This document shows, one piece after another, positions 1 to 64,000 of a stretch of 64,000 nucleotides of DNA. Numbering within the stretch: the stretch's first letter is position 1; the number at the start of each line of letters is the position of its first letter. The stretch is from Haloterrigena sp. KLK7 (GTDB lineage: Archaea; Halobacteriota; Halobacteria; Halobacteriales; Natrialbaceae): contig NZ_CP149787.1 of NCBI RefSeq assembly GCF_037914945.1, forward strand, positions 868,001 to 932,000, written 5' to 3'. The position numbers and the translations under genes were made by a program. Under the pieces are notes generated by a model, which saw only the letters and a list, made by a program, of their open reading frames with translations, did no database searches and had not been told where the DNA came from.

Positions 1-52
1 CGAAAGGAAGGATCCATCACCCTTTTCTCGCTGTGCTGGTATCGTTACGTCG

Positions 53-1432
53 ATGGAGCGACCGGTGACCGAGGCAGACCTCGCGTTCGAACACACCCCC
101 GAGACCGACCAGTCCTTCGAGAACGCACTCGAGAAGGCGCGCGACGGCGACCGACTCACGGTCGACGACGCCGTCGAGTTGCTGACGACGGGAACCGACG
201 GCGAGGGCATCGACCAGCGGCGCAAGGAGCAGGTCCTCGAGGCCGCCGACCGCCGGCGCGCCGAGGTCGTCGGCGAGGAGGTCACCTTCGTCGCCAACCT
301 GAACAACAACGTCACGACCGCGTGTAACGTGGGGTGTCTGTTCTGTAACTTCAAGGACGCCGCCCACACCTTCGAGAGCGACGCCGAGGTCGAGACCGCC
401 GGCTTCACGAAGACGCCCGCGGAATCCCGCGAGATCGTCGCCGACGCCGTCGATCGGGGCATCTACGAGGTCACCTCGGTCTCCGGTCTCCACCCCGCCT
501 TCGCGCTCGACGCGGAACACCGCGAGATCCTCGAGGCCCACCCCGAGCCGAAGGAGATCAACTACAAGTCGCCCGAACGCTACGACACGAGCCCCGGCAC
601 CTACACGGATCAGATCGCGGCGATGAGCGTCGACGGGGTGCACGTCCACTCGATGACCCCCGAGGAGGCCTATCACGCCCGCCGCGGGACCGACTGGTCC
701 TACGAGGAGGTGTTCCGACGGCTGAAGGACGCCGGCCTCGACACCGTCCCCGGAACCGCTGCCGAGATCCTCGTCGAGGAGGTCCGCGACGTGATCTGCC
801 CCGGCAAGATCGGCACCGAGGAGTGGCTCGAGGCGATGGAGGCCGCCGCAAACGTCGGCCTCGGCATGACGGCGACGATCATGTACGGCCACGTCGAGAA
901 CGAGGCCCACCGCGCGCTACACCTGAAACGGATCCGCGATCTGCAAGACCGGACCGGGAACATCACCGAGTTCGTTCCGCTGTCCTTTATTCACCAGAAC
1001 ACGCCGCTGTTCGAGCACGACGTCGTCTCGAGCGGCGCGAGCATCGACGAGGACGAACTCATGATCGCCGTCGGTCGACTCTTCCTCGACAACGTCGATC
1101 ACGTCCAGTCCTCGTGGGTCAAGTACGGCGACGAACAGGGACTGAAGATGCTCTCCTGTGGCGCCGACGACTACATGGGGACGATCCTCTCCGAGGAGAT
1201 CACGACCCGCGCCGGCGGCGAGCACGGCGAGTTCCGCTCGTTCGAGGACTACGTCGAGATGATCTCCTCGATCGGCCGCGTGCCGGTCGAGCGCTCGACC
1301 GACTACGAGAAGCGCCGCGTTATCGATCCCGAGAACCCGCCCTTCGGCCCGCAGTTAGGACCGAAGGCCGACGGCACGCCGCTGCTGACTCGGGAGGAGC
1401 GGGAGTCGCAGACCGCGATCGCGGACGACTGA
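53..1432 (+). CDS. cofH: 7,8-didemethyl-8-hydroxy-5-deazariboflavin (FO) synthase subunit 2, CofH
   Basis: A radical SAM enzyme of 459 aa that joins the hydroxybenzyl donor (from tyrosine) to 5-amino-6-ribitylaminouracil; CofG then closes the FO ring, giving the chromophore of coenzyme F420. The radical SAM cluster motif CNVGCLFC is visible, with cysteines at 91, 95 and 98. Length and the C-terminal part, including a conserved SWVK segment, fit haloarchaeal CofH. The partner cofG and the downstream F420 enzyme cofC lie on the opposite strand 3-6 kb away, so the pathway is clustered but not in one operon. The ATG at 53 leaves little upstream sequence to judge the promoter. Confidence 0.95.
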   Translation: MERPVTEADLAFEHTPETDQSFENALEKARDGDRLTVDDAVELLTTGTDGEGIDQRRKEQVLEAADRRRAEVVGEEVTFVANLNNNVTTACNVGCLFCNFKDAAHTFESDAEVETAGFTKTPAESREIVADAVDRGIYEVTSVSGLHPAFALDAEHREILEAHPEPKEINYKSPERYDTSPGTYTDQIAAMSVDGVHVHSMTPEEAYHARRGTDWSYEEVFRRLKDAGLDTVPGTAAEILVEEVRDVICPGKIGTEEWLEAMEAAANVGLGMTATIMYGHVENEAHRALHLKRIRDLQDRTGNITEFVPLSFIHQNTPLFEHDVVSSGASIDEDELMIAVGRLFLDNVDHVQSSWVKYGDEQGLKMLSCGADDYMGTILSEEITTRAGGEHGEFRSFEDYVEMISSIGRVPVERSTDYEKRRVIDPENPPFGPQLGPKADGTPLLTREERESQTAIADD

Positions 1433-1480
1433 GATCGACCACGAGTCGAGGGCCGTCGTCTCGAGCGTTGGGTGGCATAC

Positions 1481-1654
1481 TCATTCCACGTCACTGACGC
1501 CGACCGCCCGAGCCGGTGCGCCGTCGCTGTCGAGCGCGATCGGATACGCTCGGAGGTCGAACCGATCTCCGAACGCGTCGAGGTTCGTGAGGTTCTCGAG
1601 GATCAGCAGGTCATTGCCCAGCGCGTGGTGGGCTGCGAACCCGTCCGGTTCGTC
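1481..1654 (-). pseudogene. C-terminal remnant of a cyclase-family (kynurenine formamidase-like) protein
   Basis: Only about 57 residues at the 3' end are recognisable. The segment with LGNDLLILENLTNL, a short gap, then DGAPARAV resembles the usual C-terminus of haloarchaeal cyclase/formamidase proteins (PF04199 type). The N-terminal metal-binding part (HxGTH-type motif) is absent; upstream the reading frame runs into the antisense of an unrelated ureohydrolase remnant. I read this as the stump of a deleted gene. The family assignment rests on the short tail only. Confidence 0.45.
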
Positions 1655-1676
1655 CTCAGTGGCGTTTTCCGTCGGC

Positions 1677-2402
1677 GTCGGATCGGGGTTGAGGTCGCCG
1701 ACTGCGGCGACGTTCCGGTGTTCCCGATGGACCTCGAGACCACCGCGGAGTCGATTCACGGTCCACGTCGCGACCGTCGCTGCGCAGGGGACCATGCCCG
1801 TCCTCGTCGGCGGCGATCACTACTGTACGTTCCCGGCGTTTCGAGGCTTCGCGGAGGGGTCTGACCACGAGACGATCGGGCTGGTCCAGATCGACGCCCA
1901 CACCGACACCGCCTCCGAGAGCCCGCTGTTCGGCGAACACTTCCACGGCTCGCTGACCACCACATCGCGGACTCGCCACACACCGACTTCGAACACGTCG
2001 CCCAGGTCGGGATCCGCGGCTACGAGTCCCCCGTGTTCTTCGAGTTGGCCGAGGAGACCGGACTCGGGCACTATATCATCCGCGACGTCGAGAAACGCGG
2101 CGTTCGACCAGTCGTCCGCGATGCGATCGAACACGCTGCGGCCGAAACCGACGCCGTCTACGTCACGTTCGACATCGACTCGGTCGACCCGTCGGTCGCA
2201 CTCGGAACCCGGCGGCCTCTCGGCCTCGCAGGCACTGGCCGTCGTCGAAACCCTCGGAGAGCACCCGGCGGTCGGCGCCGCCGACCTAATGGAGGTCGCG
2301 CCGCCGTACGACCCCACCGACGAGACGGCGCGGCTGGCCGCGTATCTGTTGACGACGCTGCTCGAGCGGCGGTTCGCCGAAGAGGTGTTTGAGCCGCGGT
2401 AG
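1677..2402 (+). pseudogene. Agmatinase/arginase-family ureohydrolase, frameshifted and 5'-truncated
   Basis: Ureohydrolase motifs appear in order but in alternating frames. GGDH and then DAHTD (metal ligands) are in one frame. Sequence leading to FDIDSVDP (second metal site) is in another, and a C-terminal GGLSASQALAVVE segment is back in the first. Frame changes fall near 1755, 1955 and 2205, and a small deletion has removed the residues expected after the DIDSVDP site. The first 80 or so residues and the start codon are missing. A working enzyme would hydrolyse agmatine or a related guanidino compound using two Mn ions. Sequencing error could explain one shift but not three plus truncation. 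Confidence 0.8.
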
Positions 2403-2467
2403 CTGTTCTATTTCAGTCGCGTTAAAAGAGCAAGATTTCCGTGTGCGCCTCTCCGGATCGGTAGGCG

Positions 2468-2896
2468 TTACTGCTGTACGAGGGAGAGTGTCTCCGATTC
2501 GGTTACTGCACCGCCGAGGATCGAAACGGTAGCGTTGACCGTATTACCGAAGATATCGATGAGGTCGTTGAGACTGTCCTGAACGACGATCTGAACGAGA
2601 TCGTCATCAGCGGTAAGGATTTCGACGTCCGAGATATCGATCAACTCATCGTTGAAGAAGAGCTGGACGTTGTTCGCATTGAGGGCGTTCAGACTGACAC
2701 CGCCGACCTGGAGAACGACGAGTCCCTGTCCTGCTTGATTAGCGGTCACATTGCTTTGAATGTCCTCTATCGTCGGCTGACCGCCTTGTCCTTGCCCACT
2801 CTGTCCTTGTGCTGCAGCCTGTCCGCCGAGTGCGGCGAGACTGGTCGTTGCTGCTACACCTTTTACGAACGTACGTCGGCTGGATTTCTCTGTCAT
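2468..2896 (-). CDS. Secreted protein with twin-arginine signal, function unknown
   Basis: 142 aa starting at the ATG that gives MTEKSSRRTFVKG, a twin-arginine (Tat) export signal ending near AAAQG; longer reading frames upstream add only unlike sequence. After a Gln/Gly-rich spacer the mature part is about 100 residues of short beta-type segments with many Val, Asn and Asp, and no cysteines. It is probably exported folded to the cell surface or medium. No family recognised. A TTTTTA element lies about 36 nt upstream of the ATG. It stands alone, facing away from the SDR gene. Confidence 0.75.
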   Translation of the reverse strand: MTEKSSRRTFVKGVAATTSLAALGGQAAAQGQSGQGQGGQPTIEDIQSNVTANQAGQGLVVLQVGGVSLNALNANNVQLFFNDELIDISDVEILTADDDLVQIVVQDSLNDLIDIFGNTVNATVSILGGAVTESETLSLVQQ

Positions 2897-3469
2897 AGCG
2901 AGCCGGGTAGGACGGGACCGCGAGTCCGTAAAAACCGACGCGACCGTTCCGGGGAGTTTCTCTCGAGAATTCGATAGCCGGTCGATCGCCGAATCGACAG
3001 TATCGCAGTCCGGTACGTGACGCCTCTTCTTGGCGGTATCACAGGTTCCGTTATCGATGATTAGTCGATCCGCCGCCGATAATCGGGCAACGATACAGCG
3101 ATATATCGAGCGAAAACGTTCGTTGTCTCGGACCGATCGCAGCGACCGCACCCGTTTCGGTCTCTCGGAAATCGGTCACGAACGCGGGTTCGAGCGTTCC
3201 ACTCCTGAAACGGAAACTCCGCTGATAGAAATCCGTGATTTTCATCGGGTCATATTTGATATCCAACCGTCACTTCTGATCTGAAGCCGAATGGCCGATC
3301 TGTCATGCGATCTACCACTGGAACCGGGTATACCGAAATCCGTTCGCTTGAAAGTGATCAACTGCTGTCAGTACAGCCAATGCGAAGAGTCCGTCGCCGA
3401 GACTCGACTTGAGCCGGCAACTCGACGCATCGGTCCGATATTTATGTGGCTACTCGAGAAGGAACGCGT
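2897..3469. other. Gene-free stretch between divergent genes
   Basis: About 570 bp with lower GC than its surroundings and no convincing coding frame on either strand. It carries the promoter of the secreted protein at its left end. At its right end is the TATA-like ATATTTAT (about 3438-3445) placed about 28 nt before the ATG of the SDR gene, which supports a leaderless start at 3470. Nothing else recognised. Confidence 0.6.
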
Positions 3470-4228
3470 ATGCGACTCGAAGGCAAGACAGCGTTTATCA
3501 CAGGGGCAGGGTCCGGTCTCGGCCGAGAAGCAGCGCAATTGTTCGCCGCGGAGGGAGCGACGGTCGTCGCCGCCGATATCGACCTCGAGAGCGCCGAGGA
3601 GACGATCGACCGCGTCGAAGAAGCGGGTCAGGACGGGGCCGCCGTCGAACTGGACGTCCGCGACGCGGACGCGGTCCACGCGGCCGTCGACGAAGCGGTC
3701 GAGGAGTTCGGCCTCGATATCGTGGTGAACAACGCGGGCGTCAGCCACGGGCGCGCGAAGATCGAGGAGATCGACGAGAGCGAGCGCGACCGCGTCATCG
3801 ACGTCAACGTGAAGGGCGTCTGGAACGGCTGTCACGCCGCGATTCCGCACTTCAAGGAGCAGGGGTCGGGCGCGATCGTTAACACCGCGTCGCTGGCGGG
3901 CGTCATCGGCGCGCCGGAACTGGGCGCCTACTCGCTGTCGAAGGGCGCGGTCGTTAACTTCACGCGAACGGTCGCGGCGGAGGTCGGCCCGGCCGGCGTC
4001 CGGGCGAACGCGGTCTGTCCGGGCGTGACGGACACGGCGATGCCCCGGAAGAACCGCACCGAGGAGGAGTGGGAACGGGCCAAAGAGGAGATGGCCCGGT
4101 ACTATCCGCTCAAACGACTCGGAAGGCCCGAGGACATCGCCAACGCCATGCTGTTCCTCGCGAGCGACGAGGCCGACTGGATCACCGGTCAGGCGCTGGT
4201 CGTCGACGGCGGCTTCTCCTGTTCGTAA
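3470..4228 (+). CDS. Short-chain dehydrogenase/reductase (SDR) family oxidoreductase
   Basis: 252 aa Rossmann-fold NAD(P)-dependent oxidoreductase. TGAGSGLG (residues 11-18) binds the cofactor; the NNAG motif and the catalytic YxxxK (Y154, K158) with an upstream Ser are present. The C-terminal TGQALVVDGG is typical of classical SDRs near FabG. The ATG at 3470 is preferred over one 24 nt upstream because a TATA-like box lies about 28 nt before it. Substrate cannot be told. The next gene, a deaminase, is 60 bp downstream on the same strand. Confidence 0.9.
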   Translation: MRLEGKTAFITGAGSGLGREAAQLFAAEGATVVAADIDLESAEETIDRVEEAGQDGAAVELDVRDADAVHAAVDEAVEEFGLDIVVNNAGVSHGRAKIEEIDESERDRVIDVNVKGVWNGCHAAIPHFKEQGSGAIVNTASLAGVIGAPELGAYSLSKGAVVNFTRTVAAEVGPAGVRANAVCPGVTDTAMPRKNRTEEEWERAKEEMARYYPLKRLGRPEDIANAMLFLASDEADWITGQALVVDGGFSCS

Positions 4229-4288
4229 CGACCGGCGGCGTTCCCGCTCGAGGGGAACCGTTTCGGAACCGACGGTCGAACGTCCGCT

Positions 4289-4741
4289 ATGGCCACCGAT
4301 GAGTCCTTCGTGCGGCAGGCGATCGACCTCGCCGGATCGGCAGTCGAACGCGGGAACACCCCGTTCGGTTCGCTGCTCGTCGTCGACGACGAGGTCGTTC
4401 GAACCGCGGAGAACACCACGCTCACCGACGACGACGTCGCCGCCCATCCCGAGTTCAAACTGGCTCGGTGGGCCGCGAGCGAACTCGAGCCGGCCGAGCG
4501 CGAGCGATGTACGATGTACACCAGCACCGAGCCGTGCCCGATGTGTGCGAGCGCGATCGTCTACGCGGGGCTCGGACGGGTCGTCTACAGCGTCTCCGTC
4601 GAGTCGCTCGCGGAACGCAGGGACGACGGCGTGATCGAGATCCCCTGCGAGGAGGTCGTCGACCGGGCGGACGCCGAGACGACCGTCGAGGGTCCGTTCC
4701 TCGAGAACGAGGGACTCGCGGTCCACGACGAGTACTGGTAG
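4289..4741 (+). CDS. Nucleoside/tRNA-type deaminase (CMP/dCMP deaminase fold)
   Basis: 150 aa zinc hydrolase of the cytidine deaminase-like fold. The two zinc-binding segments are visible: HPEF, where the usual HAE is H-P-E but keeps His and the catalytic Glu, and EPCPMC with the PCxxC cysteine pair. Members deaminate free bases, nucleosides or tRNA adenosine; guanine- or cytosine-type activity is possible, but substrate cannot be assigned. It follows the SDR gene closely and converges on cofG with a 15-bp gap. Confidence 0.85.
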   Translation: MATDESFVRQAIDLAGSAVERGNTPFGSLLVVDDEVVRTAENTTLTDDDVAAHPEFKLARWAASELEPAERERCTMYTSTEPCPMCASAIVYAGLGRVVYSVSVESLAERRDDGVIEIPCEEVVDRADAETTVEGPFLENEGLAVHDEYW

Positions 4742-4756
4742 CGCGGCGTCGACTCC

Positions 4757-5944
4757 TCAGCGCGTCGCCGCCGCCGCGTTTCGGAGCACCGCGCGATACC
4801 GCTTCCCGGCCCCGTCGTCGGCCGCGAGCGCCTCGCGGATCGTCGGCGAGAGCCACTCGCGGTCGGTGGCCGGATCCCGTTCGCCCGCGGCGCCGGCGGT
4901 CCCGTCGGCGGCCACGCCGTCGAACCCGTCGGTGCGCAGCTCCTCGGGCAGGAACCGCTCGTAGACCGGGAGCCGCTCGCCCAGCGGTAGCTCCGCGGAC
5001 GCGGCGATCTCCTCGAGTTCGCGCAGCGCGGGCCACTTGTAGTCGGGGTTGATGTGGTCGTCGGTGACCGGCGAGACGCCGCCCAGGTCGTCGACGCCGC
5101 AGTCGATCAGGTCCGCGGCGGGGGCGAGGTTCGGTGGCACCTGCACCGACACCTCCTCGGGTAAGGCGGCGCGGGCCATCGCCGTCACCCGGCGCATCGT
5201 CTCGAGGGCGGGCGATCCAGCCGACCAGCGCTCGTTTTCGACGACGGGCTGGACGATCACCTCCTGGATGTGGTCGTAGCGGTCGTGCATCTCGCGGATC
5301 GCGAGCAGGCTCTCGGCTCGGTCGCGCCACGTCTCGCCGATCCCCACGAGGATTCCGGTGGTGAAGGCGACGTCGAGTTTCCCGGCGTTCTCGATCGTTC
5401 GCAGGCGCTGGCCCGGTTCCTTCGTCCGCGGGCCGGCGTGGGCGCCGACCTCGGCGGTCGACTCGAGCATCACGCCCATGCTGGCGTTGACGTCCGCCAC
5501 TTCGGCCATCTGCTCGCGCGTCTGGTCGCCCGGGTTGGCGTGGGGGAGCAGCCCCTCCTCGAGGGCGACCTCGCAGGCCTCGCGCAGGTAGGTGTGGATC
5601 GAGTCGTGGCCCCACTCCGCGAGTTGCGCGTGGATCTCGGTGTAGCGGTCGTCGGGGTCGTCGCCGAAGGTGAACAGCGCTTCCGTACAGCCCGCGTCGG
5701 CCCCCTGTCGGCAGATCTCGCGGACTTCCTCGAGCGAGAGCAGTGAGGCCTGTCCGGGCGGATCGAAGTACGTGCAGTAGGTACAGGTGTAGCGACAGGC
5801 CGTCGTCAGCGGCACGAAGACGTTTCGCGAGAAGGTCAGCGCGGGCGGCGCGCCGACGTCGGCGGGCGTGACCTCGAGGAGGTCGTCGACCGCCGCGTCG
5901 TCGACCGCGATGTCGACGCCGTACTCGCTCGCCCCGGGGAACAT
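4757..5944 (-). CDS. cofG: FO synthase subunit 1, CofG
   Basis: Radical SAM protein of 395 aa that carries out the second half-reaction of FO formation, closing the deazaflavin ring on the CofH product. Cluster motif CRYTCTYC with C50, C54 and C57. I chose the ATG at 5944 rather than 5983 because a TTATG TATA-like element lies about 30 nt before it, downstream of the 5983 codon, and GGAGGT immediately precedes it. It is transcribed in the same direction as cofC, with a tiny gene on the other strand between them. Confidence 0.95.
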   Translation of the reverse strand: MFPGASEYGVDIAVDDAAVDDLLEVTPADVGAPPALTFSRNVFVPLTTACRYTCTYCTYFDPPGQASLLSLEEVREICRQGADAGCTEALFTFGDDPDDRYTEIHAQLAEWGHDSIHTYLREACEVALEEGLLPHANPGDQTREQMAEVADVNASMGVMLESTAEVGAHAGPRTKEPGQRLRTIENAGKLDVAFTTGILVGIGETWRDRAESLLAIREMHDRYDHIQEVIVQPVVENERWSAGSPALETMRRVTAMARAALPEEVSVQVPPNLAPAADLIDCGVDDLGGVSPVTDDHINPDYKWPALRELEEIAASAELPLGERLPVYERFLPEELRTDGFDGVAADGTAGAAGERDPATDREWLSPTIREALAADDGAGKRYRAVLRNAAAATR

Positions 5945-6096
5945 TACCTCCGAATCCCGGCGCTCGACACATAAGCCCTTCACTTCCGGGCGGCCCGACG
6001 CAGCGCGGACGAGGGATCGCCCGATCGAGCGTCCGGTCGGCGAAAAACTCCCGGACCGGTTGAATTACGTCAGTGGTCCGGCATAGGGGTATCCGT

Positions 6097-6255
6097 ATGC
6101 TCGATATCGCACTCCATACCGGTACAGAACATCCAGACCTCCTGTGGATTCTCGTCCCTAGCCTCCTGACGTTTATCACGGGACTCGTCCTCGCCGCGTA
6201 TTCGGACCGGATCCGAGCGTGGTCCAGTCCCGAGGACGACGCTGTGACCGAGTAA
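6097..6255 (+). CDS. Small single-helix membrane protein
   Basis: 52 aa with one hydrophobic segment (roughly residues 14-36, LLWILVPSLLTFITGLVLA) flanked by a charged C-terminus ending in DDAVTE. It lies alone on the + strand between cofG and cofC. The internal ATG at 6097 is favoured over 6073 because it follows a TATA-like stretch about 20-30 nt upstream and removes an Arg-rich leader. No family recognised; small membrane proteins of this kind are common in haloarchaea. Confidence 0.5.
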   Translation: MLDIALHTGTEHPDLLWILVPSLLTFITGLVLAAYSDRIRAWSSPEDDAVTE

Positions 6256-6325
6256 CGGCCGTCTCGCTCTGTTGAACCCGAGTTTCCACGCGTCGCTGAG
6301 TCCCGACTCCGCCCCGTCGACGGCG

Positions 6326-7009
6326 CTACTCCGGTCGCGACTCCTCGAGTCGCGCGACGGTCACGCGGCCGTCCGTTCGCTCGAGTTCGAACCCGAACTC
6401 GCGAAGCCGGGCGGGCGCGCGGTCGGTCTCGGTTCCGTGGACGAGCACTTCGACGAGATCCGCGGGTTCGTCGACGTCGGTCCCCAGCCGGAACGAATCG
6501 ACCGTCTCGAGGGTCGCGCCGACGTCGCGGGCGATCTCGCAGTGATCGAGATAGGAGGCACCGTGGTAGTCGACCCGAAAGTCCGGGTGGGCGACGACGA
6601 GCGCGTTCGTCCCGCCGCCCCGACCCGGTGCGACCGCGATATCGCCCCCGGCGGAACACAGCGACTCGAGCGCGTCGGCGGTCGTCAGCGCGAGATCGGC
6701 CATGACGACGGCCACGGGGTCGGGATCGGTGCCGTCGCCGCGCTCGGGCAGCCGCGCGTTGACCGCTTCGGTGAGCGACCGCTCGTCGACCGCGACCGAG
6801 ACCGCGGCGCGGACGTCGGCCGCGAGTTCGAGCGTCTCGAGATCGAGCGGCGCCGTCGCGAGGACCGTCGGCTCGTGGCCCGCCTCGACGACCGCGGTCA
6901 GGACGTCCGCGAGCATCGCGCGTGCGAACGACGTCCGCTCCGCGGGCGTGAGGACGTCGGCGAGCCGGGTCTTCGGCTCCGTCGCGGCGAACGGGACGAC
7001 GACCTGCAT
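6326..7009 (-). CDS. cofC: 2-phospho-L-lactate guanylyltransferase, CofC
   Basis: 227 aa nucleotidyltransferase of F420 biosynthesis, activating 2-phospholactate (or phosphoenolpyruvate in some lineages) with GTP before transfer to FO by CofD. The N-terminal [12 protein letters not shown] segment and [11 protein letters not shown] in the middle are typical CofC nucleotide-binding signatures. Full length for archaea. cofG lies 380 bp downstream on the same strand; cetZ is 148 bp upstream, also on the minus strand. Confidence 0.93.
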
Positions 7010-7157
7010 CGACCGACGGTACTCCGGACGGGGGCAAAAACACGTCGAACTCGGACTCGAGTCCGGAATCGAGAGCCGACGGGGCCAGCGTCCCCCGTCG
7101 TACCCCCCGATACGAGTGCGGTCGCTGGCGCCGTCGGGGTCCGAAAGAAGGGCGAGC

Positions 7158-8336
7158 CTAGAACAGCGGCTCGAGTTCGTCCTCGTCGTCTTCGACGAGT
7201 TCTTCGAGGTTCTCCTCGCTCTCCTGCTGGATGTCGTCGATGTTGTCCTGTGCCTCGATGGCGACCTGCTGGAGGCGCTTGATCCGCGGGACGTTCGTCA
7301 CGCCCGAGAGCAGGATCGCCGCGGCGACCTCCGGCTCCTCGCGCGGGTAGTCGCCGCCGCGGACTTCCATGCTGCCCGTTTCCTCCTCGAGCCACTTCCG
7401 CCCGCGTTCGATGCCTTTCCGGTTTAAGTACTCCGAGGGGCCGGCGAGCACGAGCAGCGCGCGCTCGGTGCCTTCGATCTCACACGGGAGGGTCAGGCGT
7501 CCGAGCGCGGCCTTACGAACGAGACTCGTGATGCGGTTGGTCGTGTTCGCGGCGTCCAGCTCGTCGTCGCCGCCGGCGTCGCCGGTAAACCGGGAGAGCA
7601 GACCGCCGCCGGTGTTCAGGTCGACCTCCTCGCTGGCGAAGCCGACCGTGGAGACGCCACCGCCCGAGAGCGTGTTGATGATCTCGGAGGAGTCGACGAC
7701 GCTCTCCGCCACCTCCTGGCCGTCACCGACCTCGCCGGCGCCGAAGAGGATGCCGAAGCGACGGACGATCTCCTCGTTGATCTGCTCGTAGCCGCCTTCG
7801 ACGGACTCGCCGGTCTGCCGCCACGAGTCGTTGTCGAAGACCATGAGGTTGTCAACCTCGCGGACGAACGTCTGGAACGAACGGGCCGCGTTGAGCGTGT
7901 AGATCCCGCCCTCGTCCGTGCCCGGCAGGACGCCGAGCCCGTAGACGGGGATCGTGTAGATCCGCTTGAGGTGCTTCGCGAGGACCGGCGCACCGCCGGA
8001 CCCGGTCCCGCCGCCCATCCCGGCGACGACCAGAAACGCGTCGACCTCGTGGGTCGGAATCGCGTCGATGGCGTTTTGCACCTCGTCGATGTCTTCCTCG
8101 GCGACTTCCGCGCCGAGCTCGTTGTCTGCACCCACGCCGTGGCCCTTCACCCGGGCCTGGCCGATGAGTACTCGATTCTCCTGTGGTATATTCTTCAGAC
8201 CCATGAGGTCCGCTTTCGCGGAGTTCACGGCAATCGCCGCACGGACGATTCCGCTACCCGTCCGATCGTCGTAATCGAGGAATCGATCGACGATCTTGCC
8301 ACCGGCCTGTCCGAATCCGATCATCGCCAACTTCAT
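7158..8336 (-). CDS. cetZ1: Tubulin-like cell-shape protein CetZ
   Basis: 392 aa GTPase of the tubulin/FtsZ superfamily. It has an FGQAGGK nucleotide-contact loop at the N-terminus, the tubulin signature GGGTGSG (residues 108-114), and an acidic C-terminal tail. The length and the [10 protein letters not shown] start match the archaeal CetZ group rather than FtsZ1/FtsZ2. CetZ1 controls rod formation and motility in Haloferax; the subtype here is inferred from similarity of the N-terminal half. A CTTATG box about 50 nt upstream and a GGAG before the ATG suggest a short 5' leader. Confidence 0.9.
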
Positions 8337-8589
8337 AGTTTGTCAGGGGGCTCCGTTGAATTGGTACAGAGTGATCAAGGGCATAAGTCTTTTGTTGAGC
8401 TGAATTTCTCGTCTTCTTCAAAGTCCGCGAAAATCGCAAGCGGGCGTCGGGATCGATCGCGTATTCCCGCGGAAGAAAGCCATCATGTACGACGAAGGAC
8501 CTCTGTTTTATATTAAATGTTTGGGCCGACTGGTCCGGTCGTAAATGGGGGGAGCAATCGCCGGACGGCGGTATCGCCTCGGGCGCGGG

Positions 8590-9510
8590 TCACGGTGACG
8601 GTCGAGACGCCCCCCGTCGCCCGGTCGCGCCGACGCCGAGATACGAACCGAGCGTCGTCAGTTCGTCCTCGGAGACGCCGAACGCCGACGCGTCGTTGGT
8701 GACGACGGTGTTGTTCATCTCGAGCGACCGCGCCTGATCCGCGCCCAGCGGAACGAACGGTAGTGGATCGATAGCCGACAGCCCGAATTTCGCCAGCGAC
8801 ATCGGAATCGAGACGATGGAGACGGACTTCCCCTCGGCCGCGTAGGCCAGTTCGGTCGCGTCCGCGAGCGTGACGATCTGTGGCCCCGCGATCTCGTAGG
8901 TCTCGCCGACGTGGGTGCCGTCCTCGAGGGCGTCGGCGAGCATCGGGACCAGATCGCCGACCCAGATCGGCTGGAACCGCGTCTTCCCGCCGCCGGGAAG
9001 CCCCGTCACGTACGGCGTCGTCAGCTGTTTCGTGAACTCGAGGAACTCGGCGCCGTCGCCGAAGACCACGGAGGGGCGGACGATCGTCCACGCGAGCCGC
9101 GAGTCCCTGACGACGGCCTCGGCCTCGCCTTTGGTACGGAGAAACTCGGTGTCGGCGTCCGGGTCCGCCCCGAGGGCGCTCATCTGGACGAACCGATCGA
9201 CGTCGCCGTCTTCGGCCGCCCGGACGAGGTTCGCCGTGCCCCCGAGGTGGACCGTCTCATGGGCATCCTCGTCGGGGGGTTTGTACAGCGGCGAGAGCGA
9301 GACGAGGTTGACGACGGCGTCGTGGCCCGCGACCGTCTCGGCGATCGAGTCGTAGGCGCTGACGTCGCCCGCGGCTCGCTCGACGTCTGCGGGAAGGTCG
9401 GCGTCGCTGGGATCGCGGGACAGCGCCGTCACCTCGTGGCCACGGTCGTGGAGTTCCGTACAGAGGTTCGTGCCGATGAAACCGGTACCGCCGGCGACGA
9501 GGATCTTCAT
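8590..9510 (-). CDS. NAD(P)-binding extended SDR, NDUFA9-like
   Basis: 306 aa atypical/extended SDR. GGTGFIG (residues 8-14) opens a Rossmann fold; later RTKGEAE and the IVRPSVVFGDG segment match the complex I NDUFA9 / NmrA-like subgroup. It lacks the strict YxxxK catalytic pair of classical SDRs, which is usual for this subgroup. Members may bind quinone- or lipid-associated partners, but no specific reaction can be assigned. Divergent from tmk, with 96 bp between starts. Confidence 0.85.
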   Translation of the reverse strand: MKILVAGGTGFIGTNLCTELHDRGHEVTALSRDPSDADLPADVERAAGDVSAYDSIAETVAGHDAVVNLVSLSPLYKPPDEDAHETVHLGGTANLVRAAEDGDVDRFVQMSALGADPDADTEFLRTKGEAEAVVRDSRLAWTIVRPSVVFGDGAEFLEFTKQLTTPYVTGLPGGGKTRFQPIWVGDLVPMLADALEDGTHVGETYEIAGPQIVTLADATELAYAAEGKSVSIVSIPMSLAKFGLSAIDPLPFVPLGADQARSLEMNNTVVTNDASAFGVSEDELTTLGSYLGVGATGRRGASRPSP

Positions 9511-9606
9511 ACTCGAGAGATGACGACGCAGCGATAAATAGCTGGTCGCCTCCGCTGTTGGGGTCCGATGGATCCTTCTAAATACCCCTCGGCCACACGT
9601 GGGAGT

Positions 9607-10224
9607 ATGCTGGTCACGCTCGAGGGACTGGACGGAAGCGGCAAGACGACGGTCTGGGAGGCCCTACAAGGTCGCTATCCGGACGCGGTCTTCACGCGGG
9701 AGCCCACGAACGACTCCTGGTACGGCGACGCGGTCTACCGCTCGATCGGCGACGACGACGCCGACTCGCTGGCGGAACTGTTCCTCTACACGGCCGACCA
9801 CGCCGACCACCTCTCGCGGGTGATCGAACCCGCCCTCGAGCGGGGCGACCTCGTGATCTCCGATCGCTACTCGGACTCCCGGTTCGCCTATCAGGGCGCG
9901 ACCCTCGAGACGTACGACCGCCTCTCGGTGGACGACCCGCTCGAGTACGTGATCGACGTCCACGACCCCTTCACGATCCCGCCGGACCTGACGATTTACC
10001 TCGACGTCGACCCCCAGACCGCCGCCGAGCGCGCGGGCGCGACGAACAAGTTCGAGCGGGCCGACTACCTCGAGTCGGTCCGCGAGAACTACGAGCGACT
10101 CCTCGAGCGCGACCCCGACCGGTTCGTCCGCGTCGACGCGACGCAGGCACCGGACGCGGTGCTCGAGGCGGTGTCGGGGGCTCTCGAGTCGGCGCTTGAG
10201 GGGTCCGGCCTCGAGTCGGCCTGA
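9607..10224 (+). CDS. tmk: Thymidylate kinase
   Basis: 205 aa P-loop kinase phosphorylating dTMP to dTDP. The Walker [10 protein letters not shown] is at residues 7-15; the DRY(S) motif follows in ISDRYSDSR, and a lid region with [10 protein letters not shown] is near residue 140. Start at 9607 is preferred because CTAAATAC lies about 29 nt upstream, indicating a leaderless transcript; an earlier in-frame ATG at 9568 sits upstream of that box. It is the last typical high-GC gene before the lower-GC island. Confidence 0.95.
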
Positions 10225-10765
10225 ATCGTTCGAGCTGTGGCAGTAGATAGCGGTGGTGTTTATTCAACCGAGTAGACATGTGAAACCTACGGCAAGTACA
10301 GGATGCTCACTTAGCAGGAGACCTCCCCTTGTGAGGAAGACGAGGTCGTCCTCACGTATCAAGAGGCACCAACCAAGACGGAAGTCCCTCGATGGCATTC
10401 GGGATGGTACCATAGCGATGCTGCATCCATACCTGGACAGCAACGGTCACGTAGAACCACAGATTCGAGAGAGGGTCCTCTTCGTACCTCCCTTAACTAC
10501 TGGACTGATGCGTCCAGACTTCGGAGCACCATCTGCGCCGCAGCACTGTCAGTCGCAGTTCCGAAGTACATGTGGAATTCATGTTACACTCCAACTCGTC
10601 GTCTCGAAGCATCCTGATTAACATCCACAGTAGGCCTTACCAACAATCAAGAATCAATATGAATAGCCGCCAACCGACGACCGATCCAACAGTACAGCAG
10701 AGTATCCGAACTCCCGGGTAGAGTGTTCTCGGTATCCAGTCGATGAAGCACGGAGTAAACTAGTG
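10225..10765. other. Gene-free, lower-GC stretch with a possible decayed transposase
   Basis: About 540 bp whose base composition is clearly less GC-rich than the flanking core genes. No intact gene is seen. Read on the minus strand around 10330-10480, a fragment with LWFYVTVAVQVWM resembles the hydrophobic C-terminal segments of IS4-type transposases, followed by stop codons; this match is weak. The region forms the left edge of a likely acquired island. Confidence 0.35.
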
Positions 10766-11743
10766 ATGAACGAAAATAATACGACAGACGAAGATATCAC
10801 GGCAGGTCTCACCTATGCGTTCCCCGAGCGAGAGATCGAGGCGGTGCGTCCCGCGGGACTGTCTTGGAACGACCTAAACGAGACAGTTCGTGTCGAGTTC
10901 GCCGACGGTCGATCGGCGTTTCTAAAGGTCGCCAGAGATGACGATGGGTCCAGAATCACCCGGGAGTGTGCCGTTATCGACTACGTCGACACATGCTGTG
11001 ACGTGGACGTGCCAACGGTGGTTGCAAGCGATGCGACCAGTGAACCGCCGTATCTCGCTACAGCACCGATGTGTGAGCGGACTCTCGCATCTCAATGGGA
11101 AGAATTGAGCAGGACTGAACGGACAACTGTCCTGCGACAAGTTGGGGGTGCCATCGCTGAGGTACACTCCCAAAAATTCGATCACCACGGGCACATCGTA
11201 GATGGTGATGCAGACGGATTTGTGGTAGACACCGGATCGTGGACCACCATCCTCGTCGAACGAATCGAGATGATGCGAGAATTAGCGTCGGCAGATCGCT
11301 TCGAACATTACTTCGACGAAGTGGTCGAGGCCGTCAACACAAATCACGAACGTCTCGACCTCGCACCAGCGACTCTCGTTCACGGCGATCCGGCGATGCC
11401 AAACATCTGTCGAAGCGAAACGACGTTCGGTTTCATCGATTGGGAAATTGCGCATATTGGCGATCCCGCCAGGGAGCTTCATAAAGCACAAAAGCGGTTA
11501 CTCGAATCGGTGGATCGTGGAGACGACGAGCAACTCGTACGCGCACTTCACGAAGGGTACCGACAACGCGCGGGTTCCTTGCCAGCCGGCCTCGATGATC
11601 GTGCACCGATCTACGATGCAGTTCTGTTCCTCGGGACGGCTGGATACTTCGACAAAGTCGTCGACTCCTCCGACGACTCACCCGAGGAAGTTGCGAGGTG
11701 GATTGAGACAGAGATGACTGAACGACTTACAGCAATTCAATAG
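10766..11743 (+). CDS. Aminoglycoside phosphotransferase-family kinase (APH/choline-kinase fold)
   Basis: 325 aa protein-kinase-like phosphotransferase. The Brenner-type motif HGDPAMPN (residues 206-213, catalytic Asp and Asn) and the metal-binding IDWE (224-227) are present, as is an upstream ATP-site lysine in AFLKVA. Substrates of this family include aminoglycosides, sugars, choline and macrolides; none can be chosen here. A GTG directly precedes the ATG; I take the ATG. Codon use and GC are lower than core genes, and it neighbours an FkbM methyltransferase, consistent with transfer. Confidence 0.85.
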   Translation: MNENNTTDEDITAGLTYAFPEREIEAVRPAGLSWNDLNETVRVEFADGRSAFLKVARDDDGSRITRECAVIDYVDTCCDVDVPTVVASDATSEPPYLATAPMCERTLASQWEELSRTERTTVLRQVGGAIAEVHSQKFDHHGHIVDGDADGFVVDTGSWTTILVERIEMMRELASADRFEHYFDEVVEAVNTNHERLDLAPATLVHGDPAMPNICRSETTFGFIDWEIAHIGDPARELHKAQKRLLESVDRGDDEQLVRALHEGYRQRAGSLPAGLDDRAPIYDAVLFLGTAGYFDKVVDSSDDSPEEVARWIETEMTERLTAIQ

Positions 11744-11887
11744 TTAGTAGTGGACGACAACAAGAACCGGCAGGCAGACGCTCCACACTGTTCCCGTCGG
11801 GCCGACAACGAGGAACGGTGGTCGTTCATTCGAGTCCATGTTTCTATCAGGCATAATCACTATATCAGTTGATCATAACTGTCTGCT

Positions 11888-12595
11888 GTGCAGCAGCTCA
11901 GGGACCTCCGGAGATGGGTGTTCATGCGGTTCCAGCCGTCTGAGCGGGAACTTTCGTTTTCTCGTGGTAGTGTCTCAGCTGTGCAAATGGAGTATGGCGA
12001 CTACGTAGAGTTGAACCGGGTCGGATCGGAATCGAGCCTGATCACCGAGCTGTGTTCACGCGCCAGCTCGGACGATGTCTTCTTCGACATCGGGGCGAAC
12101 CTCGGGGTGGTCTCCGCCGCGGTCGCCACGCACACCGGGGCGACGGTCCACTCGTTCGAACCGAACGAATCGACGGCAGCGAAGTGTTGGGAAACGTTGC
12201 GACGCAACGGGGTCGAGCCGTCAGTATTCGAAGTCGCTCTGTCGGACGAAAACGGCACCGGACGCCTCGAAGCACCGTGGGAACATGGGCAAACCGCTGT
12301 GTCGGATGACGGTAGTATCGAGGCCACTCTCCGACGGGGGGACGATTTCGTCGACGACGCCGACCTCCCCACTCCCACTCTCGTCAAGATCGACGTCGAG
12401 GGACACGAAGCGGCAGTGTTGAACGGACTCAAACGCACACTGTCCAAACAGCAGTGTCGGACGATCTTCTGCGAGGTACACGACGAGCGCGGTATTGAGG
12501 TAGAGGAGGTATCTTCGCCACTCAGGCGCTATGGGTTCTCGGTGACGGAGTTTGAGACGAGAAAGTACACAACGATGCTCGTCGCCGAAAAATAG
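11888..12595 (+). CDS. FkbM-family SAM-dependent methyltransferase
   Basis: 235 aa class I methyltransferase. FFDIGANLG (about residues 66-74) is the SAM-binding glycine loop; HSFEPNE carries the acidic ribose contact, and VKIDVEGHE is the typical FkbM motif IV. Family members O-methylate sugars, polyketides or glycans, so a role in surface glycan modification is possible. The start is a GTG at 11888, supported by TATATCAG about 25 nt upstream. It lies in the lower-GC island with the phosphotransferase. Confidence 0.85.
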   Translation: MQQLRDLRRWVFMRFQPSERELSFSRGSVSAVQMEYGDYVELNRVGSESSLITELCSRASSDDVFFDIGANLGVVSAAVATHTGATVHSFEPNESTAAKCWETLRRNGVEPSVFEVALSDENGTGRLEAPWEHGQTAVSDDGSIEATLRRGDDFVDDADLPTPTLVKIDVEGHEAAVLNGLKRTLSKQQCRTIFCEVHDERGIEVEEVSSPLRRYGFSVTEFETRKYTTMLVAEK

Positions 12596-12813
12596 TGGGA
12601 CTGAGGCACGTGAGATGGACTCCCGATGCGATTGATGTCGAGATGAGCCACGAATGGGCAACAACGAATGATCCGTGAATGGACCGCTGCTTCAAAGACA
12701 ATTCTGCTCAGTACGCACACGTAGTTACCGAGTCCTCCAATCCGCGCTGAATAACGGATCCGTTCTCCTGATGGATCCCCGACGAACGTCGCCGCGGCGA
12801 GTCGCGCCCCCCG

Positions 12814-14694
12814 TCAGAGCCCCCAGAAGAACGCGATACCGAGCACCGTCACGACGGAGAGCAGCAACTGCAGCGGCGCGCCGACGCGGACGAAGTCCAT
12901 GAACTTGTAGCCGCCGGGGCCGTAGACGAAGAGATTCGTCTGGTAGCCCACGGGCGTGAGGAACGCCGTCGAGGCCGCGAAGGTCACCGCCAGCACGAAC
13001 GCGAACGCGTTCGCGCCGATCTGGGAAGCGGTCTCGACGGCGACCGGGAGCATCAACACGACGCTCGCGTTGTTGGAGATGACGCCCGTGATGAGCCCGG
13101 TCGCGAGGTAGAACACCCAGAGGACGCCGATGACCGGGAGATAGGCACCGGTCGCGGCGACGAGACTCCCCAGCAGGTCCGCGCCGCCGGTCTGTTCTAA
13201 GGCCATGCCGAGGGGGATGATGCCGGCCAGCAGGAAGATCACGTCCCACTCGACGGCGTCGTAGATCTCGGTCGGCTTGAGGACGCCCGTCGCGACCATC
13301 GCCACGACGCCCGCGAGCGCGGTGACCATGATCGGGAGCGAAAGCGCCGACATCGCCTCGAACGCCGCGACGCCGGTCGCACCGGCGAGGGCGGCGCCGA
13401 CAGCCCCCCAGGGCACGGCGACGAAGCCGACGACGCCGGCCATGATCGCTACCGCGTGCGGGATCTTCTCGCTCCGGTAGTCCGGTTCCTCGGGTTCGTG
13501 GGCGACGATGAAGTCGTCGTTCTGCGAGAGCCGGTCGATGCTATCGGGGGCCGCCTGGACCAGCAGCGTGTCACCGACGCGGATCCGTCGCTCGTCCATG
13601 TGATCCCGGACCGTCTCGCCCCGACTGCGGAAGGCCAGCACCGTCGCGTCGTACCGCTGGCGGAAGGTCGAACTCGCGAGCGATTCGCCCACGAGGAACG
13701 ACCCCCGCGGGACGACGATTTCGACGAGGGTCCGCTCGGGCACCTCGTCCGGCTCGAGGTCGTCGACCGTCTGCGGGTTCCCCACGAGCGAGAGAGTCTC
13801 CTGATCGACGAACTGCCGGACGGTATTGCGGTCAGCGCGCAGTCGCAACACGTCCCCTTCACGGATCGTCTTCTGGCCGATCGGTTCGATGAACTCCTCG
13901 CCGTCGCGGACGACCTGGAGGATGTCGGCGTCGAACTCGACGTGATCGATGGCGTCCTCGACGGTCGTCCCGACGATCGGCGAGTCGTCGTCGACGACGA
14001 CCTCGGTCAGGTACTCCTCGATGGCGTACTCCTGGACGTAGTCCTCCTCGACGGGGACGCGCTCGGGCAACAGTCGGTGGCCGACGGTCATGAGATAGAT
14101 GCTGCCGACGATCAGCACGATGATTCCGAGCTGGGTGAATTCGAACATCGAGAACGGATGGTCGAGCAGCCGCGCGGAGACGTCGCTCGCGAGGATGTTG
14201 GTCGAGGTGCCGATGAGGGTGAGCATCCCGCCGAACATCGAGGCGTAGGAGAGGGGGATCAGGAGCTTCGAGGGCGACGTCTTCCCCTTGTGAGCGATGT
14301 CCGAGACGACGGGGACGAGGATGGCGACGACCGGCGTGTTGTTGATGAACCCGGAGATCGGACCGCTGACGCCGATCGTCGCGAGCAGTTGTTTGTCGAG
14401 GTCCTCGCCCGCGAACGCGGACATCTTCCGGCCGACGATCTGGACGACGCCCGTTCGGCTGATCCCCGAACTGAGGATCAGCATCGCCAGCACGGTGATC
14501 GTCGCCGAGTTCGAGAAGCCGGAGGTCCCTTCCGCGGTCGAGATCTGCGTGAAGTTCACCACGCCGTCGGTGCCGAGCACCATCAACAGCACCATAACGA
14601 GGATCGCGGTCACGTCGATCGGCAGCCACTCGGTGACGAAGAGCACGAGCGCGAGCAGGATGATCCCGAACACGACGATCATGTCCGGCGTCAC
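12814..14694 (-). CDS. SLC13/DASS-type permease with two TrkA-C (RCK-C) domains
   Basis: 626 aa multi-spanning transporter. An N-terminal helix bundle (TLIGTSTNIL, with SNT/STN-type ion-binding turns) is interrupted near residues 200-400 by two soluble TrkA-C domains, then followed by a second helix bundle (GLITGVISNNASVVLMLP). This layout is that of bacterial and archaeal CitT/ArsB-superfamily permeases with regulatory inserts; substrate could be sulfate, a dicarboxylate or another anion. I place the start at the GTG 14694, just before an ATG at 14682, because homologues begin with MTPD-like sequence. Divergent from a RAM/TrkA cluster that may regulate it. Confidence 0.85.
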   Translation of the reverse strand: MTPDMIVVFGIILLALVLFVTEWLPIDVTAILVMVLLMVLGTDGVVNFTQISTAEGTSGFSNSATITVLAMLILSSGISRTGVVQIVGRKMSAFAGEDLDKQLLATIGVSGPISGFINNTPVVAILVPVVSDIAHKGKTSPSKLLIPLSYASMFGGMLTLIGTSTNILASDVSARLLDHPFSMFEFTQLGIIVLIVGSIYLMTVGHRLLPERVPVEEDYVQEYAIEEYLTEVVVDDDSPIVGTTVEDAIDHVEFDADILQVVRDGEEFIEPIGQKTIREGDVLRLRADRNTVRQFVDQETLSLVGNPQTVDDLEPDEVPERTLVEIVVPRGSFLVGESLASSTFRQRYDATVLAFRSRGETVRDHMDERRIRVGDTLLVQAAPDSIDRLSQNDDFIVAHEPEEPDYRSEKIPHAVAIMAGVVGFVAVPWGAVGAALAGATGVAAFEAMSALSLPIMVTALAGVVAMVATGVLKPTEIYDAVEWDVIFLLAGIIPLGMALEQTGGADLLGSLVAATGAYLPVIGVLWVFYLATGLITGVISNNASVVLMLPVAVETASQIGANAFAFVLAVTFAASTAFLTPVGYQTNLFVYGPGGYKFMDFVRVGAPLQLLLSVVTVLGIAFFWGL

Positions 14695-14911
14695 CTCGAG
14701 CCCGCCGGCCTGTGCGGGGAAGAAACCGATACCGTCACTGAAGAGAAAACGACCGAACACGGTTGACGTCCCGGACTCTCGACCGATCCCGCTTGAAGGT
14801 CCCGGTTCGGAGAGATGGACAACGGCGACGGCATTCGGCACCCGGTGGCCGATACCCGCCGCCCGCCGCTGGGCAAAGGCTTTAGTCGTGCCATAGAGTA
14901 CCACACTACCG

Positions 14912-15142
14912 ATGGTCCACGCGTTCATCATGGTGAAGACGGCCGCCGGAGAGTCCGAGGGGTCGCTCGCGGAAATCAGGGGCCTCGAGGCGGTGACCGA
15001 CGCCCACATCGTCGCCGGCAACTACGACATCATCGCCGAGGTCGACGGCCAGGAGGTCTACGACGTTCTCGAGACCGTTTCCTCGAGCGTGCAGGGACTC
15101 GGCGGCGTCAGCGACACGAAGACCTACATCGCGATGGGGTGA
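14912..15142 (+). CDS. Stand-alone Lrp/AsnC ligand-binding (RAM) domain protein
   Basis: 76 aa consisting of one RAM (regulation of amino acid metabolism) ferredoxin-like domain, with the typical start MVHAFIMVKT, the GNYDIIAEV core and TKTYIAMG at the end. There is no DNA-binding helix-turn-helix. Such proteins bind small effectors, often amino acids, and oligomerise with full Lrp proteins or act on membrane partners. GCTTTAGT lies about 29 nt upstream of the ATG. It is one of two near-identically built copies around the TrkA-type gene. Confidence 0.9.
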   Translation: MVHAFIMVKTAAGESEGSLAEIRGLEAVTDAHIVAGNYDIIAEVDGQEVYDVLETVSSSVQGLGGVSDTKTYIAMG

Positions 15143-15389
15143 GCCGAGCGGTCGCGCCGCGAGCACGGCGGTACCGACCCCGAACGGACGACGGCAGGCC
15201 GTTTCCGCGCGGTCACACTCGTTCTCTCGTCCGGTCTCCCACGGCGGTCGCGGACCGCTCGAGCCGGTAGCGACGACCGCGTAGTCGCGCGATCGCGACG
15301 GTCGAACCCCGTACGGCAGCCAGCCTGTCGAACAGCTACCATGGTAGTCGGGGGCAAGCTTATTCACGGGGGCGAGCGTACCCCTGTCC

Positions 15390-16136
15390 ATGCGGTTCGT
15401 GATTATCGGGGCAGGACGGGTCGGCCTGCGCACGGCGCGCGTCTTGCGCGACGAGGGCCACGAGGTAACGATGATCGAACGCGACGAGGCGAGGGTTCGC
15501 CGCGCTCGCGACCAGGAGTTCCCCGTCGTCGAGGGCGACGGCTCCCGCGAGGACATCCTCGAGGAGGCCGGCGTTCGCGACGCCGACGCGTTGGGCGCGC
15601 TGACCGGCGATCTGAACGTCAACTTCACCGCCTGCATGATCGCCAACCACTACGGCTGCCGAACGATCATGCGCATCGACGAGGCCTACCGCGAGGGGAT
15701 CTACCGCAAGTACGCCGACGCCGTCGACGAGGTGATCTACCCCGAACGCCTCGGCGCTATCGGCGCGAAAAACGCGCTGCTGGGCGGGACGATCCGCGCG
15801 ATCGCGGACATCGCGCCCCACCTGCAGGTCGTCGAACTCACGATCACCGACGCGGCCCCCGTCAACGGCTACACGATCAGCGAACTGCAACTCCCCGCCG
15901 ACGCGACCCTCCTCGCGTTCGGCAAGCGCGACCAGCCGCTCGGGCTCCCCGACGCGGACCTCTCGCTCGAGAACGGCGACCGCCTCATCGTCCTCGCGGA
16001 CTTCGACGTCCTGAGCGAGGTCCGCCAACTGCTGGTCGGCGAATCGGCGGCCACGGCGGCCGCGAACGCGGGTTCGGGCTCGAGTTCGGCGGCGACGGAC
16101 CTGTCGTCGGAGACGGACACCGGAGGTGTCAACTGA
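15390..16136 (+). CDS. trkA: TrkA-type NAD-binding (RCK) protein
   Basis: 248 aa with a TrkA-N Rossmann domain (IIGAGRVGLRTA, residues 5-16; acidic ribose contact E30) and a TrkA-C domain from about residue 140, followed by a Ser/Ala-rich tail. RCK proteins gate K+ channels or transporters in response to NAD(H) or cyclic di-AMP. No TrkH channel gene is adjacent; the nearest transporter is the SLC13 permease, which carries TrkA-C domains itself. Its stop overlaps the ATG of the next RAM gene by one base, so the two are co-translated. GCTTATTC about 28 nt upstream marks the promoter. Confidence 0.85.
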   Translation: MRFVIIGAGRVGLRTARVLRDEGHEVTMIERDEARVRRARDQEFPVVEGDGSREDILEEAGVRDADALGALTGDLNVNFTACMIANHYGCRTIMRIDEAYREGIYRKYADAVDEVIYPERLGAIGAKNALLGGTIRAIADIAPHLQVVELTITDAAPVNGYTISELQLPADATLLAFGKRDQPLGLPDADLSLENGDRLIVLADFDVLSEVRQLLVGESAATAAANAGSGSSSAATDLSSETDTGGVN

Positions 16137-16366
16137 TGGTCACGGCATTCATCATGATCAAAGCGAACACGGGCGAAGCGGATCGACTCAGAGACAGCAT
16201 CCAGACGATCGAGGGCGTTCAGTCCGCCTACATCGTCGCCGGCGACGTCGACATCATCGCGAAAGCGCAGGTCGAAACCCCCGCGGCGGTAAAGGAGATC
16301 GCGGCCACCAAGATCCAGGGCGTTGACGGCGTCGAGAACACCCAGACGTACATCGCGATGGACTAG
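16136..16366 (+). CDS. Second stand-alone Lrp/AsnC RAM-domain protein
   Basis: 76 aa, same architecture as the RAM protein 1.2 kb upstream: MVTAFIMIKA start, VAGDVDIIAKA core and TQTYIAMD end. The ATG shares its A with the stop codon of the TrkA-type gene, indicating translational coupling. The physical link with an RCK protein suggests the pair act together, perhaps sensing an amino acid and nucleotide signal for a transporter; that is inference. A strong hairpin follows the stop codon. Confidence 0.9.
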   Translation: MVTAFIMIKANTGEADRLRDSIQTIEGVQSAYIVAGDVDIIAKAQVETPAAVKEIAATKIQGVDGVENTQTYIAMD

Positions 16367-16374
16367 CAGCGAAG

Positions 16375-16415
16375 TTTTGCGCTGCGGGCGCGGCTTCGCC
16401 GCGCCCTCGGCAAAA
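16375..16415 (+). terminator. Hairpin after the TrkA/RAM operon
   Basis: A 9-bp GC stem (GGGCGCGGC with its complement, loop TTC) is nested inside an outer TTTTGC/GCAAAA stem, starting 9 nt after the RAM stop codon. The outer A/T tract gives a T-run and A-run on both strands. It looks like a terminator or an RNA-processing structure; function is inferred. Confidence 0.5.
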
Positions 16416-16847
16416 ATTCGATTAAAAGCAACGGAAGACGTTCCCGCTCACTCCGTTCGCGGGCTGCGACTTCCGAGCCTTCGTTCGCTCCGCTCACGAA
16501 GACACTCCTCCCTCCGTTCGGCCTCTTCGAGGCCTCCACATCGGTCGTCGGCCCGCTCGTTCACTTCGTTCACTCGCGGTGATCGACTGGGCATTAGCCT
16601 GCCCTTCCCCGGGTCGCGCGACTCTCGCATCTGCTCGAGTCGCTCTCCCGGCCATCCCGCAGTTTCAAACGTTCGTTTGAGTAGACAATCTGATGCCGTC
16701 GAATCATTCCACCGATATGACGTCGGCGAGCGAGCGGTTCGGAGAACCCGAGCGACGCCGTTCACCGAGCGCTTCGCGCTCGGGCCGACGACTGACATGG
16801 AACGAACGAAGTGAGTGGAATGGAAGGAGGAGTGCTTTTCATCGAAG
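16416..16847. other. Gene-free region rich in short palindromes
   Basis: About 430 bp without a credible gene. It contains several short inverted motifs such as TTCGTTCGCTCCGCTCACGAA-type words and GAACGAACGAAGTGAGTG, typical of low-complexity haloarchaeal intergenic DNA, and is bracketed by two similarly built hairpins. No tRNA or known ncRNA recognised. Confidence 0.4.
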
Positions 16848-16890
16848 TTTTACCGAGTGCGGTCGCTTCGCGACCGCACGCAGAGTAAAA
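16848..16890 (-). terminator. Hairpin 3' of the DUF5813-like gene
   Basis: TTTTAC and GTAAAA form an outer stem around a 9-bp TGCGGTCGC stem with a TTC loop. It sits 7 nt beyond the stop of the minus-strand gene ending at 16898. Its design, including a preceding GAAGTTTT, matches the hairpin at 16375-16415. Confidence 0.5.
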
Positions 16891-16897
16891 GTTCGGT

Positions 16898-17440
16898 CTA
16901 CATCGGCATGCCGCCGCTGCTACCGTCGCCTCCGTTCTCCGCGGCCTGCTGGCCGCGGTTCTGGGCGTTCTCGAGCAGCGTCGCGGCCGCGCCCTGGTAC
17001 TCGTAGCCGGGGATGATCCCCTGAGCGAACGTCCCCTCGACGAACTCGATGAGGGCTTTAGCGTCGTCGACGCCCTCCGCGGCGTCCCAGGCGACGTACT
17101 CGAGCGTGACGGTGACCGCGTCGTCCCCGCGGTCGACGGCGGGCTCGTCGTGCGTGCTCGTCTGCGCGACCGTGAACGTGTCCTCGAGACGGCGCTCGAG
17201 GGTCTCGAACCAGCCGTCCTCGACGACGGGGGCGACGGTCTCGCCCGCGACGGCGGCGTCGAGCGTCGGGAGGGTAACGGTGACGCGGAACTCGCCGTCT
17301 CGTTTCCCCTCGGCGTCGTCGGCGGTGACGGTCGCATCGAAGACGGTCGTCGTGAGGTCGTACTTGGGGCCGTCCTCGAGCGGGACGAACGCGTCGTGGG
17401 ACTCGAGTTCGCGCGCGACGGGGTCGGGAAGGTCGGTCAT
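16898..17440 (-). CDS. Haloarchaeal protein resembling the DUF5813 family
   Basis: 180 aa soluble acidic protein. Features are alternating beta-rich segments (YDLTTTVFDATVTADD), the conserved-looking VEDGWFETLERRLEDTF and VEGTFAQGIIPGYEY, and a Gly/Ser/Gln tail ending GGMPM. I recall this pattern as DUF5813, restricted to haloarchaea and of unknown role. The second Met of the frame (17440) is chosen; an ATG two codons earlier is equally possible. Stands alone. Confidence 0.7.
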   Translation of the reverse strand: MTDLPDPVARELESHDAFVPLEDGPKYDLTTTVFDATVTADDAEGKRDGEFRVTVTLPTLDAAVAGETVAPVVEDGWFETLERRLEDTFTVAQTSTHDEPAVDRGDDAVTVTLEYVAWDAAEGVDDAKALIEFVEGTFAQGIIPGYEYQGAAATLLENAQNRGQQAAENGGDGSSGGMPM

Positions 17441-17807
17441 TATCACGTCGAACGGCGGTGAGCGAAAAGGGTGTTACGCTGTCGGGGTATCTATCACGAA
17501 CGTTGTCTTTCGAAGGGGACTGTTACAGGGGTAATCGCCCGACGGCGGCGGGATCGTTTCACGACCCTAATCGTCCATTTCCGCAGCAAATGGGATGCAT
17601 TACTACAACGGATATTGCCGTTTTTCGTCGGCATGAGTCTCGATAGACATGCCGCTGAACGCCGCCGGTTCGCACGCCTCCTCGGTATCGACGGGGAACT
17701 CGGCTCCGGACTGCCGATCGGAACTCGCTCGAGCGGAACCGCCGAGGAGGACATCGACCGCGACCGTCGCGAACGGGACGACGACCGAGCGACCGGCGAG
17801 GAGTCCG
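17441..17807. other. Intergenic stretch with at most one tiny ORF
   Basis: About 370 bp between two minus-strand genes. The left part holds the promoter of the DUF5813-like gene. A 65-codon frame from 17633 to 17830 (plus strand, starting MSLDRHAAERRR) overlaps the next gene's 3' end and is Arg/Asp-rich; I cannot decide whether it is coding. Confidence 0.3.
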
Positions 17808-18197
17808 CTACTGGATCTCGCGATCGTTGAGGAACGTATTGATTGCCGTCGCGACCTCTTCGAAGTCCTTGACCGTGAGCCCGTCCGTGGTGACGAAGAT
17901 CCCCTCGCTGTCGCTGGTCACCCGGACGAGAAAGCCGTTGTCGAAGACGCGAATGGTGTAGTTATAGTCGCCGAGTTCGGAGTTATCGTAGGCCGTCTGG
18001 GCGGTCTTGAAGCCACGCCACTCGTGACCGATGAAGGTCGACAGATCGGCGTCGCGCTCGAGGTCTTCGCGCAGGTACACCTGCTCGAAGTCGTCTCGCG
18101 TGAAGTAGGTGATCGAACGGAGACTGTCGCCGATCGCCGTCCGACAGGTGATGACGATCTGTTCCGCAGCCTCGTCCGTGAGTAACCCAGTAGGCAT
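17808..18197 (-). CDS. Small haloarchaeal protein resembling DUF7522
   Basis: 129 aa starting at MPTGLLTDEAAEQIV. The central part (GDSLRSITYFTRDDFEQVYLR) and C-terminal VTTDGLTVKDFEEVATAI are well-formed conserved-looking blocks, and I associate them with a haloarchaeal DUF7522-like family; the name is from memory. No membrane segment or signal. The longer frame to 18323 is rejected because its leader is repetitive Arg/Ser sequence. Stands alone, 178 bp upstream of the end of metY. Confidence 0.7.
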   Translation of the reverse strand: MPTGLLTDEAAEQIVITCRTAIGDSLRSITYFTRDDFEQVYLREDLERDADLSTFIGHEWRGFKTAQTAYDNSELGDYNYTIRVFDNGFLVRVTSDSEGIFVTTDGLTVKDFEEVATAINTFLNDREIQ

Positions 18198-18375
18198 ACC
18201 GAACGAATCGATCCGCGTGACCTTAACGACAAGGGGCTGATTCGACTCGCTGAAAACGGCGTTCGACGTCGAGCGCCGTTCCGCCGTCGAACACCGATCC
18301 GCCATCGAACGCCGTTCTATCACCGAACGTCGTTCTGTCCTCGCGCGCTGTCACCGGCGACTCGAGGGCGAGCGA

Positions 18376-19662
18376 TCAGGCCGCGTCGATCGCTCGATCC
18401 AGATCCGCGATCACGTCGTCGATGTCCTCGATGCCGACCGAGAGACGCACCATATCGTCGGTAGTACCGCTCGCGAGTTTCTCCTCCTCCGTGAGCTGCT
18501 GGTGGGTCGTGCTCGCGGGGTGGATGATCAGCGTCTTCGCGTCGCCGACGTTGGCAAGCAGGCTCGCCAGATCGACCTCGTTACAGACCGTCTCGGCGGC
18601 GTCGTAGCCGCCCTCGAGGCCGAAGGTGATCATCCCGCCGTAGCCGCCCTCGAGATACTTCCGGGCGTTCTCGTGGGTCTCGTGGCTCTCGAGGCCGGGG
18701 TAGTTGACCCACTCGACGTCGGGATGATCGTCGAGATACTCCGCGACGGCCATCGCGTTCTCGCAGTGTTTCTCCATCCGGAGGGGGAGCGACTCGAGCT
18801 TCTGGAGGGTCACCCAGGCGTCGAAGGGGGACTGCTGGTTGCCCAGGTCGCGCAGACCGCGAGTCCGCGCGACGACCGAAAACGCCGCCTCGCCGAAGGT
18901 CTCGTAGAAGTTGACGCCGTGGTACGCGGGATTCGGCTCCGTGATCTCAGGATACTCGCCTCGTTCCCACGGGAAGGAACCGCCGTCGACCAGCACGCCG
19001 CCGACCGTCGAGCCGGCGCCGTGGATCCACTTGGTCGTCGAGTTCCAGACGAGGTCGGCGCCGTGCTCGAGCGGCCGGCACAGGTACGGCGTCGCGAAGG
19101 TGTTGTCGACGAACAGCGGCACGTCGTGGTCGTGAGCGATGTCGGCGATCCGTTCGATGTCGGGCGTGACGAGCGCGGGGTTGCCGATCGTCTCGAGGTG
19201 GACGAACGCGGTGTCGTCGTCGATCGCCTCCGCGTAGGCCTCGTAGTCCAGCGTGTCGACGAACGTCGTCTCGATCCCCCGCTTCGCGACGGTGTGGGTG
19301 AGGTAGGTGTACGTGCCGCCGTACAGCGAGGACGCGCTCACGATGTTGTCGCCGACGTCCGCGAGGATGAACGTCGCGAGGTCGAACGCGGCCATCCCCG
19401 ACGACGTGGCGAGGGCGCCGACGCCGCCCTCGAGCGTCGCGATGCGCTCCTCTAACATCGCGTTCGTCGGGTTCATGATCCGCGAGTAGATGTTGCCGGT
19501 CTCCTCGAGTCCGAACAGCGCGGCGGCGTGATCGGTGTCCTCGAACTCGTAGGAGGTGGTCTGGTACAGCGGCGGCGCCCGGGCGCCCGTCGTCGGATCC
19601 GCTACCTGACCGGCGTGGACGCTGTTCGTGGCGAACTCGTTGTCGTCGGGGCTGTCTCCCAT
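18376..19662 (-). CDS. metY: O-acetylhomoserine sulfhydrylase (aminocarboxypropyltransferase), MetY
   Basis: 428 aa PLP enzyme of the Cys/Met metabolism family. It makes homocysteine from O-acetylhomoserine and sulfide. The cofactor lysine lies in NSTTKWIHG (K211); IYSRIMNPT binds the PLP phosphate of the neighbouring subunit, and [11 protein letters not shown] precedes it. Length and the QTTSYEF start fit MetY rather than cystathionine gamma-synthase. A homoserine O-acetyltransferase often neighbours it in haloarchaea but is not in this window. Confidence 0.93.
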
Positions 19663-19761
19663 ATCCGGCTCGTTGTCAGCCGTGGGAGTAAAACTGGAAG
19701 TCGATCATGTTCGGGCCGCCGCGGCGAGCGGCGCGTCGAAAAACGAAAGAGGGCGAAGCGG

Positions 19762-20628
19762 TCAGCGGAGTTTCGCGAGCACGGCGGCCACGAGGGCGGC
19801 GAGCGCAGCGAGCGCGGGGCCGACGGCGAAGCCGGGGACCGACTCGGCGTCGTCGTCCGACTCACTGTCGTCGGCGTTCGATCCCGAATCGTCGTCCGAT
19901 GGGGAACTGTTTCCGTCGGATTCGGAGCCATTGCCGTCGGATTCGGACCCGTCACCGTCGGATCCCGAGTCGGGACCGTCGGACTCCGAACCGTTGGGAT
20001 CCGATCCCTCATCGCCGGTTCCGGGCGTCGTCTCGGGCGTGTCGTCGCCGATCGTCAGCGTTCCGGCCTCGAGCGACGGATCGATAGCGCTGCCGTCGTC
20101 GTCGTCGACCTGCATCGACGTCACGCGCAGGTCCGTCTGACCGTCGTCGCCGCCGGCCACGTCGATCGTCGCCAGCGTGACGTTCGTCGCGCCGGCCGCG
20201 ATCTCATCGTCGAGATCGGCGGCCTCGACGGTGACGGTCTCCCCGTCGGCGCTCACGTCGGGATCGGTCGTCAGTCCGAAGTGGTCCGGATAGCTGGCGT
20301 TCGCGACGGTCGCGACGTCGCCGTCGTCGACGGCGAGCGTGAGCTTGAATCCCGCGAGGCCGTCGGGTACGTCGGTCAGCGAGACGCGGAGACCGGCGGT
20401 CGAATCGGGCTCGACCGTCGCGTCGGAGACGACCAGCGTGGGCTCAGTTCCGCTCGAGGCGGAATCGGTCGACGCGGCGCCGACCGAACCGAGCGCGGCC
20501 GTTCCGGCGACCGTTCCGATCGCGAGCGCGACGACGAGCGTCCGGAACGCGCGCCGGCGGAGCGCCGAGCGATCCCTGCGGCGCGATTCGGAACCGGACG
20601 TCGACGCGTCGGTGTCGTTTCGAATCAT
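19762..20628 (-). CDS. Surface-anchored cohesin-like protein with PGF-CTERM-like tail
   Basis: 288 aa. An Arg-rich N-terminus leads to a hydrophobic export segment (about residues 30-55). A cohesin-like beta-sandwich follows (about 60-195: VPDGLAGFKLTLAV, SYPDHFGL, VTLATIDVAG). Then comes a Ser/Asp/Gly-rich linker (about 200-262) and a C-terminal PGFAVGP plus hydrophobic helix plus AKLR (265-288), the tripartite pattern of archaeosortase substrates. The cohesin segment is visibly related to those inside the two PhoX proteins upstream. It starts 3 bp after the PhoX stop codon, so it is in the same operon and could be the wall anchor that receives their dockerins. Binding is inferred. Confidence 0.85.
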   Translation of the reverse strand: MIRNDTDASTSGSESRRRDRSALRRRAFRTLVVALAIGTVAGTAALGSVGAASTDSASSGTEPTLVVSDATVEPDSTAGLRVSLTDVPDGLAGFKLTLAVDDGDVATVANASYPDHFGLTTDPDVSADGETVTVEAADLDDEIAAGATNVTLATIDVAGGDDGQTDLRVTSMQVDDDDGSAIDPSLEAGTLTIGDDTPETTPGTGDEGSDPNGSESDGPDSGSDGDGSESDGNGSESDGNSSPSDDDSGSNADDSESDDDAESVPGFAVGPALAALAALVAAVLAKLR

Positions 20629-20631
20629 CGG

Positions 20632-23307
20632 TTACAGTTCGTCGTAGAGGGCGACGACGTCGTCGTAGTCGATGCGACCGTTCTCGTTGAAGTCGAAGGC
20701 GGCCTCGTTGAGCCGGACGGACTCGTCCTCGAGGTTCTCGAACAGCAGGGTGACGTCCTCGTAGTCGAGGCGACCGTTACCGTTGACGTCCTCGAAGAGC
20801 CCGTCGCCGTCGAGGTCGGTCGGGGCGCGGCCCGAGCCCTCGCCGACCGGCGGCGGGCCGACGACCACGACGCCCGGACGAGCCTGAGTGTCGATCGCCG
20901 TCCCGTCGTCGTCGTCCAGCGAGTGGACCTCGATCGTGACGTCGGTCGTTCCGGTCCCGACGCCCTCGAGGTCGAGCGTCGCGAGCGTGACCTCCTCGCG
21001 GGTGGCACCGATCTCGTTCTCGAGGTCGGCGAAGCGGAACTCGACGCTCGAGCCGTCGCCGTCGATCGACGGCCCCGAGGTGAGTTCCAGCGCGTCGTGG
21101 TAGCTGGCGTCGGTGATCTCGGCGACGTCGGCGTGCTCGACCGAGACCGTGATGCGACCGCCCGCGAGCCCGTCCGGAATCGACGACAGCGTCAGGTCGA
21201 CCGTCCCGGTCGCGCCGTGGCTGACCGCCACCGAACTCGCCTCGAGAACCGCCGGCGGCTCGTAGACCCACAGCGCGTCGTTCTCGTACGTGCGGCCGAA
21301 GCTGCCCTTGTCCTCACAGAGGAGCACCCGACCGTCGTCCATGACCATCACGTTGTCGACGTTGATGAGCGACTCGTCGAGCAGCGATTCGGAATCGCTC
21401 GCGTTCGGCCCGACGACGACCGGCTCGAGCGTCGAGACGTCGTAGTCCGCCTCGAGCTCGGCCCGGTAGAGGACGCCAGTGTCGACCTCGTCGAACCGGA
21501 GGTCGCCGTGCTCGTCGGTCATGTAGCCGCTGAGCGAGGAGATGCCGAAGTAGATGAAGTCGCCGGGCTCGGCCTCGTCGTGGGAGTCGATCCCCTCGGC
21601 CTTGTTGAACTCGATGCTGGCGCCGATCTCCTTGGCCGCGGCGCGGGTCTCGAGGAAGGGGACGCGCCGCAGGTCCTCGTCGACGCCGTCGGGGCCGCGC
21701 TCCTCGTACTGCTCGGCCCACTCGACGACCTCCTCGTCGGTGATGTAGTCCTGATTGCCGTTGATGGCGACTTCCTCGTCGGCTTCGGCGAGCGCAGCCT
21801 CGAGGTCCTCGGTCCAGTCGGTCTCGGCGTGGGTCTCGAGGTAGTCGACCTGCGTGACGTCGTCGTACTCGGCGATCCAGGACTCGACCTCGGCGTTGCT
21901 CGCGGTACCGAGTTCGAGCCACTCGACATCGAGATCGGTCTCGGCGACCGGCCCCTCGCCGATCTCGGTGGCCTTGATCGCGTACAGGGTGCCGCGGACG
22001 TCCATCCGGTCGTCGTAGCTCGGGATCGGTTCCTCGGCGACGAACTTGTAGATGCCCTTCGCGCCGCCGTCGGAGGCGAGGTAGACGGTCCGCTCGTCGG
22101 GGAGGACTTCGGGACACTCCCACGCGGCGCGGCCGAAGACGTGGTGTTTGACCGGGATCGGCTCCTCGGCGGTCGGTTCGGTGATCTCGACGATGTACCC
22201 GTACCGGTAGCGGTTCGGGAACGCCTCGTCCCCGATGGGGCGGGGCGTGTTCACGGTCTTGGTGCCGTCCCCGTCCTGATCCTCCGCCGCGTCATCGACC
22301 TCGACTTCGGTCATATCGATCGGCTCGGCGCCGAGCTGATAGGCCATCTTCTCGGTGCCCCGGTTGTTGTTCAGTCCCATCGGATACGCGTGCTCCTCGC
22401 CGAAGAGGTCGCTGAGCGAATCGTGGACGTCCAGAATGTTGGGGCGGTTCCAGAACTCGCTGCCGCCGCGAAGGCCGACGCCGCTGCCGGCCTCGACGAT
22501 ATCGCTGACCGTCGCGAGCCCGTTGACGCGCGGATGGCCGTACTCCTCTTCGGCCGACAGCGGCGTCTCCCACGGACTGAGATCGCCGTAACAGTTGACC
22601 TTCGTTCCGCCGACCTCGCGGAACGCCTCGGTGTTCTCGAGTTCCATCGCGTTCTCGAGGTCGGCCTGCCAGTAGCCGTCCTCGTCGCGGTAGAGCGGCG
22701 TTCGGGAGATCGCGCCCGGTCGCGTCTCGTTGTTGGTGAAGAGGTACCCCTCCGTGCCCTCGTCGTTCGTCGCGACGAAGAAGTTCATGTCGGCCTGTTC
22801 GCCGACCCCCTCGTAGGCCTCCGCGGCGATTTCTTCGAGGTCCGTGCCGTCCGGCGTCTGCGGGTGACCGAACCGTTCGTCTCCGCCGTTGATCTCCTCG
22901 CCGGTATGGACGAGGAGACGGTACTGACCGGCCGCCGAGAGGACCTGTCGCTCCTCTTGTTTGGTTCGCGGCGCCTCGAGTTCCTCGAACTCGTCGTTCT
23001 TCCCGTTGAAGGTGAACCGGAAGTCGTCGAAGACGCCGACCCCGCCCGTGTCGAAGGGAGCGACGTTCTCCGGGCTGGGACCCTGCAGACTGTAGAGGAG
23101 TTCCCCCGTCTCGAAGACGAACGGTCCGGTGACTTCGGCGCCGAGCGCCGTCGTCGAGAACCGATCGATGTTCCCCTTGACGTAGGGCGCCTCGAGCGTG
23201 TCGTGTTCCTCCGGGTCGTCCTCGCCGCTCGCGACGCCGACCGTTCCCGCGCCGATCGCCGCTGCCGCCGACGATGCCATCAGTTTCCGCCTGGTAAATT
23301 CGACCAT
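20632..23307 (-). CDS. Secreted PhoX-type phosphatase with cohesin-like and dockerin domains (copy 1)
   Basis: 891 aa. TRRKLMASSAAAA is a Tat signal. Residues about 40-680 are a PhoX (DUF839) beta-propeller, with NCYGDLSPWETPLSAEE (from N238), the equivalent of the metal-binding Cys/Glu segment of PhoX, and GIYKFVAEEP later. Residues 686-817 form a cohesin-like domain. From 831 there are two Ca-binding dockerin repeats, DVNGNGRLDYED and DFNENGRIDYDD. PhoX enzymes release phosphate from phosphomonoesters using Ca and Fe. Having both cohesin and dockerin would allow self-linking or attachment to the adjacent anchor. TTTATAAT lies 39 nt upstream of the ATG. Confidence 0.88.
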   Translation of the reverse strand: MVEFTRRKLMASSAAAAIGAGTVGVASGEDDPEEHDTLEAPYVKGNIDRFSTTALGAEVTGPFVFETGELLYSLQGPSPENVAPFDTGGVGVFDDFRFTFNGKNDEFEELEAPRTKQEERQVLSAAGQYRLLVHTGEEINGGDERFGHPQTPDGTDLEEIAAEAYEGVGEQADMNFFVATNDEGTEGYLFTNNETRPGAISRTPLYRDEDGYWQADLENAMELENTEAFREVGGTKVNCYGDLSPWETPLSAEEEYGHPRVNGLATVSDIVEAGSGVGLRGGSEFWNRPNILDVHDSLSDLFGEEHAYPMGLNNNRGTEKMAYQLGAEPIDMTEVEVDDAAEDQDGDGTKTVNTPRPIGDEAFPNRYRYGYIVEITEPTAEEPIPVKHHVFGRAAWECPEVLPDERTVYLASDGGAKGIYKFVAEEPIPSYDDRMDVRGTLYAIKATEIGEGPVAETDLDVEWLELGTASNAEVESWIAEYDDVTQVDYLETHAETDWTEDLEAALAEADEEVAINGNQDYITDEEVVEWAEQYEERGPDGVDEDLRRVPFLETRAAAKEIGASIEFNKAEGIDSHDEAEPGDFIYFGISSLSGYMTDEHGDLRFDEVDTGVLYRAELEADYDVSTLEPVVVGPNASDSESLLDESLINVDNVMVMDDGRVLLCEDKGSFGRTYENDALWVYEPPAVLEASSVAVSHGATGTVDLTLSSIPDGLAGGRITVSVEHADVAEITDASYHDALELTSGPSIDGDGSSVEFRFADLENEIGATREEVTLATLDLEGVGTGTTDVTIEVHSLDDDDGTAIDTQARPGVVVVGPPPVGEGSGRAPTDLDGDGLFEDVNGNGRLDYEDVTLLFENLEDESVRLNEAAFDFNENGRIDYDDVVALYDEL

Positions 23308-23720
23308 GCAGACGGATCACTCTGCGATTAACTAATGGCGGTTTATAATATTCGGATGTAGGACACTATAGGTAATGAGATAGAACGTTCGGAAATATAC
23401 GGAACATACGTCTCTGACGGCTATTGATCGGTCCGTAGTCGACGGTATCGGTATGTAGCTGACCCATCACGGAGACGGAAGCGTTACCACACCGGCGAAC
23501 GACGGACGGGCGATCGAGCGACGAGTCCGCACGGCCGAAACGGAACAGTGTCGCGAGTCGCGCCGAGCGAGCGGCGCGGCCGCGAGGACGGCGGTCGCCG
23601 TGATCGGCGATCCGAACGCGGAGCCGGGACGACCGAGCCGGCGTCCGATTCCGCGCCATCGGCGTCGGACTCGAATCCAGTGCCGTCGAATCCGATCGGT
23701 CGTCCGATCTCTCCTCCCGG
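23308..23720 (-). pseudogene. Intergenic region with decayed PGF-CTERM anchor tail
   Basis: The part directly downstream of copy 2 (23720 back to about 23530) reads on the minus strand as ESDADGAESDAGS in one frame and, after a shift, PGSAFG followed by a hydrophobic ITATAVLAAAPLARR run. This is the linker-plus-sorting-tail pattern of the intact anchor that follows copy 1. I take it as the scar of a second anchor gene lost after duplication of the enzyme-anchor unit. The remaining part (23310-23500) is AT-richer and holds the promoter of copy 1. Confidence 0.5.
23342..23351 (-). promoter_or_regulatory. TATA box of PhoX-type gene copy 1
   Basis: TTTATAATAT centred about 39 nt before the ATG at 23307. 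The same core occurs at about 40 nt before copy 2, so both genes likely have their own promoter with a leader of roughly 12 nt. Confidence 0.6.
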
Positions 23721-26348
23721 TTACAGTTCGTCGTAGAGGGCGACGACGTCGTCGTAGTCGATGCGACCGTTCTCGTTGAAGTCGAAGGCGGCCTCGTTGA
23801 GCCGGACGGACTCGTTCTCGAGGTTCTCGAACAGCAGGGTAACGTCCTCGTAGTCGAGGCGACCGTTACCGTTGACGTCCTCGAAGAGCCCGTCACCGTC
23901 GAGGTCGGTCGGGGCGCGGTCCGAGTCCTCGTCGACCGGCGGTGGACCGACGACCACGACGCCCGGGCGGGGCTGGGTGTCGATCGCCGTGCCGTCATCG
24001 TCGTCCAGCGAGTGGACCTCGATCGTGATATCGGTCGTTCCGGTCCCGACGCCCTCGAGGTCGAGCGTCGCGAGCGTGACCTCCTCGCGGGTGGCACCGA
24101 TCTCGTCTTCGAGGTCGGCGAAGCGGAACTCGACGCTCGAGCCGTCGCCGTCGATCGTCGGCCCCGAGGTGAGTTCCAGCGCGTCGTGGTAGCTGGCGTC
24201 AGTGATCTCGGCGACGTCGGCGTGCTCGACCGAGACCGTGATGCGACCCCCCGCGAGCCCGTCAGGGATCGACGACAGCGTCAGGTCGACCGTCCCGGTC
24301 GCGCCGTGGCTGACCGCGATCGAGTCGGCGCGCAGGACCGCCGGCGGCTCGTAGACCCATAGCGCGTCGTTGGTGTAAGAGCGGCCGAAGTTCCCCTTGT
24401 CCTCACAGAGGAGCACCCGACCGTCGTCGAGGACCATCACGTTGTCGACGTTGAGGGGCGACTCGTCGACGATCGACTCGCGATCCGTCGCGTCGGGACC
24501 GACGACGACCGGCTCGAGCGTCGAGACGTCGTAGTCCGCCTCGAGTTCGGCCCGGTAGACGACGCCGCCGTCGACGCGATCCATCCGAATGTCGCCCTCG
24601 TCGTCGCTCATGCCGTCGTTGAGCTCCGAGATCCCGATGTAGAGGAAGTCGCCGGGCTCGGCGTCGTCGAGCGAGTCGATTCCCTCGGCCTTCCGGAACT
24701 CGACGCTGGCGCCGATCTCCTTGGCCGCGGCGCGGGTCTCGAGGAAGGGGACGCGACGGAGGTCCTCGTCGACGCCGTCGGGACCGCGCTCCTCGTACTG
24801 CCGGGCCCACTCGAGGATTTCCTCGTCAGTGATGTAGTCCCGATTGCCCTCGACCGCGACCGTCTCGTCGGCTTCGGCGAGCGCTGCCTCGAGGTCCTCG
24901 GCCCAGTCGGTCTCGGCGTGGGTCTCGAGGTAGTCGACCTGCGTGACGTCGTCGTACTCGGCGATCCAGGACTCGACCTCGGCGTTGCTCGCGGTGCCGA
25001 GTTCGAGCCACTCGACCTCGAGGTCGACCTCGGCCGGGGGACAGTTCTTCGCCGCGTCGTCGTTCGTGACGCGGGCGGCGTACAGCGTGCCGCAGACGTT
25101 CATCCGGTCGTCGTAGCTCGGGATCGGCTCCTCGGCGACGAACTTGTAGATGCCCTTGCTCGCGCCGTCGGAGGCGAGGTAGACGGTCCGCTCGTCGGGC
25201 ATGAACTCGGGACACTCGAAGGCCGCCCGCCCCATGACGTGGTGTTTGACCGGAGTCGGCTCCGCGGCGGTCGGGTCGGTGATCTCGACGATGTGGCCGT
25301 ACCGGTAGGGGTTGGGGTAGACGTCACCGATCGGGTCCGTCGTGTTCGTCTCACCGTCCTGATCGACGGGCTCGGCCCCGAGGTAGTAGGCCAACATCTC
25401 GAGTCCCGCCAGCGCCCACGTTCCCTGCGGGTCCCAGCCCTCGTCGAACAGGTCGCCGTCGTCGCCGAGTTCGCCCGCGATCTCGGTCGGGTTCGGTCGG
25501 TTCCAGAACGCCGCCGCGCCGCGGAGACCGACGCCGCTGCCGGCCGCGTCGATATCGCTGACCGTCGCCGGCCCCGACACGCGCGGATGGCTGTAATCCT
25601 CTTCCGAGGACATCGGCGTTCCCCACGGACTCAGGTCGCCGTAGCAGTTGATCCGGGTGCCGCCGACCTCGCGGAACGCCTCGCGGTTCTCGAGTTCCAT
25701 CGCGTTCTCGGGGTCGGCCGTCCAGCCGTCCTCGCCGCGGCTGATCGGGGTCCGGCTGATACAGCCCGGACTCGTCTCGTTGTTCGTAAAGAGGTAGCCC
25801 CCGAGCCCGTCCTCGTCGGTCGGCACGAAGAAGTTCATGTCGGGGTTGTAGCCGACGTCGCCGTACCGGGACCCGACGTAGTCGGCGATGTCGGTGCCGT
25901 CGGGCGTCTGGGGGTGCCCCCACCGCTCGTCGCCGCCGTTGATCGGGTCGCCCTCCTGGACGAGGATGTCGTACTCGCCGCCGGCGACCTGGACGCGCCC
26001 CTGTGCCGCGTCCGATCGCGGGGCCTCGAGCTCGTCGAACTCGTCGTTTTTCCCGTTGAAGGAGAACCGGTGCCCCGCGAGGACGCCGACCGCCGCCGTA
26101 TCGTACGGCGCGGGGTTGTCCCGGCTCGGGTGCTGGAGACTGAAGAGGATCTCGCCGTTCTCGAACACGAACGGTCCGGTGACCTCCGCGCCGCGAGCCG
26201 TGGTCGCGAGGCGCTTGATGTCGCCGTTGATTCGCGGTGCTCCGGGCGTGTCGCCGTCCTCCTGTCCGGAGACCGTCCCGATCGCCCCAGCGCCGATCGC
26301 GGTCGCTGCCGAGGTTGCCATCAGTTTTCGCCTGGTGAATTCGACCAT
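23721..26348 (-). CDS. Secreted PhoX-type phosphatase with cohesin-like and dockerin domains (copy 2)
   Basis: 875 aa paralogue of the gene just downstream. Same order: Tat signal, PhoX propeller with NCYGDLSPWGTPMSSEE (C235), cohesin-like domain (about 670-801) and a dockerin with two Ca loops from residue 815. The last 330 or so residues are almost identical to copy 1, also at DNA level, whereas the first 400 differ clearly. This suggests gene conversion or selection on the binding modules while the catalytic parts diverged, perhaps toward another substrate. It keeps SPWGT, closer to classical PhoX than the SPWET of copy 1. Confidence 0.88.
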   Translation of the reverse strand: MVEFTRRKLMATSAATAIGAGAIGTVSGQEDGDTPGAPRINGDIKRLATTARGAEVTGPFVFENGEILFSLQHPSRDNPAPYDTAAVGVLAGHRFSFNGKNDEFDELEAPRSDAAQGRVQVAGGEYDILVQEGDPINGGDERWGHPQTPDGTDIADYVGSRYGDVGYNPDMNFFVPTDEDGLGGYLFTNNETSPGCISRTPISRGEDGWTADPENAMELENREAFREVGGTRINCYGDLSPWGTPMSSEEDYSHPRVSGPATVSDIDAAGSGVGLRGAAAFWNRPNPTEIAGELGDDGDLFDEGWDPQGTWALAGLEMLAYYLGAEPVDQDGETNTTDPIGDVYPNPYRYGHIVEITDPTAAEPTPVKHHVMGRAAFECPEFMPDERTVYLASDGASKGIYKFVAEEPIPSYDDRMNVCGTLYAARVTNDDAAKNCPPAEVDLEVEWLELGTASNAEVESWIAEYDDVTQVDYLETHAETDWAEDLEAALAEADETVAVEGNRDYITDEEILEWARQYEERGPDGVDEDLRRVPFLETRAAAKEIGASVEFRKAEGIDSLDDAEPGDFLYIGISELNDGMSDDEGDIRMDRVDGGVVYRAELEADYDVSTLEPVVVGPDATDRESIVDESPLNVDNVMVLDDGRVLLCEDKGNFGRSYTNDALWVYEPPAVLRADSIAVSHGATGTVDLTLSSIPDGLAGGRITVSVEHADVAEITDASYHDALELTSGPTIDGDGSSVEFRFADLEDEIGATREEVTLATLDLEGVGTGTTDITIEVHSLDDDDGTAIDTQPRPGVVVVGPPPVDEDSDRAPTDLDGDGLFEDVNGNGRLDYEDVTLLFENLENESVRLNEAAFDFNENGRIDYDDVVALYDEL

Positions 26349-26679
26349 GCGGGTAGAGAAAGCCGTTCATCGGGGTATCAGATTTTATAATAGTGATACC
26401 AATCCGAATGTAATTCGACGTTTAGATTCGTACTACTGGATAGATACTGCGAACACAGAGCGGACTATCTATCGAGCGAGAGCGGGAAGGGGAACGGCCG
26501 AACACCGTGGGCGGCGCCGGTGACGAAAACGGACGGAGTCGGCAGCGAGCGACGCGGTTGACGACACCGCTACCGCAATCCGTTCTCGGGTCGATATCGA
26601 GTTCGGCTCGAGGGACGAGCGAGTCGTCCGAGAGAAGAGCGATCGGCGGTCAGGCCCGAGACGACGGAGCGGCGGACGG
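26349..26679. other. Gene-free stretch with promoter of PhoX-type copy 2
   Basis: About 330 bp. The left end holds TTTATAATAG (26384-26393) on the promoter side of copy 2 and several AT-rich words; the right half is high-GC and has no credible frame. Nothing else recognised. Confidence 0.5.
26384..26393 (-). promoter_or_regulatory. TATA box of PhoX-type gene copy 2
   Basis: TTTATAATAG centred 40 nt before the ATG at 26348, flanked by GGTATCA words on both sides (GGGGTATCAG and TGATACC), which form an imperfect inverted repeat around the TATA element and could be an operator. Confidence 0.55.
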
Positions 26680-27090
26680 CTACTCGAGGTCGCGGTTCGC
26701 CGCTCGAGTGCGGATCTCCTCGGCGCGGTCGCGGACCCACGTGAGGTAGCGCTCGGTTTCCTCCGGCGTCGCGCCGTAGAAGGAGGCGACCCAGTTGACG
26801 TCGGCCCAGGGCATCGTCACGAGGTACGCCGCGAGGGTGTCCTTGCCGGCTTGCACGACCTCCGGCGGAACGCCCCGCTCGCCGGTGCCCTCCTCGACGA
26901 AGCCGTTGACGTCGAAGTAGACGTCGGCGTAGAGGCGGGCGTCCTCGAGGCTGTCGAACGCGATATCGGTGTGTTCGGGCGCCTCGAATCGGTAGCGCTC
27001 GTCGGTCTCGTCGTCGACGATGCGGACGCCGAAGACGTAGTCCTCGACGACTCGGTCGGCGGTTTCGGGGGCGGGATCGGACGTGGACAT
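26680..27090 (-). CDS. Uncharacterised haloarchaeal protein
   Basis: 136 aa acidic soluble protein with no signal or membrane helix. Conserved-looking parts are VVEDYVFGVRIVDDETDERYRF and a C-terminal helical part (WADVNWVASFYGATPEETERYL) containing well-spaced aromatic residues. I do not recognise the family. It lies alone between the phosphatase operon and the divergent flavodoxin/UbiA fusion gene. Confidence 0.7.
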   Translation of the reverse strand: MSTSDPAPETADRVVEDYVFGVRIVDDETDERYRFEAPEHTDIAFDSLEDARLYADVYFDVNGFVEEGTGERGVPPEVVQAGKDTLAAYLVTMPWADVNWVASFYGATPEETERYLTWVRDRAEEIRTRAANRDLE

Positions 27091-27297
27091 CTCCGTGAAC
27101 CCACTCGGGCCCGAGACGGTATTGAACGTTGATATGATGGCTATAGGGATCTCGTGAGCGGTTCGTACCGCTACCGGATCGAACGGACCCGGAACCGTGT
27201 TCGAGTCGCGGACGCATCGGCGGCGTACTCGGCGGCGGAGTCAAGCAGGCCCTATCTTTTCGGAGAGCGCCGTCGTCACGGGCGGATACGACGCCGA

Positions 27298-28821
27298 ATG
27301 AACGTCCTGATCGTCCTCGGCCATCCCCGGACCGACAGCCTCTGCGGCGCGCTGGCCGAGGCCTACCGCGAGGGGGCGCTCGAGGCCGGCTGCGAGGTCC
27401 GCGAACTCGCGGTCGCCGACTGCGAGTTCGATCCCGACGTCCGCGAGGTCTCGCCGACCGACCAGCGGCTGGAGCCCGACCTGCGGGAGGCCCAAGAGCT
27501 GATTCGATGGGCCGACCACCTCGTCTTCGTCTACCCGAACTGGTGGGGGACGATGCCGGCGCGCCTGAAGGGCTTCTTCGATCGCGTCTTCACCCCCGGC
27601 TTCGCGTTCGTCGAGTACGACGAGGGGGAGGGCGCGGGCCACGAGGGGTTGCTCTCCGATAAGACCGCCGAGCTACTCGTGACGATGGACATGCCGCCGT
27701 GGGTCTACCGCTGGATCTACCGCCAGCCGGGCAACAACGCCGTCAAACGGGCGACGCTGGGCTACGCGGGGATCCGCACCACGCGGATCACGAACCTCGG
27801 TCCCGTCGCGGAGTCGACGCCCGCGGAGCGCGAGGCGTGGCTCGAGCGGGCGACCGAACTGGGCAGGGACCTCGCCGACGGCCCCGACTCGCGGTCGACG
27901 CGCGTCCGCCGGCGGACGACGGCGTGGCTGAAAGCGCTGCGACTGCAGTTCTATCCGATGGCGTGGGTGGCCTACACCATCGGCGCGCTGGCGGCCGTGG
28001 GCTCGAGCGACGTGTTCTCCTCGCTCGCCTACTGGCTGGGCTTCGCGTTCCTCTTCTGCCTCGAGGCGGCGACGGTGCTCTCCAACGAGTACTTCGACTA
28101 CCCGACCGACCGCGAGAACGCGTTCGCCGGCCCCTTCACCGGCGGCTCGCAGGTGCTGGTCGACGGCCCGCTCGAGTTCGACGATCTCAGACGGGGGATC
28201 GCCGCCGCCCTTCTGTTTGCCGTCGCCGCCGGCGGGGCCGCGCTCGCGGTCGGTCCCGGCTCGCCCGTCGCCCCGGCGGCCGTCATGGCCGTTCTGGGGC
28301 TGCTGGCGCTCGGCTACACGGTCCCGCCGCTCGAGCTCTCCTACCGAACCCTCGGAGAACTCGACGTGGCCGTCACCCACAGCACCGGGGTCCTGCTGGT
28401 CGGCTACGTCCTGCTCGGCGGGCGGGCGACCGACCCGCTCCCGTGGCTGCTCTCGGTGCCGTTCCTGCTGTCGGTGCTGCCGTCGATCACGCTGGCCGGC
28501 GTTCCGGACCGCGACGCCGACCGCGCCGCCGGCAAGGAGACGATCGCGGTCCGCTTCGGCATCGACGGCGCCGCGACGGTGGCCACGGCGACCGCGGGTC
28601 TGGCCTGTCTGACGGCGCTCGCCTGGATGGCGTTCGACGTCGCCGGCGGCGCCTACGGGCCGCTGGTCGCGCTCAGCGTCCCGCACGCGCTCGGGCTCTG
28701 CTGGCTCCTGCGGGATCGGCTGTGGGACCGGACGGAGCCCGCCCGGATCGACGGGCTGATGGCCGCCGCGCTTTCCTTTCTGAGCTGGTTCGGCGTCGTG
28801 CCGCTGCTCAACCTCGCCTGA
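27298..28821 (+). CDS. Fusion of NAD(P)H:quinone-oxidoreductase-like flavodoxin domain with UbiA prenyltransferase
   Basis: 507 aa. Residues 1-200 are a flavodoxin-like fold of the NQO/KefF-MdaB group (GHPRTDSL for the FMN phosphate; YPNWWGTMPARLKGFFDRVF at 79-98). Residues 215-507 are an integral-membrane UbiA prenyltransferase with about eight helices. The first Asp-rich motif is NEYFDYPTD (263-271), and the second, PDRDADRAAGK, is near 405. UbiA enzymes attach polyprenyl chains to quinone or other aromatic rings, so the fusion may reduce and prenylate the same ring compound; that is inference. Start at 27298 matches the flavodoxin start MNVLIVLGHP. Confidence 0.88.
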   Translation: MNVLIVLGHPRTDSLCGALAEAYREGALEAGCEVRELAVADCEFDPDVREVSPTDQRLEPDLREAQELIRWADHLVFVYPNWWGTMPARLKGFFDRVFTPGFAFVEYDEGEGAGHEGLLSDKTAELLVTMDMPPWVYRWIYRQPGNNAVKRATLGYAGIRTTRITNLGPVAESTPAEREAWLERATELGRDLADGPDSRSTRVRRRTTAWLKALRLQFYPMAWVAYTIGALAAVGSSDVFSSLAYWLGFAFLFCLEAATVLSNEYFDYPTDRENAFAGPFTGGSQVLVDGPLEFDDLRRGIAAALLFAVAAGGAALAVGPGSPVAPAAVMAVLGLLALGYTVPPLELSYRTLGELDVAVTHSTGVLLVGYVLLGGRATDPLPWLLSVPFLLSVLPSITLAGVPDRDADRAAGKETIAVRFGIDGAATVATATAGLACLTALAWMAFDVAGGAYGPLVALSVPHALGLCWLLRDRLWDRTEPARIDGLMAAALSFLSWFGVVPLLNLA

Positions 28822-28841
28822 ACTCGAACCGCGGGTCGGGC

Positions 28842-30365
28842 CTACTCGAGCAGCGACTCGCCGGTCATCTCCGGGGGCTGCTCGAGGTCGATCAGCTCGA
28901 GGATCGTCGGCGCGATGTCGGCGAGGGTGCCGCCCTCGCGGACCGTCCGGCCGCCGTCGGTTCCGTCGTCGGCGACGTAGACGAGCGGGACGAGATTGTA
29001 CGTGTGCGCGGTGTGGGGGTCCGCCTCGGTCCCCATGTCGTCGGCGTTGCCGTGATCCGCGGTGATCAGGACGTGCGAGCCGGCGGCCTCGAGCGTCTCC
29101 GCGAGCCGGCCGAGCTGGGCGTCGACGGCCTCGACGGCCTCGATGGCGGCCTCGTAGTCGCCCGTGTGGCCGACCATGTCGGGGTTGGCGTAGTTGAGCA
29201 CGAGGACGTCCGGATCGTCCGACTCAATGGTATCAACGGCGGTGTCGGTCACCTCGGGCGCGCTCATCTCCGGTTGCAGATCGTAGGTCGGCACGTCCGG
29301 GCTCTCGACGATCTCCCGGATCTCGCCGTCGAACTCGATCTCGCGGCCGCCGTTCAGGAAGTAGGTGACGTGGGCGTACTTCTCGGACTCGGCGATTCGA
29401 AGCTGCGTCCGGTCCGCGTCGGCCAGCACCTCGCCGAGCACCTGCTCGGGCTGGTTCGGCGGGTAGGCGATCGGGAGGTCGAAGGTCTTGTCGTACTGGG
29501 TCAGCATCACGACCTCCGCGTCCGGCGGGCTGGTTTCGAACTGATCGGCCCAGTCCTCGGACCGGATGTCCGCCAGCATTCGCGTGAGTTGACGGGCGCG
29601 ATCGGAACGGAAGTTGAACCAGACGACCGAGTCGCCGTCCTCGAGGGCCGGCCCGCCCTCAACGAGGGTCGGCTCGACGAACTCGTCGGTCACCTGGCGG
29701 TCGTAGGATCGCTCGACCGCCTCGACGGCCGTCTCGGCTTCGTGGTCGGCCTCGCGGTGGACCATCGCGTCGTAGGCCCGCTTCGTCCGCTCCCAGTTCT
29801 GGTCGCGGTCCATCGCGTAGTAGCGACCCGTGACCGTCGCCACGTCGCCCGTTCCGTGCTCGGCGACGACGTCCTCGAGCGTACTGAGGTAGTCCCGACC
29901 GCCGGTCGGGGAGGTGTCCCGACCGTCCGTGATCGCGTGCGTGACGGCCTCGACGTCGCGGTCGCCCGCCAGTTCGATCAGCGCGTGGAGGTGCTCGTGG
30001 TCGGAGTGGACCCCGCCGTCGCTGACGAGGCCGACGAAGTGCACCTTGCCGTCGTTCGCGCGGGCGTTATCGAACGCGGTGTTGATCGCGTCGTTCTCCC
30101 GGAAGGAGCCGTCCGCGATCGAGTCCGAGATCCGGGTGTACTCCTGGTAGACCACGCGACCGGCGCCGATGTTCAAGTGGCCGACCTCGCTGTTGCCCAT
30201 CTGCCCGTCGGGGAGACCGACGCGCCGGCCCGCGACCTCGAGCGTCCCGTACGCGCCGTCGTCGGCGAGCCGGTCGAAGTTCGGCGTGTCGGCGGCTTCT
30301 ACGGCGTCTCTGCTCGTCCCGTCGCCGAGTCCCCACCCGTCGAGGATGATCAGCGCAGCGTCCAT
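28842..30365 (-). CDS. gpmI: 2,3-bisphosphoglycerate-independent phosphoglycerate mutase
   Basis: 507 aa alkaline-phosphatase-superfamily enzyme interconverting 3- and 2-phosphoglycerate in glycolysis and gluconeogenesis. LILDGWG carries the first metal Asp (D9), and the catalytic Ser is in QMGNSEVGH (S59); later metal ligands are seen in ADHGNAD. Full length for the GpmI type, unlike the short archaeal ApgM. Convergent with the UbiA fusion (20-bp gap) and divergent from the HTTM gene. Confidence 0.95.
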   Translation of the reverse strand: MDAALIILDGWGLGDGTSRDAVEAADTPNFDRLADDGAYGTLEVAGRRVGLPDGQMGNSEVGHLNIGAGRVVYQEYTRISDSIADGSFRENDAINTAFDNARANDGKVHFVGLVSDGGVHSDHEHLHALIELAGDRDVEAVTHAITDGRDTSPTGGRDYLSTLEDVVAEHGTGDVATVTGRYYAMDRDQNWERTKRAYDAMVHREADHEAETAVEAVERSYDRQVTDEFVEPTLVEGGPALEDGDSVVWFNFRSDRARQLTRMLADIRSEDWADQFETSPPDAEVVMLTQYDKTFDLPIAYPPNQPEQVLGEVLADADRTQLRIAESEKYAHVTYFLNGGREIEFDGEIREIVESPDVPTYDLQPEMSAPEVTDTAVDTIESDDPDVLVLNYANPDMVGHTGDYEAAIEAVEAVDAQLGRLAETLEAAGSHVLITADHGNADDMGTEADPHTAHTYNLVPLVYVADDGTDGGRTVREGGTLADIAPTILELIDLEQPPEMTGESLLE

Positions 30366-30608
30366 GTGCGACGGGTCGCCAGCCTCTCGTAACTAGCTGT
30401 CGTTGTCTCGCAGACTCGAGGAGGGCCGGAGGCCGAGCGGGGCCTGTGGGATCCGGACCCGTCCGACACCGCTCGGGACGGTCCGAGCGAAGCGACCCGC
30501 TCGGCGACTCCCGACGACGCCTGTCGCCAGACGGAAAGTATATACAACGCAACTAGAGAATGTGGCGCAGTTACGGGTCGCCGCGACGGCGGCGGCCGCC
30601 CCTCGATC

Positions 30609-32171
30609 ATGACCGGCCGTCCCTCCCCCACGACGCTGCCCGATCGCGCTCGGCTCCGCGACGCGCTCGATCGCCGTCTCGGGATCGACGCCCGCGCACT
30701 GGCGGCGTTTCGGATCCTCCTCGGCTGTACGCTGCTGTTCGACGTCCTCCACCGGTCGCGGGATCTGGTCGCGTTCTACGCCGACGCCGGCGCGTACCCG
30801 CGGGCGCTGCACCTCGCGGTCGGCGACTCGACCGGCCGGTACTCGCTGCACGTGCTGTCAGGCGAGCCGTGGGTGCAGGCCGCGCTCTTCGGTCTCGCGG
30901 CGCTGCTCGCAGTCGCCTTGATCGCCGGCTACCGAACGCGGCTCGTTACCTTCCTCTCGCTGGTCCTGCTGGTCTCGGTCCACTTCCGCAACCCGCTGGT
31001 GCTCAACGGCGCCGACAGGCTGTTGCGCGAGGTGCTGTTGCTGGCGCTGTTCCTGCCGCTCGGACGGCGGTGGGCCGTCGACGCGCTCGGCGGCGACCGA
31101 GCGCGCGACGGCGGAAGCGAACGCGAACGACGGAATCGGGCGGGTGCGGGCGGCGAGAACTGGGTGGCGACGCCCGCGACGGCGGCCGTCCTCGTCTACG
31201 TCGTCGGCTTCTTCGCGAATAACGGCCAGCACAAGCGACTCGGCGACACCTGGACCACCGGCGAGGCGCTGGGGTACGCTCTCCGACAGGATCACATGAC
31301 GATCCTGCTGGGCGACCGCGTCGTCGACTATCCGCTGTTCCTCGAGATCGGCACCTACGGCTGGCTGGCCATGGTCGTCGGCGCTCCGCTGTTGCTGGTG
31401 CTGACGGGGTGGCTCCGGACCGCCTACGTCGGGGCGTTCCTCGGCGCCGTCGCCGGACTGGGGCTGAGCATGGCCGTGGGACTGTTCCCCGCCGTGCTGA
31501 CGGCGGTGCTGGTGCTGTTCCTGCCGTCGTTCGTCTGGGACCGCCTCGAGGCCGCCGGCGCGGCGCTCTGCGAGCGCGTCGGGCCGCTCGAGCGCCTGCG
31601 AACGCGAGCGGGCGCGCTCACGTCGCGGATCAGACCGCCCCGCAGTCTCCGTTCGGCGGTGCCGCCCGGGGTCAGAACTCGACAGCGACGGGTCTGGTCA
31701 GTCGTCCTCGGTGGCGTGCTGCTCGTCGTCGTCCTCTGGAGCATCGGACTGCTGGGCTACGCCGACCCGTTCGAGCCGGTCGACGCCATCGATCCCGACG
31801 ACAACCAGTGGACGATGTACGCTCCGAACCCGTCGACGAGCTACGGCTGGTACGTGGTCGAGGCGGAGCTCGAGTCCGGGAAGGAGATGGACGTCCTGCG
31901 AAACGAGGCGCTCCGGGACGGGCCGCCGCCGGAGGCGTCCGACACGCTCCCGAGCTTCCGGTGGCGGAAGTACATGAACTCGCTGGACGAGGAGGCGGCG
32001 CGCGCCGATCGGTTCGGGACGTACATGTGCGACCGCGCCGCCGACCAGTTCGATAAACCAGTCGAGCGGATCGAGGTCACCTACCACTACCGGTCGATCG
32101 AACCCGAGGGAGACGAACCGACGATGGGGAGTGCGACTCGCGTCGAGACGGCGTGTTCGGGCGCGACCTGA
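30609..32171 (+). CDS. HTTM-domain membrane protein (gamma-carboxylase-like)
   Basis: 520 aa. About eight transmembrane helices span residues 25-300 and 375-400, beginning with the HTTM-type sequence RLGIDARALAAFRILLGCTLLFD. A large soluble C-terminal part (QWTMYAPNPS, FRWRKYMNSL) resembles the extracellular part of HTTM proteins. The family is related to vitamin K-dependent gamma-glutamyl carboxylase, but catalytic activity in archaea is not established. A DCC thiol-oxidoreductase gene follows 54 bp downstream, a common partnership. Confidence 0.85.
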   Translation: MTGRPSPTTLPDRARLRDALDRRLGIDARALAAFRILLGCTLLFDVLHRSRDLVAFYADAGAYPRALHLAVGDSTGRYSLHVLSGEPWVQAALFGLAALLAVALIAGYRTRLVTFLSLVLLVSVHFRNPLVLNGADRLLREVLLLALFLPLGRRWAVDALGGDRARDGGSERERRNRAGAGGENWVATPATAAVLVYVVGFFANNGQHKRLGDTWTTGEALGYALRQDHMTILLGDRVVDYPLFLEIGTYGWLAMVVGAPLLLVLTGWLRTAYVGAFLGAVAGLGLSMAVGLFPAVLTAVLVLFLPSFVWDRLEAAGAALCERVGPLERLRTRAGALTSRIRPPRSLRSAVPPGVRTRQRRVWSVVLGGVLLVVVLWSIGLLGYADPFEPVDAIDPDDNQWTMYAPNPSTSYGWYVVEAELESGKEMDVLRNEALRDGPPPEASDTLPSFRWRKYMNSLDEEAARADRFGTYMCDRAADQFDKPVERIEVTYHYRSIEPEGDEPTMGSATRVETACSGAT

Positions 32172-32225
32172 ATCGGGACGGGACCGGAACGTTGACCACT
32201 CGGCGATTCGAACTCGGGATATCCG

Positions 32226-32642
32226 ATGGACACGGACGTACCGGACGACGGCCCGATCGTCCTCTTCGACGGCGTCTGCAACCTCTGTCACGGCTTCGTG
32301 CAGTTTCTCATTCCGCGGGATCCGGAGGGCCAGTTTCGGTTCGCGTCGTTGCAGTCCGACGTCGGCCAGCGGCTGCTGGCCGAGCACGGTCTCTCGGACC
32401 GCGACCTCGATTCGGTCGTGTTGCTCGAGGGCGACGAGGCGTACGTCAAGTCCGACGCGGTGATCCGGATCGGCCAGCTACTGGGCGGCGTCTACCGACT
32501 GCTCGGGCCGTGTCGGTTCCTCCCCCGTCGGTTCCGCGACCGGGCGTACGACCTCGTCGCGCGCCACCGCTACCGGCTGTTCGGGCGGAAAGAGCAGTGC
32601 ATGCTGCCGACCGGAAACGTCCGGGATCGGTTCCTCGAGTAG
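32226..32642 (+). CDS. DCC (DUF393) family thiol-disulfide oxidoreductase-like protein
   Basis: 138 aa. The diagnostic FDGVCNLCHGFV near residue 15 has the CxxC pair that follows the D of the DCC name. The rest (FRFASLQSD, AVIRIGQLLGGVY, RDRAYDLVARHRYRLFGR) fits the family throughout. Members have a thioredoxin-like fold and are often coded beside HTTM membrane proteins, as here, suggesting a joint redox function at the membrane. No signal peptide. Confidence 0.9.
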   Translation: MDTDVPDDGPIVLFDGVCNLCHGFVQFLIPRDPEGQFRFASLQSDVGQRLLAEHGLSDRDLDSVVLLEGDEAYVKSDAVIRIGQLLGGVYRLLGPCRFLPRRFRDRAYDLVARHRYRLFGRKEQCMLPTGNVRDRFLE

Positions 32643-32889
32643 ACAACAGGGGCTCCACTATCGGTTGCCATCGTATCTCGGAGGACGGTGCTACCACGTG
32701 AGGCGGCTGATGTGCACCGAATCAACGCCGCGAACGCCACAGGGGTCCGAGGACGGTGGTAACGACACCCGCATCGCTGATTCTACCGGTATCTCGACAG
32801 GTAGACGGAGACCGATATTCGACGCCGGTAGGGCGGCCCGCGTCGTCGAACCCGACTCGAGTCGGACTCCTCGAGCCGTCGGGAAGAGA

Positions 32890-33150
32890 CTAGTCGCGGC
32901 GGTGGTCGAAGGTCGCGCCGCAGTCGCCACAGACCGTGCTGCGGCCGGGTTTGGTCCGCTGGGCGAAAACGGCGCCGCACTCGTCGCAGATCATGAAGAG
33001 CCGACGTTCCGGCGGGACGCCGGCCTCGAATCGGACCTGGATCCAGGCGTCGGCGTTCGTCTCGTCGTAGAGCGTGACGTCGGCGCCGTCCTGCCGCCAG
33101 TTGATCGGGTCATCGTCGGTGTCGACCGCTTCCAGACCTCGCTTGGACAT
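32890..33150 (-). CDS. Small zinc-ribbon protein
   Basis: 86 aa. CDEC and CGDC, about 20 residues apart near the C-terminus, form a typical zinc ribbon; the N-terminal half is acidic. Start at 33150 (MSKRGLEAV) is preferred to 33168 because the TATAAT element at 33181-33186 is then about 33 nt upstream, leaving a 6-nt leader. Function unknown; such proteins may bind nucleic acid or other proteins. Divergent from nurA. Confidence 0.75.
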   Translation of the reverse strand: MSKRGLEAVDTDDDPINWRQDGADVTLYDETNADAWIQVRFEAGVPPERRLFMICDECGAVFAQRTKPGRSTVCGDCGATFDHRRD

Positions 33151-33286
33151 CGGGGTATCGGGATTCATCGTCCGCCCACATATAATTTTTCTGATAATTT
33201 TTTACCCGGCCTCGAGTTAATGCATTGCTACCGGAGCGATCGGTCCGACCGCGGTCTTTTTGCGAGTGGGGCGGCAGCCACCGTGT

Positions 33287-34564
33287 ATGACTCTCGATCC
33301 GGTCCACTTCGACGGCATCGCGCAACTCGCGAGGCGGATCGATCACGGGGCCGACGAGCGCGATCGCCGCGCCTTCGCCGAGACGGTCTGGACCGAGTTC
33401 CTCGACCCGCTGATCGACCGGGACGGTCGGACCGTCCTCGAGCCGGTCGACGAGCGGCACCGCCGTCACGTCGACTGCGAGGACGTCGCGCTCCGCGATC
33501 GATCGTTCGCGAGCGAGCACGGCCTCGACGCGGGAACTATCAATCCGACGACGTTCAAAAACGGCCTCGTCATCGACATCGCGCAGGCGGCGATGGCCGC
33601 CACGCCGAGCGACCTCGACCGTCACCGCTCGCGGACCACCGTGATGACGGTCCACTCCAACGACGAGACGATGACCGTCGACGAGTCGTGGGGGAAGTTC
33701 GACGAGGGCTACAGTCGGAGCCGCGCCGTCAAGATCCCGCCGCTGCCGCGCTTCGCCGAGGGGGTCGTCCACGCGCTCGCGCTCTACCTCGCCGAGAGCA
33801 AACACGCCCTCGAGAACGCCGACGCGGTCGACGACTTACTCGTACTCGACGGCCCGATCTACCCCCGCGGGCTCCTCCGCTGGGCCGATCAACACCCCGA
33901 CCTCGCGGACTTCCTGCTCGAGGATCCCCGACCGACGACGGTGCTGGAGAACTACGTGCGACTGGTCGAGCGGTTCGTCGAGCGGGACGTGCCGCTCGTC
34001 GGGTTCGTCAAGAACCCGGCGACGCGGGTCATCACGCGAACGCTGAAGAACAAACGGGACGTCGACGTCGCCACCCCGTGGAACGACGACGCGGCGCTGT
34101 TCACGCGCCTCCTCGAACGCGGCGAGTACGTGGACGACGTCGACGGCCAGCGCTGGGAACGCCACACGTCGGCGCTGACCTACACGAACTGGTTCCGCTC
34201 CCGCGGCGGGGTCGATCGCCCCCTCTCGGTCGAGGGCGACGCGCTCGGCGTCGAGCGCGACCTGTCGCTCGAGTCCTACGAGGTGACGTTCTTCGTCGTC
34301 TACGATCCGCGCGACGATCTCGTCTACCGGATCGAGGCCCCCTACGCGTTCACTCGGGAGCCGGAGACCCGGCGGGCGGTGACGATGCAGGTCCTGCAGG
34401 ACGTCGCCGTCGCCCACGGCCCACCGACGGTCGTCGAGAAGGCCGACGAGCTCGCCAAAATCAGCCGCTCGGAGAAGGCGTCGCTGCGCGAGACCCTCGA
34501 GACGCAGTTCGACACGTCGCGGGACCGGACCTACGACGACCACCGGTGGGACGAGGAGTACTAG
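33287..34564 (+). CDS. nurA: DNA double-strand-break repair nuclease NurA
   Basis: 425 aa protein of the NurA nuclease/RNase H-like fold, which works with the HerA translocase in DNA end resection with Mre11-Rad50. The catalytic Asp motif is seen as LVLDGPIYPRG, with further acidic residues in FFVVYDPRDD. The long form and TPWNDDAALFTRLL are typical of haloarchaeal NurA. The likely start is the ATG at 33287. herA lies about 5 kb downstream on the same strand. Confidence 0.85.
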   Translation: MTLDPVHFDGIAQLARRIDHGADERDRRAFAETVWTEFLDPLIDRDGRTVLEPVDERHRRHVDCEDVALRDRSFASEHGLDAGTINPTTFKNGLVIDIAQAAMAATPSDLDRHRSRTTVMTVHSNDETMTVDESWGKFDEGYSRSRAVKIPPLPRFAEGVVHALALYLAESKHALENADAVDDLLVLDGPIYPRGLLRWADQHPDLADFLLEDPRPTTVLENYVRLVERFVERDVPLVGFVKNPATRVITRTLKNKRDVDVATPWNDDAALFTRLLERGEYVDDVDGQRWERHTSALTYTNWFRSRGGVDRPLSVEGDALGVERDLSLESYEVTFFVVYDPRDDLVYRIEAPYAFTREPETRRAVTMQVLQDVAVAHGPPTVVEKADELAKISRSEKASLRETLETQFDTSRDRTYDDHRWDEEY

Positions 34565-34658
34565 CGCCGCCGACGGTTCGATCGAGTACTGTGACAAACG
34601 TACTGGATCCGGCAGCACATAGCAACGATAGTGGTAATTCCTTTCGCTGACTGTCACG

Positions 34659-37028
34659 ATGACAGGAACGTCCGGACGTGACGACAGTGACTCGACCGAC
34701 TCGGGTATCGATCCGCGCCGCCGTCGATTGCTCGGCATGGCCGCAGGCGCGTCGGCCGCCGCCGTGCTCCCGACGACCGGGAGCGTCGGAGCGGAATCCG
34801 CCGAGACGGTCACGATCGTCCACGACACGCACTTCCACGGCCGGTTCGAGGACGCCGAGGCGGCCGCCCTGAACCTTCCGCGGTACTACACGGTCGTCCG
34901 AGACGCGCTCGCTGACGCCGATAACGCCCTGTTCGTCGGGAACGGCGACGACATCGCGCCCTCGGTGATGGGCCTCGAGTTCGAGGGCGAGCACATGATC
35001 GAGGCGCTGAACGCCACGGAGCTCGACGTCGTCGGCGTCGGCAACCACGAGTACGATTTCGGCGCCGACGTCGCGACCGAGCGGTTCGAGGAGAGCGAGT
35101 TCCCGTGGGTCGTCGCGAACCTGCTCGACGACGCGGGGGAGCCGGTTCCCGGAACCGAGCGGTGGGCAACGTTCGAGGAAGGGGACCTGACGGTCGGCGT
35201 CTTCGGCCTCGTCTCGACGAACTTCCACTCGCTGACCGACTATCCGGAATCGTGGCAGGTGCTCGGCTACGTCGAGGGCGCGCAGGAAGCGGTCGACGCG
35301 CTCCGCGAGGAGGCAGGTGCCGACGTCGTCGTCTGTGCCTCGCACGTCTCGACGGGCGTCCACTACACGCTCGCCGAGGAGGTCGACGGCCTCGATGCGA
35401 TCGTCGGCTCCCACTCCAACGTCGTCTTCGACGAACCCGAACGGGTCGACGGGACGGTCATCAGCGAGTTCGGCGACGAGTTCGATCACGTCGGCTCGCT
35501 CACGCTCGACGCCGACGGCGAGCTCGTCGACTGGCAACGGACCGATCTCTTACCCCCCGAGGCGGATCCCGACCCGGTCGTCGACGAGTACGAGGAGATC
35601 GGCGTCCGCTACGCGGACGAGATCGAGGAAGACGACGCCCTCGCGGCCGTGGCCGACGACTGGTCCGAGAAACTCGAGGCGGAGCTCGGAGCGCCGGTGG
35701 TCGAAAGCGAGGTCGAACTGAACGCGACGTTCGACAACTACGCGATCGAGACCAACTGGGGGAACCTCGTGACCGACGCGATGCGAACCGTCGGCGAGAT
35801 CGGCGACATCGAGGTCGACATCGCCGCCCAGAACGGCGGCGGCATTCGCAGCGGGTCGACGTACGGCCCCGGCGAGATCACGGGCGCCGACGTGATGAAC
35901 ATCCTGCCGTTCCCCAACGAGATCGAGGTCGTCGAACTGACCGGCGAGGACGTCGTCGCGTACCTCGAGGAGGCGATCCGTCCGCATCCGTCGGAGAACT
36001 ACGGTACGCAGCCGGCGATTCAGGTCTCGGGAATCTCCTACGAGTGGTGGGGACACGACGGCGAGGCCCGGGTCGAGAACGTCTTCGTCGGCGGCGAGCC
36101 CATCGATCCCGACGAGACGTACTCGCTCGCGCACAACGACTACTCGATCGGGAACTCCGACGTGCTCTCGGAGGCCGAGGTCGTGCTCGCCTCCGGTCAG
36201 TATCAGGGCCCGTTCGTCATCGACTGGCTCGAGGAACGGGACACCGTCGCCCCCGAACGGGAGAACCGGATGCTCCGAGTCGACGAGACGGTCGGCGAGG
36301 CGTCGGTCGCCGCCGGCGACGGCGAGGCCGTGCTCACCGTCGACGTCCCGGACGGCGCCGACGAGGTCCTGCCCGACACGTTCCGGGCCGTGATCCGGAC
36401 CGGCGCCGACCTCGAGGCGAAATCGGCGACCCGGAACGGCGACAGCGTCGATGTGACGTTCGATACCGACGACTTGCTCGCCCTCGTCGCGGACGTCGAC
36501 GAGCCGGCGCTGCGACTGTTCGGCGGCTACGACCCCGATCAGGAGTACTGGGACTACGACTTCGAGGTACCGACCTCGAGCGGCTACGACCACTTCCGAC
36601 TCCGCGCGGAGGTGAGCGCGGCCACCCTCGAGGGCCTCGGCGACGACTCGAACGGCAACGATGGGACGGACGACGATACCGACTCGAACGAGACCGACGA
36701 GGGTGACGGTTCGGGCGATTCGGGCAACGGGTCTACTGACGACGGTTCGGGCAACGGGTCTACTGACGACGGTTCGGGCAACGGGTCTACTGACGACGGT
36801 TCGGGCGACGGGTCTGCTGACGACGGTTCGGACGATTCGGGCAACGGGTCTTCCGGCAATGGATCGGACGACGGGTCTTCCGGCAATGGATCGGACGACG
36901 GGACGCCCGGCTTCGGTCCGCTCGGCGCGATCGCCGGCGGGAGCGTCGGCGGCTACCTCTACTCGCGTCGTCGGGCCGCCGGCGACGACGAACCCACCGA
37001 GACCTCGACCGACGGAGCGGACGACTGA
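34659..37028 (+). CDS. Surface-anchored 5'-nucleotidase/UshA-like metallophosphoesterase
   Basis: 789 aa. The N-terminus RRRRLLGMAAGASAAA is a Tat signal. A metallophosphoesterase domain follows with DTHFHGR (about residue 55), GNGDD, GNHEYD (about 128) and GSHSN. The 5'-nucleotidase C-terminal domain has ETNWGNLVTDAMR and NGGGIRSG. Next is a Gly/Ser/Thr/Asp linker made of 27-bp direct repeats, then PGFGPLGA plus hydrophobic stretch plus SRRR, a PGF-CTERM-type sorting signal, here followed by an extra acidic tail. It would split nucleotides or nucleotide sugars at the cell surface. A cohesin-like protein follows in the same direction. Confidence 0.88.
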   Translation: MTGTSGRDDSDSTDSGIDPRRRRLLGMAAGASAAAVLPTTGSVGAESAETVTIVHDTHFHGRFEDAEAAALNLPRYYTVVRDALADADNALFVGNGDDIAPSVMGLEFEGEHMIEALNATELDVVGVGNHEYDFGADVATERFEESEFPWVVANLLDDAGEPVPGTERWATFEEGDLTVGVFGLVSTNFHSLTDYPESWQVLGYVEGAQEAVDALREEAGADVVVCASHVSTGVHYTLAEEVDGLDAIVGSHSNVVFDEPERVDGTVISEFGDEFDHVGSLTLDADGELVDWQRTDLLPPEADPDPVVDEYEEIGVRYADEIEEDDALAAVADDWSEKLEAELGAPVVESEVELNATFDNYAIETNWGNLVTDAMRTVGEIGDIEVDIAAQNGGGIRSGSTYGPGEITGADVMNILPFPNEIEVVELTGEDVVAYLEEAIRPHPSENYGTQPAIQVSGISYEWWGHDGEARVENVFVGGEPIDPDETYSLAHNDYSIGNSDVLSEAEVVLASGQYQGPFVIDWLEERDTVAPERENRMLRVDETVGEASVAAGDGEAVLTVDVPDGADEVLPDTFRAVIRTGADLEAKSATRNGDSVDVTFDTDDLLALVADVDEPALRLFGGYDPDQEYWDYDFEVPTSSGYDHFRLRAEVSAATLEGLGDDSNGNDGTDDDTDSNETDEGDGSGDSGNGSTDDGSGNGSTDDGSGNGSTDDGSGDGSADDGSDDSGNGSSGNGSDDGSSGNGSDDGTPGFGPLGAIAGGSVGGYLYSRRRAAGDDEPTETSTDGADD
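36723..36900 (+). repeat. In-gene 27-bp tandem repeats coding the Ser/Gly/Asp linker
   Basis: Units built on GACGGTTCGGGCAACGGGTC repeat with a 27-bp period four times, followed by two units of another 27-bp word (GGCAATGGATCGGACGACGG...). They encode the flexible wall-spanning linker and are prone to copy-number change. Confidence 0.8.
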
Positions 37029-37094
37029 TCGGCCGATGCGACCATGCTCTCGCCTCCCCAGCGCGACGATCAGCGTCAAACGAGGAACCGCGCG

Positions 37095-37964
37095 ATGAGA
37101 GTCGCTACGGGCCGACGGACGATCGCCGTCGGAAGCGGCCTGCTACTGGGAACGGCCGTCCTCGCGCTGCTGACCGTCTCCCTGCTCGGGTTCGCCGCCG
37201 GTACGGCAGCCGCCGGCGATCGGTCCGCGGCCGTCCTGCCGTCGGAACGGACGATCGACGCCGACCCCGGCGAGGCGGTGACCGTCGACGTCGTCATGCA
37301 GAGCGACGGCGGCTACGGCGGCGAAGGCGTCGAGTCGGTCACCCTCGTCGCCCGGTACAATCCCGAGTATCTCGAGATTACCGACGTCGAACGGGGGCCG
37401 TGGCTCGAGCAGGGCGCGGAGACGGAGGTCCGCGCCGAACGGGCGCTCGCACACGACGACGGTACCGCCGTCCTCGAGCAGCGGCGCGATCCCGTCGCCG
37501 ACGGCGCGACCGGCAACGCCGAACTCGCGACGCTCACGATCGCAGTCGCCGAAGACGCGCCGCCGTCGGAGGCGGCGATCTCGTTCGAGGAGAGCCGCGT
37601 CGAACTCCTGCGCGGGACGCCGATTCCGGTCTTCGATACGAACGCCACCGTCTCGATCGACGGCGGGGGCGACGAGGCACCACCGTTCGATCATCCGGAT
37701 CCGGACGAGCTCGAGACGACGGCCGTCGACGACGAAGCTACTGACGGCGCCCCGTTGTCGGGGACCGAATCGGCGACGGAAGACGAGTCGACGGAGACCG
37801 ACGGCGCTGAAAATGGAAGCGGCGAGACCGAGCGGGACGACGGGGACGCCGTTCCGAGACTCCCGGCACCGATCACGGCGGCGATCGTCGGCGGAACCGC
37901 TCTCGTCGTCGCCGTCCGATCGCGCCGAAGTGCCGGCGCTCGAGCTGGCTCGGAACGGAACTAG
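37095..37964 (+). CDS. Cohesin-like surface protein beside the 5'-nucleotidase
   Basis: 289 aa. A signal peptide (VGSGLLLGTAVLALLTVSLLGF) is followed by a cohesin-type domain (about residues 48-180): ADPGEAVTVDVVM opening strand, VESVTLVARYNPEYLEI, AELATLTIAVAE. Next comes an acidic Thr/Glu/Asp linker and a C-terminal hydrophobic helix (PAPITAAIVGGTALVVAV) with basic end RSRRSAGAR, so it is membrane-anchored. Start at 37095 begins MRVATGRR. It lies 66 bp after the nucleotidase, so co-transcription is likely. It could hold a dockerin enzyme at the surface; the only dockerins in the window are in the two PhoX proteins. Confidence 0.75.
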   Translation: MRVATGRRTIAVGSGLLLGTAVLALLTVSLLGFAAGTAAAGDRSAAVLPSERTIDADPGEAVTVDVVMQSDGGYGGEGVESVTLVARYNPEYLEITDVERGPWLEQGAETEVRAERALAHDDGTAVLEQRRDPVADGATGNAELATLTIAVAEDAPPSEAAISFEESRVELLRGTPIPVFDTNATVSIDGGGDEAPPFDHPDPDELETTAVDDEATDGAPLSGTESATEDESTETDGAENGSGETERDDGDAVPRLPAPITAAIVGGTALVVAVRSRRSAGARAGSERN

Positions 37965-38080
37965 CCGTCGATTACCCGGATAACAGGTCTTGGGAAACGG
38001 TCGTGTCCCCCCGACCAAACCGGCATCGGCAAACCCGTGAGTTCACAGCCGGGGTAATCTGCTGGCCGGATTGCCCACGG

Positions 38081-38117
38081 AGGAATCCCACGACTTCAGT
38101 CGTGTGGAGGACGTCAA
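38081..38117 (+). mobile_element. Right-end scar of an IS200/IS605 (TnpB-type) element
   Basis: GGAATCCCACGACTTCAGTCGTG followed by TGGAGGACGTCAA matches, to my memory, the hairpin and terminal word (GGAGGATGTCAA-like) of haloarchaeal IS200/IS605 right ends. The stem is CCCACGAC/GTCGTG with loop TTCA. No tnpA or tnpB is left in the 120 bp before it. It abuts the stop codon of the minus-strand gene at 38114. Confidence 0.5.
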
Positions 38118-38455
38118 TCGTCGGTTTCGCTGTTTTTCTCGACCTCGAGTTCGACGTCGTCCGGATCGACCCCGATGCGGGCGAACTGCGTCCGGACGTG
38201 TTCCTTGGCGCCCTCGAGGGCCTGCTCGCGGGTGTCGAAGCCGCGGGGCATGGGGGATTCGAACGCGAGGTGAACCTCGCGGCCGTCGATCAGCTGGGTC
38301 GAACCGCCGCTGTCGACCTCGTAGAACTCGTCGCAGACCCAGACGTAGGCGGCGTCTTCGTCGGGCGCGCCGCGAAACGAGGGCGCTCGTTCGCCCCGTT
38401 CGTACAGCGTGCCAGTGAGTTCGGTGCCGCCGGCACGACCGCGGATCAGTATCAT
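38114..38455 (-). CDS. Haloarchaeal protein resembling DUF7113
   Basis: 113 aa, starting MILIRGRAGGTELTGTLYERGERAPSF-like (only the first part is quoted from memory of the family). Also visible are YVWVCDEFYEVDSGG and a helical C-terminal half (REQALEGAKEHVRTQFARIGV). No membrane segment. I associate this with the small DUF7113 family of haloarchaea; role unknown. Its 3' end touches a transposon-end scar. Confidence 0.75.
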   Translation of the reverse strand: MILIRGRAGGTELTGTLYERGERAPSFRGAPDEDAAYVWVCDEFYEVDSGGSTQLIDGREVHLAFESPMPRGFDTREQALEGAKEHVRTQFARIGVDPDDVELEVEKNSETDD

Positions 38456-38767
38456 ACCGCTCTTTGGGCTCGTACGCGCAAAAAGACAGTGGCACGAGTC
38501 TCAGGGACGTTTCCCACCGTCTGTCGGTCTCGAACCGGATTCGCCGCCGAAACGGACCGGCCGACCCCGCGGTCGGGATCGAACGCAGCGGTTAGTATCG
38601 ACGAATCTCACGATTATCCTACCGTCTAGAAGCGAGTATTCTTCCCTCTCGAGGGGGTTTCGCGGCGGATTAGCGCGTTAGTCGGCTATTACGCGAGTAA
38701 CCATTCGTTCCGGATCCAAATCGTTTTGGAAATGGGCTTAACCCCGTTCCACCGCTGCCTGTTAGTA
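38456..38767. other. Divergent promoter region
   Basis: About 310 bp between divergent starts. A CTTTTTGCG element lies about 34 nt before the DUF7113-like gene and a GGCTTAACC element about 28 nt before the wHTH gene at 38768. Otherwise no feature. Confidence 0.45.
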
Positions 38768-39397
38768 ATGAGTTCGAAAGCGTCCATCGGCGGTGACAGC
38801 GACCGGGGCCCATTGACAGACGTCCCTGAGGAGTGTTACGACGTCCTCCGACACCCGCGCCGGCTTCGCATCCTCGCGACGCTCGGCGCCCGTCGCACGC
38901 GACTGTCGCTGATGGAACTGACGACGGCGATCGTCGAGAACGAAGACCTGGACGTCCCGACCGGTAAGGCCCGCCACGACGTCCGCATCAGTCTCGTCCA
39001 CAACCACCTCCCCCGACTGGCCGAGTACGGCCTCGTCGAGTTCGACGCCGAGACCGGCGCCGAACTGGTCGACGAACCGCCGGTCCACCCCGCCGATCTC
39101 GTCAGCCTGCTCGATCTGTGCGAGGACCCGGAGGGACAGCGCGTGCTCGAGGCGATCGTCCATCCCGTCCGAATGCGGGTCCTCGCGATGCTGTCGGGCG
39201 CCGAACGGACCGTGTCCGTCGACCGGCTCGCGTCGGAACTCGCCGCCAGCGACGTCGGCGCGGACGACCCCGAACGCGCGAAGATTTCGCTCTACCACGC
39301 ACAGCTCCCCATGCTGGCCGACGTCGGCGCACTGGAGTTCGACGCCGACGCCGGACTGGTCACGCGACGCGAGCAGACCGCGTCGATCCTCCGCTGA
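38768..39397 (+). CDS. Transcription regulator with two tandem winged-helix domains (DUF7344-like)
   Basis: 209 aa. Two repeats of about 85 residues, each of the form (L/I)xHPxRxRxLAxL...SLxHxxLPxLA(E/D)xGxxEFD. The first contains VLRHPRRLRILATLG and NHLPRLAEYGLVEFD, the second IVHPVRMRVLAMLSG and AQLPMLADVGALEFD. DUF7344-type winged helices are common haloarchaeal regulators. Start at 38768 removes an unlike leader. A role toward the neighbouring herA is possible but not shown. Confidence 0.8.
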   Translation: MSSKASIGGDSDRGPLTDVPEECYDVLRHPRRLRILATLGARRTRLSLMELTTAIVENEDLDVPTGKARHDVRISLVHNHLPRLAEYGLVEFDAETGAELVDEPPVHPADLVSLLDLCEDPEGQRVLEAIVHPVRMRVLAMLSGAERTVSVDRLASELAASDVGADDPERAKISLYHAQLPMLADVGALEFDADAGLVTRREQTASILR

Positions 39398-39623
39398 GCG
39401 CCCCTCGTCACCGCCGAACTCGCCGCCGGTCTACCGCTGGCGCGATCGGCCCTCCACCGACAACCACCGTCGCCCGGCCCGTTGACGCGGTTTCCGTTTC
39501 TCCTCGACGCCCCTGGTCGCAGGCTTCGGCCGTTCCGTTCTGTCGTCAGTCCCGATCGTCTGTCCCGACGAACCAGTGTGCCGCCTCGAAAAGTAGTTGT
39601 GGGGGCGGCCTGATGGACCTGAT

Positions 39624-41480
39624 ATGACCGATCTGGGTGACTTCGGCGATTTCAACGCCGGGTCCGGCGCCGATTCCGGCGACAGAGACGACGACGTGGG
39701 CGGTTCCGACGGATCGACGGGGACCCCGTCGAGTGCCGGCGGATCGACAGGTACGGACGGCGGAACGACCGACGAGTTCGAACCGACGCCCGTCGAGCCG
39801 CGAGGCGAGGACGTCGGTATCGGCGCGATCTGCGTCTCGCAGGGACTGCGCGTCGCCGAGGACGGCGACGAGACCACCCTGCGCGCCTACGTCACCCGCG
39901 GCAACCGTTCGTCGATCCGCATCGGGAGCTATCTGCTCGCGCCCTATCCCGACGGCGAGACCCTGTTCTGTCGTATCACCGGCCTCGAGTACGCCCAGCA
40001 GTACCACGCAGACGACGCCACCGAGATCCACGCGCGGCGCGCGATGCGATCGGACGGGGTCGACGAGGCCGACTACAAGTTCGTCGCGGAACTCGAGCCC
40101 GTCGCAGTGCTGTACGACGACGACGGCGAACTCAAACGGCGGATGACCGACCGCGTCCCCAAGCCCCAGACGGTGATCCGGCAGGCCGACGATACCGCCG
40201 AGATCAAGACCGGGCTGAAGATGCCCGACGACGGCGTCTTCCTCGGCCACCTCTCGGTCGGCGGCGAGAAGGTGCGGACCGCGGCGTCGCCGCCGACCAT
40301 CGATTATCGGCTGAAAGACGACTACGAGGCCGGCGACCCGCTGGTCTACCGACACACGCTGATCGCCGGCGGAACGGGGTCGGGGAAGACCCACGGCGCG
40401 AAGAACATCCTGCGCCAGTACCTCGCCGAGGATCGCACCTATCCGATGGACGACGGCCGCGAGGTCCGGCCCGCCGTCGTCCAGTTCGACCCGCAGGACG
40501 AGTACGCCCAGATGCACGACGACAACCCCGACCTGGACGACGAGTTCGCGCGCCGCCTCGAGCGAGAGGGAATCGCCTACGGCGGCCACGAGGACACGAC
40601 GGCGTTCGTCCCGAAGGTGGGATCGGCGTCGTACGCGGCGGGCCACCACCGCGCCCGGCAGGTCGAGTTCACGATTCCGTTCTCGATGGTCTACGACAAC
40701 CCCTGGCTGGTCGCGGGCAGCGGGCTGAACGACAACCAGTACGGCGCGCTGGTCAGCGTCCTCCTGCCGCGGTTCCGGAAGCAGTACGGCGAGGACGGCA
40801 CCTACGAGGAGTTCACGACGTTCCTCGACGACCCCGCGCTGCGCGAGGAGCTCGACGAGTCCGGCCGGGTCCACGAGGCGACCTTCGACGCGGTCCGGCG
40901 GCGCGTGCTCGGCTTCGGCCACGTCTTCGATCAGGACGCCCGCCCGATCACCGACCTCGTTCACGAGTTCGTCCGTCCCGGCGGGCTGACCGTCGTCCCG
41001 ACCTACCACATCAACGACAGCCGGGCGACCGAAACGATCGTGCTCGCGGTCTCCTCGCTGCTCATCGACCAGAAGCTCTCGAACGACCCGTTCTACGACC
41101 GGATCAAGGAGACGCCGCTGGTCCTCGGGATGGACGAGGCCCACAACTTCCTGACCGACGCCGACTCGGTACAGGCGGGGAAAGTGATCTCGAAGTTCAC
41201 CGAGGCCGCCAAACAGGGCCGCAAGGAGCGACTCGGCCTCTTTCTGATCACGCAAGACCCCCAGGACATCCACGACGCCGTCTTCAAGCAGATCAACACC
41301 ACCGTCGTCCTGAACCTCGGCGACGAGGACGCCATCAAGAGCGTCAATATCCCGAGCAACCTCGAGTCGAAGGTGCCCTACATGGAGAAGGGGCAGATGG
41401 TCGTCTACTCGCCGGACAACTCCGAACCCGTCGAACTGATCGGCCTCTCGAAGTGTCTGACCCGGCACGGCCGGGACTGA
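39624..41480 (+). CDS. herA: HerA-type DNA translocase ATPase
   Basis: 618 aa. An N-terminal low-complexity Gly/Ser/Asp segment (1-55) leads to a HAS-barrel-like domain, then a RecA-like FtsK/HerA ATPase. Walker A is GGTGSGKTHGAKN (about residues 249-261) and Walker B GMDEAHNF (about 502), followed by the sensor ITQDPQDIHDAVFKQ. HerA hexamers work with NurA in end processing at DNA breaks. nurA lies 5 kb upstream in the same orientation with unrelated genes between. Confidence 0.88.
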   Translation: MTDLGDFGDFNAGSGADSGDRDDDVGGSDGSTGTPSSAGGSTGTDGGTTDEFEPTPVEPRGEDVGIGAICVSQGLRVAEDGDETTLRAYVTRGNRSSIRIGSYLLAPYPDGETLFCRITGLEYAQQYHADDATEIHARRAMRSDGVDEADYKFVAELEPVAVLYDDDGELKRRMTDRVPKPQTVIRQADDTAEIKTGLKMPDDGVFLGHLSVGGEKVRTAASPPTIDYRLKDDYEAGDPLVYRHTLIAGGTGSGKTHGAKNILRQYLAEDRTYPMDDGREVRPAVVQFDPQDEYAQMHDDNPDLDDEFARRLEREGIAYGGHEDTTAFVPKVGSASYAAGHHRARQVEFTIPFSMVYDNPWLVAGSGLNDNQYGALVSVLLPRFRKQYGEDGTYEEFTTFLDDPALREELDESGRVHEATFDAVRRRVLGFGHVFDQDARPITDLVHEFVRPGGLTVVPTYHINDSRATETIVLAVSSLLIDQKLSNDPFYDRIKETPLVLGMDEAHNFLTDADSVQAGKVISKFTEAAKQGRKERLGLFLITQDPQDIHDAVFKQINTTVVLNLGDEDAIKSVNIPSNLESKVPYMEKGQMVVYSPDNSEPVELIGLSKCLTRHGRD

Positions 41481-41513
41481 AAAAAGAGCGTCGCGGATCG
41501 CCGTCCGACGACC

Positions 41514-42713
41514 CTAACAGAAGTTCTGCGTGACGAACACGCGGTTATCGTCGGTGACGGAGACGCCGATGCCCTCGTTCTCCCACTGGGTCGCGAGGAG
41601 GTTCTCGCGGTGGCCCGGCGAGTTCATCCACTGCGTGACGATTCCGTCCGCGAGTTCCTGCTCGGTCTCGTAGCGGACGGTCTCGCCGTCGTCGGTGACG
41701 ACCGGCGTGTCGTACCACGTCTGCGCGAGGTTCTCGCCGCCGGTGTAGCCGTTCGCGTTGCACTCGTATCCCGCCTGTTCGTACCGGTCGGTGACGTCGT
41801 TCCCTTCCGGATCGACGTGCGCGAAGTAGCCGCGCTCGGCCATGTCCTCGCTGTGGGCCCGGGCGATGTCCCGCAGCTCGGTGTCGAATTCGAGCGGCTC
41901 GAGGCCGCGGGCGGTGCGTTCCTCGTTGACCGCCTCGTGGACGTATCGCTCGAGGGCCGCGCGATCGATCTCGTCGCTCGAGCCGTCGTCGGTTTCGTCG
42001 CTCGAGCCGTCGTCGGTTTCGTCGCCCGCGGTGTCGTCGGTTTCGTCGCCCGCGGTGTCGTCGGTTTCATCGCCCGCGGTGTCGTCGGTTTCATCGCCCG
42101 CGGTGTCGTCGGTTTCATCGCCCGCGGTGTCGTCGGTTTCATCGCCCGCGGTGGCGTCAGTTTCGTTGGTCTCGTTTCCGTCAGTTTCGTCGCTATCCGT
42201 CTCGTCCGTTTCGTCGTCGCTATCGGTTTCGTCGGTCTCGTTGCTGTCGGTCTCGTCAGTTCCGTCATCGCCGTCAGTTTCACCGGTCTCCTCACCGTCC
42301 GTCTCATCCGCTCCGTCGCCGGTATCGTCATTCGTCTCGTCCGTTCCGTCGTCCGCATCGTCGGGCGTGTCCTCGTCGTCGATACGGTCAGTGATGTCGC
42401 CGTCGAACAGCGACTCGAGCAGCGACGTAGCGTCGCCGGCCTGTCCGCTATCGAGGTCGCCGACCGGCGACTCGACGTCGCTGTCGAGGCCATCGGTGGT
42501 CACCTCGACGGTGTCGTCGGTCCCCGAGGTCACCGACGAGACGGTGGTCACGTCGGACTGGGTGACGACGTTCGACTGCGAGACGTCGTCCGTATCGGTC
42601 TCGGTCGACGCGTCCTCGACCGGACTCGCGGCGGGCGCGGCGGCCCCCGCACCGACCATACTCAGAGCGAGCAACGCTACGACTGCGACGGCCGTTATCG
42701 ATTGCAGTTTCAT
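41514..42713 (-). CDS. Secreted CAP (SCP/PR1-like) domain protein with acidic repeats
   Basis: 399 aa. Signal peptide MKLQSITAVAVVALLALSM. A long Asp/Glu/Thr-rich region (about 40-265) follows, including six exact AGDETDDT repeats. Then comes a CAP domain: YVHEAVNEERTARGL, ARAHSEDMAERGYFAHVDPEG, GENLAQTWY and QWMNSPGHRENLLATQW. CAP domains in prokaryotes are secreted, of unclear activity. Start 42713 is preferred over 42737 from the TTACTATTT element at 42741-42749, giving a 5-nt leader. Confidence 0.88.
   Translation of the reverse strand: MKLQSITAVAVVALLALSMVGAGAAAPAASPVEDASTETDTDDVSQSNVVTQSDVTTVSSVTSGTDDTVEVTTDGLDSDVESPVGDLDSGQAGDATSLLESLFDGDITDRIDDEDTPDDADDGTDETNDDTGDGADETDGEETGETDGDDGTDETDSNETDETDSDDETDETDSDETDGNETNETDATAGDETDDTAGDETDDTAGDETDDTAGDETDDTAGDETDDTAGDETDDGSSDETDDGSSDEIDRAALERYVHEAVNEERTARGLEPLEFDTELRDIARAHSEDMAERGYFAHVDPEGNDVTDRYEQAGYECNANGYTGGENLAQTWYDTPVVTDDGETVRYETEQELADGIVTQWMNSPGHRENLLATQWENEGIGVSVTDDNRVFVTQNFC
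41990..42160 (-). repeat. 24-bp tandem repeat array inside the CAP protein gene
   Basis: Units reading GTCGTCGGTTTCATCGCCCG-like on the + strand, period 24 bp, code AGDETDDT about six times and grade into SSDETDDG units. Near-identical at DNA level, so length variation between strains is likely. Confidence 0.85.
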
Positions 42714-42947
42714 CCGCGATATCTTTCGGAATTTCATCGGAAATAGTAATACTCGAGATACCGGTCAGAAGATGGTTCAGGATTCTGCAAGAGTCCGTCT
42801 CGAGACGAAGGATCGATCGATACCGTTTCGAAGAACGCTGTATGCGATAGTTTCGCCCGGATTCGGTTCGCCTACGGCTCGAAAGTGTCGGATACGGCGG
42901 CCGACGGCGTCTCGAGACCGCGTCGCCGAATCGATCCGCCGGACCAC

Positions 42948-43847
42948 TCACTCCTGTGGCTGATAGTACTGCTTGAGCCAGGTCGTCAGCCCCTCGAGGT
43001 CGGGAAACAGCGTCCGGTGGTTGACGTTCATCTGGTCTAACTTGTCGCGGAACTCGAGTTTGCGCTCGCCCGGAATCACGATCTTCCGGTAACAGTCCGG
43101 GCGATCCTCGAGCCAGCGGTCGAGGGTGAGCCGGGGATCCGACTGGAACGAGAAGACGGCCGACTGATTGGCGATGCGGTCGTCGATCGCCGGCGGCCGG
43201 AAGAAGACGACGTACTGGTCGTCGGCCTCGTCGTCGGCGTCGACGCCCCACCGCTCGCGCCAGAGATCGTCCAGTCGAGAGACGTCGTTTATGTTTCGCG
43301 TCGTCGCCTCGTCTCTCGCGTCGGCCGCGGCCGCATCGGCCTCGAGCGTCGCGTTCGAGAGCAGATGCACGTCGAGCATGTCCGTCTCCGTCCGCTCGAG
43401 GACGCGCTGGTAGTGGTCGGGCAGGGAATCGTGGAGTTGCCGGAAGTCGACCGCCCAGACGGCCCCGTCGTGGGCGGTGTCGCCGTCCCGGACCGCGAAG
43501 TAGGTCGCGACCAGCGGCGAGAACGACCAGTCCAGCAATCGGGTCGGCAGGCCGTAGTGCTCGGCGATCGAGAGCAGGTGCCAGACCGACTCGGGCTCCT
43601 CGATCTCGCTCACGGCGTACTGGTGGAAGTTCCGCAACAGCAGCGACTCGAGTTTCCACTCCCCCGAGTCCCCGACGAACCGCTTGATCGAGGTCTCGAG
43701 GGTGTGGTCCCGTGAGGGGACGCCTCGGAACACGAAGGGGGAGCGATGCCGCGAGATGTCGGGCATCCACATCTCCGCGGTGACCAGTTCCTGTAGTTCC
43801 GCCCACGATTCGGCCCGGACGGTCGACGGCGAGCTATCGGCAGTCAT
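42948..43847 (-). CDS. FRG-domain protein
   Basis: 299 aa. The FRG signature is VFRGVPSRD (F40 R41 G42), followed by EHYGLPTRLLDWSFSPLVATYFAV (97-120), the most conserved block of the domain. The remaining C-terminal part (KIVIPGERKLEFRDKLDQMNV) is typical too. FRG domains are frequent in phage-defence and toxin-type loci and have been proposed to be nucleotide-modifying, but no reaction is established. Here it lies alone, between a secreted CAP protein and an SDR. Confidence 0.85.
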   Translation of the reverse strand: MTADSSPSTVRAESWAELQELVTAEMWMPDISRHRSPFVFRGVPSRDHTLETSIKRFVGDSGEWKLESLLLRNFHQYAVSEIEEPESVWHLLSIAEHYGLPTRLLDWSFSPLVATYFAVRDGDTAHDGAVWAVDFRQLHDSLPDHYQRVLERTETDMLDVHLLSNATLEADAAAADARDEATTRNINDVSRLDDLWRERWGVDADDEADDQYVVFFRPPAIDDRIANQSAVFSFQSDPRLTLDRWLEDRPDCYRKIVIPGERKLEFRDKLDQMNVNHRTLFPDLEGLTTWLKQYYQPQE

Positions 43848-43988
43848 CGGTATGTACGACCGTTCCGTCGTCGATCGCGCGTCGGTTCCGCATCGAAGCG
43901 ATACTCACAGGGTCGGGGCACGATTGTCCACGGTCGACGAAGGATACCGGTCCGAGCGCGTCGTCAGAGCGGACGTCTCGAACCGCCG

Positions 43989-44747
43989 TCACTGTGCGAG
44001 GTACCCTCCCTCGACTGGCAGCGTCACGCCGGTAACGCGGGACGAGAGGTCCGATCCGAGAAAGAGCACGGCGTTCGCGATCTCCGTCGGGTCCGCGAGG
44101 CCGGGCATCGGCTCGGTGTCCCGGAACTGAGCCTCCATCTCGGGATGGTCCTCGATGGTTCGTTCGATCATTTCGGTGCGGACGATTCCGGGTGCGACCG
44201 CGTTCGCCCGGATGCCGTCCTCGGCGTACTCGATGGCCGCGTACTTCGTGAGCTGACTGACTGCCGCCTTCGCGGCCCCGTAGCCGCTGTACTGCGGCAC
44301 CGCGACCTCACCGCCGATCGAGGAGGCGCTGACGATAGCGCCGCCGTCGTCGGCCAGCATCGCCTCGATCGCGTACTTCATTCCGTACCAGACCCCCTTC
44401 AGGTTTATATCCAGGACCTGTTCGAAGGCATCGCTATCGTACTCGTCGATTCGCGCGACCGGCCCTTCGATGGCCGCGTTGTTGTAGAGGACGTCCAAGC
44501 CGCCGTAGACGTCGATCGCAGTTTCGATCATTCGTTCGACATCATCTGGATCGGAGACGTCGGTCTCGACGAACGTCGCCTCACCGCCGTCGTCGGTTAT
44601 CGCCGCGACCGTCTCTTCGGCGCCGTCGGCGTCGACGTCGGCGACGACGACGGACGCACCGTTGTCGGCGAACGTCTGCGCCGTCGCTCGTCCGATTCCG
44701 GATGCCGCCCCCGTGATCACCGCGACGTCGTTTTCGACTACGTTCAT
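43989..44747 (-). CDS. SDR-family oxidoreductase
   Basis: 252 aa classical SDR: TGAASGIG (12-19), YNNAA (88-92), catalytic Y156 and K160 in YGAAK with a Ser at 141-143, and a C-terminal VTGVTLPVEGGYLAQ. Similar to glucose/ribitol-type or 3-oxoacyl reductases; substrate unknown. A GTG directly precedes the chosen ATG. Independent of the FRG gene (141-bp gap). Confidence 0.9.
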   Translation of the reverse strand: MNVVENDVAVITGAASGIGRATAQTFADNGASVVVADVDADGAEETVAAITDDGGEATFVETDVSDPDDVERMIETAIDVYGGLDVLYNNAAIEGPVARIDEYDSDAFEQVLDINLKGVWYGMKYAIEAMLADDGGAIVSASSIGGEVAVPQYSGYGAAKAAVSQLTKYAAIEYAEDGIRANAVAPGIVRTEMIERTIEDHPEMEAQFRDTEPMPGLADPTEIANAVLFLGSDLSSRVTGVTLPVEGGYLAQ

Positions 44748-44939
44748 CACCTGTTATCAGCCCTCCTGAGCGGATATAGCTAGTGATGCGAAAGCCATCG
44801 TGTATCATAATCTTCCGATATATGTCGCGGATAAAGGAACGGTCCCGTTCGTTCTGAGTAGCGTCACGGTAAGTGACCGGACATCGTAAATCAGACCGCG
44901 AGACGGGAACGGAACGATTCGTCGCTCCGACGGCGTCGC

Positions 44940-45551
44940 TCAGTCCGACGCGAGCAACGTCCGTTCGAAGAACGTCGCGACCTCGCTCGCGATGGCGTCG
45001 CGTTTCCCGAGGAAGAAGTGATCGCCCGCCAGCGCGGAGACCCCATCGCCGCGCTCGCGAGCGCGCTCGACCACCGGCTCCCAGTCGACGGTCGTGTCCC
45101 GTTCCCCGTAGAGGACGTGGACGGGCGTCTCGCGCTCGAGTGACTCGAGCGCCGCGACCGCGTCGAGGTCGTCGGCCAGTCGCGCGGTCGGCGCGAGGAC
45201 GGCGACGGCGTCGGGATCGACGTCCGCCGCGGCGAGCAGCGTCAGCGACGCGCCGAAGCTGTAGCCGAAGACGCCGACGGGGCAGTCGTACTCCTCGCGG
45301 GCCCAGCGGACGGCGTTGCGCACGTCCTCCCGCTCGCCGTATCCGTCGTCCCACGACCCGTAATCGAACCGGAGGCTAGCGATACCCGAGTCGCGAAGCG
45401 CCGCCGCGACCGCCACGAGGCGCTCGTCGCTGCGCGAGCCGCCGTGCTGTGGGTGGGGCGGACAGGCGACGACGATCGCGTCGGCCCCGTCGGGCGGTTC
45501 CTCGAGGATCCCGCGGACGTCGCGACCGCCGGGAATCAGGACGTCGCTCAT
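44940..45551 (-). CDS. Alpha/beta hydrolase (dienelactone-hydrolase-like)
   Basis: 203 aa. Nucleophile elbow GYSFGAS; acid in YGERDTTV and His in AGDHFFLG complete the triad. VACPPHPQHGGSRSDERLV gives the oxyanion region of short hydrolases of the YsgA/YuxL type. Start at 45551 is preferred over 45581. A small membrane-like ORF lies 36 bp upstream on the same strand and may be co-transcribed. Confidence 0.85.
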   Translation of the reverse strand: MSDVLIPGGRDVRGILEEPPDGADAIVVACPPHPQHGGSRSDERLVAVAAALRDSGIASLRFDYGSWDDGYGEREDVRNAVRWAREEYDCPVGVFGYSFGASLTLLAAADVDPDAVAVLAPTARLADDLDAVAALESLERETPVHVLYGERDTTVDWEPVVERARERGDGVSALAGDHFFLGKRDAIASEVATFFERTLLASD

Positions 45552-45587
45552 GGTCGGTCGTTCGCCGCGGGCGATAATCAAAACACG

Positions 45588-45929
45588 TCACTCGATCGGC
45601 GACGACGGACGCGCGCCGGTGCGGTCGGAAAACGACTCGCGCAATCGCAACCGCTCGTACTCGCCGACGACGGCGTAGCCGACGAATCCGAGCGGTAGGG
45701 CCGAGACGCCGAGGCCCTGTACGCCGACCCCGATGGGCGGCTCGGTCCGGCCGTCCCAGACGACGACGGCGGCGACGAGGGGACAGCGACGATCCTCGTC
45801 GACGAGTCGGTCGCGGTTCGTTCGGTTTCGGTCGACCGGTAACGGCCGCTCGAGTCCGGCGTCGGTGCCCCGCTCGATTGACCGGCCGGCTGACGGCCGC
45901 GTGACCGGTATCGAGACGGTCGCGTTCAT
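45588..45929 (-). CDS. Small uncharacterised protein, divergent from pspA
   Basis: 113 aa starting MNATVSIPVTRPSAG. A hydrophobic C-terminal half (LVAAVVVWDG, then VQGLGVSALPLGFVGYAVV) suggests one or two membrane segments. No family recognised. The strongest support is the promoter: CTTAAAAA centred 27 nt upstream, exactly where a leaderless gene would have its TATA box. The same element lies 27 nt before pspA on the other strand. Confidence 0.5.
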   Translation of the reverse strand: MNATVSIPVTRPSAGRSIERGTDAGLERPLPVDRNRTNRDRLVDEDRRCPLVAAVVVWDGRTEPPIGVGVQGLGVSALPLGFVGYAVVGEYERLRLRESFSDRTGARPSSPIE

Positions 45930-45952
45930 CACAGTCTGTTGACGAAGTGATG

Positions 45953-45960
45953 TTTTTAAG
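45953..45960. promoter_or_regulatory. Shared symmetric TATA box for divergent pspA and small gene
   Basis: TTTTTAAG / CTTAAAAA is centred about 27 nt from both start codons (45929 on minus, 45984 on plus). One TBP site may therefore drive two leaderless transcripts in opposite directions. Confidence 0.6.
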
Positions 45961-45983
45961 GGCGACGAGCGATACGTACGACT

Positions 45984-46832
45984 ATGGGCATCCTCTCGCG
46001 GACCTCCTACATCATCCGGTCGAAGCTCAACTCGGTGCTCAACCGCGCCGAGGATCCGACGGAGACGCTCGACTACTCCTACGAGCAGATGCGCGACCAG
46101 CTCCAGCAGGTCAAACGGGGCATCGCGGATCTGACCACGCAGAAGAAGCGCCTCGAGATGCAGAAGCGGCGCCTCGAGGAGAACGTCGAGAAACACAACG
46201 ATCAGGCCCGCACCGCGGTCCAACAGGACCGCGAGGACCTGGCGCGACGCGCCCTCGAGAAGAAGAAGACGAAGATGAACCAGATCGAGGACCTCGAGCG
46301 CCAGATCTCGAACCTGCAGAACCAGCAGGACAAGCTGATCGACCAGAAGAACGAGCTCCAGAACCGCATCGAGCAGTTCCGCACCAAGAAGGAAACGATG
46401 AAGGCCCGCCACGAGGCCGCGAAGGCGAGTTCGACGGTGTCGGAAGCGATGACGGCCACCGGCGAGGAGTTCGAGGACGTCGGCCGCGCAATCGAGCGCG
46501 CCGAGGAGCAGACCGAGGACATGGAGGCACGCGCCGCCGCGATGGACGAACTCCACGAGTCCGGCGCGTTCGAGGACGTCCTCTCGGACAAGGACAACAT
46601 CGACCGCGAACTCGAGCAGTTAGAGACCGACAGCGGCGTCGAGGCCGAGCTCGAGACGCTGAAATCCGAGATGGGCGAGGGAGAACGGGAATCCGCCGCC
46701 GAACCGGCCGGCGACGTCGACGAGGAAGAACTCGAGGACGTGGAGTCCGAGGTCGAGGACATGGAAGCCGAGGTCGACGACAGCGAAGTCGAGGCCGAGC
46801 TCGCGGAGCTCCAGGACGAGGAGAACGCCTGA
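45984..46832 (+). CDS. pspA: PspA/IM30 (ESCRT-III-like) family membrane-stress protein
   Basis: 282 aa. Begins with the amphipathic helix MGILSRTSYIIRSKLN, then DYSYEQMRDQLQQVKRGIADLTTQKKRL-type long coiled coils (about 30-200), and ends with a Glu/Asp-rich tail. PspA proteins coat and repair membranes and respond to membrane stress. In haloarchaea they are strongly induced under stress. It stands alone apart from its divergent partner. Confidence 0.92.
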   Translation: MGILSRTSYIIRSKLNSVLNRAEDPTETLDYSYEQMRDQLQQVKRGIADLTTQKKRLEMQKRRLEENVEKHNDQARTAVQQDREDLARRALEKKKTKMNQIEDLERQISNLQNQQDKLIDQKNELQNRIEQFRTKKETMKARHEAAKASSTVSEAMTATGEEFEDVGRAIERAEEQTEDMEARAAAMDELHESGAFEDVLSDKDNIDRELEQLETDSGVEAELETLKSEMGEGERESAAEPAGDVDEEELEDVESEVEDMEAEVDDSEVEAELAELQDEENA

Positions 46833-46958
46833 ATCCGCCGACGGAGGTCTACCGATAGCGACGCGGGCGGCGACCGGTCCGTATCGGATCCCGCGCGATC
46901 GTTTTCTCGCAGTGGGTCGTGGGGTAACGACTACCACAGTTGACGTTGAACCCCGAGT

Positions 46959-47318
46959 ATGGCCACGGATACGGACACGGATACGGACGCGTTCGACGAG
47001 ATCTCGCTGACCAATCAGGTCGTGCTGCTCGGCGTCGCCGAACTCGATCGGCGCGGCGAGACGCCCGTTCAGACTCACGACCTGCGACGCGTCTGCGAGA
47101 CCCAACTCGAGGGCGTCGACGTGGGCGTCGTCGGGACGCTCACCGAGGCGGACGTGATGCGATCGCTCTACCGACTCGAGGACGAGGGGTTCGTCGAGGA
47201 GATCGACACCGAGCGGACGTCGCCGACCGGAAAGGGGCGTCCCGCGTACGCGCTCGATATCGCTCCCGAACTCGTTACCGAGGGCGTCGCCGACGAACTC
47301 CTCGAGTCCACCGACTGA
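46959..47318 (+). CDS. Winged-helix transcription regulator-like protein
   Basis: 119 aa. An N-terminal acidic repeat (DTDTDTD) is followed by a wHTH domain: NQVVLLGVAELDRRGETPVQTHDLRRVCE, then VVGTLTEADVMRSLYRLEDEGFVEE (recognition helix plus wing), and SPTGKGRPAYALD, an extended wing as in PadR/MarR types. Target unknown. It follows pspA by 126 bp and converges on the lipoprotein gene. Confidence 0.75.
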   Translation: MATDTDTDTDAFDEISLTNQVVLLGVAELDRRGETPVQTHDLRRVCETQLEGVDVGVVGTLTEADVMRSLYRLEDEGFVEEIDTERTSPTGKGRPAYALDIAPELVTEGVADELLESTD

Positions 47319-47355
47319 GAGGAGTCAGCACGTCGGGTCGGCGGCCGAAGAGGCG

Positions 47356-47865
47356 TTAGGACGGCGTCCCCAACACCGCGATGTCGTAGTTGGCGACGTC
47401 CGACGGCGCCTCGAGGACGACCACCTGGAACTCCCAGGTCTCGCCGCCATCGAGGTCGCCCGTCGTGGCCAGATACCGACCGATCACGTTGCCGGCGTCG
47501 TTGTAGATCCGGGTTCGCACTTCGACGATCTGGATCCGATCGCTGCCCGTGTTCTCGACGGTTCCCTGCACGGTCGAGCCGAGATAGCCCCCCTCGACGA
47601 CGAACTGGTGGTCGGTCAGCGAGAGGGGATCCAACGGCGTCACGGACTGAGACGGTTGCTGGTTTGCGAGCGCGGCCGCCGTAGACATCTCCGACGTCGT
47701 CCGGTTAGAGACGTTACTGGCGTTTATCTCGACGCCGTTGCCGTCCTCGTAGGAGGGTTCGCCGCTGAGGCCCCCGCTGCCGGTACAACCGGCGACCGCG
47801 GCCGAGACGCCGGCACCGACCGCTGTGAGAAGTCGGCGTCGGCTCGTCGACTCCGATCGGGTCAT
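47356..47865 (-). CDS. FxLYD-type lipoprotein
   Basis: 169 aa. RRRLLTAVGAGVSAAVAGC is a Tat signal ending in a lipobox (AGC), so a lipid-anchored protein is expected. The C-terminal 110 residues are an FxLYD-like beta domain: VQGTVENTGSDRIQIVEVRTRIYNDAGNVIG and GGETWEFQV. Binding partner unknown. Start at 47865; the longer frame to 48078 has an unlike leader. Confidence 0.8.
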   Translation of the reverse strand: MTRSESTSRRRLLTAVGAGVSAAVAGCTGSGGLSGEPSYEDGNGVEINASNVSNRTTSEMSTAAALANQQPSQSVTPLDPLSLTDHQFVVEGGYLGSTVQGTVENTGSDRIQIVEVRTRIYNDAGNVIGRYLATTGDLDGGETWEFQVVVLEAPSDVANYDIAVLGTPS

Positions 47866-48116
47866 CGCCGTCGCACCCCCCTCCACGAGTGGGTTCCGTG
47901 ACCGAGCATGTATCGGACCGACACTGTCGACGCATTTCAGTGTAGGCCCTGAAGGGGCAATTCTCGAGTCTACCTTCTCGCGTTCGGCCGACGTGTCGGC
48001 GGCGAGGACGATCCGGTATCGACGCTTGCGCTCACACGGTTCCCGTTGCGGTCCGGTCGCGGTGCCGGCGGTGTGCAACGCAGGCTCTTATTGTCGGGTG
48101 TGTGGAACGTGGCGCC

Positions 48117-49166
48117 ATGAGTCCCTCCGAGAGCGATGAGACGCTCGAGTCCTTCGGAGCCGACGTCGGGAAACGGGAAGGGACGGTGACGCGGGTTCAG
48201 GAGTGGTTCCTGATCCAGGGAGGTCGTCTCGCCGTCGCTGCGGTCCTCGCACTCGTCGTCCTCGTCTCGCTCGTCGCGGCGTACGAACTCGAGGTCGTCG
48301 CGTTCGCCAATCCGAACTCCGTGACGCGCGTGGCCAGCGGGATGATCGCCGGCACGTTCTCACTGGTGACGCTGGTCGTCTCGGTCAACCAGCTCATCCT
48401 CTCCCAGGAGTTCTCCGCGGCGAGCAAGGCCCGCGACCGGCTCGACGGAGTCATGGAGTTCCGGCAGGACGTCGCCGAGGAGGCCAGCGTTCCCGCGAGT
48501 CCGGCCGCGCCCACGAGGGTGCTCGAACTGGTCATCGAAGCGATCCGCCACGACGCCGTCGAACTCGCCGACGCCGTCGCGGACCACGACGACGAGGTCC
48601 GCGACGTCGTCGTTCGGTACACGAACAGCATCGAGCAGCGGGCCGATCGAATCGACGAGACGCTCGAGGAGACGAGCTTCGGCACGTTCACGGCCGTCTC
48701 GGCGGCGATCAACTACGACGAGGCCTGGCAGCTGTACGTCGCGACCCACCTCCGCGGCGAGTACGCCGACTCGCTGTCGTCGGACGCGACCGAGCGACTC
48801 GACGAACTGATCGGCTCCCTGAAGCTGTTCAACGTCGCCCGGGAGCACCTCAAGACGACCTACCTGCAGCGGGAGCTCACCCGGTTCTCGCAGCTGACGA
48901 TCTACTGCGGCGTGCCGTCGATCCTGTCGGCGGTCGCCATCGGGCTCCTGTACGCCGACTTCACCGGGCCGAACGTCAACCTCGCCGCGATGCCCTACGC
49001 CGTGATCGTCCTGATCCTCATCGGGCTCTCACCGCTGTTTCTCCTCGTCTCGTACATCCTCCGCACCGCGACCGTCACGCGACGGACCGCGTCTATCGGA
49101 CCGATGATTCCTCAGAAGGATCCCGATGAGGGGCCGTTCGACGTGTCCTACGGCGAGGATTCCTAA
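48117..49166 (+). CDS. Four-helix membrane protein, paralogue family member 1
   Basis: 349 aa. Two helices near residues 35-90, a long soluble middle part (about 95-255), and two helices near 260-312. Shared with three neighbours are N(Q/S)LxLSQE at the end of helix 2, FGTF..........NY.(E/S).W, and AREHxKTxYxQxEL just before helix 3. After helix 4 comes YILRxATV. It is the most diverged member (LKTTYLQRELTRF; ends without the FILRE(T/D) motif). Its stop codon directly abuts the stop of member 2. The 2+2 layout recalls bestrophin-like (DUF4239) proteins, but I see no clear match. Tail-to-tail with member 2. Confidence 0.8.
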   Translation: MSPSESDETLESFGADVGKREGTVTRVQEWFLIQGGRLAVAAVLALVVLVSLVAAYELEVVAFANPNSVTRVASGMIAGTFSLVTLVVSVNQLILSQEFSAASKARDRLDGVMEFRQDVAEEASVPASPAAPTRVLELVIEAIRHDAVELADAVADHDDEVRDVVVRYTNSIEQRADRIDETLEETSFGTFTAVSAAINYDEAWQLYVATHLRGEYADSLSSDATERLDELIGSLKLFNVAREHLKTTYLQRELTRFSQLTIYCGVPSILSAVAIGLLYADFTGPNVNLAAMPYAVIVLILIGLSPLFLLVSYILRTATVTRRTASIGPMIPQKDPDEGPFDVSYGEDS

Positions 49167-50219
49167 CTATTCCCAACCGACGTCCTCGCCGCGATCGGTC
49201 TCCCGAAGGATGAACGGGCCGATCGCGAGCGTCCACTTCGCGACGGTGACGACCCGCAGGATGTACGACAGGAAGATCGCGAAGGGCGCCACGCCGACGG
49301 CGAAGGCGAGGCCGACGAACAACAGTCCCTGATCGAACCCCGCGACGATCCCGGCCACGTCACCCACCTCGAAGACGAGGATCATGTACGCCGAGACCGC
49401 CAGCGCCGGTAGGGCGAGGTACGCCAGCGACCGCGAGAGGGTGATGATCTCCCACCGGAAGTACAGCGTCTTGAAGTGTTCCCGGGCGGGGCCGAAGAAG
49501 CCGAGCACCTCGAGCAACTCCTCGAGTTGCTCGTCGATAGCGTCGGGAAGCGCCTCCTCGTGGCGGTTCCGTACCCGGTTGCCGGTGTAGATCTTCCAGG
49601 AGTAGTTGTACTCGAGGGCGGCCTTGACGACCTCGAACCGACCGAACTGTTTGCCCTCGAGGTTGTCGGCGACCCGTTCGGCGTCGGCGGCGATCCCCTC
49701 GGCGTACTCGCGGACGTCCTCGCGAACCGCCTCGTCGAGATCGGGGTCGGACTCGAGCGCGTCGATGAGTTCGTCGGCCCGGTCGCCGGTCGCTTCGACG
49801 AGTCCGCGGAGGAAGGCGGAGGGCTCGGGGGGGCTGGTAGTCCGGTCGACGGCGTCTTCGGTATCCCGGCGGAACTCCATCGCACCGGCCATTCGCTCGC
49901 GCTGATCGGCGACGGGGCCGAGTTCCTCGGCGAGGACGAACTGGTTGAACGTCAACACGAGCGTGACGCCCATGATAATCCCGATGATGGTCGGAGTGAA
50001 CGTCGAGGCGATCGGCGCGGGATCGAACAGCTTCGAGATGGAGCCGGGGCCGAACGTGCCGAGAACGACGAGGATGGTGTAGGAAACGGCGAGCATCACG
50101 CCGGCGACGAGAACGCGATTCCCCTCGACCAGAAACCACAGCATCGGTCGACCGCCGCGAACGCGGTCGACCATCGTGTTCGACGTCTCCTCGCTCGCGC
50201 TCTCGGCGGACTCGCTCAT
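49167..50219 (-). CDS. Four-helix membrane protein, paralogue family member 2
   Basis: 350 aa, same family: FNQFVLAEELGPVADQRERM after helix 2, KQFGRFEVVKAALEYNYSWKIY in the middle, PAREHFKTLYFRWEIITLSR before helix 3, and YILRVVTVAKWTLAIGPFILRET at the end. Unlike the others it lies on the minus strand, starting 147 bp from member 3 (divergent). The conserved FILRET end of members 2-4 suggests a shared binding surface near the membrane. Function unknown. Confidence 0.85.
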   Translation of the reverse strand: MSESAESASEETSNTMVDRVRGGRPMLWFLVEGNRVLVAGVMLAVSYTILVVLGTFGPGSISKLFDPAPIASTFTPTIIGIIMGVTLVLTFNQFVLAEELGPVADQRERMAGAMEFRRDTEDAVDRTTSPPEPSAFLRGLVEATGDRADELIDALESDPDLDEAVREDVREYAEGIAADAERVADNLEGKQFGRFEVVKAALEYNYSWKIYTGNRVRNRHEEALPDAIDEQLEELLEVLGFFGPAREHFKTLYFRWEIITLSRSLAYLALPALAVSAYMILVFEVGDVAGIVAGFDQGLLFVGLAFAVGVAPFAIFLSYILRVVTVAKWTLAIGPFILRETDRGEDVGWE

Positions 50220-50366
50220 GGAATCGGTCGTACCATGGCCCCGCCTACAAGCCTTTGGCCGTCAACGGTAGTTTCGGTGGTGGGAACGAGCGACAGCCGT
50301 CGACGTCGGGGTTGCTTTCGCCCGGATGACTCTTTTACCCGCCGCCGTGGTCACTTCGGGCAGGCA

Positions 50367-51395
50367 ATGAGCGACTCGGACTCGAGCGGCGTGTTGGGAC
50401 AGCGGGCCGGCGTCGGCGGCCCGCGGTTGTGGGTGTTGCTCCGGCTGAACCGCTGGCTCTTCACGGCGGCCGTGCTGGTGATCGTGTTCGCCGTGCTGGT
50501 CGGCGCCAGTCTGTTCGGGCTCGCACCCCACCGGGTACTCGTCGAAACACACAACGCGACCTTCTGGATCTTCTCGGGGTTCATCGGGGCGATCATCACG
50601 GGGACGTCGATCGTCGTCACGATCAACCAGCTCGTGCTCTCCCAGGAACTCGGCGCGGTCGGCGATCAGCGCGAGCGCATGCAGGACGCGATGGACTTCC
50701 GCAAGGACATCGAGGACTCGCTGGAGTACGAGGACGTGACGCCGCCCGAACCCGCGGCGTTCCTCTACGAGCTCGTCGACGGCGTCGAGGAGGAAGCGCA
50801 GCAACTCGAGGAGACAGTGGCGGACGACCACGGCGACGAGATTCAGGAGAAGGTCTCCGGCTACGTCGACGACGCGGTCGAGAACGCACAGGTCGTCAAG
50901 GACGACCTCGAGGACGCTCAGTTCGGCACGTTCGACGTGATCTGGAACGCGCTGAACTTCAACTACTCGCGGAAGATTTACGACGCGCGCAAGATCCGCG
51001 CGGACCACAGCGACGACCTGTCGGACGAGGCCGACGACGAGCTCGACGAGATGATCCAGATCCTGAAGTTCTTCGGCCCGGCCCGCGAGCACTTCAAGAC
51101 GCTGTACTTCCAGTGGGAGTTGATCAACCTCTCGCGGGCGCTGCTGTACGTCTCGGTCCCCGCGCTCACGGCGATGGGACTGCTGATGATGTATATCGAC
51201 GGTACTGCGCTCCTGGGAACGTTCCTGGGGATCGACAACCTCGTCTGGCTGACCAGCGCGGGGTTCGTGATCGGTATCTCCCCGTTCGTCGTCTTCATCG
51301 TCTACATCCTGCGGATCGCCACCGTCGCGAAGCGAACCCTCGCGATGGGACCGTTCATCCTGCGGGAGACCAAGCGGGACGAGGATCTGGGCTGA
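50367..51395 (+). CDS. Four-helix membrane protein, paralogue family member 3
   Basis: 342 aa. Same layout and motifs: INQLVLSQELGAVGDQRERM, QFGTFDVIWNALNFNYSRKIY, PAREHFKTLYFQWELINLSR and YILRIATVAKRTLAMGPFILRET. Closest to member 4. Start ATG at 50367; the 147-bp gap to member 2 holds divergent promoters (CTCTTTTAC at about 50330). No known domain recognised. Confidence 0.85.
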   Translation: MSDSDSSGVLGQRAGVGGPRLWVLLRLNRWLFTAAVLVIVFAVLVGASLFGLAPHRVLVETHNATFWIFSGFIGAIITGTSIVVTINQLVLSQELGAVGDQRERMQDAMDFRKDIEDSLEYEDVTPPEPAAFLYELVDGVEEEAQQLEETVADDHGDEIQEKVSGYVDDAVENAQVVKDDLEDAQFGTFDVIWNALNFNYSRKIYDARKIRADHSDDLSDEADDELDEMIQILKFFGPAREHFKTLYFQWELINLSRALLYVSVPALTAMGLLMMYIDGTALLGTFLGIDNLVWLTSAGFVIGISPFVVFIVYILRIATVAKRTLAMGPFILRETKRDEDLG

Positions 51396-51463
51396 GTCGC
51401 GTCGCCGACTGCGATCCTGCCGTAGCTATTTCCCGCCCATCGTGGTACTCTCGCGCTCGAGCG

Positions 51464-52501
51464 ATGAGCGACGACGGCTCCCAGCCCAGCGACACGATGG
51501 CCGAGCGCAGCGAGTCTCCGACGCTGAAGCATACCCTCCTGTTGAACGCGAACCGGTGGTTGATCACCGCGGGACTCATGCTGTTCGTCTTCGTCGGACT
51601 GCTCGTCGCCGCCCGGCTCAGCCCCGTCTCGCTCCAGGCGGTCGTCGGCGCGCGGGACCCGATCGAGACCCTCTTTCAGGCCCTCGTGACCGCGCTGATC
51701 ACCGGCGTCACGCTCGTCATCACCATCAACTCGCTGGTGCTCTCGCAGGAGCTCGGCGCCGTCGAGGATCAGCGCGAGCGGTTCTCCGGGGCGATGGATT
51801 TCAGGGAAGACGTCGAGTCGTCGATCGACGCGCCGATCAGTCCGCCGGAACCGTCGTCGTTCTTTCAGGCGATCATCGCGGCCTCCGAGGACCGGGCGAC
51901 CGACTTCCGCGAGGCCGTCTCGGAGAGCCAGGACGAGGAACTCAGAGAGCGCGTCGACGACTTCGTCGACAACGTCACGACCCACGCCGACTCGATCCGC
52001 GAGGACCTCGAGGACGCGGACTTCGGGACGTACGAGGTGATCAAGGCGGCGTTGGACTACAACTACTCCTGGAAGATCTTCCGGCTCCGCCGGATCCGAA
52101 ACGTCCACGCGGACTCGTTCACCGACGAGGCCCACGACGCCTACGACGACTTGCTCGAGTCGCTGAAACTGTTCGGCCTCGCCCGCGAGCACTTCAAGAC
52201 GCTGTACTTCCAGTGGGAACTGATCAACCTCTCGCGAGCGATGATGTACGCCGCCGTTCCCGCGCTGGTGGTCACGATCTCGATGATCCTCTTTTTCGAT
52301 CCGAGCGCCGTGAGGGGGGCCGCCCTCGGTATCGACGCCGTCGTCTGGGCCGTCGCGGCGGCCGCGACCGTCGCCGTCGCCCCGTTCCTCCTGCTGATCG
52401 CGTTCATCCTGCGGATCGCGACGATAGCCAAGCGAACGCTGGCGATCGGCCCATTCATCCTGCGGGACTCGAGTCGCGGCGAGGAGATCGACTGGGAGTG
52501 A
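51464..52501 (+). CDS. Four-helix membrane protein, paralogue family member 4
   Basis: 345 aa, the same family: INSLVLSQELGAVEDQRERF, DFGTYEVIKAALDYNYSWKIF, AREHFKTLYFQWELINLSR and FILRIATIAKRTLAIGPFILRDS. It follows member 3 with a 68-bp gap and its own likely promoter, so both are probably expressed but not necessarily together. Function unknown. Confidence 0.85.
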   Translation: MSDDGSQPSDTMAERSESPTLKHTLLLNANRWLITAGLMLFVFVGLLVAARLSPVSLQAVVGARDPIETLFQALVTALITGVTLVITINSLVLSQELGAVEDQRERFSGAMDFREDVESSIDAPISPPEPSSFFQAIIAASEDRATDFREAVSESQDEELRERVDDFVDNVTTHADSIREDLEDADFGTYEVIKAALDYNYSWKIFRLRRIRNVHADSFTDEAHDAYDDLLESLKLFGLAREHFKTLYFQWELINLSRAMMYAAVPALVVTISMILFFDPSAVRGAALGIDAVVWAVAAAATVAVAPFLLLIAFILRIATIAKRTLAIGPFILRDSSRGEEIDWE

Positions 52502-52570
52502 GGTCCCACTCCTGGCGACGGTTACGCTTCGCGCTGTGGCTTCTTACGTTTCGCCGACCAAGTGACACCC

Positions 52571-52855
52571 ATGGCGAGCACCGCCTCGGATACCGTTCGC
52601 GTCTGGCTGGTCGAACGGACCTATTCCGACGACGAACAGAACCTGATCATCCTCACCTACGCGACGACCGACGGCGAGCGATACTTCCGGAAGGAGCGCG
52701 CGCTCACCTCGTTCACGGACGTTCGAGACACGACCGCGGCCGTCGACGTCGATTCGGACAATCTGGGCGCAGTCGACGATCCCGACCTGCGAGAACAGTA
52801 CGCCGCCGAAGCCCAGCGGATGGCCGAGGTTCACGACCCCAGCGACGTCATCTGA
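52571..52855 (+). CDS. Small uncharacterised acidic protein
   Basis: 94 aa starting MASTASDTVRVWLVERTYSDD. A beta-rich first half (LIILTYATTDGERYFRKERAL) and an acidic helical end (DDPDLREQYAAEAQRMAEV). A GTG three codons earlier is possible. No family recognised; probably a real haloarchaeal gene given its even composition. Converges on the cupin gene. Confidence 0.65.
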   Translation: MASTASDTVRVWLVERTYSDDEQNLIILTYATTDGERYFRKERALTSFTDVRDTTAAVDVDSDNLGAVDDPDLREQYAAEAQRMAEVHDPSDVI

Positions 52856-52894
52856 CGGCGGTTCGACCGCAATCTCGACTGCGATTCGAGGCCG

Positions 52895-53239
52895 CTAGAG
52901 CGGCGCGCCGACCAGGACCAGCTTCACGCGCTCGTCGCTGCGGTTGAAGATCTGGCGGGTCTCCTCGGGATCGAGCCGGATCAGGTCGTCTTCCTCGAGC
53001 GTGACCGTCTCGTCCCGGTCGGTCAGTTCGACGTCGACGGTACCGCTGACGACGTAGTAGATCTCCTCCTGTCCGCTGTCGCTCTCGTCGTGTTCCATGC
53101 CCTTGCCGTCGGGCTCGAGCTCGAGGATCGAGAAGCCGGCCTCGTCGGCGTCGACCTCGTCCTTGAGGAACCACATACCGCCCCACTCCTCGTCGATGAC
53201 TGACTCCGGATCGGTCTTGCTGGCAGTGTCGTAGCCCAT
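52895..53239 (-). CDS. Single-domain cupin protein
   Basis: 114 aa. Cupin motif 1 is present in modified form (EHDESDSGQEEIYYVVSGTVDVEL) and motif 2 as LEEDDLIRLDPEETRQI followed by LVLVGAP. Metal-binding His of motif 1 is seen (H50 region); the motif 2 His is replaced, so metal binding may be altered. Small cupins of this kind are found widely in haloarchaea without a known reaction. Start at 53239 (MGYDTASKTD). Confidence 0.8.
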   Translation of the reverse strand: MGYDTASKTDPESVIDEEWGGMWFLKDEVDADEAGFSILELEPDGKGMEHDESDSGQEEIYYVVSGTVDVELTDRDETVTLEEDDLIRLDPEETRQIFNRSDERVKLVLVGAPL

Positions 53240-53388
53240 GCGTGGTCGTTCACGCGAGAAGCGTAAATCGATGAGGGAACCGGCACGGGAGTGGGGTGGC
53301 TCGCTGCGATTCGCGTTCGTGGTTCCCGTTCCGTTCGCGCTCGAAGACGCTCGGGGTCGGTTTTCGCTCGAGACAGTCGATCCGGTAT

Positions 53389-53603
53389 GCGGTGGCGCGC
53401 GCTGTCGACCGTCCGAGCGGCGCGAGGTGCGAACGGAGTGAGCACCTCGGAAAGCGAACGTGAACGGAGTGAACCGTGAGCGACAGCGAGGACGGGCGTC
53501 GAACTCGTGCGAGGGACGAGTGAGCGAGCCTGCGAGGGACGAGTGAGCGAGCCTGCGAGCGAACGAATCGGTCGGGGAGGGTGTGGAAATCCCTGTTGCC
53601 ACG
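53389..53603 (+). repeat. Dispersed intergenic repeat, copy A
   Basis: Begins GCGGTGGCGCGCGCTGTC and ends AATCGGTCGGGGAGGGTGTG followed by AAATCCCTGTTGCC. It includes a 23-bp direct duplication (TGCGAGGGACGAGTGAGCGA...) and several GAACGGAGTGA words. Both end modules recur at 57625-57935 in the same order and at 53683-53806 inverted. Confidence 0.7.
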
Positions 53604-53682
53604 CGAGCAGCGCACTTCCGTTCATTTGGGTTTTTGAATGGGCTTGTGGGAGAGATAGTGGTGAAAACAACGTCCTGCTATC

Positions 53683-53806
53683 GTGGCAACGGGGAATCGC
53701 CACGGCCTCCCCAGCCGATTCGCTCCCTCCGGTCACTCATCCCTCGCACGGTATTATCGATCGGCCCTCACTGCGTTCGGACACGATCGACAGCGCGCGC
53801 CATCGC
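53683..53806 (-). repeat. Dispersed intergenic repeat, copy B (inverted)
   Basis: Read on the minus strand it has the same two ends: GCGATGGCGCGCGCTGTC at one side and GAATCGGCTGGGGAGGCCGT with GGCGATTCCCCGTTGCCACG at the other. It is shorter than A and C, lacking much of the middle. Opposite orientation to copy A, 80 bp away. Confidence 0.7.
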
Positions 53807-53919
53807 AACGGCGATCGGAGCATCTCGAGCGAGAGATAGACTGCTTGCACCGCGCGACACGTAGCGATAATTCGACGACGGTTAGGGGCCCGAGGACTAA
53901 TTTCGCCCGTGAGTGCCGA

Positions 53920-54399
53920 GTGATCCTCGTCGTCTGTGGGCCGCCGGGCGCCGGTAAGACCACCATCGCGACGGCAGTCCGTAACCGCCTCGAGGCCCGC
54001 GGCGAACCTGTCCCCGTCCTGCTCCACCACTCCGACGACTTCTCGAGTCGCACCTACGAGCAGTTGTTCGAGCGAGCCCGCGACGACCCCGTCGAGACGC
54101 TCACGGTCGTCGACGGGACCTTCTACGAGCGCGAGTGGCAGACGCAGTTTCGGACCCTCGGCTTCCGCGAGGCGATCCGCTTCGTTTTCGTCACCGCGAG
54201 CCTCGAGACCTGCCTCGAGCGGAATCGAACGCGCGCGGATCCGATCGAGGAGCAGGGCGTCCACGTGATCTACCGGGAGTTCGACGCGCCCGAGGACGCT
54301 CTCGAGCTCGATACCGACGCGGTGGACGTCGAGAGCGCCGTCGACCGGATCGAGCGCGCGCTCGAGGCGTGGAACTGGATCGCAGAGTCGACGACGTGA
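53920..54399 (+). CDS. P-loop kinase (AAA_33 / KTI12-PSTK-like)
   Basis: 159 aa. Walker A GPPGAGKTT (residues 6-14) directly after the GTG start; LLHHSDDF and VVDGTFYEREW give the DxF/D-type substrate loops; ERNRTRAD the lid. Related to adenylylsulfate, shikimate and seryl-tRNA(Sec) kinases; a tRNA- or small-molecule-kinase function is possible. The upstream extension is repeat DNA, so the GTG at 53920 is the likely start. Confidence 0.8.
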   Translation: MILVVCGPPGAGKTTIATAVRNRLEARGEPVPVLLHHSDDFSSRTYEQLFERARDDPVETLTVVDGTFYEREWQTQFRTLGFREAIRFVFVTASLETCLERNRTRADPIEEQGVHVIYREFDAPEDALELDTDAVDVESAVDRIERALEAWNWIAESTT

Positions 54400-54488
54400 C
54401 CGGCATCGCCGCGCGCGGAGCCGATCGGACTCGAGTCGGCGACTAACCCGGTGAATCGAAATACGCTATACGCAATCGGTGGCGAGCG

Positions 54489-55400
54489 CTACAGCCCCGG
54501 CACCAGCGCCGCCAGGTCCTCCGGTCGCCGCTCCGGGACGAGTTCGTCGGGCAGCACGTCCCAGTCGAGTTCGTCGGACCCGGGTTCGGCGTCGGTCTCG
54601 AAGCCGGCCTCCGCGGCGGGTTCCCGATCGCGGTTCTCCGCCGGCGGCGCGTCGTGCGCGTAGACGCTCTCGGGGTGGTCGACCGCCCAGACGTGGAGCA
54701 TACAGGGCGTCCGACAGGGGAGGTCGATGTCTCCGTCGGCGAAGTCGCGCTCGTAGGCCTGCTGGTAGTACCACCACGCGAACCGGCCGGGGAGGCCGGA
54801 GTGATAGTGCCACGGGGAGCAGGGGGACTCCGGTTCCGCGGTGGCGCCGATGGGGGCGTCGTCCGCCGTCTCGCCGCTCGCATCGCCGCCGTAGACCGCC
54901 GGCGGCTCGATCCGCTCGCCGTTCCGCGTCGCGACGAACATCACGCCGATCGACCGCCAGGACTCGTCGTCGACCAGTACCGACTCGGGTCGTTCGGGGT
55001 CGAGCACCGCGTCGTCCCCGACGTACTCCGGATTGATCCAGTGGGAGTAACTGTCGTCCTCCCGATCGAGCGTGTCGAAGTACGGCTGGTACCCCTCGTC
55101 GATCAGCGCGCCCACGTCGGAGTAGCGCTCCTCGAGGGCCGTCTGCACCCCCGATCGGAGTTCGGTCGTCGCCGGATGGTCGTCCGCACAGCCCTCCATC
55201 CCGTTCTCGACGCAGTGGCCCATGTTCGGCTCGAGGGTCGCGTCGGGACAGCGGTCGTCGAACCACGGCGTCGTCCCGGTGGCGTCGCTCCCGTTCGCTT
55301 CCGCCGATCCGACACCGACTGCAGAAAATACGGCCGTCCCCGCCGACGCTCGCAAGAGCGTTCGCCGAGAGACGGTCACGTCATCGGTACCGTCGTGCAT
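54489..55400 (-). CDS. Secreted Tat-signal protein of unknown function
   Basis: 303 aa. SRRTLLRASAGTAVFSAVG is a Tat signal. The mature part holds two Cys pairs (DRCPDATLEPNMGHCVENG and GCADD) and a conserved-looking HWINPEYVGDDAVLDPERPES plus SPWHYHSGLPGRFAWWYY, followed by LPCRTPCMLHVW. Four or more cysteines suggest disulfides outside the cell. No family recognised; His/Trp-rich blocks hint at metal or haem binding, not proven. GGTTTAC about 28 nt upstream. Confidence 0.75.
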   Translation of the reverse strand: MHDGTDDVTVSRRTLLRASAGTAVFSAVGVGSAEANGSDATGTTPWFDDRCPDATLEPNMGHCVENGMEGCADDHPATTELRSGVQTALEERYSDVGALIDEGYQPYFDTLDREDDSYSHWINPEYVGDDAVLDPERPESVLVDDESWRSIGVMFVATRNGERIEPPAVYGGDASGETADDAPIGATAEPESPCSPWHYHSGLPGRFAWWYYQQAYERDFADGDIDLPCRTPCMLHVWAVDHPESVYAHDAPPAENRDREPAAEAGFETDAEPGSDELDWDVLPDELVPERRPEDLAALVPGL

Positions 55401-55492
55401 ACCAGCAGTTCTCCACCGACGACCGTTGTAAACCCCCGTTGCCGACCGGAGTGACAGTCCGACCGCGTGATCCGTTTCGATGAGTGATGAGA

Positions 55493-56530
55493 CTACTCGC
55501 GGACCGCGCCCGTCCCCGACCGCTCGAGTCCCGCCAGATCGATCCGACCGCCGGGCATCGGGACGCCGTCGTAGGGATCGTCGGCGAGCAACAGCGAGCC
55601 GTCCAGGTCGGCGTAGTCCAGCAGCGGCGCGAGGTGACAGGCCGCGGCGATCGAGGCGTTGGACTCGGTCATACAACCGCACATCACCTCGAGGCCGTGG
55701 GCGCGGGCGGCGTGGATCATCCGCTTCGCCTCGCGGAGGCCGCCGCACTTCATGAGTTTCAGGTTCGCGATATCACAGCGGTCCGCGACCTGCGGAATAT
55801 CCGCGAGCGTCACGCAGGACTCGTCGGCGGCGATCGGCAGCGGCGAGCGCTCGTAGACGTATCGCAGTCCCTCGGGGTCCTCGGCGGGGACGGGCTGTTC
55901 GACGAACGCGAGGTCGTAGTCCGCGAGGCGCTCGATCTTGCGGACGGCCTCCTTCGGCGCCCAGGCCTCGTTGGCGTCGACGAACAGCCGAACGTCGGGT
56001 GCGACCGCCCGAATCGCCTCGACGATCTCGAGGTCCCCATCCGTCCCCAGTTTGACCTTTAACGTGCCGTGGCCGCGCTCGAGGGCGGTCTCGGTCTTCT
56101 CGCGCATCGTCTCCGTGTCGTCGAGACCGATCGTGTAGGAGGTCTCGAGGGTCTCCGCCGGATCGAGCCCCCAGTACCGGTAGAGCGGGACGTCGAGTCG
56201 CGTGGCGACCAGATCGTGGCAGGCGATGCTGACCGCGGCGCGAGCCGCCGGGTTCCGCCGGACGGTCTCGCGCATGCGACGCTCGATGCGCTCGAGTCGG
56301 TGGGGATCGCCCACGTCCTCGACGACCGCGAGCAAGTCGGGGAGGACGGCCGTCACCGTCTCGACGGTCTCGCCGTAGTGGGCCGCGGGCGCGGCGCCGC
56401 CGACGCCGACGGCGTCGTCGTCTTCAATGCGGACCGTGACGACCGCTCGCTCGGTCGTCGTCCCCCGGGCGATCCCGAACGGGTACTCGAGGGGCAGCGC
56501 GTGGCGTTCGAAGGAGGTCTCGAGCGCCAT
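55493..56530 (-). CDS. dgcA: Enolase-superfamily dipeptide epimerase / N-acetyl-D-glutamate racemase-like (DgcA-like)
   Basis: 345 aa muconate-lactonising subgroup. Catalytic KVK (K158, K160), metal ligands D185 (VDANE), E211 (EQP) and D236 (ADES), opposite base K261 in MKCGG, and DLDGSLLL as the capping acidic loop. Classically annotated as L-Ala-D/L-Glu epimerase. Next to a DUF1611/DgcN gene, four bases away, it fits the D-glutamate route in which DgcN acetylates D-Glu and DgcA racemises the product. That assignment is from gene pairing. Confidence 0.82.
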   Translation of the reverse strand: MALETSFERHALPLEYPFGIARGTTTERAVVTVRIEDDDAVGVGGAAPAAHYGETVETVTAVLPDLLAVVEDVGDPHRLERIERRMRETVRRNPAARAAVSIACHDLVATRLDVPLYRYWGLDPAETLETSYTIGLDDTETMREKTETALERGHGTLKVKLGTDGDLEIVEAIRAVAPDVRLFVDANEAWAPKEAVRKIERLADYDLAFVEQPVPAEDPEGLRYVYERSPLPIAADESCVTLADIPQVADRCDIANLKLMKCGGLREAKRMIHAARAHGLEVMCGCMTESNASIAAACHLAPLLDYADLDGSLLLADDPYDGVPMPGGRIDLAGLERSGTGAVRE

Positions 56531-56533
56531 GGT

Positions 56534-57556
56534 TCACTCGACGATGGCCTCGAGGACCGCGTCGGCCCCGAAGCGGAGCACGTCCGTCGCGGGGGCGTCG
56601 ATCTCGGTCCCGTACGCGTCGACCGCCTCGCGCGCGTCGGCGTCGGTCTCGAGGCCGCTGGTGTTCAACGCGCCCGCGACGATTTCGCCGCCCGAAACGG
56701 GCGCGGACAGCGACTCGTAGAGGTCGACGTAGGTCTGCAGGTCGGGGAGCGAGAACGACTCGTAGCCGTGGATCGCCTCCTGTCCGGCGTTGTGACAGAG
56801 GACGAGTTCGTCCGGCATCGACCCGTGGAGGATCCCGCAGGTGACCGCCGAGTACGCCGGGTGGACGATGCTGCCCTGGCCCTCGACGAAGAGGTAGTCG
56901 TGCTCGTTCCCCTTCTCGAGGACCATCTCCTCGACCGCGCCCGCGGTGAAGTCGCTGACGACGCGGTCGATCGGGTTCCCCCAGCCCTCGATCATGATCC
57001 CCGTCTGGCCGGTGGGGATCACGGCGGCGTCGTGGCCGGCCTCGCGGGCCGCCCGCGCCAGTTCCATCGTGGTCGTCATCTTGCCGACGCCACAGTCGGT
57101 GCCGACGGTGAGGACGACCTCGGCGTCGACCTCGCCGGCGACGCCCTCGGCGACGGTCAGGTCTTCGGGCGGCTCGCGGACGTCCCGCAGCTCGCAGCCG
57201 TTTTCGGCCGCGAGACGGGCGAATTCCTCGTCCTCGGCGAGGAAGTAGTGCAGCCCCGAAATGACGTCGCAGCCGTACTCGAGGGCCGTTCGCACGTCAT
57301 CGCGCCAGCTCTCGTCGAACTCGCCGCCGATCGGAGAGATGCCGATCAGCAGGGCGTCGACGGCGTCGGCCTCGAGGTCGGCCATCCCCTCGACGATCGG
57401 CGCGTCCTGGACGTCCGGGACGACGTCGTTCACGCGACGGCCGGCCGACTCGCGATCGAGGACGGCCGCGGCCTCGTAGTCGGCGTACCGCAGGACACCC
57501 AGCGCGGTCTTGGCTCGGTCGGGAAACTTCTCGTGGGCGAGGATCGCGACGCGCAT
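56534..57556 (-). CDS. dgcN: DUF1611 / DgcN-like protein (probable D-glutamate N-acetyltransferase)
   Basis: 340 aa. N-terminal Rossmann-like domain (LLIGISPIGGEF) and C-terminal P-loop domain with GTDCGVGKMTT (about 152-162), VIPTGQTGIMIEGWG and VEGQGSIVHPAYS. This is the DUF1611 layout; a bacterial member, DgcN, has been described as N-acetylating D-glutamate. Its stop is three bases before the DgcA-like start, so the pair is one operon. Function in archaea is inferred. Confidence 0.78.
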   Translation of the reverse strand: MRVAILAHEKFPDRAKTALGVLRYADYEAAAVLDRESAGRRVNDVVPDVQDAPIVEGMADLEADAVDALLIGISPIGGEFDESWRDDVRTALEYGCDVISGLHYFLAEDEEFARLAAENGCELRDVREPPEDLTVAEGVAGEVDAEVVLTVGTDCGVGKMTTTMELARAAREAGHDAAVIPTGQTGIMIEGWGNPIDRVVSDFTAGAVEEMVLEKGNEHDYLFVEGQGSIVHPAYSAVTCGILHGSMPDELVLCHNAGQEAIHGYESFSLPDLQTYVDLYESLSAPVSGGEIVAGALNTSGLETDADAREAVDAYGTEIDAPATDVLRFGADAVLEAIVE

Positions 57557-58115
57557 ACCGGATCATCGCCGAGGGTGCACTTAAACGGTCGATATCGCGA
57601 TCCGAGTGCGACCGATCGAACGACGTGCGGTGGCGCGCGCTGTCTGCGAGGCGCGACCGAAGGGAGCGCCTCGAAACGCGAATCGCGCGGGACCGACGGT
57701 CCCGCGAACCATACGAACGGGCGCGGAGCGCCCGTGAGTAGACGGGGAACGAAGTGATCCGTGAGCGAGGACGACCGAACGACAGTGAGGTCGGCCGACG
57801 ACACCGTGCGAGGTCGTCGCGAGCGTAGTGAGTGACGGCTTGGAAGACGCGAAGCGTCTTCCGTTGGATGAGTGAGTGAGCGGAGCGAACGAGCGAATCG
57901 GCTGGGGAGGGAGTGGCGATTCACTGTTGCCAGCACGAGCAGGACGACCCGACCTGCTTCCGCAGAAAGCGGTGAAACGGAGCTCCCACGAGAGTCCCGC
58001 TAGTCGCTACCCCGTCCGCTCGAGCGAGAAAACAACGATCCGCACTCGATCGCGCTCGGGTCGCGTCCTCGAGCGCGGTCGTTCCGGTTAGCGATCCGTT
58101 TTCAGCGATCTATTT
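57557..58115. other. Gene-free region with dispersed repeat copy C
   Basis: About 560 bp. It holds the promoter of the dgcN-like gene at the left, the repeat copy C (57625-57935) in the centre, and about 180 bp of ordinary intergenic sequence to the right. No coding frame stands out. Confidence 0.55.
57625..57935 (+). repeat. Dispersed intergenic repeat, copy C
   Basis: Longest copy, about 310 bp: starts GTGCGGTGGCGCGCGCTGTC, has several GAACGAAGTGA/GAGCGTAGTGAGTGA palindromic words and a GAAGACGCGAAGCGTCTTC hairpin, and ends GAATCGGCTGGGGAGGGAGT then GGCGATTCACTGTTGCCA. Ends match copies A and B closely while the middle differs. Confidence 0.7.
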
Positions 58116-58235
58116 TCAGTGCTCCTCGAGCGCGCAGGCGGGCGAACAGAACCCGCGATCGGCCGCGTTCGCGTCGGGGTATGCCTTGAACTCGTCACCA
58201 CAGCCGCTGCAGCTGACGGTTTCGAAGTCGGACAT
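58116..58235 (-). CDS. Tiny zinc-finger protein
   Basis: 39 aa starting MSDFETVSCSGC. Four cysteines as CxxC ... CxxxC (CSGC and CSPAC) make a one-knuckle zinc finger. Very small zinc-finger proteins are common and often conserved in haloarchaea, and some affect motility or biofilm; this one I do not recognise. A frame extended to 58301 has an unlike leader. Confidence 0.6.
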   Translation of the reverse strand: MSDFETVSCSGCGDEFKAYPDANAADRGFCSPACALEEH

Positions 58236-58329
58236 CGCTCGGTCGAACAGTCGTTCGCGCCGACCAAAAATGCCCCCGATTCGGCTCGAGCGACACTCCA
58301 CCCGAACTCGGACACCGGTCCCGGCCGGC

Positions 58330-59283
58330 TCAGAACAGCCGAAGCTCGGTCGTCCAGAACGACCGGTGGGCGTCCTCGAGCGCCGGTTCCGGGTCGCCGG
58401 TCGCGTCGACGGCGGCGGTGCCGGCCGGCTCGAGGCCGCTCTCCTCGGCGAGGGTCTCGACGACGCCGCGCTGGCCGACCAGGTACAGTCGCTCGATGTC
58501 GTCCCCGACGTCGTCGGCCAGCGCCTCCCGGCAGCGCTCGAGGTGATCGTCGATCTGGTCGTCGCGGATGCGCTCGAAGCGGGCCTGCGAGAAGCCGCCC
58601 TTCGAGTGGTTCCCCTTGACGTCGCTCTCGAAGCCGCGATAGTCGACGCGGTCGCCGTCCTCGTAAGCCCCGAGGGCGAAGAGGTCGGTCCGGACGAGCG
58701 CGAGCGCGTACCGACCGGTCGGCAGGAACCACTCGCGCTCGAGGGCGAACCGATCGTCCCAGGCGACCCGCGAGTCGGAGCCGGGGTCGGGGTCGGGCAT
58801 CGCCGGCGGCTCGAGCGCGGCGGCGATCAGTCCGGCGTCGTCCAGACAGAGCACGCACGGCGTCGCCTCGTCGACGAGCGCGGCGCGGTCGCCCAGCGGC
58901 GTCTCGAGGTCGACGTCGAACTCCTCGACGAGCGTCTCGCCGCCCTCGTCCTCGCGGAGAATCGCCGTCAGGGCGCCCTCCGGACCGGTGCGAAACGACG
59001 TCAGTCGGTCGACGACCGCCTCGAGTCGGCTCCCCCGGAGCCGTTCGCGCCGGCGGACGGAGCGGCCGGCTTCGTGGCCCTCCAATTGCTCGAGTTCGCC
59101 CTCGAGCTGGGCGATGCGGTCCTCGAGGCGGTTGACCCGCTCCTCGGCGTCCTGTCGGGCGGTGGCCGCCTCCGATCGGCGCTCGGATTCGGCCTCGTAC
59201 CGGTTTCGTAACCGCTCGTTTTTCTCCTCGAGTTCGTCGATGCGCTCCTTGAGGGAGGCGCGGCCGAGTAACGCGTCGAGCAT
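58330..59283 (-). CDS. Vms1/ANKZF1-like peptidyl-tRNA release factor (VLRF1 domain)
   Basis: 317 aa. Residues 1-70 form a coiled coil. The rest is an eRF1-like VLRF1 domain with the key loop GNHSKGGFSQARFERIR (224-240), in which Q233 corresponds to the conserved glutamine of Vms1. In eukaryotes Vms1/ANKZF1 frees nascent chains from stalled 60S subunits; archaeal members suggest a ribosome-rescue role here. Start at 59283 gives the coiled coil directly. A DUF5802-like gene precedes it by 35 bp on the same strand. Confidence 0.82.
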   Translation of the reverse strand: MLDALLGRASLKERIDELEEKNERLRNRYEAESERRSEAATARQDAEERVNRLEDRIAQLEGELEQLEGHEAGRSVRRRERLRGSRLEAVVDRLTSFRTGPEGALTAILREDEGGETLVEEFDVDLETPLGDRAALVDEATPCVLCLDDAGLIAAALEPPAMPDPDPGSDSRVAWDDRFALEREWFLPTGRYALALVRTDLFALGAYEDGDRVDYRGFESDVKGNHSKGGFSQARFERIRDDQIDDHLERCREALADDVGDDIERLYLVGQRGVVETLAEESGLEPAGTAAVDATGDPEPALEDAHRSFWTTELRLF

Positions 59284-59318
59284 CTGCGTCTGGACGAAGG
59301 GGTGCAGCGAGGCTACTT

Positions 59319-59693
59319 CTAGGTTCCGGCGGCGGGGTGGTCGTCGGAAGCGGACAGGCCGCCGGCCCACGTGAGCAGCTGCTCGGCGCGCTCGCGACGG
59401 GCGAGCAGGACTTCCCGCAGCGACGGCGGGTTGCGCACGTCGGTGTCCTCGAGCATCGGTTCGGGCACGGCGAGCGTGTTCGTTGGCACGGCGTCGTCGC
59501 CGTGGACGGGGAAGTGCCCGGACTCGAGTTTCATCACGAGCGGCGCGTCGAGGCGCTCGAGACCGTCGCCGGTCGCGTACACCTCCTCGTTGATCCGCTC
59601 GTGCTGGTCGCTGTGCATGAGGGCGCGGTCCCCGTCGATGGGGGTCACGTAGAGTCGTCCGAGATAGTAGCTCCGCGAGAAGACCTCGAACAT
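59319..59693 (-). CDS. Haloarchaeal protein resembling DUF5802
   Basis: 124 aa. MFEVFSRSYYLGRLYVTPIDGD, then HERINEEVYATG, LDAPLVMKLESGHFPVHGD and VPTNTLAVPE; C-terminal RNPPSLREVLLARRERAEQLL. I recognise the pattern as DUF5802, unknown function, strictly haloarchaeal. Coded just upstream of the Vms1-like factor and likely co-transcribed, which may link it to translation. Start at 59693. Confidence 0.8.
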   Translation of the reverse strand: MFEVFSRSYYLGRLYVTPIDGDRALMHSDQHERINEEVYATGDGLERLDAPLVMKLESGHFPVHGDDAVPTNTLAVPEPMLEDTDVRNPPSLREVLLARRERAEQLLTWAGGLSASDDHPAAGT

Positions 59694-60122
59694 GGTACTA
59701 ACACACACGGGCTGGCGGGATATAACTATTTTCGGATAGATTTATGTCGTCGGACTTTCAGCGAAGAAGACAAACATATATCGTCTACAGCTGGACAGAC
59801 GAAACGTATTAAGAGTTGTTTTCCATTGAATGCACAGCAATCAACTGTTGTGAGCGTCGGAAACGCTCCCGTTGCGATGCTCGAAACCGATCCGCGAGAG
59901 AGCGGACAGCGCGGCGCTCGTCTCGCTGACCGCCGACCGTCAGCGGGGCCGAATCGCCGCTCGGATCAACAGTTCACGTGATTCAAGAGCCAGTTGAACC
60001 GTGCTGACAGTGTCTCCGCCTCGCGTAAACGTTCGAACCGTCAGAGCGACGGTTACGGAGGGGAGTAAACGGTTCGAACGAAGGTTCGTCTTTTTAGTAC
60101 GTTCGACGGAACGGGCGCAGTG
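59694..60122. other. Divergent intergenic region
   Basis: About 430 bp. The left third is AT-rich (GATATAACTATTTTC at about 59720, ATAGATTTATG next to it) and holds the promoter of the DUF5802-like gene. The right end carries two direct repeats GTAAACG(G)TTCGAAC before the secreted protein. No gene seen between. Confidence 0.5.
60025..60080 (+). promoter_or_regulatory. Paired operator-like direct repeats upstream of 60123 gene
   Basis: GTAAACGTTCGAACCG (60025-60040) and GTAAACGGTTCGAACG (60065-60080), 40 bp apart (about four helix turns), each with the inner palindrome GTTCGAAC. They lie just before the TATA-like CTTTTTAGTAC (60090-60100). A winged-helix regulator gene lies downstream and is a candidate binder. 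Confidence 0.5.
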
Positions 60123-61058
60123 ATGACCTCTCGGTCGGTTGCGCTCCTCGCACTGGTCGCCGTCTTCGGGCTCACGATCGCCCCGCTCGTAAGCGGTGCC
60201 GTCGTCGTTCCGTTCGCCGACGATACCGGAACCGAGTCGAACAGCAACGCCACCGTCTCGACGTTTATGCAGTCGAATGCGGCCGACACCGAGAACACGG
60301 TTGACGCCGAACTGTTCACCAAGCGATACGAGGGGGCCGAAAACGAGAGCCGCGAAACGCTCGTCCTCGAGCGGACGGACGACCTCGTCGAGCGCCTCGA
60401 GACGCTCGAGGCCGAACGCGCGGAACTGCGCAAGCGCCGGGACGAACTCCACCCCGGGGAGTATCGGGCGCGGATGACCCGATTTACCGTCGAGATCCGC
60501 GCCCTCGAGCGCGAGATCGATCGAACCGAACGGCGCGCTAACGAGACCGACGTCGACGCCGACCGCCTCGAGGCCCTCCGTACCGACGCGGCGAACCTCA
60601 GCGGCCCCGAAGTGGCCGAAATCGCCCGGGAACTCGGCGGACCGGACGCCGTCCCGGGACGGGGGCCGCCGGACGACCGATCCGGTAACGGTCCACCTGA
60701 CGACCGAACCGGGAACGGACCGCCCGCCGAGCGCGACGACGGAACGCCGGGTAACGGGCAGGGCCAGAGCGCCGAGCGGTCGCCGGGGCAGAACGAGGGC
60801 GGTCCGTCCGGCGCCGCGGACGACGGCTCGAGCGCCGATCCCGGGCCGCCCGACGAGACCGGGACCGCGGACCGCGAGCGGTCCGGGAACGACGACAACG
60901 GCTCGGCCGCCGACGGCGAACAGCCCGATACCGTGACCGACGGCTCAACTCCCGACTCCGCTTCGCCGATCGCTGGAGGGGGCGACGGCTCGAGTTCCGA
61001 TTCGGACTCGTCGGCCTCGGACGAAGATTCGGCAGCCGACTCGCCGGGGTCGGCGTAG
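60123..61058 (+). CDS. Secreted coiled-coil protein with disordered acidic tail
   Basis: 311 aa. Signal peptide SVALLALVAVFGLTIAPLVSG. A helical coiled-coil part (about 75-150: LVERLETLEAERAELRKRRDEL) follows, then a Pro/Gly/Asp/Ser-rich unstructured tail from residue 175 with no transmembrane anchor. Start ATG at 60123 (a GTG precedes it). Function unknown; followed 104 bp later by an ArsR-type regulator, with which it may form a regulated pair. Confidence 0.75.
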   Translation: MTSRSVALLALVAVFGLTIAPLVSGAVVVPFADDTGTESNSNATVSTFMQSNAADTENTVDAELFTKRYEGAENESRETLVLERTDDLVERLETLEAERAELRKRRDELHPGEYRARMTRFTVEIRALEREIDRTERRANETDVDADRLEALRTDAANLSGPEVAEIARELGGPDAVPGRGPPDDRSGNGPPDDRTGNGPPAERDDGTPGNGQGQSAERSPGQNEGGPSGAADDGSSADPGPPDETGTADRERSGNDDNGSAADGEQPDTVTDGSTPDSASPIAGGGDGSSSDSDSSASDEDSAADSPGSA

Positions 61059-61162
61059 CGAACGGCTACCCGGGACACGGTACCGCGCCGAGCGGTGATT
61101 CTGATAGCGGTTCTCACACTGAGCAGACACGCTTTTCAGCGCCGACCCCCAATCATCGCTCG

Positions 61163-61819
61163 ATGGACTCCGCCGCATTACTGGATTTGCTCGGAAATGA
61201 GAACCGGAGACGGATTCTTCGGTTGCTCGCCCGCAAACCCTGTTACGTCACGGAAATCTCGGATTACCTCGGCGTGAGTCCGAAGGCGGTCATCGAACAC
61301 CTGCGCAAACTCGAGGAGGCGGGCCTGATCGAGAGCCGGGTCGACGACCAGCGGCGGAAGTACTTTCATATCGCTCGCAACGTCCGTCTCGAGGTGAACG
61401 TCTCGCCGTACGGCTTCGCGAGCAAGAGCGCCTATCCCGCCAGCAGTAGCTTCGACATCACGACCTGCCGGCACCTCTCGCTGGACGTCGCCTGGGAGGA
61501 CGCCGACGAACTCGACGACCTCCTGCGGGCTCTCGAGGACCTAGAACAGCTCGAGAACGAGCTCTCGCTTGCCCAGCGGTGGGTGCAGGGACGGCTCTGT
61601 GACGTCCTCGATGGGATCTCCGAGACCGTCGGCACGGGCCCCGAGAGCCGGATCTACGCCGACCTGCTGGCGAGCATCCGAACGGAGCCGAAGTCCGTCG
61701 GCGAACTCAGCGAGGACGTCGACGCGCCCCGCGAGGTCGTCGCCGACCTCCTCGAGTCGATGGCCGACGAGGGGATCGTCCGCCGCACCGAACGCGGCTG
61801 GGAGCTGACGACGAGTTAG
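61163..61819 (+). CDS. ArsR-type winged-helix transcription regulator
   Basis: 218 aa. N-terminal wHTH: LLDLLGNENRRRILRLLARKPCYVTEISDYLGVSPKAVIEHLRKLEEAGLIES-type order (helix-turn-helix at about 28-55, wing at 60-72). A middle domain follows (SPYGFASKSAYPASS), and near the C-terminus a second helical DNA-binding-like segment (PKSVGELSEDVDAPREVVADLLESM). The length and two-part structure are those of haloarchaeal ArsR-like regulators. It probably controls the adjacent secreted protein gene; CGCTTTTCAG lies about 30 nt upstream. Confidence 0.82.
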   Translation: MDSAALLDLLGNENRRRILRLLARKPCYVTEISDYLGVSPKAVIEHLRKLEEAGLIESRVDDQRRKYFHIARNVRLEVNVSPYGFASKSAYPASSSFDITTCRHLSLDVAWEDADELDDLLRALEDLEQLENELSLAQRWVQGRLCDVLDGISETVGTGPESRIYADLLASIRTEPKSVGELSEDVDAPREVVADLLESMADEGIVRRTERGWELTTS

Positions 61820-61837
61820 GAGTCGGTCGAAACGCCG

Positions 61838-62503
61838 TTACTCGATATCCTGAGTGAGCCCGTTTCGCAGATCGCGTCCGAAGTAGTAGCCGAGCAGACA
61901 GCCGACCAGCCCGACGGTAACGCCGACGGCGAGGACGGCCCGCGTGGAGCCGGCGATCGCGATGACGGCGTTGCTGACGACGGCCGAGACGCCACCGACG
62001 GCGGTTCCGGCGGCGCCCATCTCGAGGTAGCGCCGCTTCGAGGTGAGCAGGCCGACGGCGAAGGCGACGCCGAACATGCCGACCAGTCGACCGGCGATCG
62101 GAATCGCCATGCTGCCGGCGAACAGCCCTGCACCGACGAGGAGCACCAGCGCGAGAAACGCCCGCGGCGAGAAGTAGTCGCCCGGCGAGCGCCCCGGCGT
62201 GAGCCGGGACCGCAACCGTCCGAGCCGCGAGCCCGACGACTCCGGGGACGCGTCCGCAGCCGGCGCGGGGCCGTCGGACGACCGCACCGAGTCGGTCCCG
62301 AGCGGATCGTCGGCGGCTCCGACGTCCGCGCCCGCGTCCGGTCGATTCTCCGGCGTCGAGGCCGTTCCGGTCCCGGGATCGGCCTCGACGTCCGACTCCG
62401 AGAGCAGGCTCTCGGTCTCCTCGAGGAGGTCGTCGGTGTCCCGGCTCTCGGTGACCTCGTCCGAGCGGTCGCTCATGCGTTCTCGTTGGGCAGCCGACAG
62501 CAT
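61838..62503 (-). CDS. Membrane protein with acidic N-terminal half
   Basis: 221 aa. The first 105 residues are acidic and low-complexity; four hydrophobic helices follow (AFLALVLLVGAGLFAGSM, LVGMFGVAFAVGLL, AAGTAVGGVSAVVSNAV, VLAVGVTVGLVGCLLGYYFG). Resembles DUF456-like membrane proteins loosely. Start at 62503 (MLSAAQRE) is chosen from the shared TATA box 26-27 nt upstream; a second ATG at 62476 exists. Function unknown. Confidence 0.75.
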   Translation of the reverse strand: MLSAAQRERMSDRSDEVTESRDTDDLLEETESLLSESDVEADPGTGTASTPENRPDAGADVGAADDPLGTDSVRSSDGPAPAADASPESSGSRLGRLRSRLTPGRSPGDYFSPRAFLALVLLVGAGLFAGSMAIPIAGRLVGMFGVAFAVGLLTSKRRYLEMGAAGTAVGGVSAVVSNAVIAIAGSTRAVLAVGVTVGLVGCLLGYYFGRDLRNGLTQDIE

Positions 62504-62525
62504 GGGTCTTTCCCATCGGCCAGAG

Positions 62526-62533
62526 GATATACG
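62526..62533. promoter_or_regulatory. Shared symmetric TATA box of a divergent membrane-protein pair
   Basis: GATATACG / CGTATATC is centred 26.5 nt from the minus-strand start 62503 and 27.5 nt from the plus-strand start 62557. It is the same geometry as at 45953-45960. Confidence 0.6.
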
Positions 62534-62556
62534 ACCGCGGACCGCCCACCGGCGGT

Positions 62557-62766
62557 ATGAGCTGGCTCCCGCTCGCGACGTTCGGCCTCTTCGCGGCCGG
62601 CGCCGGCGTCCTCTGTTACGTGCTCGTCGCGAACGTAGAGCCACAGCCGGAGTATCCGGAGCTGATGACCGATCTGGTCCGGCTGCTCGGTCTGGGGATC
62701 GCGCTCGGCGGGCTCGCGATCGGTGCCGTCTTCCTGCGGGCCGCTGCCGGTGCGTACGTGTCGTGA
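62557..62766 (+). CDS. Small two-helix membrane protein
   Basis: 69 aa. Two hydrophobic helices (LATFGLFAAGAGVLCYVLVAN and LLGLGIALGGLAIGAVFLRAAA) joined by an acidic, Pro-containing loop (EPQPEYPE). No family recognised. Promoter: the TATA element about 27 nt upstream shared with the divergent gene. Confidence 0.65.
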   Translation: MSWLPLATFGLFAAGAGVLCYVLVANVEPQPEYPELMTDLVRLLGLGIALGGLAIGAVFLRAAAGAYVS

Positions 62767-62952
62767 GTCGACGGTCGTCGGCGTTCGACTGTCATCGTCG
62801 GACCGGCGGCGTTCGTCTGTTATCGTCGGATGGGCGGCGGATCATCATCGGCGGATCGCCACCGTCGTTCGCCGGCCGAGCGGAGACGAACGTTCTCGAC
62901 TCTCGAGTCGTGGGGCCCTCCCTTATCACGCTGGCCGCGGTAGCAACGACGG

Positions 62953-63150
62953 ATGAGCACCGAGCTGGTCGCGTTCGGTATCAGCGCGCTCGCGCTGGGG
63001 ATCGGGATGCTGGTGGCCGGCCGGCGGCTTTACCCGCGACTCGACGTTCCCGAAGACGCCGAGTCGTCGCTGCAGTCGCTGACCGCGATGATCGCGGGAA
63101 TCTTGCTGCTGACCGGGCTGGGACTCGTTCTGCTCGGACTGTTTACCTGA
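62953..63150 (+). CDS. Small two-helix membrane protein
   Basis: 65 aa. Helices at about 6-22 (AFGISALALGIGMLVAG) and 44-63 (AMIAGILLLTGLGLVLLGLF) with a short acidic connection. No family recognised. It lies 69 bp upstream of gatD on the same strand and may be co-transcribed with it. Confidence 0.65.
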   Translation: MSTELVAFGISALALGIGMLVAGRRLYPRLDVPEDAESSLQSLTAMIAGILLLTGLGLVLLGLFT

Positions 63151-63219
63151 CGAGAACGCGACAACGGGATCGATCCCGGAAAGCGTGCCTTCAAGTCCGC
63201 CGCCGCGCAACGCCCACGC

Positions 63220-64000
63220 ATGAATCCAGGCGATCGCGTTCGCGTCGACCGCGCGGATCGCACGTACGAAGGCGTGTTGCTCCCCTCGAGTACGGACGAC
63301 CACCTCGTGGTGAAACTCGAGGGCGGCTACAACGTCGGCGTCGACCGAGCCGAGGCCGACGTCGACGTGCTCGCGGAGGACGTCTACGAGATCGACGGGA
63401 CCGACTCGACGGGGGCGGACGACGACACGGGCTCGGAGATCGAGTTCGACGACGACCTGCCGACGATTTCGCTGCTCTCGACCGGTGGAACGATCGCCTC
63501 GACGGTCGACTACCGCACGGGCGCGGTGACGGCGCAGTTCGACGCCGAGGACGTCCTGCGCGCGGTCCCCGATCTGGCGGGCCGGGCGAACTACCGCGGC
63601 CGCGTCGTCGCGAACATCCTGTCAGAGAACATGGAACCGCCGCTGTGGCGGGACCTCGCCCGCGCCGTCGCCGAGGAGATCGAAGCCGGCGCCGACGGCG
63701 TCGTCGTCATGCACGGCACCGACACGATGCAGTACTCCGCGTCGGCGCTCTCCTTCATGCTCGAGACGCCCGTGCCGATCGTCTTCACCGGCTCGCAGCG
63801 CTCGGCGGACCGGCCATCCTCCGATAACGTGATGAACGCCGTCTCGGCCGTCGAGGCCGCCAAGAGCGACTGCGCGGAAGTGATGGTCTGTATGCACGCG
63901 TCGGAATCGGACGACCGCTGCGCGCTCCATCGGGGCACCCGCGTCCGGAAGAACCACACCTCCCGTCGCGACGCGTTCGAGACCGTCGGCGCGGAGCGGC
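63220..64000 (+). CDS. gatD: Glu-tRNA(Gln) amidotransferase subunit D, GatD (5' part)
   Basis: At least 260 aa, running off the window. An N-terminal beta-barrel domain (GDRVRVDRADRTYEGVLLP) leads to an asparaginase-type domain with STGGTIAS (catalytic Thr) and MHGTDTMQYSASALSF (second Thr/Asp site), followed by TGSQRSADRPSSDN. GatD frees ammonia from glutamine or asparagine for GatE, which turns Glu-tRNA(Gln) into Gln-tRNA(Gln), the archaeal route. gatE is not in view. Confidence 0.95.
   Translation, partial: MNPGDRVRVDRADRTYEGVLLPSSTDDHLVVKLEGGYNVGVDRAEADVDVLAEDVYEIDGTDSTGADDDTGSEIEFDDDLPTISLLSTGGTIASTVDYRTGAVTAQFDAEDVLRAVPDLAGRANYRGRVVANILSENMEPPLWRDLARAVAEEIEAGADGVVVMHGTDTMQYSASALSFMLETPVPIVFTGSQRSADRPSSDNVMNAVSAVEAAKSDCAEVMVCMHASESDDRCALHRGTRVRKNHTSRRDAFETVGAER

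Follow-up and report, generated by a model that had tools for sequence, protein, structure and literature searches.

The window, a stretch of 64,000 nucleotides from Haloterrigena sp. KLK7, carries on its forward strand a gene for a secreted UshA-like 5'-nucleotidase (34659..37028, 789 amino acids), here designated NT5, which is followed by a gene for a secreted, membrane-anchored protein with a single cohesin domain (37095..37964, 289 amino acids), designated COH. NT5 begins with a Tat leader of the RRRR type, and its C-terminal domain matched the 5_nucleotid_C family (PF02872, E = 5.5e-30); solved 5'-nucleotidases in the PDB matched with E = 7e-26. The C-terminal part comprises an acidic low-complexity linker of the type (GNGSTDDGS)n, encoded by 27-bp tandem repeats (36661..36911, + strand), and a PGF-CTERM-like motif with a transmembrane segment (36891..36971, + strand; TPGFGPLGAIAGGSVGGYLYSRRR; TIGR04126). 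The tail scored 17.5 bits with TIGR04126 and thus missed the curated cut-off of 24.5 bits; a gene for archaeosortase A (ArtA) is present in the genome (TIGR04125, E = 3.1e-102). An earlier interpretation of this DNA, referred to as the sequence-only reading, had described a Tat-secreted 5'-nucleotidase with a PGF-CTERM-like tail. The leader, the Pfam family and the PDB matches bear this out, and the tail is of the named kind, though below the curated cut-off.

NT5 carries the metallophosphatase motifs HDTHFHG, GNGDD, GNHExD, SH, GSHS and GGIR, which are kept in most of 34 homologues. The HDTHFHG motif (34815-34847), conserved in the family, has a histidine where DxHG normally has an aspartate metal ligand, and an Asp-x-His stands two residues before this histidine. 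At the second histidine of the last motif NT5 has asparagine, and its relatives have mostly glycine, asparagine or glutamate. Given the conservation of the motifs in most homologues together with two deviating positions, NT5 is likely to be enzymatically active as a nucleotidase. Compared with the UshA/5'-nucleotidase family (PF02872; 2z1a, 1ush), NT5 is alike in both domains and in most catalytic motifs, whereas HxHG with a preceding HDTH replaces DxHG, and the Tat leader, the acidic linker and the anchor-like tail are additional. The score for the UshA equivalog (NF007109) was 116.9 bits, far from the cut-off of 600 bits.

The ATG of COH at position 37095 lies 66 bp past the stop codon of NT5. 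The encoded protein consists of a signal sequence, a single domain (37215..37688, + strand) and a C-terminal hydrophobic anchor (37851..37931, + strand), at which the alignment shows a PGF-CTERM-like VPGF in relatives and VPRL here. The score for the Pfam cohesin family (PF00963) is borderline, with 23.0 bits in hmmscan and 24.3 bits in the genome search at a gathering cut-off of 24.1. AlphaFold2 yielded a confident model of the domain (pLDDT 89.6, pTM 0.85), which matched PDB structures with E = 6.5e-11 in Foldseek and with Z = 16.7 and an rmsd of 2.2 over 137 residues in VIA; the best 45 rows of Foldseek and all 50 rows of VIA listed for this model were cohesins or cohesin-like modules. As modelled, COH has a genuine cohesin beta-sandwich fold. 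The anchored cohesin 66 bp downstream of the nucleotidase, as claimed by the sequence-only reading, was therefore right in coordinates, strand and spacing, and its fold is supported by AlphaFold2 and the structure searches.

COH shares its fold with type I cohesins (CipA, 1aoh/1ohz) and with the non-cellulosomal cohesin of Archaeoglobus fulgidus (2xdh), with Z values of 14-16, and is, like the latter, a lone non-cellulosomal module. It differs from these known cohesins in its changed hot-spot residues, in its retention across genomes without dockerins and in its genomic partners, which are metal-binding or DyP-like proteins or a nucleotidase. A multi-cohesin scaffoldin of the cellulosome type is not encoded by COH, as it carries a single cohesin and the genome has only two dockerins. 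A third Pfam cohesin match in the same genome (C1:1429684) was not counted, being a partial match (51 of 139 positions) in a secreted-protease-like protein.

At a distance of 8.3 kb from the NT5-COH locus, in agreement with the 8 kb given earlier, lies an operon on the reverse strand which encodes two PhoX-like phosphatases, PhoXa (23721..26348; PF05787, PF00404) and PhoXb (20632..23307). In each of them, a cohesin domain and a dockerin are part of the same polypeptide, the dockerins being encoded at 23736..23882 (PhoXa) and 20647..20793 (PhoXb). The first 138 residues of the PhoX tail, modelled for PhoXb, are a predicted cohesin (VIA Z = 16.5, rmsd 1.9 over 130 residues); the cohesin of PhoXa was assigned by homology, as this part is 95% identical to the modelled PhoXb tail. 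Beside PhoXb, the operon encodes a cohesin-like protein with a PGF-CTERM-like anchor, designated PCOH (19762..20628, - strand), which has no Pfam cohesin match and was recognised by its identity of 36-40% to the PhoX-internal domain. The count of two cohesin loci, COH and PCOH, was correct, and the PhoX proteins add two further cohesin domains. In relatives, a PCOH-type match usually follows directly after the PhoX tail. A congener (G062, L131) has PhoX in the same neighbourhood, with neither NT5 nor COH there and without a detectable PCOH. The PhoX-type cohesin-dockerin tail appears to be shared by S8 subtilases of relatives.

The sequence-only reading had proposed that COH could serve as a second anchored docking site which captures the dockerins of PhoX beside NT5 and so couples nucleotide breakdown to phosphate release. 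The genome-wide list of dockerins which it called for turned out to be exclusively phosphoesterase-borne, with exactly two dockerins, both on PhoX, as determined with PF00404 and a lineage-specific profile (A7); the latter was added because PF00404 missed several PhoX dockerins in the family search and thus underestimates their number, and all dockerin searches used type-I profiles. As the only two dockerins are both on PhoX, 8 kb away, the docking idea was reasonable, and its two premises, a cohesin fold and a dockerin repertoire related to phosphoesterases, agree with the prediction and the census. Linkage of the PhoX and NT5-COH loci, within about 10-14 kb, is also conserved in many relatives. 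Against this idea, the PhoX dockerins are already supplied with cohesins, by PhoX in cis and by PCOH in the same operon. Since cohesin and dockerin occur in the same chain of both phosphatases, PhoX chains could in principle self-assemble, ended by PCOH; the low confidence of the dockerin part of the tail model (pLDDT about 40) does not allow an intramolecular cohesin-dockerin contact to be claimed.

A comparison of CipA and COH by profile alignment (E = 1.3e-9) likewise speaks against docking of PhoX. The CipA contact residues N37, L83, A85 and E86, of which we take A85 and E86 to be dockerin contacts, are not kept in COH, which has S, E, R and R, respectively, and the arginine at the Glu86-equivalent position is nearly invariant. 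In CipA, Leu83 and Asn37 are the hot spots (PMC12484212), and Asn37 is the specificity residue. The cohesins of PhoX and PCOH appear to have an invariant Ala-Asp at the equivalent strand, as placed by strand positions in the model.

Of the 121 family genomes, 99 have relatives of COH; 39 of these 99 contain no dockerin by either of the two profiles, and across the 121 genomes COH and dockerins were not associated (odds ratio 0.88, p = 1). The occurrence of COH in dockerin-free genomes argues that docking is not its general function. Among COH orthologues, those of NurA-HerA type, present in 62 genomes, tend to co-occur with dockerins (odds ratio 2.7, from counts that ignore relatedness), although no dockerin was detected in 17 of these genomes, G067 among them; PhoX dockerins occur in 33 of these 62 genomes versus 13 of the other 59 (odds ratio 4.0), a pattern which follows genus and again ignores relatedness. 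The NT5-COH pair itself is present in 18 family genomes from seven genera. Some dockerin is found in 17 of these (p 0.001, relatedness ignored) and a PhoX dockerin in 11, which favours docking of PhoX, but the pair persists without a PhoX dockerin in seven genomes and with no dockerin detected at all in one (G067). When stratified within genera, the pair and PhoX were not positively associated (odds ratio 0.11, with few informative strata). As relatedness was ignored, the occurrence of COH hardly varies within genera and the odds ratio obtained by stratification is below 1, the enrichments lend weak support to docking. The dockerin proteins that were read in pair-bearing genomes without a PhoX dockerin are S8 subtilases, most of which combine a cohesin-like domain with a dockerin in a single chain, as assigned by eye. 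With the PhoX cohesins in cis and in the operon, COH in dockerin-free genomes, its contact residues replaced and its company of DUF7350 and DyP-like proteins described below, the presentation of a PhoX dockerin by COH is not supported. COH is probably not a docking site of the nearby PhoX phosphatases, and the coupled reading as a whole appears rather unlikely to us.

NT5, COH, a gene for a DUF7113 protein (38114..38455, - strand) and one for a DUF7344 HTH protein (38726..39397, + strand) stand between NurA (33260..34564, + strand; PF09376), which is upstream of NT5, and HerA (39597..41480, + strand), and the whole region spans 33260-41480. Forty loci showed variations of the order MetB, [PCOH-PhoX], iPGM, NurA, [NT5-COH], DUF7113, DUF7344-HTH, [COH], HerA. 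COH occupies two slots, either after NT5 or, in genomes without NT5, shortly before HerA, and seven genomes have both; the HerA-proximal copy is directly upstream of HerA, mostly by 33-60 bp, in many genomes. Other copies lie 9-130 bp after a DUF7350 gene and sometimes overlap with it. The notion that both cohesin loci adjoin phosphoesterases holds in this genome and fails for most relatives of COH, which are not next to one. Long open frames which seemed to be nucleotidase-cohesin fusions (L064, L094) were dismissed as such, since their extra length results from reading the upstream DUF7350 gene out of frame.

This distribution also bears on the possibility that COH has no role with NT5, being an envelope protein of the NurA-HerA neighbourhood or there by chance synteny, with NT5 a mere neighbour. 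The NT5-free copies upstream of HerA fit such a view, as do the strong synteny of the whole region and two genomes (G077, G079) which keep COH beside NurA without NT5 and are nested in the NT5-linked group of the COH tree. Nevertheless, NT5 directly precedes COH in all 18 pair-bearing genomes of seven genera, and a relative of NT5 heads a cluster of DyP-like, P19-like and COH genes in another family. This recurrent association argues for a link between NT5 and COH, so that mere adjacency seems quite unlikely. The NT5-COH pair is real and heritable.

A scan of genome contigs with a closer COH alignment (A2) gave 14 loci. Outside the family, DUF7350 adjoins COH in 10 of 11 loci, DUF7405 precedes DUF7350 in nine, and in two a nucleotidase relative of 50-54% identity heads the cluster. 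DUF7350 aligns with FtrA-P19 metal-binding proteins (E = 0.0013) and has many invariant histidine and methionine residues, and DUF7405 is weakly similar to deferrochelatase/DyP peroxidases (E = 0.004). Because DUF7350 occurs nearly everywhere in the order (208 of 243 genomes), its presence is uninformative and only its adjacency was used. A cluster of DUF7405, DUF7350, cohesin and MenA is present in the own genome as well (L129, 795-5146; C1, about 3.54 Mb), and its gene content suggests that it handles metals at the surface, with the cohesin as a subunit. The likeness to EfeOB and P19-FtrA metal uptake clusters is given through DUF7350 (FtrA-P19) and, weakly, through DUF7405 (deferrochelatase/DyP); unlike these, the NT5-COH locus lacks both DUF7350 and DUF7405, and a cohesin-fold protein is added. 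In a maximum-likelihood tree, the NT5-linked COHs (17 rows and two without NT5) group with DUF7350-linked COHs, and the deeper branches are nearly all DUF7350-linked. The tree was midpoint-rooted, and the branch on which the NT5-linked COHs come together has weak support (80/18).

From the folds, the gene order, the distribution and this tree we infer that COH is a non-cellulosomal surface module which comes from the DyP-like/P19-like/cohesin cluster, is now paired with NT5 and works without dockerins, a reading whose chances of being right or wrong we hold to be about even. NT5, secreted by the Tat pathway and tethered to the surface, would strip phosphate off extracellular nucleotides. COH would belong to an old haloarchaeal exoprotein cluster of DUF7405, DUF7350 and cohesin, sometimes headed by NT5; DUF7405 and DUF7350 would have been lost from the NT5-COH locus in the lineage of the window, which would have left a duplicate of COH paired with NT5 alone. 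As a membrane-anchored protein-protein module, COH most likely holds or organises an exoprotein encoded by a neighbouring gene at the envelope, independent of dockerins, and the PhoX dockerins would be served by the cohesins of PhoX and PCOH. This reading has to face the dockerins found in 17 of the 18 pair-bearing genomes and the association of NurA-HerA-type COHs with PhoX dockerins. More tentatively, and with somewhat less confidence than we would need to favour it, the dockerin-free cohesin-fold protein could be one subunit, with DUF7405 and DUF7350, of a surface complex in haloarchaea to which the 5'-nucleotidase was recruited; in the Haloterrigena/Natronorubrum/Halopiger/Natrialba group, the nucleotidase would have taken the place of the metal-binding members at this locus.

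Cohesins of archaea have long been on record, and their function is considered unclear from genomes alone (PMC9012536). The COH family, conserved in dockerin-free genomes beside a few defined exoproteins, offers a testable case of a cohesin role that does not involve dockerins. PhoX, whose chain combines a cohesin with a dockerin and which is accompanied by an anchored cohesin, represents a simple candidate for a self-assembling surface phosphatase.

Follow-up and report, generated by a model that had tools for sequence, protein, structure and literature searches.

The three intergenic repeats in the window, a stretch of 64,000 nucleotides from Haloterrigena sp. KLK7, belong to a family with about 100 copies in that genome. 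They are probably (at roughly 58%) copies of a small non-autonomous haloarchaeal mobile element whose folded strand is recognised and mobilised in trans. This reading derives from the dispersal of the copies, the differences in site occupancy, the patchy copy number and the extended flanks shared among Halopiger copies. An initial annotation had described a family of three and proposed either a non-autonomous mobile element or a structural RNA element; its count is thus corrected upward, and its proposal holds broadly, as the copies are dispersed, their occupancy varies between related species and they share a covarying fold. The family appears to represent a small mobile element of a kind not yet described, and none of this make-up was found in Rfam 15 or in the searched literature.

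The three copies (A, B and C) are borne out at their original places by motif matches and by scores against R1, the covariance model of the repeat family (Table 1). The left motif (LE), GCGGTGGCGCGCGCTGTC, matches A (53389) and C (57627) perfectly and has one mismatch in B (53806, minus strand). For the right motif (RE), GAATCGGCTGGGGAGGG, the perfect match is that in C, whereas B differs at one position and A at two. At up to three mismatches, the left motif has one further, weak match in the window besides those in A, B and C, and none of 100 shuffles gave four matches there. The conserved modules, first described as the ends of the element, are two sides of one fold and not true termini. 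The ‘AT-rich 80 bp’ between A and B does have a GC content of 45-55% (60-base windows over 53580-53699) against ~67% in the chromosomal DNA examined, but it consists in part of the facing tails of the two copies. Similarly, the script gene caller placed no gene in the copies, in agreement with the claim of no open frame, although mechanical ORFs run across them. A search against Rfam found no family in the window; the similarities around A/B and C all stay below threshold and look like chance.

Table 1. Positions of the repeat copies, their internal modules and a variably occupied site in the window
Feature	Position	Strand	Description and basis
Copy A	53384..53618	+	R1 match of 84.7 bits, E 1.2e-19; LE and RE motifs; P2 arm with an extra M1-type module of two hairpins; P3 strand duplicated
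M1-type module in P2 arm of copy A	53423..53482	+	Two hairpins with tandem G.A; sequence reading
23-bp tandem duplication in P3 part of copy A	53508..53559	+	2.3 copies, 100% matches; Tandem Repeats Finder
A-B spacer	53604..53682		Contains both facing tails (of A and of B); sequence reading
Copy B	53667..53811	-	Minimal, module-free; tail-to-tail with A; R1 match of 138.4 bits, E 1.5e-33
Copy C	57622..57950	+	Long form with several modules; R1 matches at 57827-57950 (66.8 bits) and 57622-57715 (18.2 bits, split left half)
M2 module within copy C	57687..57742	+	Two hairpins; matches the 60-nt M2 query at 89%
M3-type module within copy C	57810..57871	+	Sequence reading and M3 consensus search
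Region with the intergenic site near 63 kb	62770..63167		Alignment of six genomes

Both searches proposed in the initial annotation, one with the end modules and one with an RNA covariance model, were run on the whole genome. With the 38-nt right module, 29 matches were found at up to three mismatches, and its reversed control had none. For the 18-nt left module the figures are 125 and 57, and the left motif alone is therefore a poor detector. Within the loci around these matches, left and right modules were paired by script in 43 places, one of which (658 nt) is spurious; the ends do therefore co-occur elsewhere in the genome, the opposite of what had been named as speaking against the family. 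R1 gave 116 matches, representing 105 merged elements, with a coding gene called in only one of these and 104 without. Every one of the 105 is chromosomal, which is unusual for a selfish element and counts against the mobile reading. Copies in this genome are seldom more than 90% identical to one another, and hence give no sign of recent activity here. Across the class, 95 of 242 sampled genomes have family matches and 147 have none at the cut-off used; among 41 relatives copy number is patchy, ranging from 0 to at least 75. Among plasmids, three records have matches, including a 987-kb Natrinema replicon matched in six places, and searches of viral contigs and phages gave no match. A pattern match in Spirulina (L116) had no R1 match and was taken as chance.

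The strand of the copies that reads from LE to RE can fold into a four-way junction made up of an outer stem (P0), P1 with P2 as its cap, P3 and P4; P0 is the pairing of the two conserved ‘ends’, and P3 is rich in tandem G.A. Among 59 copies from named haloarchaea, compensatory change occurs in 25 of 35 pairs, compared with 11-15 when the partners are slid, in an alignment (A4) that had been fitted to the covariance model, which favours such an outcome; a MAFFT alignment of the KLK7 copies alone shows it in 15 of 35. Paired cells amount to 91.8% against 21-48% with slid partners, and double-change cells number 230 against 27-57. Across family pairs G.U (329) far exceeds A.C (26), from which we conclude that one strand is selected. 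Core letters, for example GGGGAGG in P4, are nearly invariant beyond the needs of pairing.

One possible explanation for these patterns is a multi-copy functional non-coding RNA, whereby read-through or dedicated transcripts would form a stable four-way junction that binds protein or acts in trans, with dispersal being incidental. Such an RNA would fit the strong covariation over many haloarchaea, the G.U-rich and A.C-poor pairing, the constrained core and the persistence of sites through the genus, as well as the 19 ortholog pairs, in which double changes keep pairing 14 times and break it three times. In these same pairs, however, single changes break pairs about as often as they keep them (32 versus 36). 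No conserved promoter was found upstream of the elements, their orientation to genes in tandem contexts is random, and the 147 genomes of the class without a match also argue against it. Overall, we consider a functional RNA of this kind rather unlikely.

The variable filling between the conserved modules is not arbitrary cargo but consists of shared, exchangeable hairpin modules that are inserted in defined arms and are nearly confined to the elements. In the DNA examined, the M1 consensus has 16 matches in or beside elements (15 on the element's strand) and one outside. For M2, merged elements contain 20 of the 23 matches, 19 being on the same strand as the element; modules mobile on their own are accordingly not supported. 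Of the M2 matches outside, that at 291234 is 30 bp past a truncated element match, one is a 25-nt match, and that at 3304449 is unexplained.

Gene context is consistent with tolerated insertion, since convergent genes flank 47 of 90 occupied intergenic regions as opposed to 13 convergent pairs among the window's 54 pairs of genes. Close pairs of elements are tail-to-tail in 15 of 15 cases, their spacers appear unrelated on inspection, and 75 of the 105 elements lie outside any close pair. A, B and C each face gene starts; the upstream-leader reading that this suggested is ruled out by the context across the genome, since 74 of the 105 elements turn their LE side toward a 3′ end. In tandem gene contexts, the LE side points toward a 3′ end 18 times and toward a 5′ end 20 times, indicating no orientation preference toward genes. 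A cis-acting transcription terminator or leader could be invoked for the many copies at convergent 3′ ends and for the T/C-rich stretch that follows GCCA by ~15-25 nt, the tail being pyrimidine-rich. The even split in tandem contexts and the position of the window's own A-B pair between divergent genes make this very improbable. The sequence CTCGAG is mildly enriched in element flanks.

Comparison with relatives shows that many sites are old and common across the genus, and that others were gained or lost. The copy C site and its orientation are common to all six genus members examined and the site is occupied in none of 12 genomes from other genera, in eight of which the flanking genes are only 66-148 bp apart. 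Both flanks fell on an element of KLK7 itself for 23 of the 40 top-scoring copies of relatives. Conversely, the site near 63 kb is occupied in G001 and G002, has a remnant in G004, and is empty in KLK7, G003 and G005; some orthologous sites have a pair in one genome and a single element in another. The ortholog is the best-matching own copy at only 5 of 19 orthologous sites, which is compatible as well with gene conversion or with insertion more than once. In young Halopiger copies the conserved sequence extends further, by ~45 bp on the upstream side and ~70 bp on the downstream side, and some copies have tandemly duplicated tails. Shared sites, near-identical flanks and Halopiger copies were examined for exact termini and target duplications; all that could be resolved was one internal deletion in H. 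salina, bounded by 6-bp repeats. Terminal inverted repeats and target duplications, both classical MITE features, were not seen in the Halopiger copies with extended flanks, although either may still be present at the true ends. PATEs, which are too short to encode a transposase, have neither. The search for empty sites in relatives, another proposal of the initial annotation, yielded neither a clean one with intact target nor a target-site duplication, and this counts against the mobile reading together with the predominance of old shared sites and the lack of a mobiliser.

The family resembles PATEs and REPINs, yet it lacks those of their defining features that were tested. The PATEs of Haloquadratum walsbyi carry palindromes near their ends that also occur in IS605-type transposons; like the present family they are haloarchaeal, short, non-coding, palindromic, multi-copy and heterogeneous in sequence, with core deletions between short repeats, which the H. 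salina deletion recalls, and small elements inside (PMC3119063). REPs are 20-40 bp palindromes (PMC3733652). The REPIN/REP/BIME and RAYT (TnpA-REP) systems likewise have about a hundred intergenic copies, inverted doublets, a folded strand and no autonomy (PMC3116915, PMC8266576). The covered parts of the RepRanger and GTAG/CGTC REP papers yielded no haloarchaeal family (PMC12306157, PMC3733652), and in those of the Natrinema J7-2 genome paper the only repeats treated are CRISPRs (PMC3402447).

A true PATE or REPIN, meaning a remnant of an IS200/IS605-type transposon or a doublet of REPs mobilised by a Y1 HUH enzyme, would explain the small size, palindromes, many copies, one-strand fold and inverted close pairs. 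However, an IS605/TnpB parent was sought among the ten TnpB loci of KLK7, the only TnpBs tested, and rejected: none has the LE/RE modules by motif search, and the best E against R1 is 0.13. Y1_Tnp (PF01797) has three matches in KLK7 and none in six other carriers (G001, G002, G003, G029, G031 and G039, each with 12 to at least 75 R1 matches), and three of six genus members, with 63-75 or more copies, thus have no match, so that the co-occurrence known for RAYTs is not seen in these carriers. Near-terminal PATE hairpins would need no joint fold, whereas here a single covarying four-way junction takes in the entire unit; a REP is far simpler than this multi-arm fold of 120-330 bp, and with most elements unpaired and spacers not common to pairs, the doublet does not look like the replicative unit. 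We therefore regard membership in either group as improbable. Additionally, a SINE-like retro-element copied from its own RNA could be suggested from the structured, RNA-like unit, the pyrimidine-rich tail and its tandem duplication in some copies, but RVT_1 (reverse transcriptase) was found in none of the 41 relatives, carriers included, and this already disfavored reading is scarcely credible.

Two further comparisons concern the build of the elements. In BOX/ERIC-type bacterial repeats, the outer parts are conserved and enclose hairpin units that vary in number; their modular build is alike, but the present family differs in sequence and fold, and its modules are inserted at defined arms. 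HEARO/IscB and TnpB omega RNAs are structured RNAs spread within a mobile element, with many copies gene-less. In contrast, no partner nuclease gene was found for this family, nor do the KLK7 TnpB loci match R1.

Returning to the trans-mobilised element, its folded single strand would be recognised by a trans-supplied enzyme for copying and insertion. Copies would then persist by descent, swap modules via recombination between copies and decay through internal deletion. Our leading guess for the enzyme is an HUH/Y1-type protein acting on folded single-stranded DNA, which may since have been lost from some carriers. Judging from sequence, it is also conceivable, albeit at rather low odds, that the family is a haloarchaea-wide mobile RNA, in which a working four-way junction (a protein-binding scaffold or ribozyme) would serve host or element while spreading as DNA and diversifying by module swaps.

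With more than 100 copies per genome and a presence in over a third of sampled haloarchaeal genomes, the family is apparently missing from Rfam and the searched literature. Module swapping at fixed arms and consistent tail-to-tail pairing provide concrete, checkable rules for its behavior. The family is also a direct test of how a small non-coding element spreads in archaea where no reverse transcriptase is detectable and where several of the carriers also show no detectable Y1 transposase.

The initial annotation placed three repeat copies in the window, and a search confirmed that placement for all three (table). The left motif said to be common to them matches A and C perfectly and B with one mismatch; the right motif matches C perfectly, B with one mismatch and A with two. 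For each motif, 0 of 100 shuffles gave as many matches. Across the genome of Haloterrigena sp. KLK7 (G000; 4.64 Mb, five contigs), there are 29 matches to the 38-nt right module, versus 0 with a reversed control. A covariance model of the family (R1), built on the RNAalifold structure of 18 short own copies, returns 116 matches at E <= 1, all on contig 1 (3.84 of 4.64 Mb), with 117-157 bits for the best 30 and the weakest few matches uncertain. Merging neighbouring same-strand matches leaves 105 elements, and the chance of none lying off contig 1 is about 2e-9 if placement is random over the genome.

Coordinates of the copies and associated features (window = G000:C1:868001-932000)
Feature	Window position	Genome position	Strand	Remark
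Copy A	53389		+	
Duplication in copy A	53508-53559			23-bp unit in tandem, 2.3 copies, 100% identity; doubles one P3 strand
Copy B	53806		-	
Copy C	57627	925622	+	left half 91-96% alike with the next two copies
Copy		2197839		
Copy		2200692		
Site of copies in relatives	near 63 kb			
Run of ORFs	49167-52501			by eye resemble paralogous membrane proteins; one ORF scanned, no Pfam match
M2 match		C1:3304449-3304507		90%, outside every R1 element; perhaps a degenerate copy
Copy, duplicated tail unit		1689178	-	
Copy, duplicated tail unit		3561298	+	

The RNA covariance model, proposed in the initial annotation as a check, describes a conserved and covarying fold on the strand running from the left (LE) to the right (RE) module, which is predicted to form a four-way junction. 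P0 pairs what had been described as the two ends of the repeat (GC..UGGC with GCCA..GC), P1 pairs GCGCG with a partner inside GNGCGAG and bears the P2 hairpin, P3 sets GAU-GA-GC-GA opposite GA-GC-GA-AUC with tandem G.A, and P4 pairs GGYUGGGGA with UUCCC. Double compensatory changes occur in 15 of 35 pairs in a MAFFT-based alignment of the 18 own copies, and in 25 of 35 pairs (230 cells, with 91.8% of cells paired) in A4, an alignment of 59 copies drawn from 48 of the at least 120 stretches listed from named genomes; the former result is the less biased, because A4 was fitted to R1 and favours it. None of the pairing and double-change values of A4 was equalled in 500 shuffle trials, and slid structures reach only 21-48% pairing with 27-57 double-changed cells. 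The covariation lies in P0-P3, P4 being mostly conserved with one double-change pair among seven outer pairs. The paired columns of A4 hold 329 G.U versus 26 A.C, a G.U count that comes partly from P4, several positions of which pair as G.U more often than in any other way; this excess argues that the constraint acts on the LE-to-RE strand. Rfam 15 gave no match at threshold.

The extra sequence in longer copies consists of recurring two-hairpin modules. In the element-bearing DNA examined, three typed module consensus strings have 60 matches in or beside elements versus 2 outside, and 41 elements contain at least one typed module. Genome-wide, 20 of 23 matches to module M2 fall within merged elements, 19 of them on the element's strand. 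The left halves common to C and two other copies, together with a much shorter G003 copy at C's orthologous site, indicate that modules are gained, lost and exchanged in place. In stretches L350, L351, L364 and L383 and in two own copies (table), the tail unit that follows GCCA is duplicated in tandem, two or three times.

The family is dispersed well beyond this genome. R1 matches (E <= 0.001) are found in 26 of 41 relatives; each of the six genus members has 63 to at least 75 copies, scoring being capped at 75, and the others have 0-58. Class-wide, under stricter filters than in that search (completeness >=90%, E <= 1e-5) and with at most 12 scored, 95 of 242 genomes in 37 of 74 genera carry it. 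Among the at least 120 named stretches listed, R1 matches 46 of 48 and 70 of 72, the misses including the sole Spirulina stretch. No phage record or viral contig matched, and three plasmid records did. CP031304.1, a 987-kb Natrinema thermotolerans replicon listed as a plasmid, matches copy B in six places, so the family is not confined strictly to main chromosomes.

In Halopiger (G100) there are 64 R1 matches, contig 2 included. Plus-strand matches far outnumber minus-strand ones there, unlike in G000, where 47 of the 105 elements are plus. Several Halopiger copies, which are probably younger, have extended flanks in common, about 45 bp on the upstream side of the core and about 70 bp on the downstream side, and some carry tandemly duplicated tails. 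All 37 matches to a 70-nt query of upstream part plus left core include the core, and thus no longer relative with the outer sequence alone was found. Copies in G000 seem to have a sharp left boundary, at T|GCGG, and on the right the tail tapers off across about 25 nt, probably because the outer parts have decayed.

Occupancy differs between related genomes. The initial annotation had suggested seeking empty sites and target duplications in relatives; relatives' sites lacking a copy were found, but no clean empty site with an intact target, and no matching target duplication is readable in copies with extended flanks. At the C site, upstream of a DUF1611 gene (Pfam), the five same-genus relatives G001-G005 also have an R1 copy in the same orientation. 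The other 12 genomes fetched have none there: by tblastn, the DUF1611 gene is separated from the next homologous gene by only 66-148 bp in eight and by 374 bp in one, and the remaining three gave no match for the next gene. The site near 63 kb holds a copy in G001 and G002, a remnant in G004 and nothing in G000, G003 and G005. At the position of copy A, G002 carries a degenerate relative; no counterpart of copy B was seen in any relative, although the kinase-like gene has a different gene upstream of it in G001, G003 and G004. Among the 40 top-scoring relatives' copies (G005, 20; G004, 17; G003, 3), an own element lies between the two matched flanks for 10, 12 and 1 respectively; 9 have one flank matched and 8 none. 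The own DNA compared was that around own elements, so a failure to match need not mean absence. Orientation is unchanged in 20 of these 23 comparisons. Two exceptions concern one own site, where a single copy is inverted versus G004 and G005; in the third, all that was found of the own copy was its right module, reversed. At several sites one species carries a tail-to-tail pair where another has a single copy, and an H. salina copy has lost 113 bp versus G004 between two GAGGAC hexamers, with flanks 95-97% identical.

At 19 shared sites (of 20 chosen, one own copy not being located by the script), median identity is 0.84 in elements versus 0.75 and 0.65 in 40-bp flanks and 0.62 in random stretches. 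The ortholog is the best-matching own copy at only 5 of the 19, a figure depressed by module-length differences; gene conversion or repeated insertion may have acted at shared sites. In the P1/P2 stems of 19 ortholog pairs with flank identity >=0.7, 14 double changes keep pairing and 3 break it (slid controls, 3-4 versus 4-9), and single changes keep it in 36 cases and break it in 32. The fold is therefore kept in place to some degree, not strictly.

By a script gene caller, 104 of the 105 G000 elements are intergenic and one lies over a called gene; the neighbouring genes of the former are convergent in 56 cases, tandem in 37 and divergent in 11. Convergent regions make up 47 of 90 occupied ones; the corresponding figure for gene pairs of the window is 13 of 54. 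In tandem regions LE points to the 3′ end of a gene in 18 cases, among them the overlapping one, and to the 5′ end in 20; orientation thus follows no rule relative to genes. The A/B pair, with a divergent cupin gene on one side and an AAA_33-type gene on the other (Pfam), is atypical. Every one of the 15 pairs of neighbours less than 300 bp apart in G000 has the tail-to-tail arrangement, which independent orientations would give with a probability of about 1e-9. Such close pairs read from R1 tables at named loci comprise 13 tail-to-tail and 4 head-to-head (L137, L158, L215, L219); L137 and L158 are from Halorussus, in contrast with the tail-to-tail rule in Haloterrigena.

Among elements already described, the PATEs of Haloquadratum (PMC3119063) and bacterial REPINs (PMC3116915, PMC8266576) come closest; those of their defining features that were tested failed in this family for both. 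A literature search covering the main text of mainly open-access papers found no description of the family, and an earlier account under another name is possible. As to a mobiliser, none of the ten TnpB loci of G000 has the family's ends. Retro-copying is unlikely, as RVT_1 was found in none of the 41 relatives. Y1_Tnp has no match in six carriers (G001, G002, G003, G029, G031, G039), so a Y1 enzyme is now dispensable for the persistence of copies. The fold, the dispersal and the differing occupancy are established features of the family; we infer that it would be mobilised in trans, via its folded strand.
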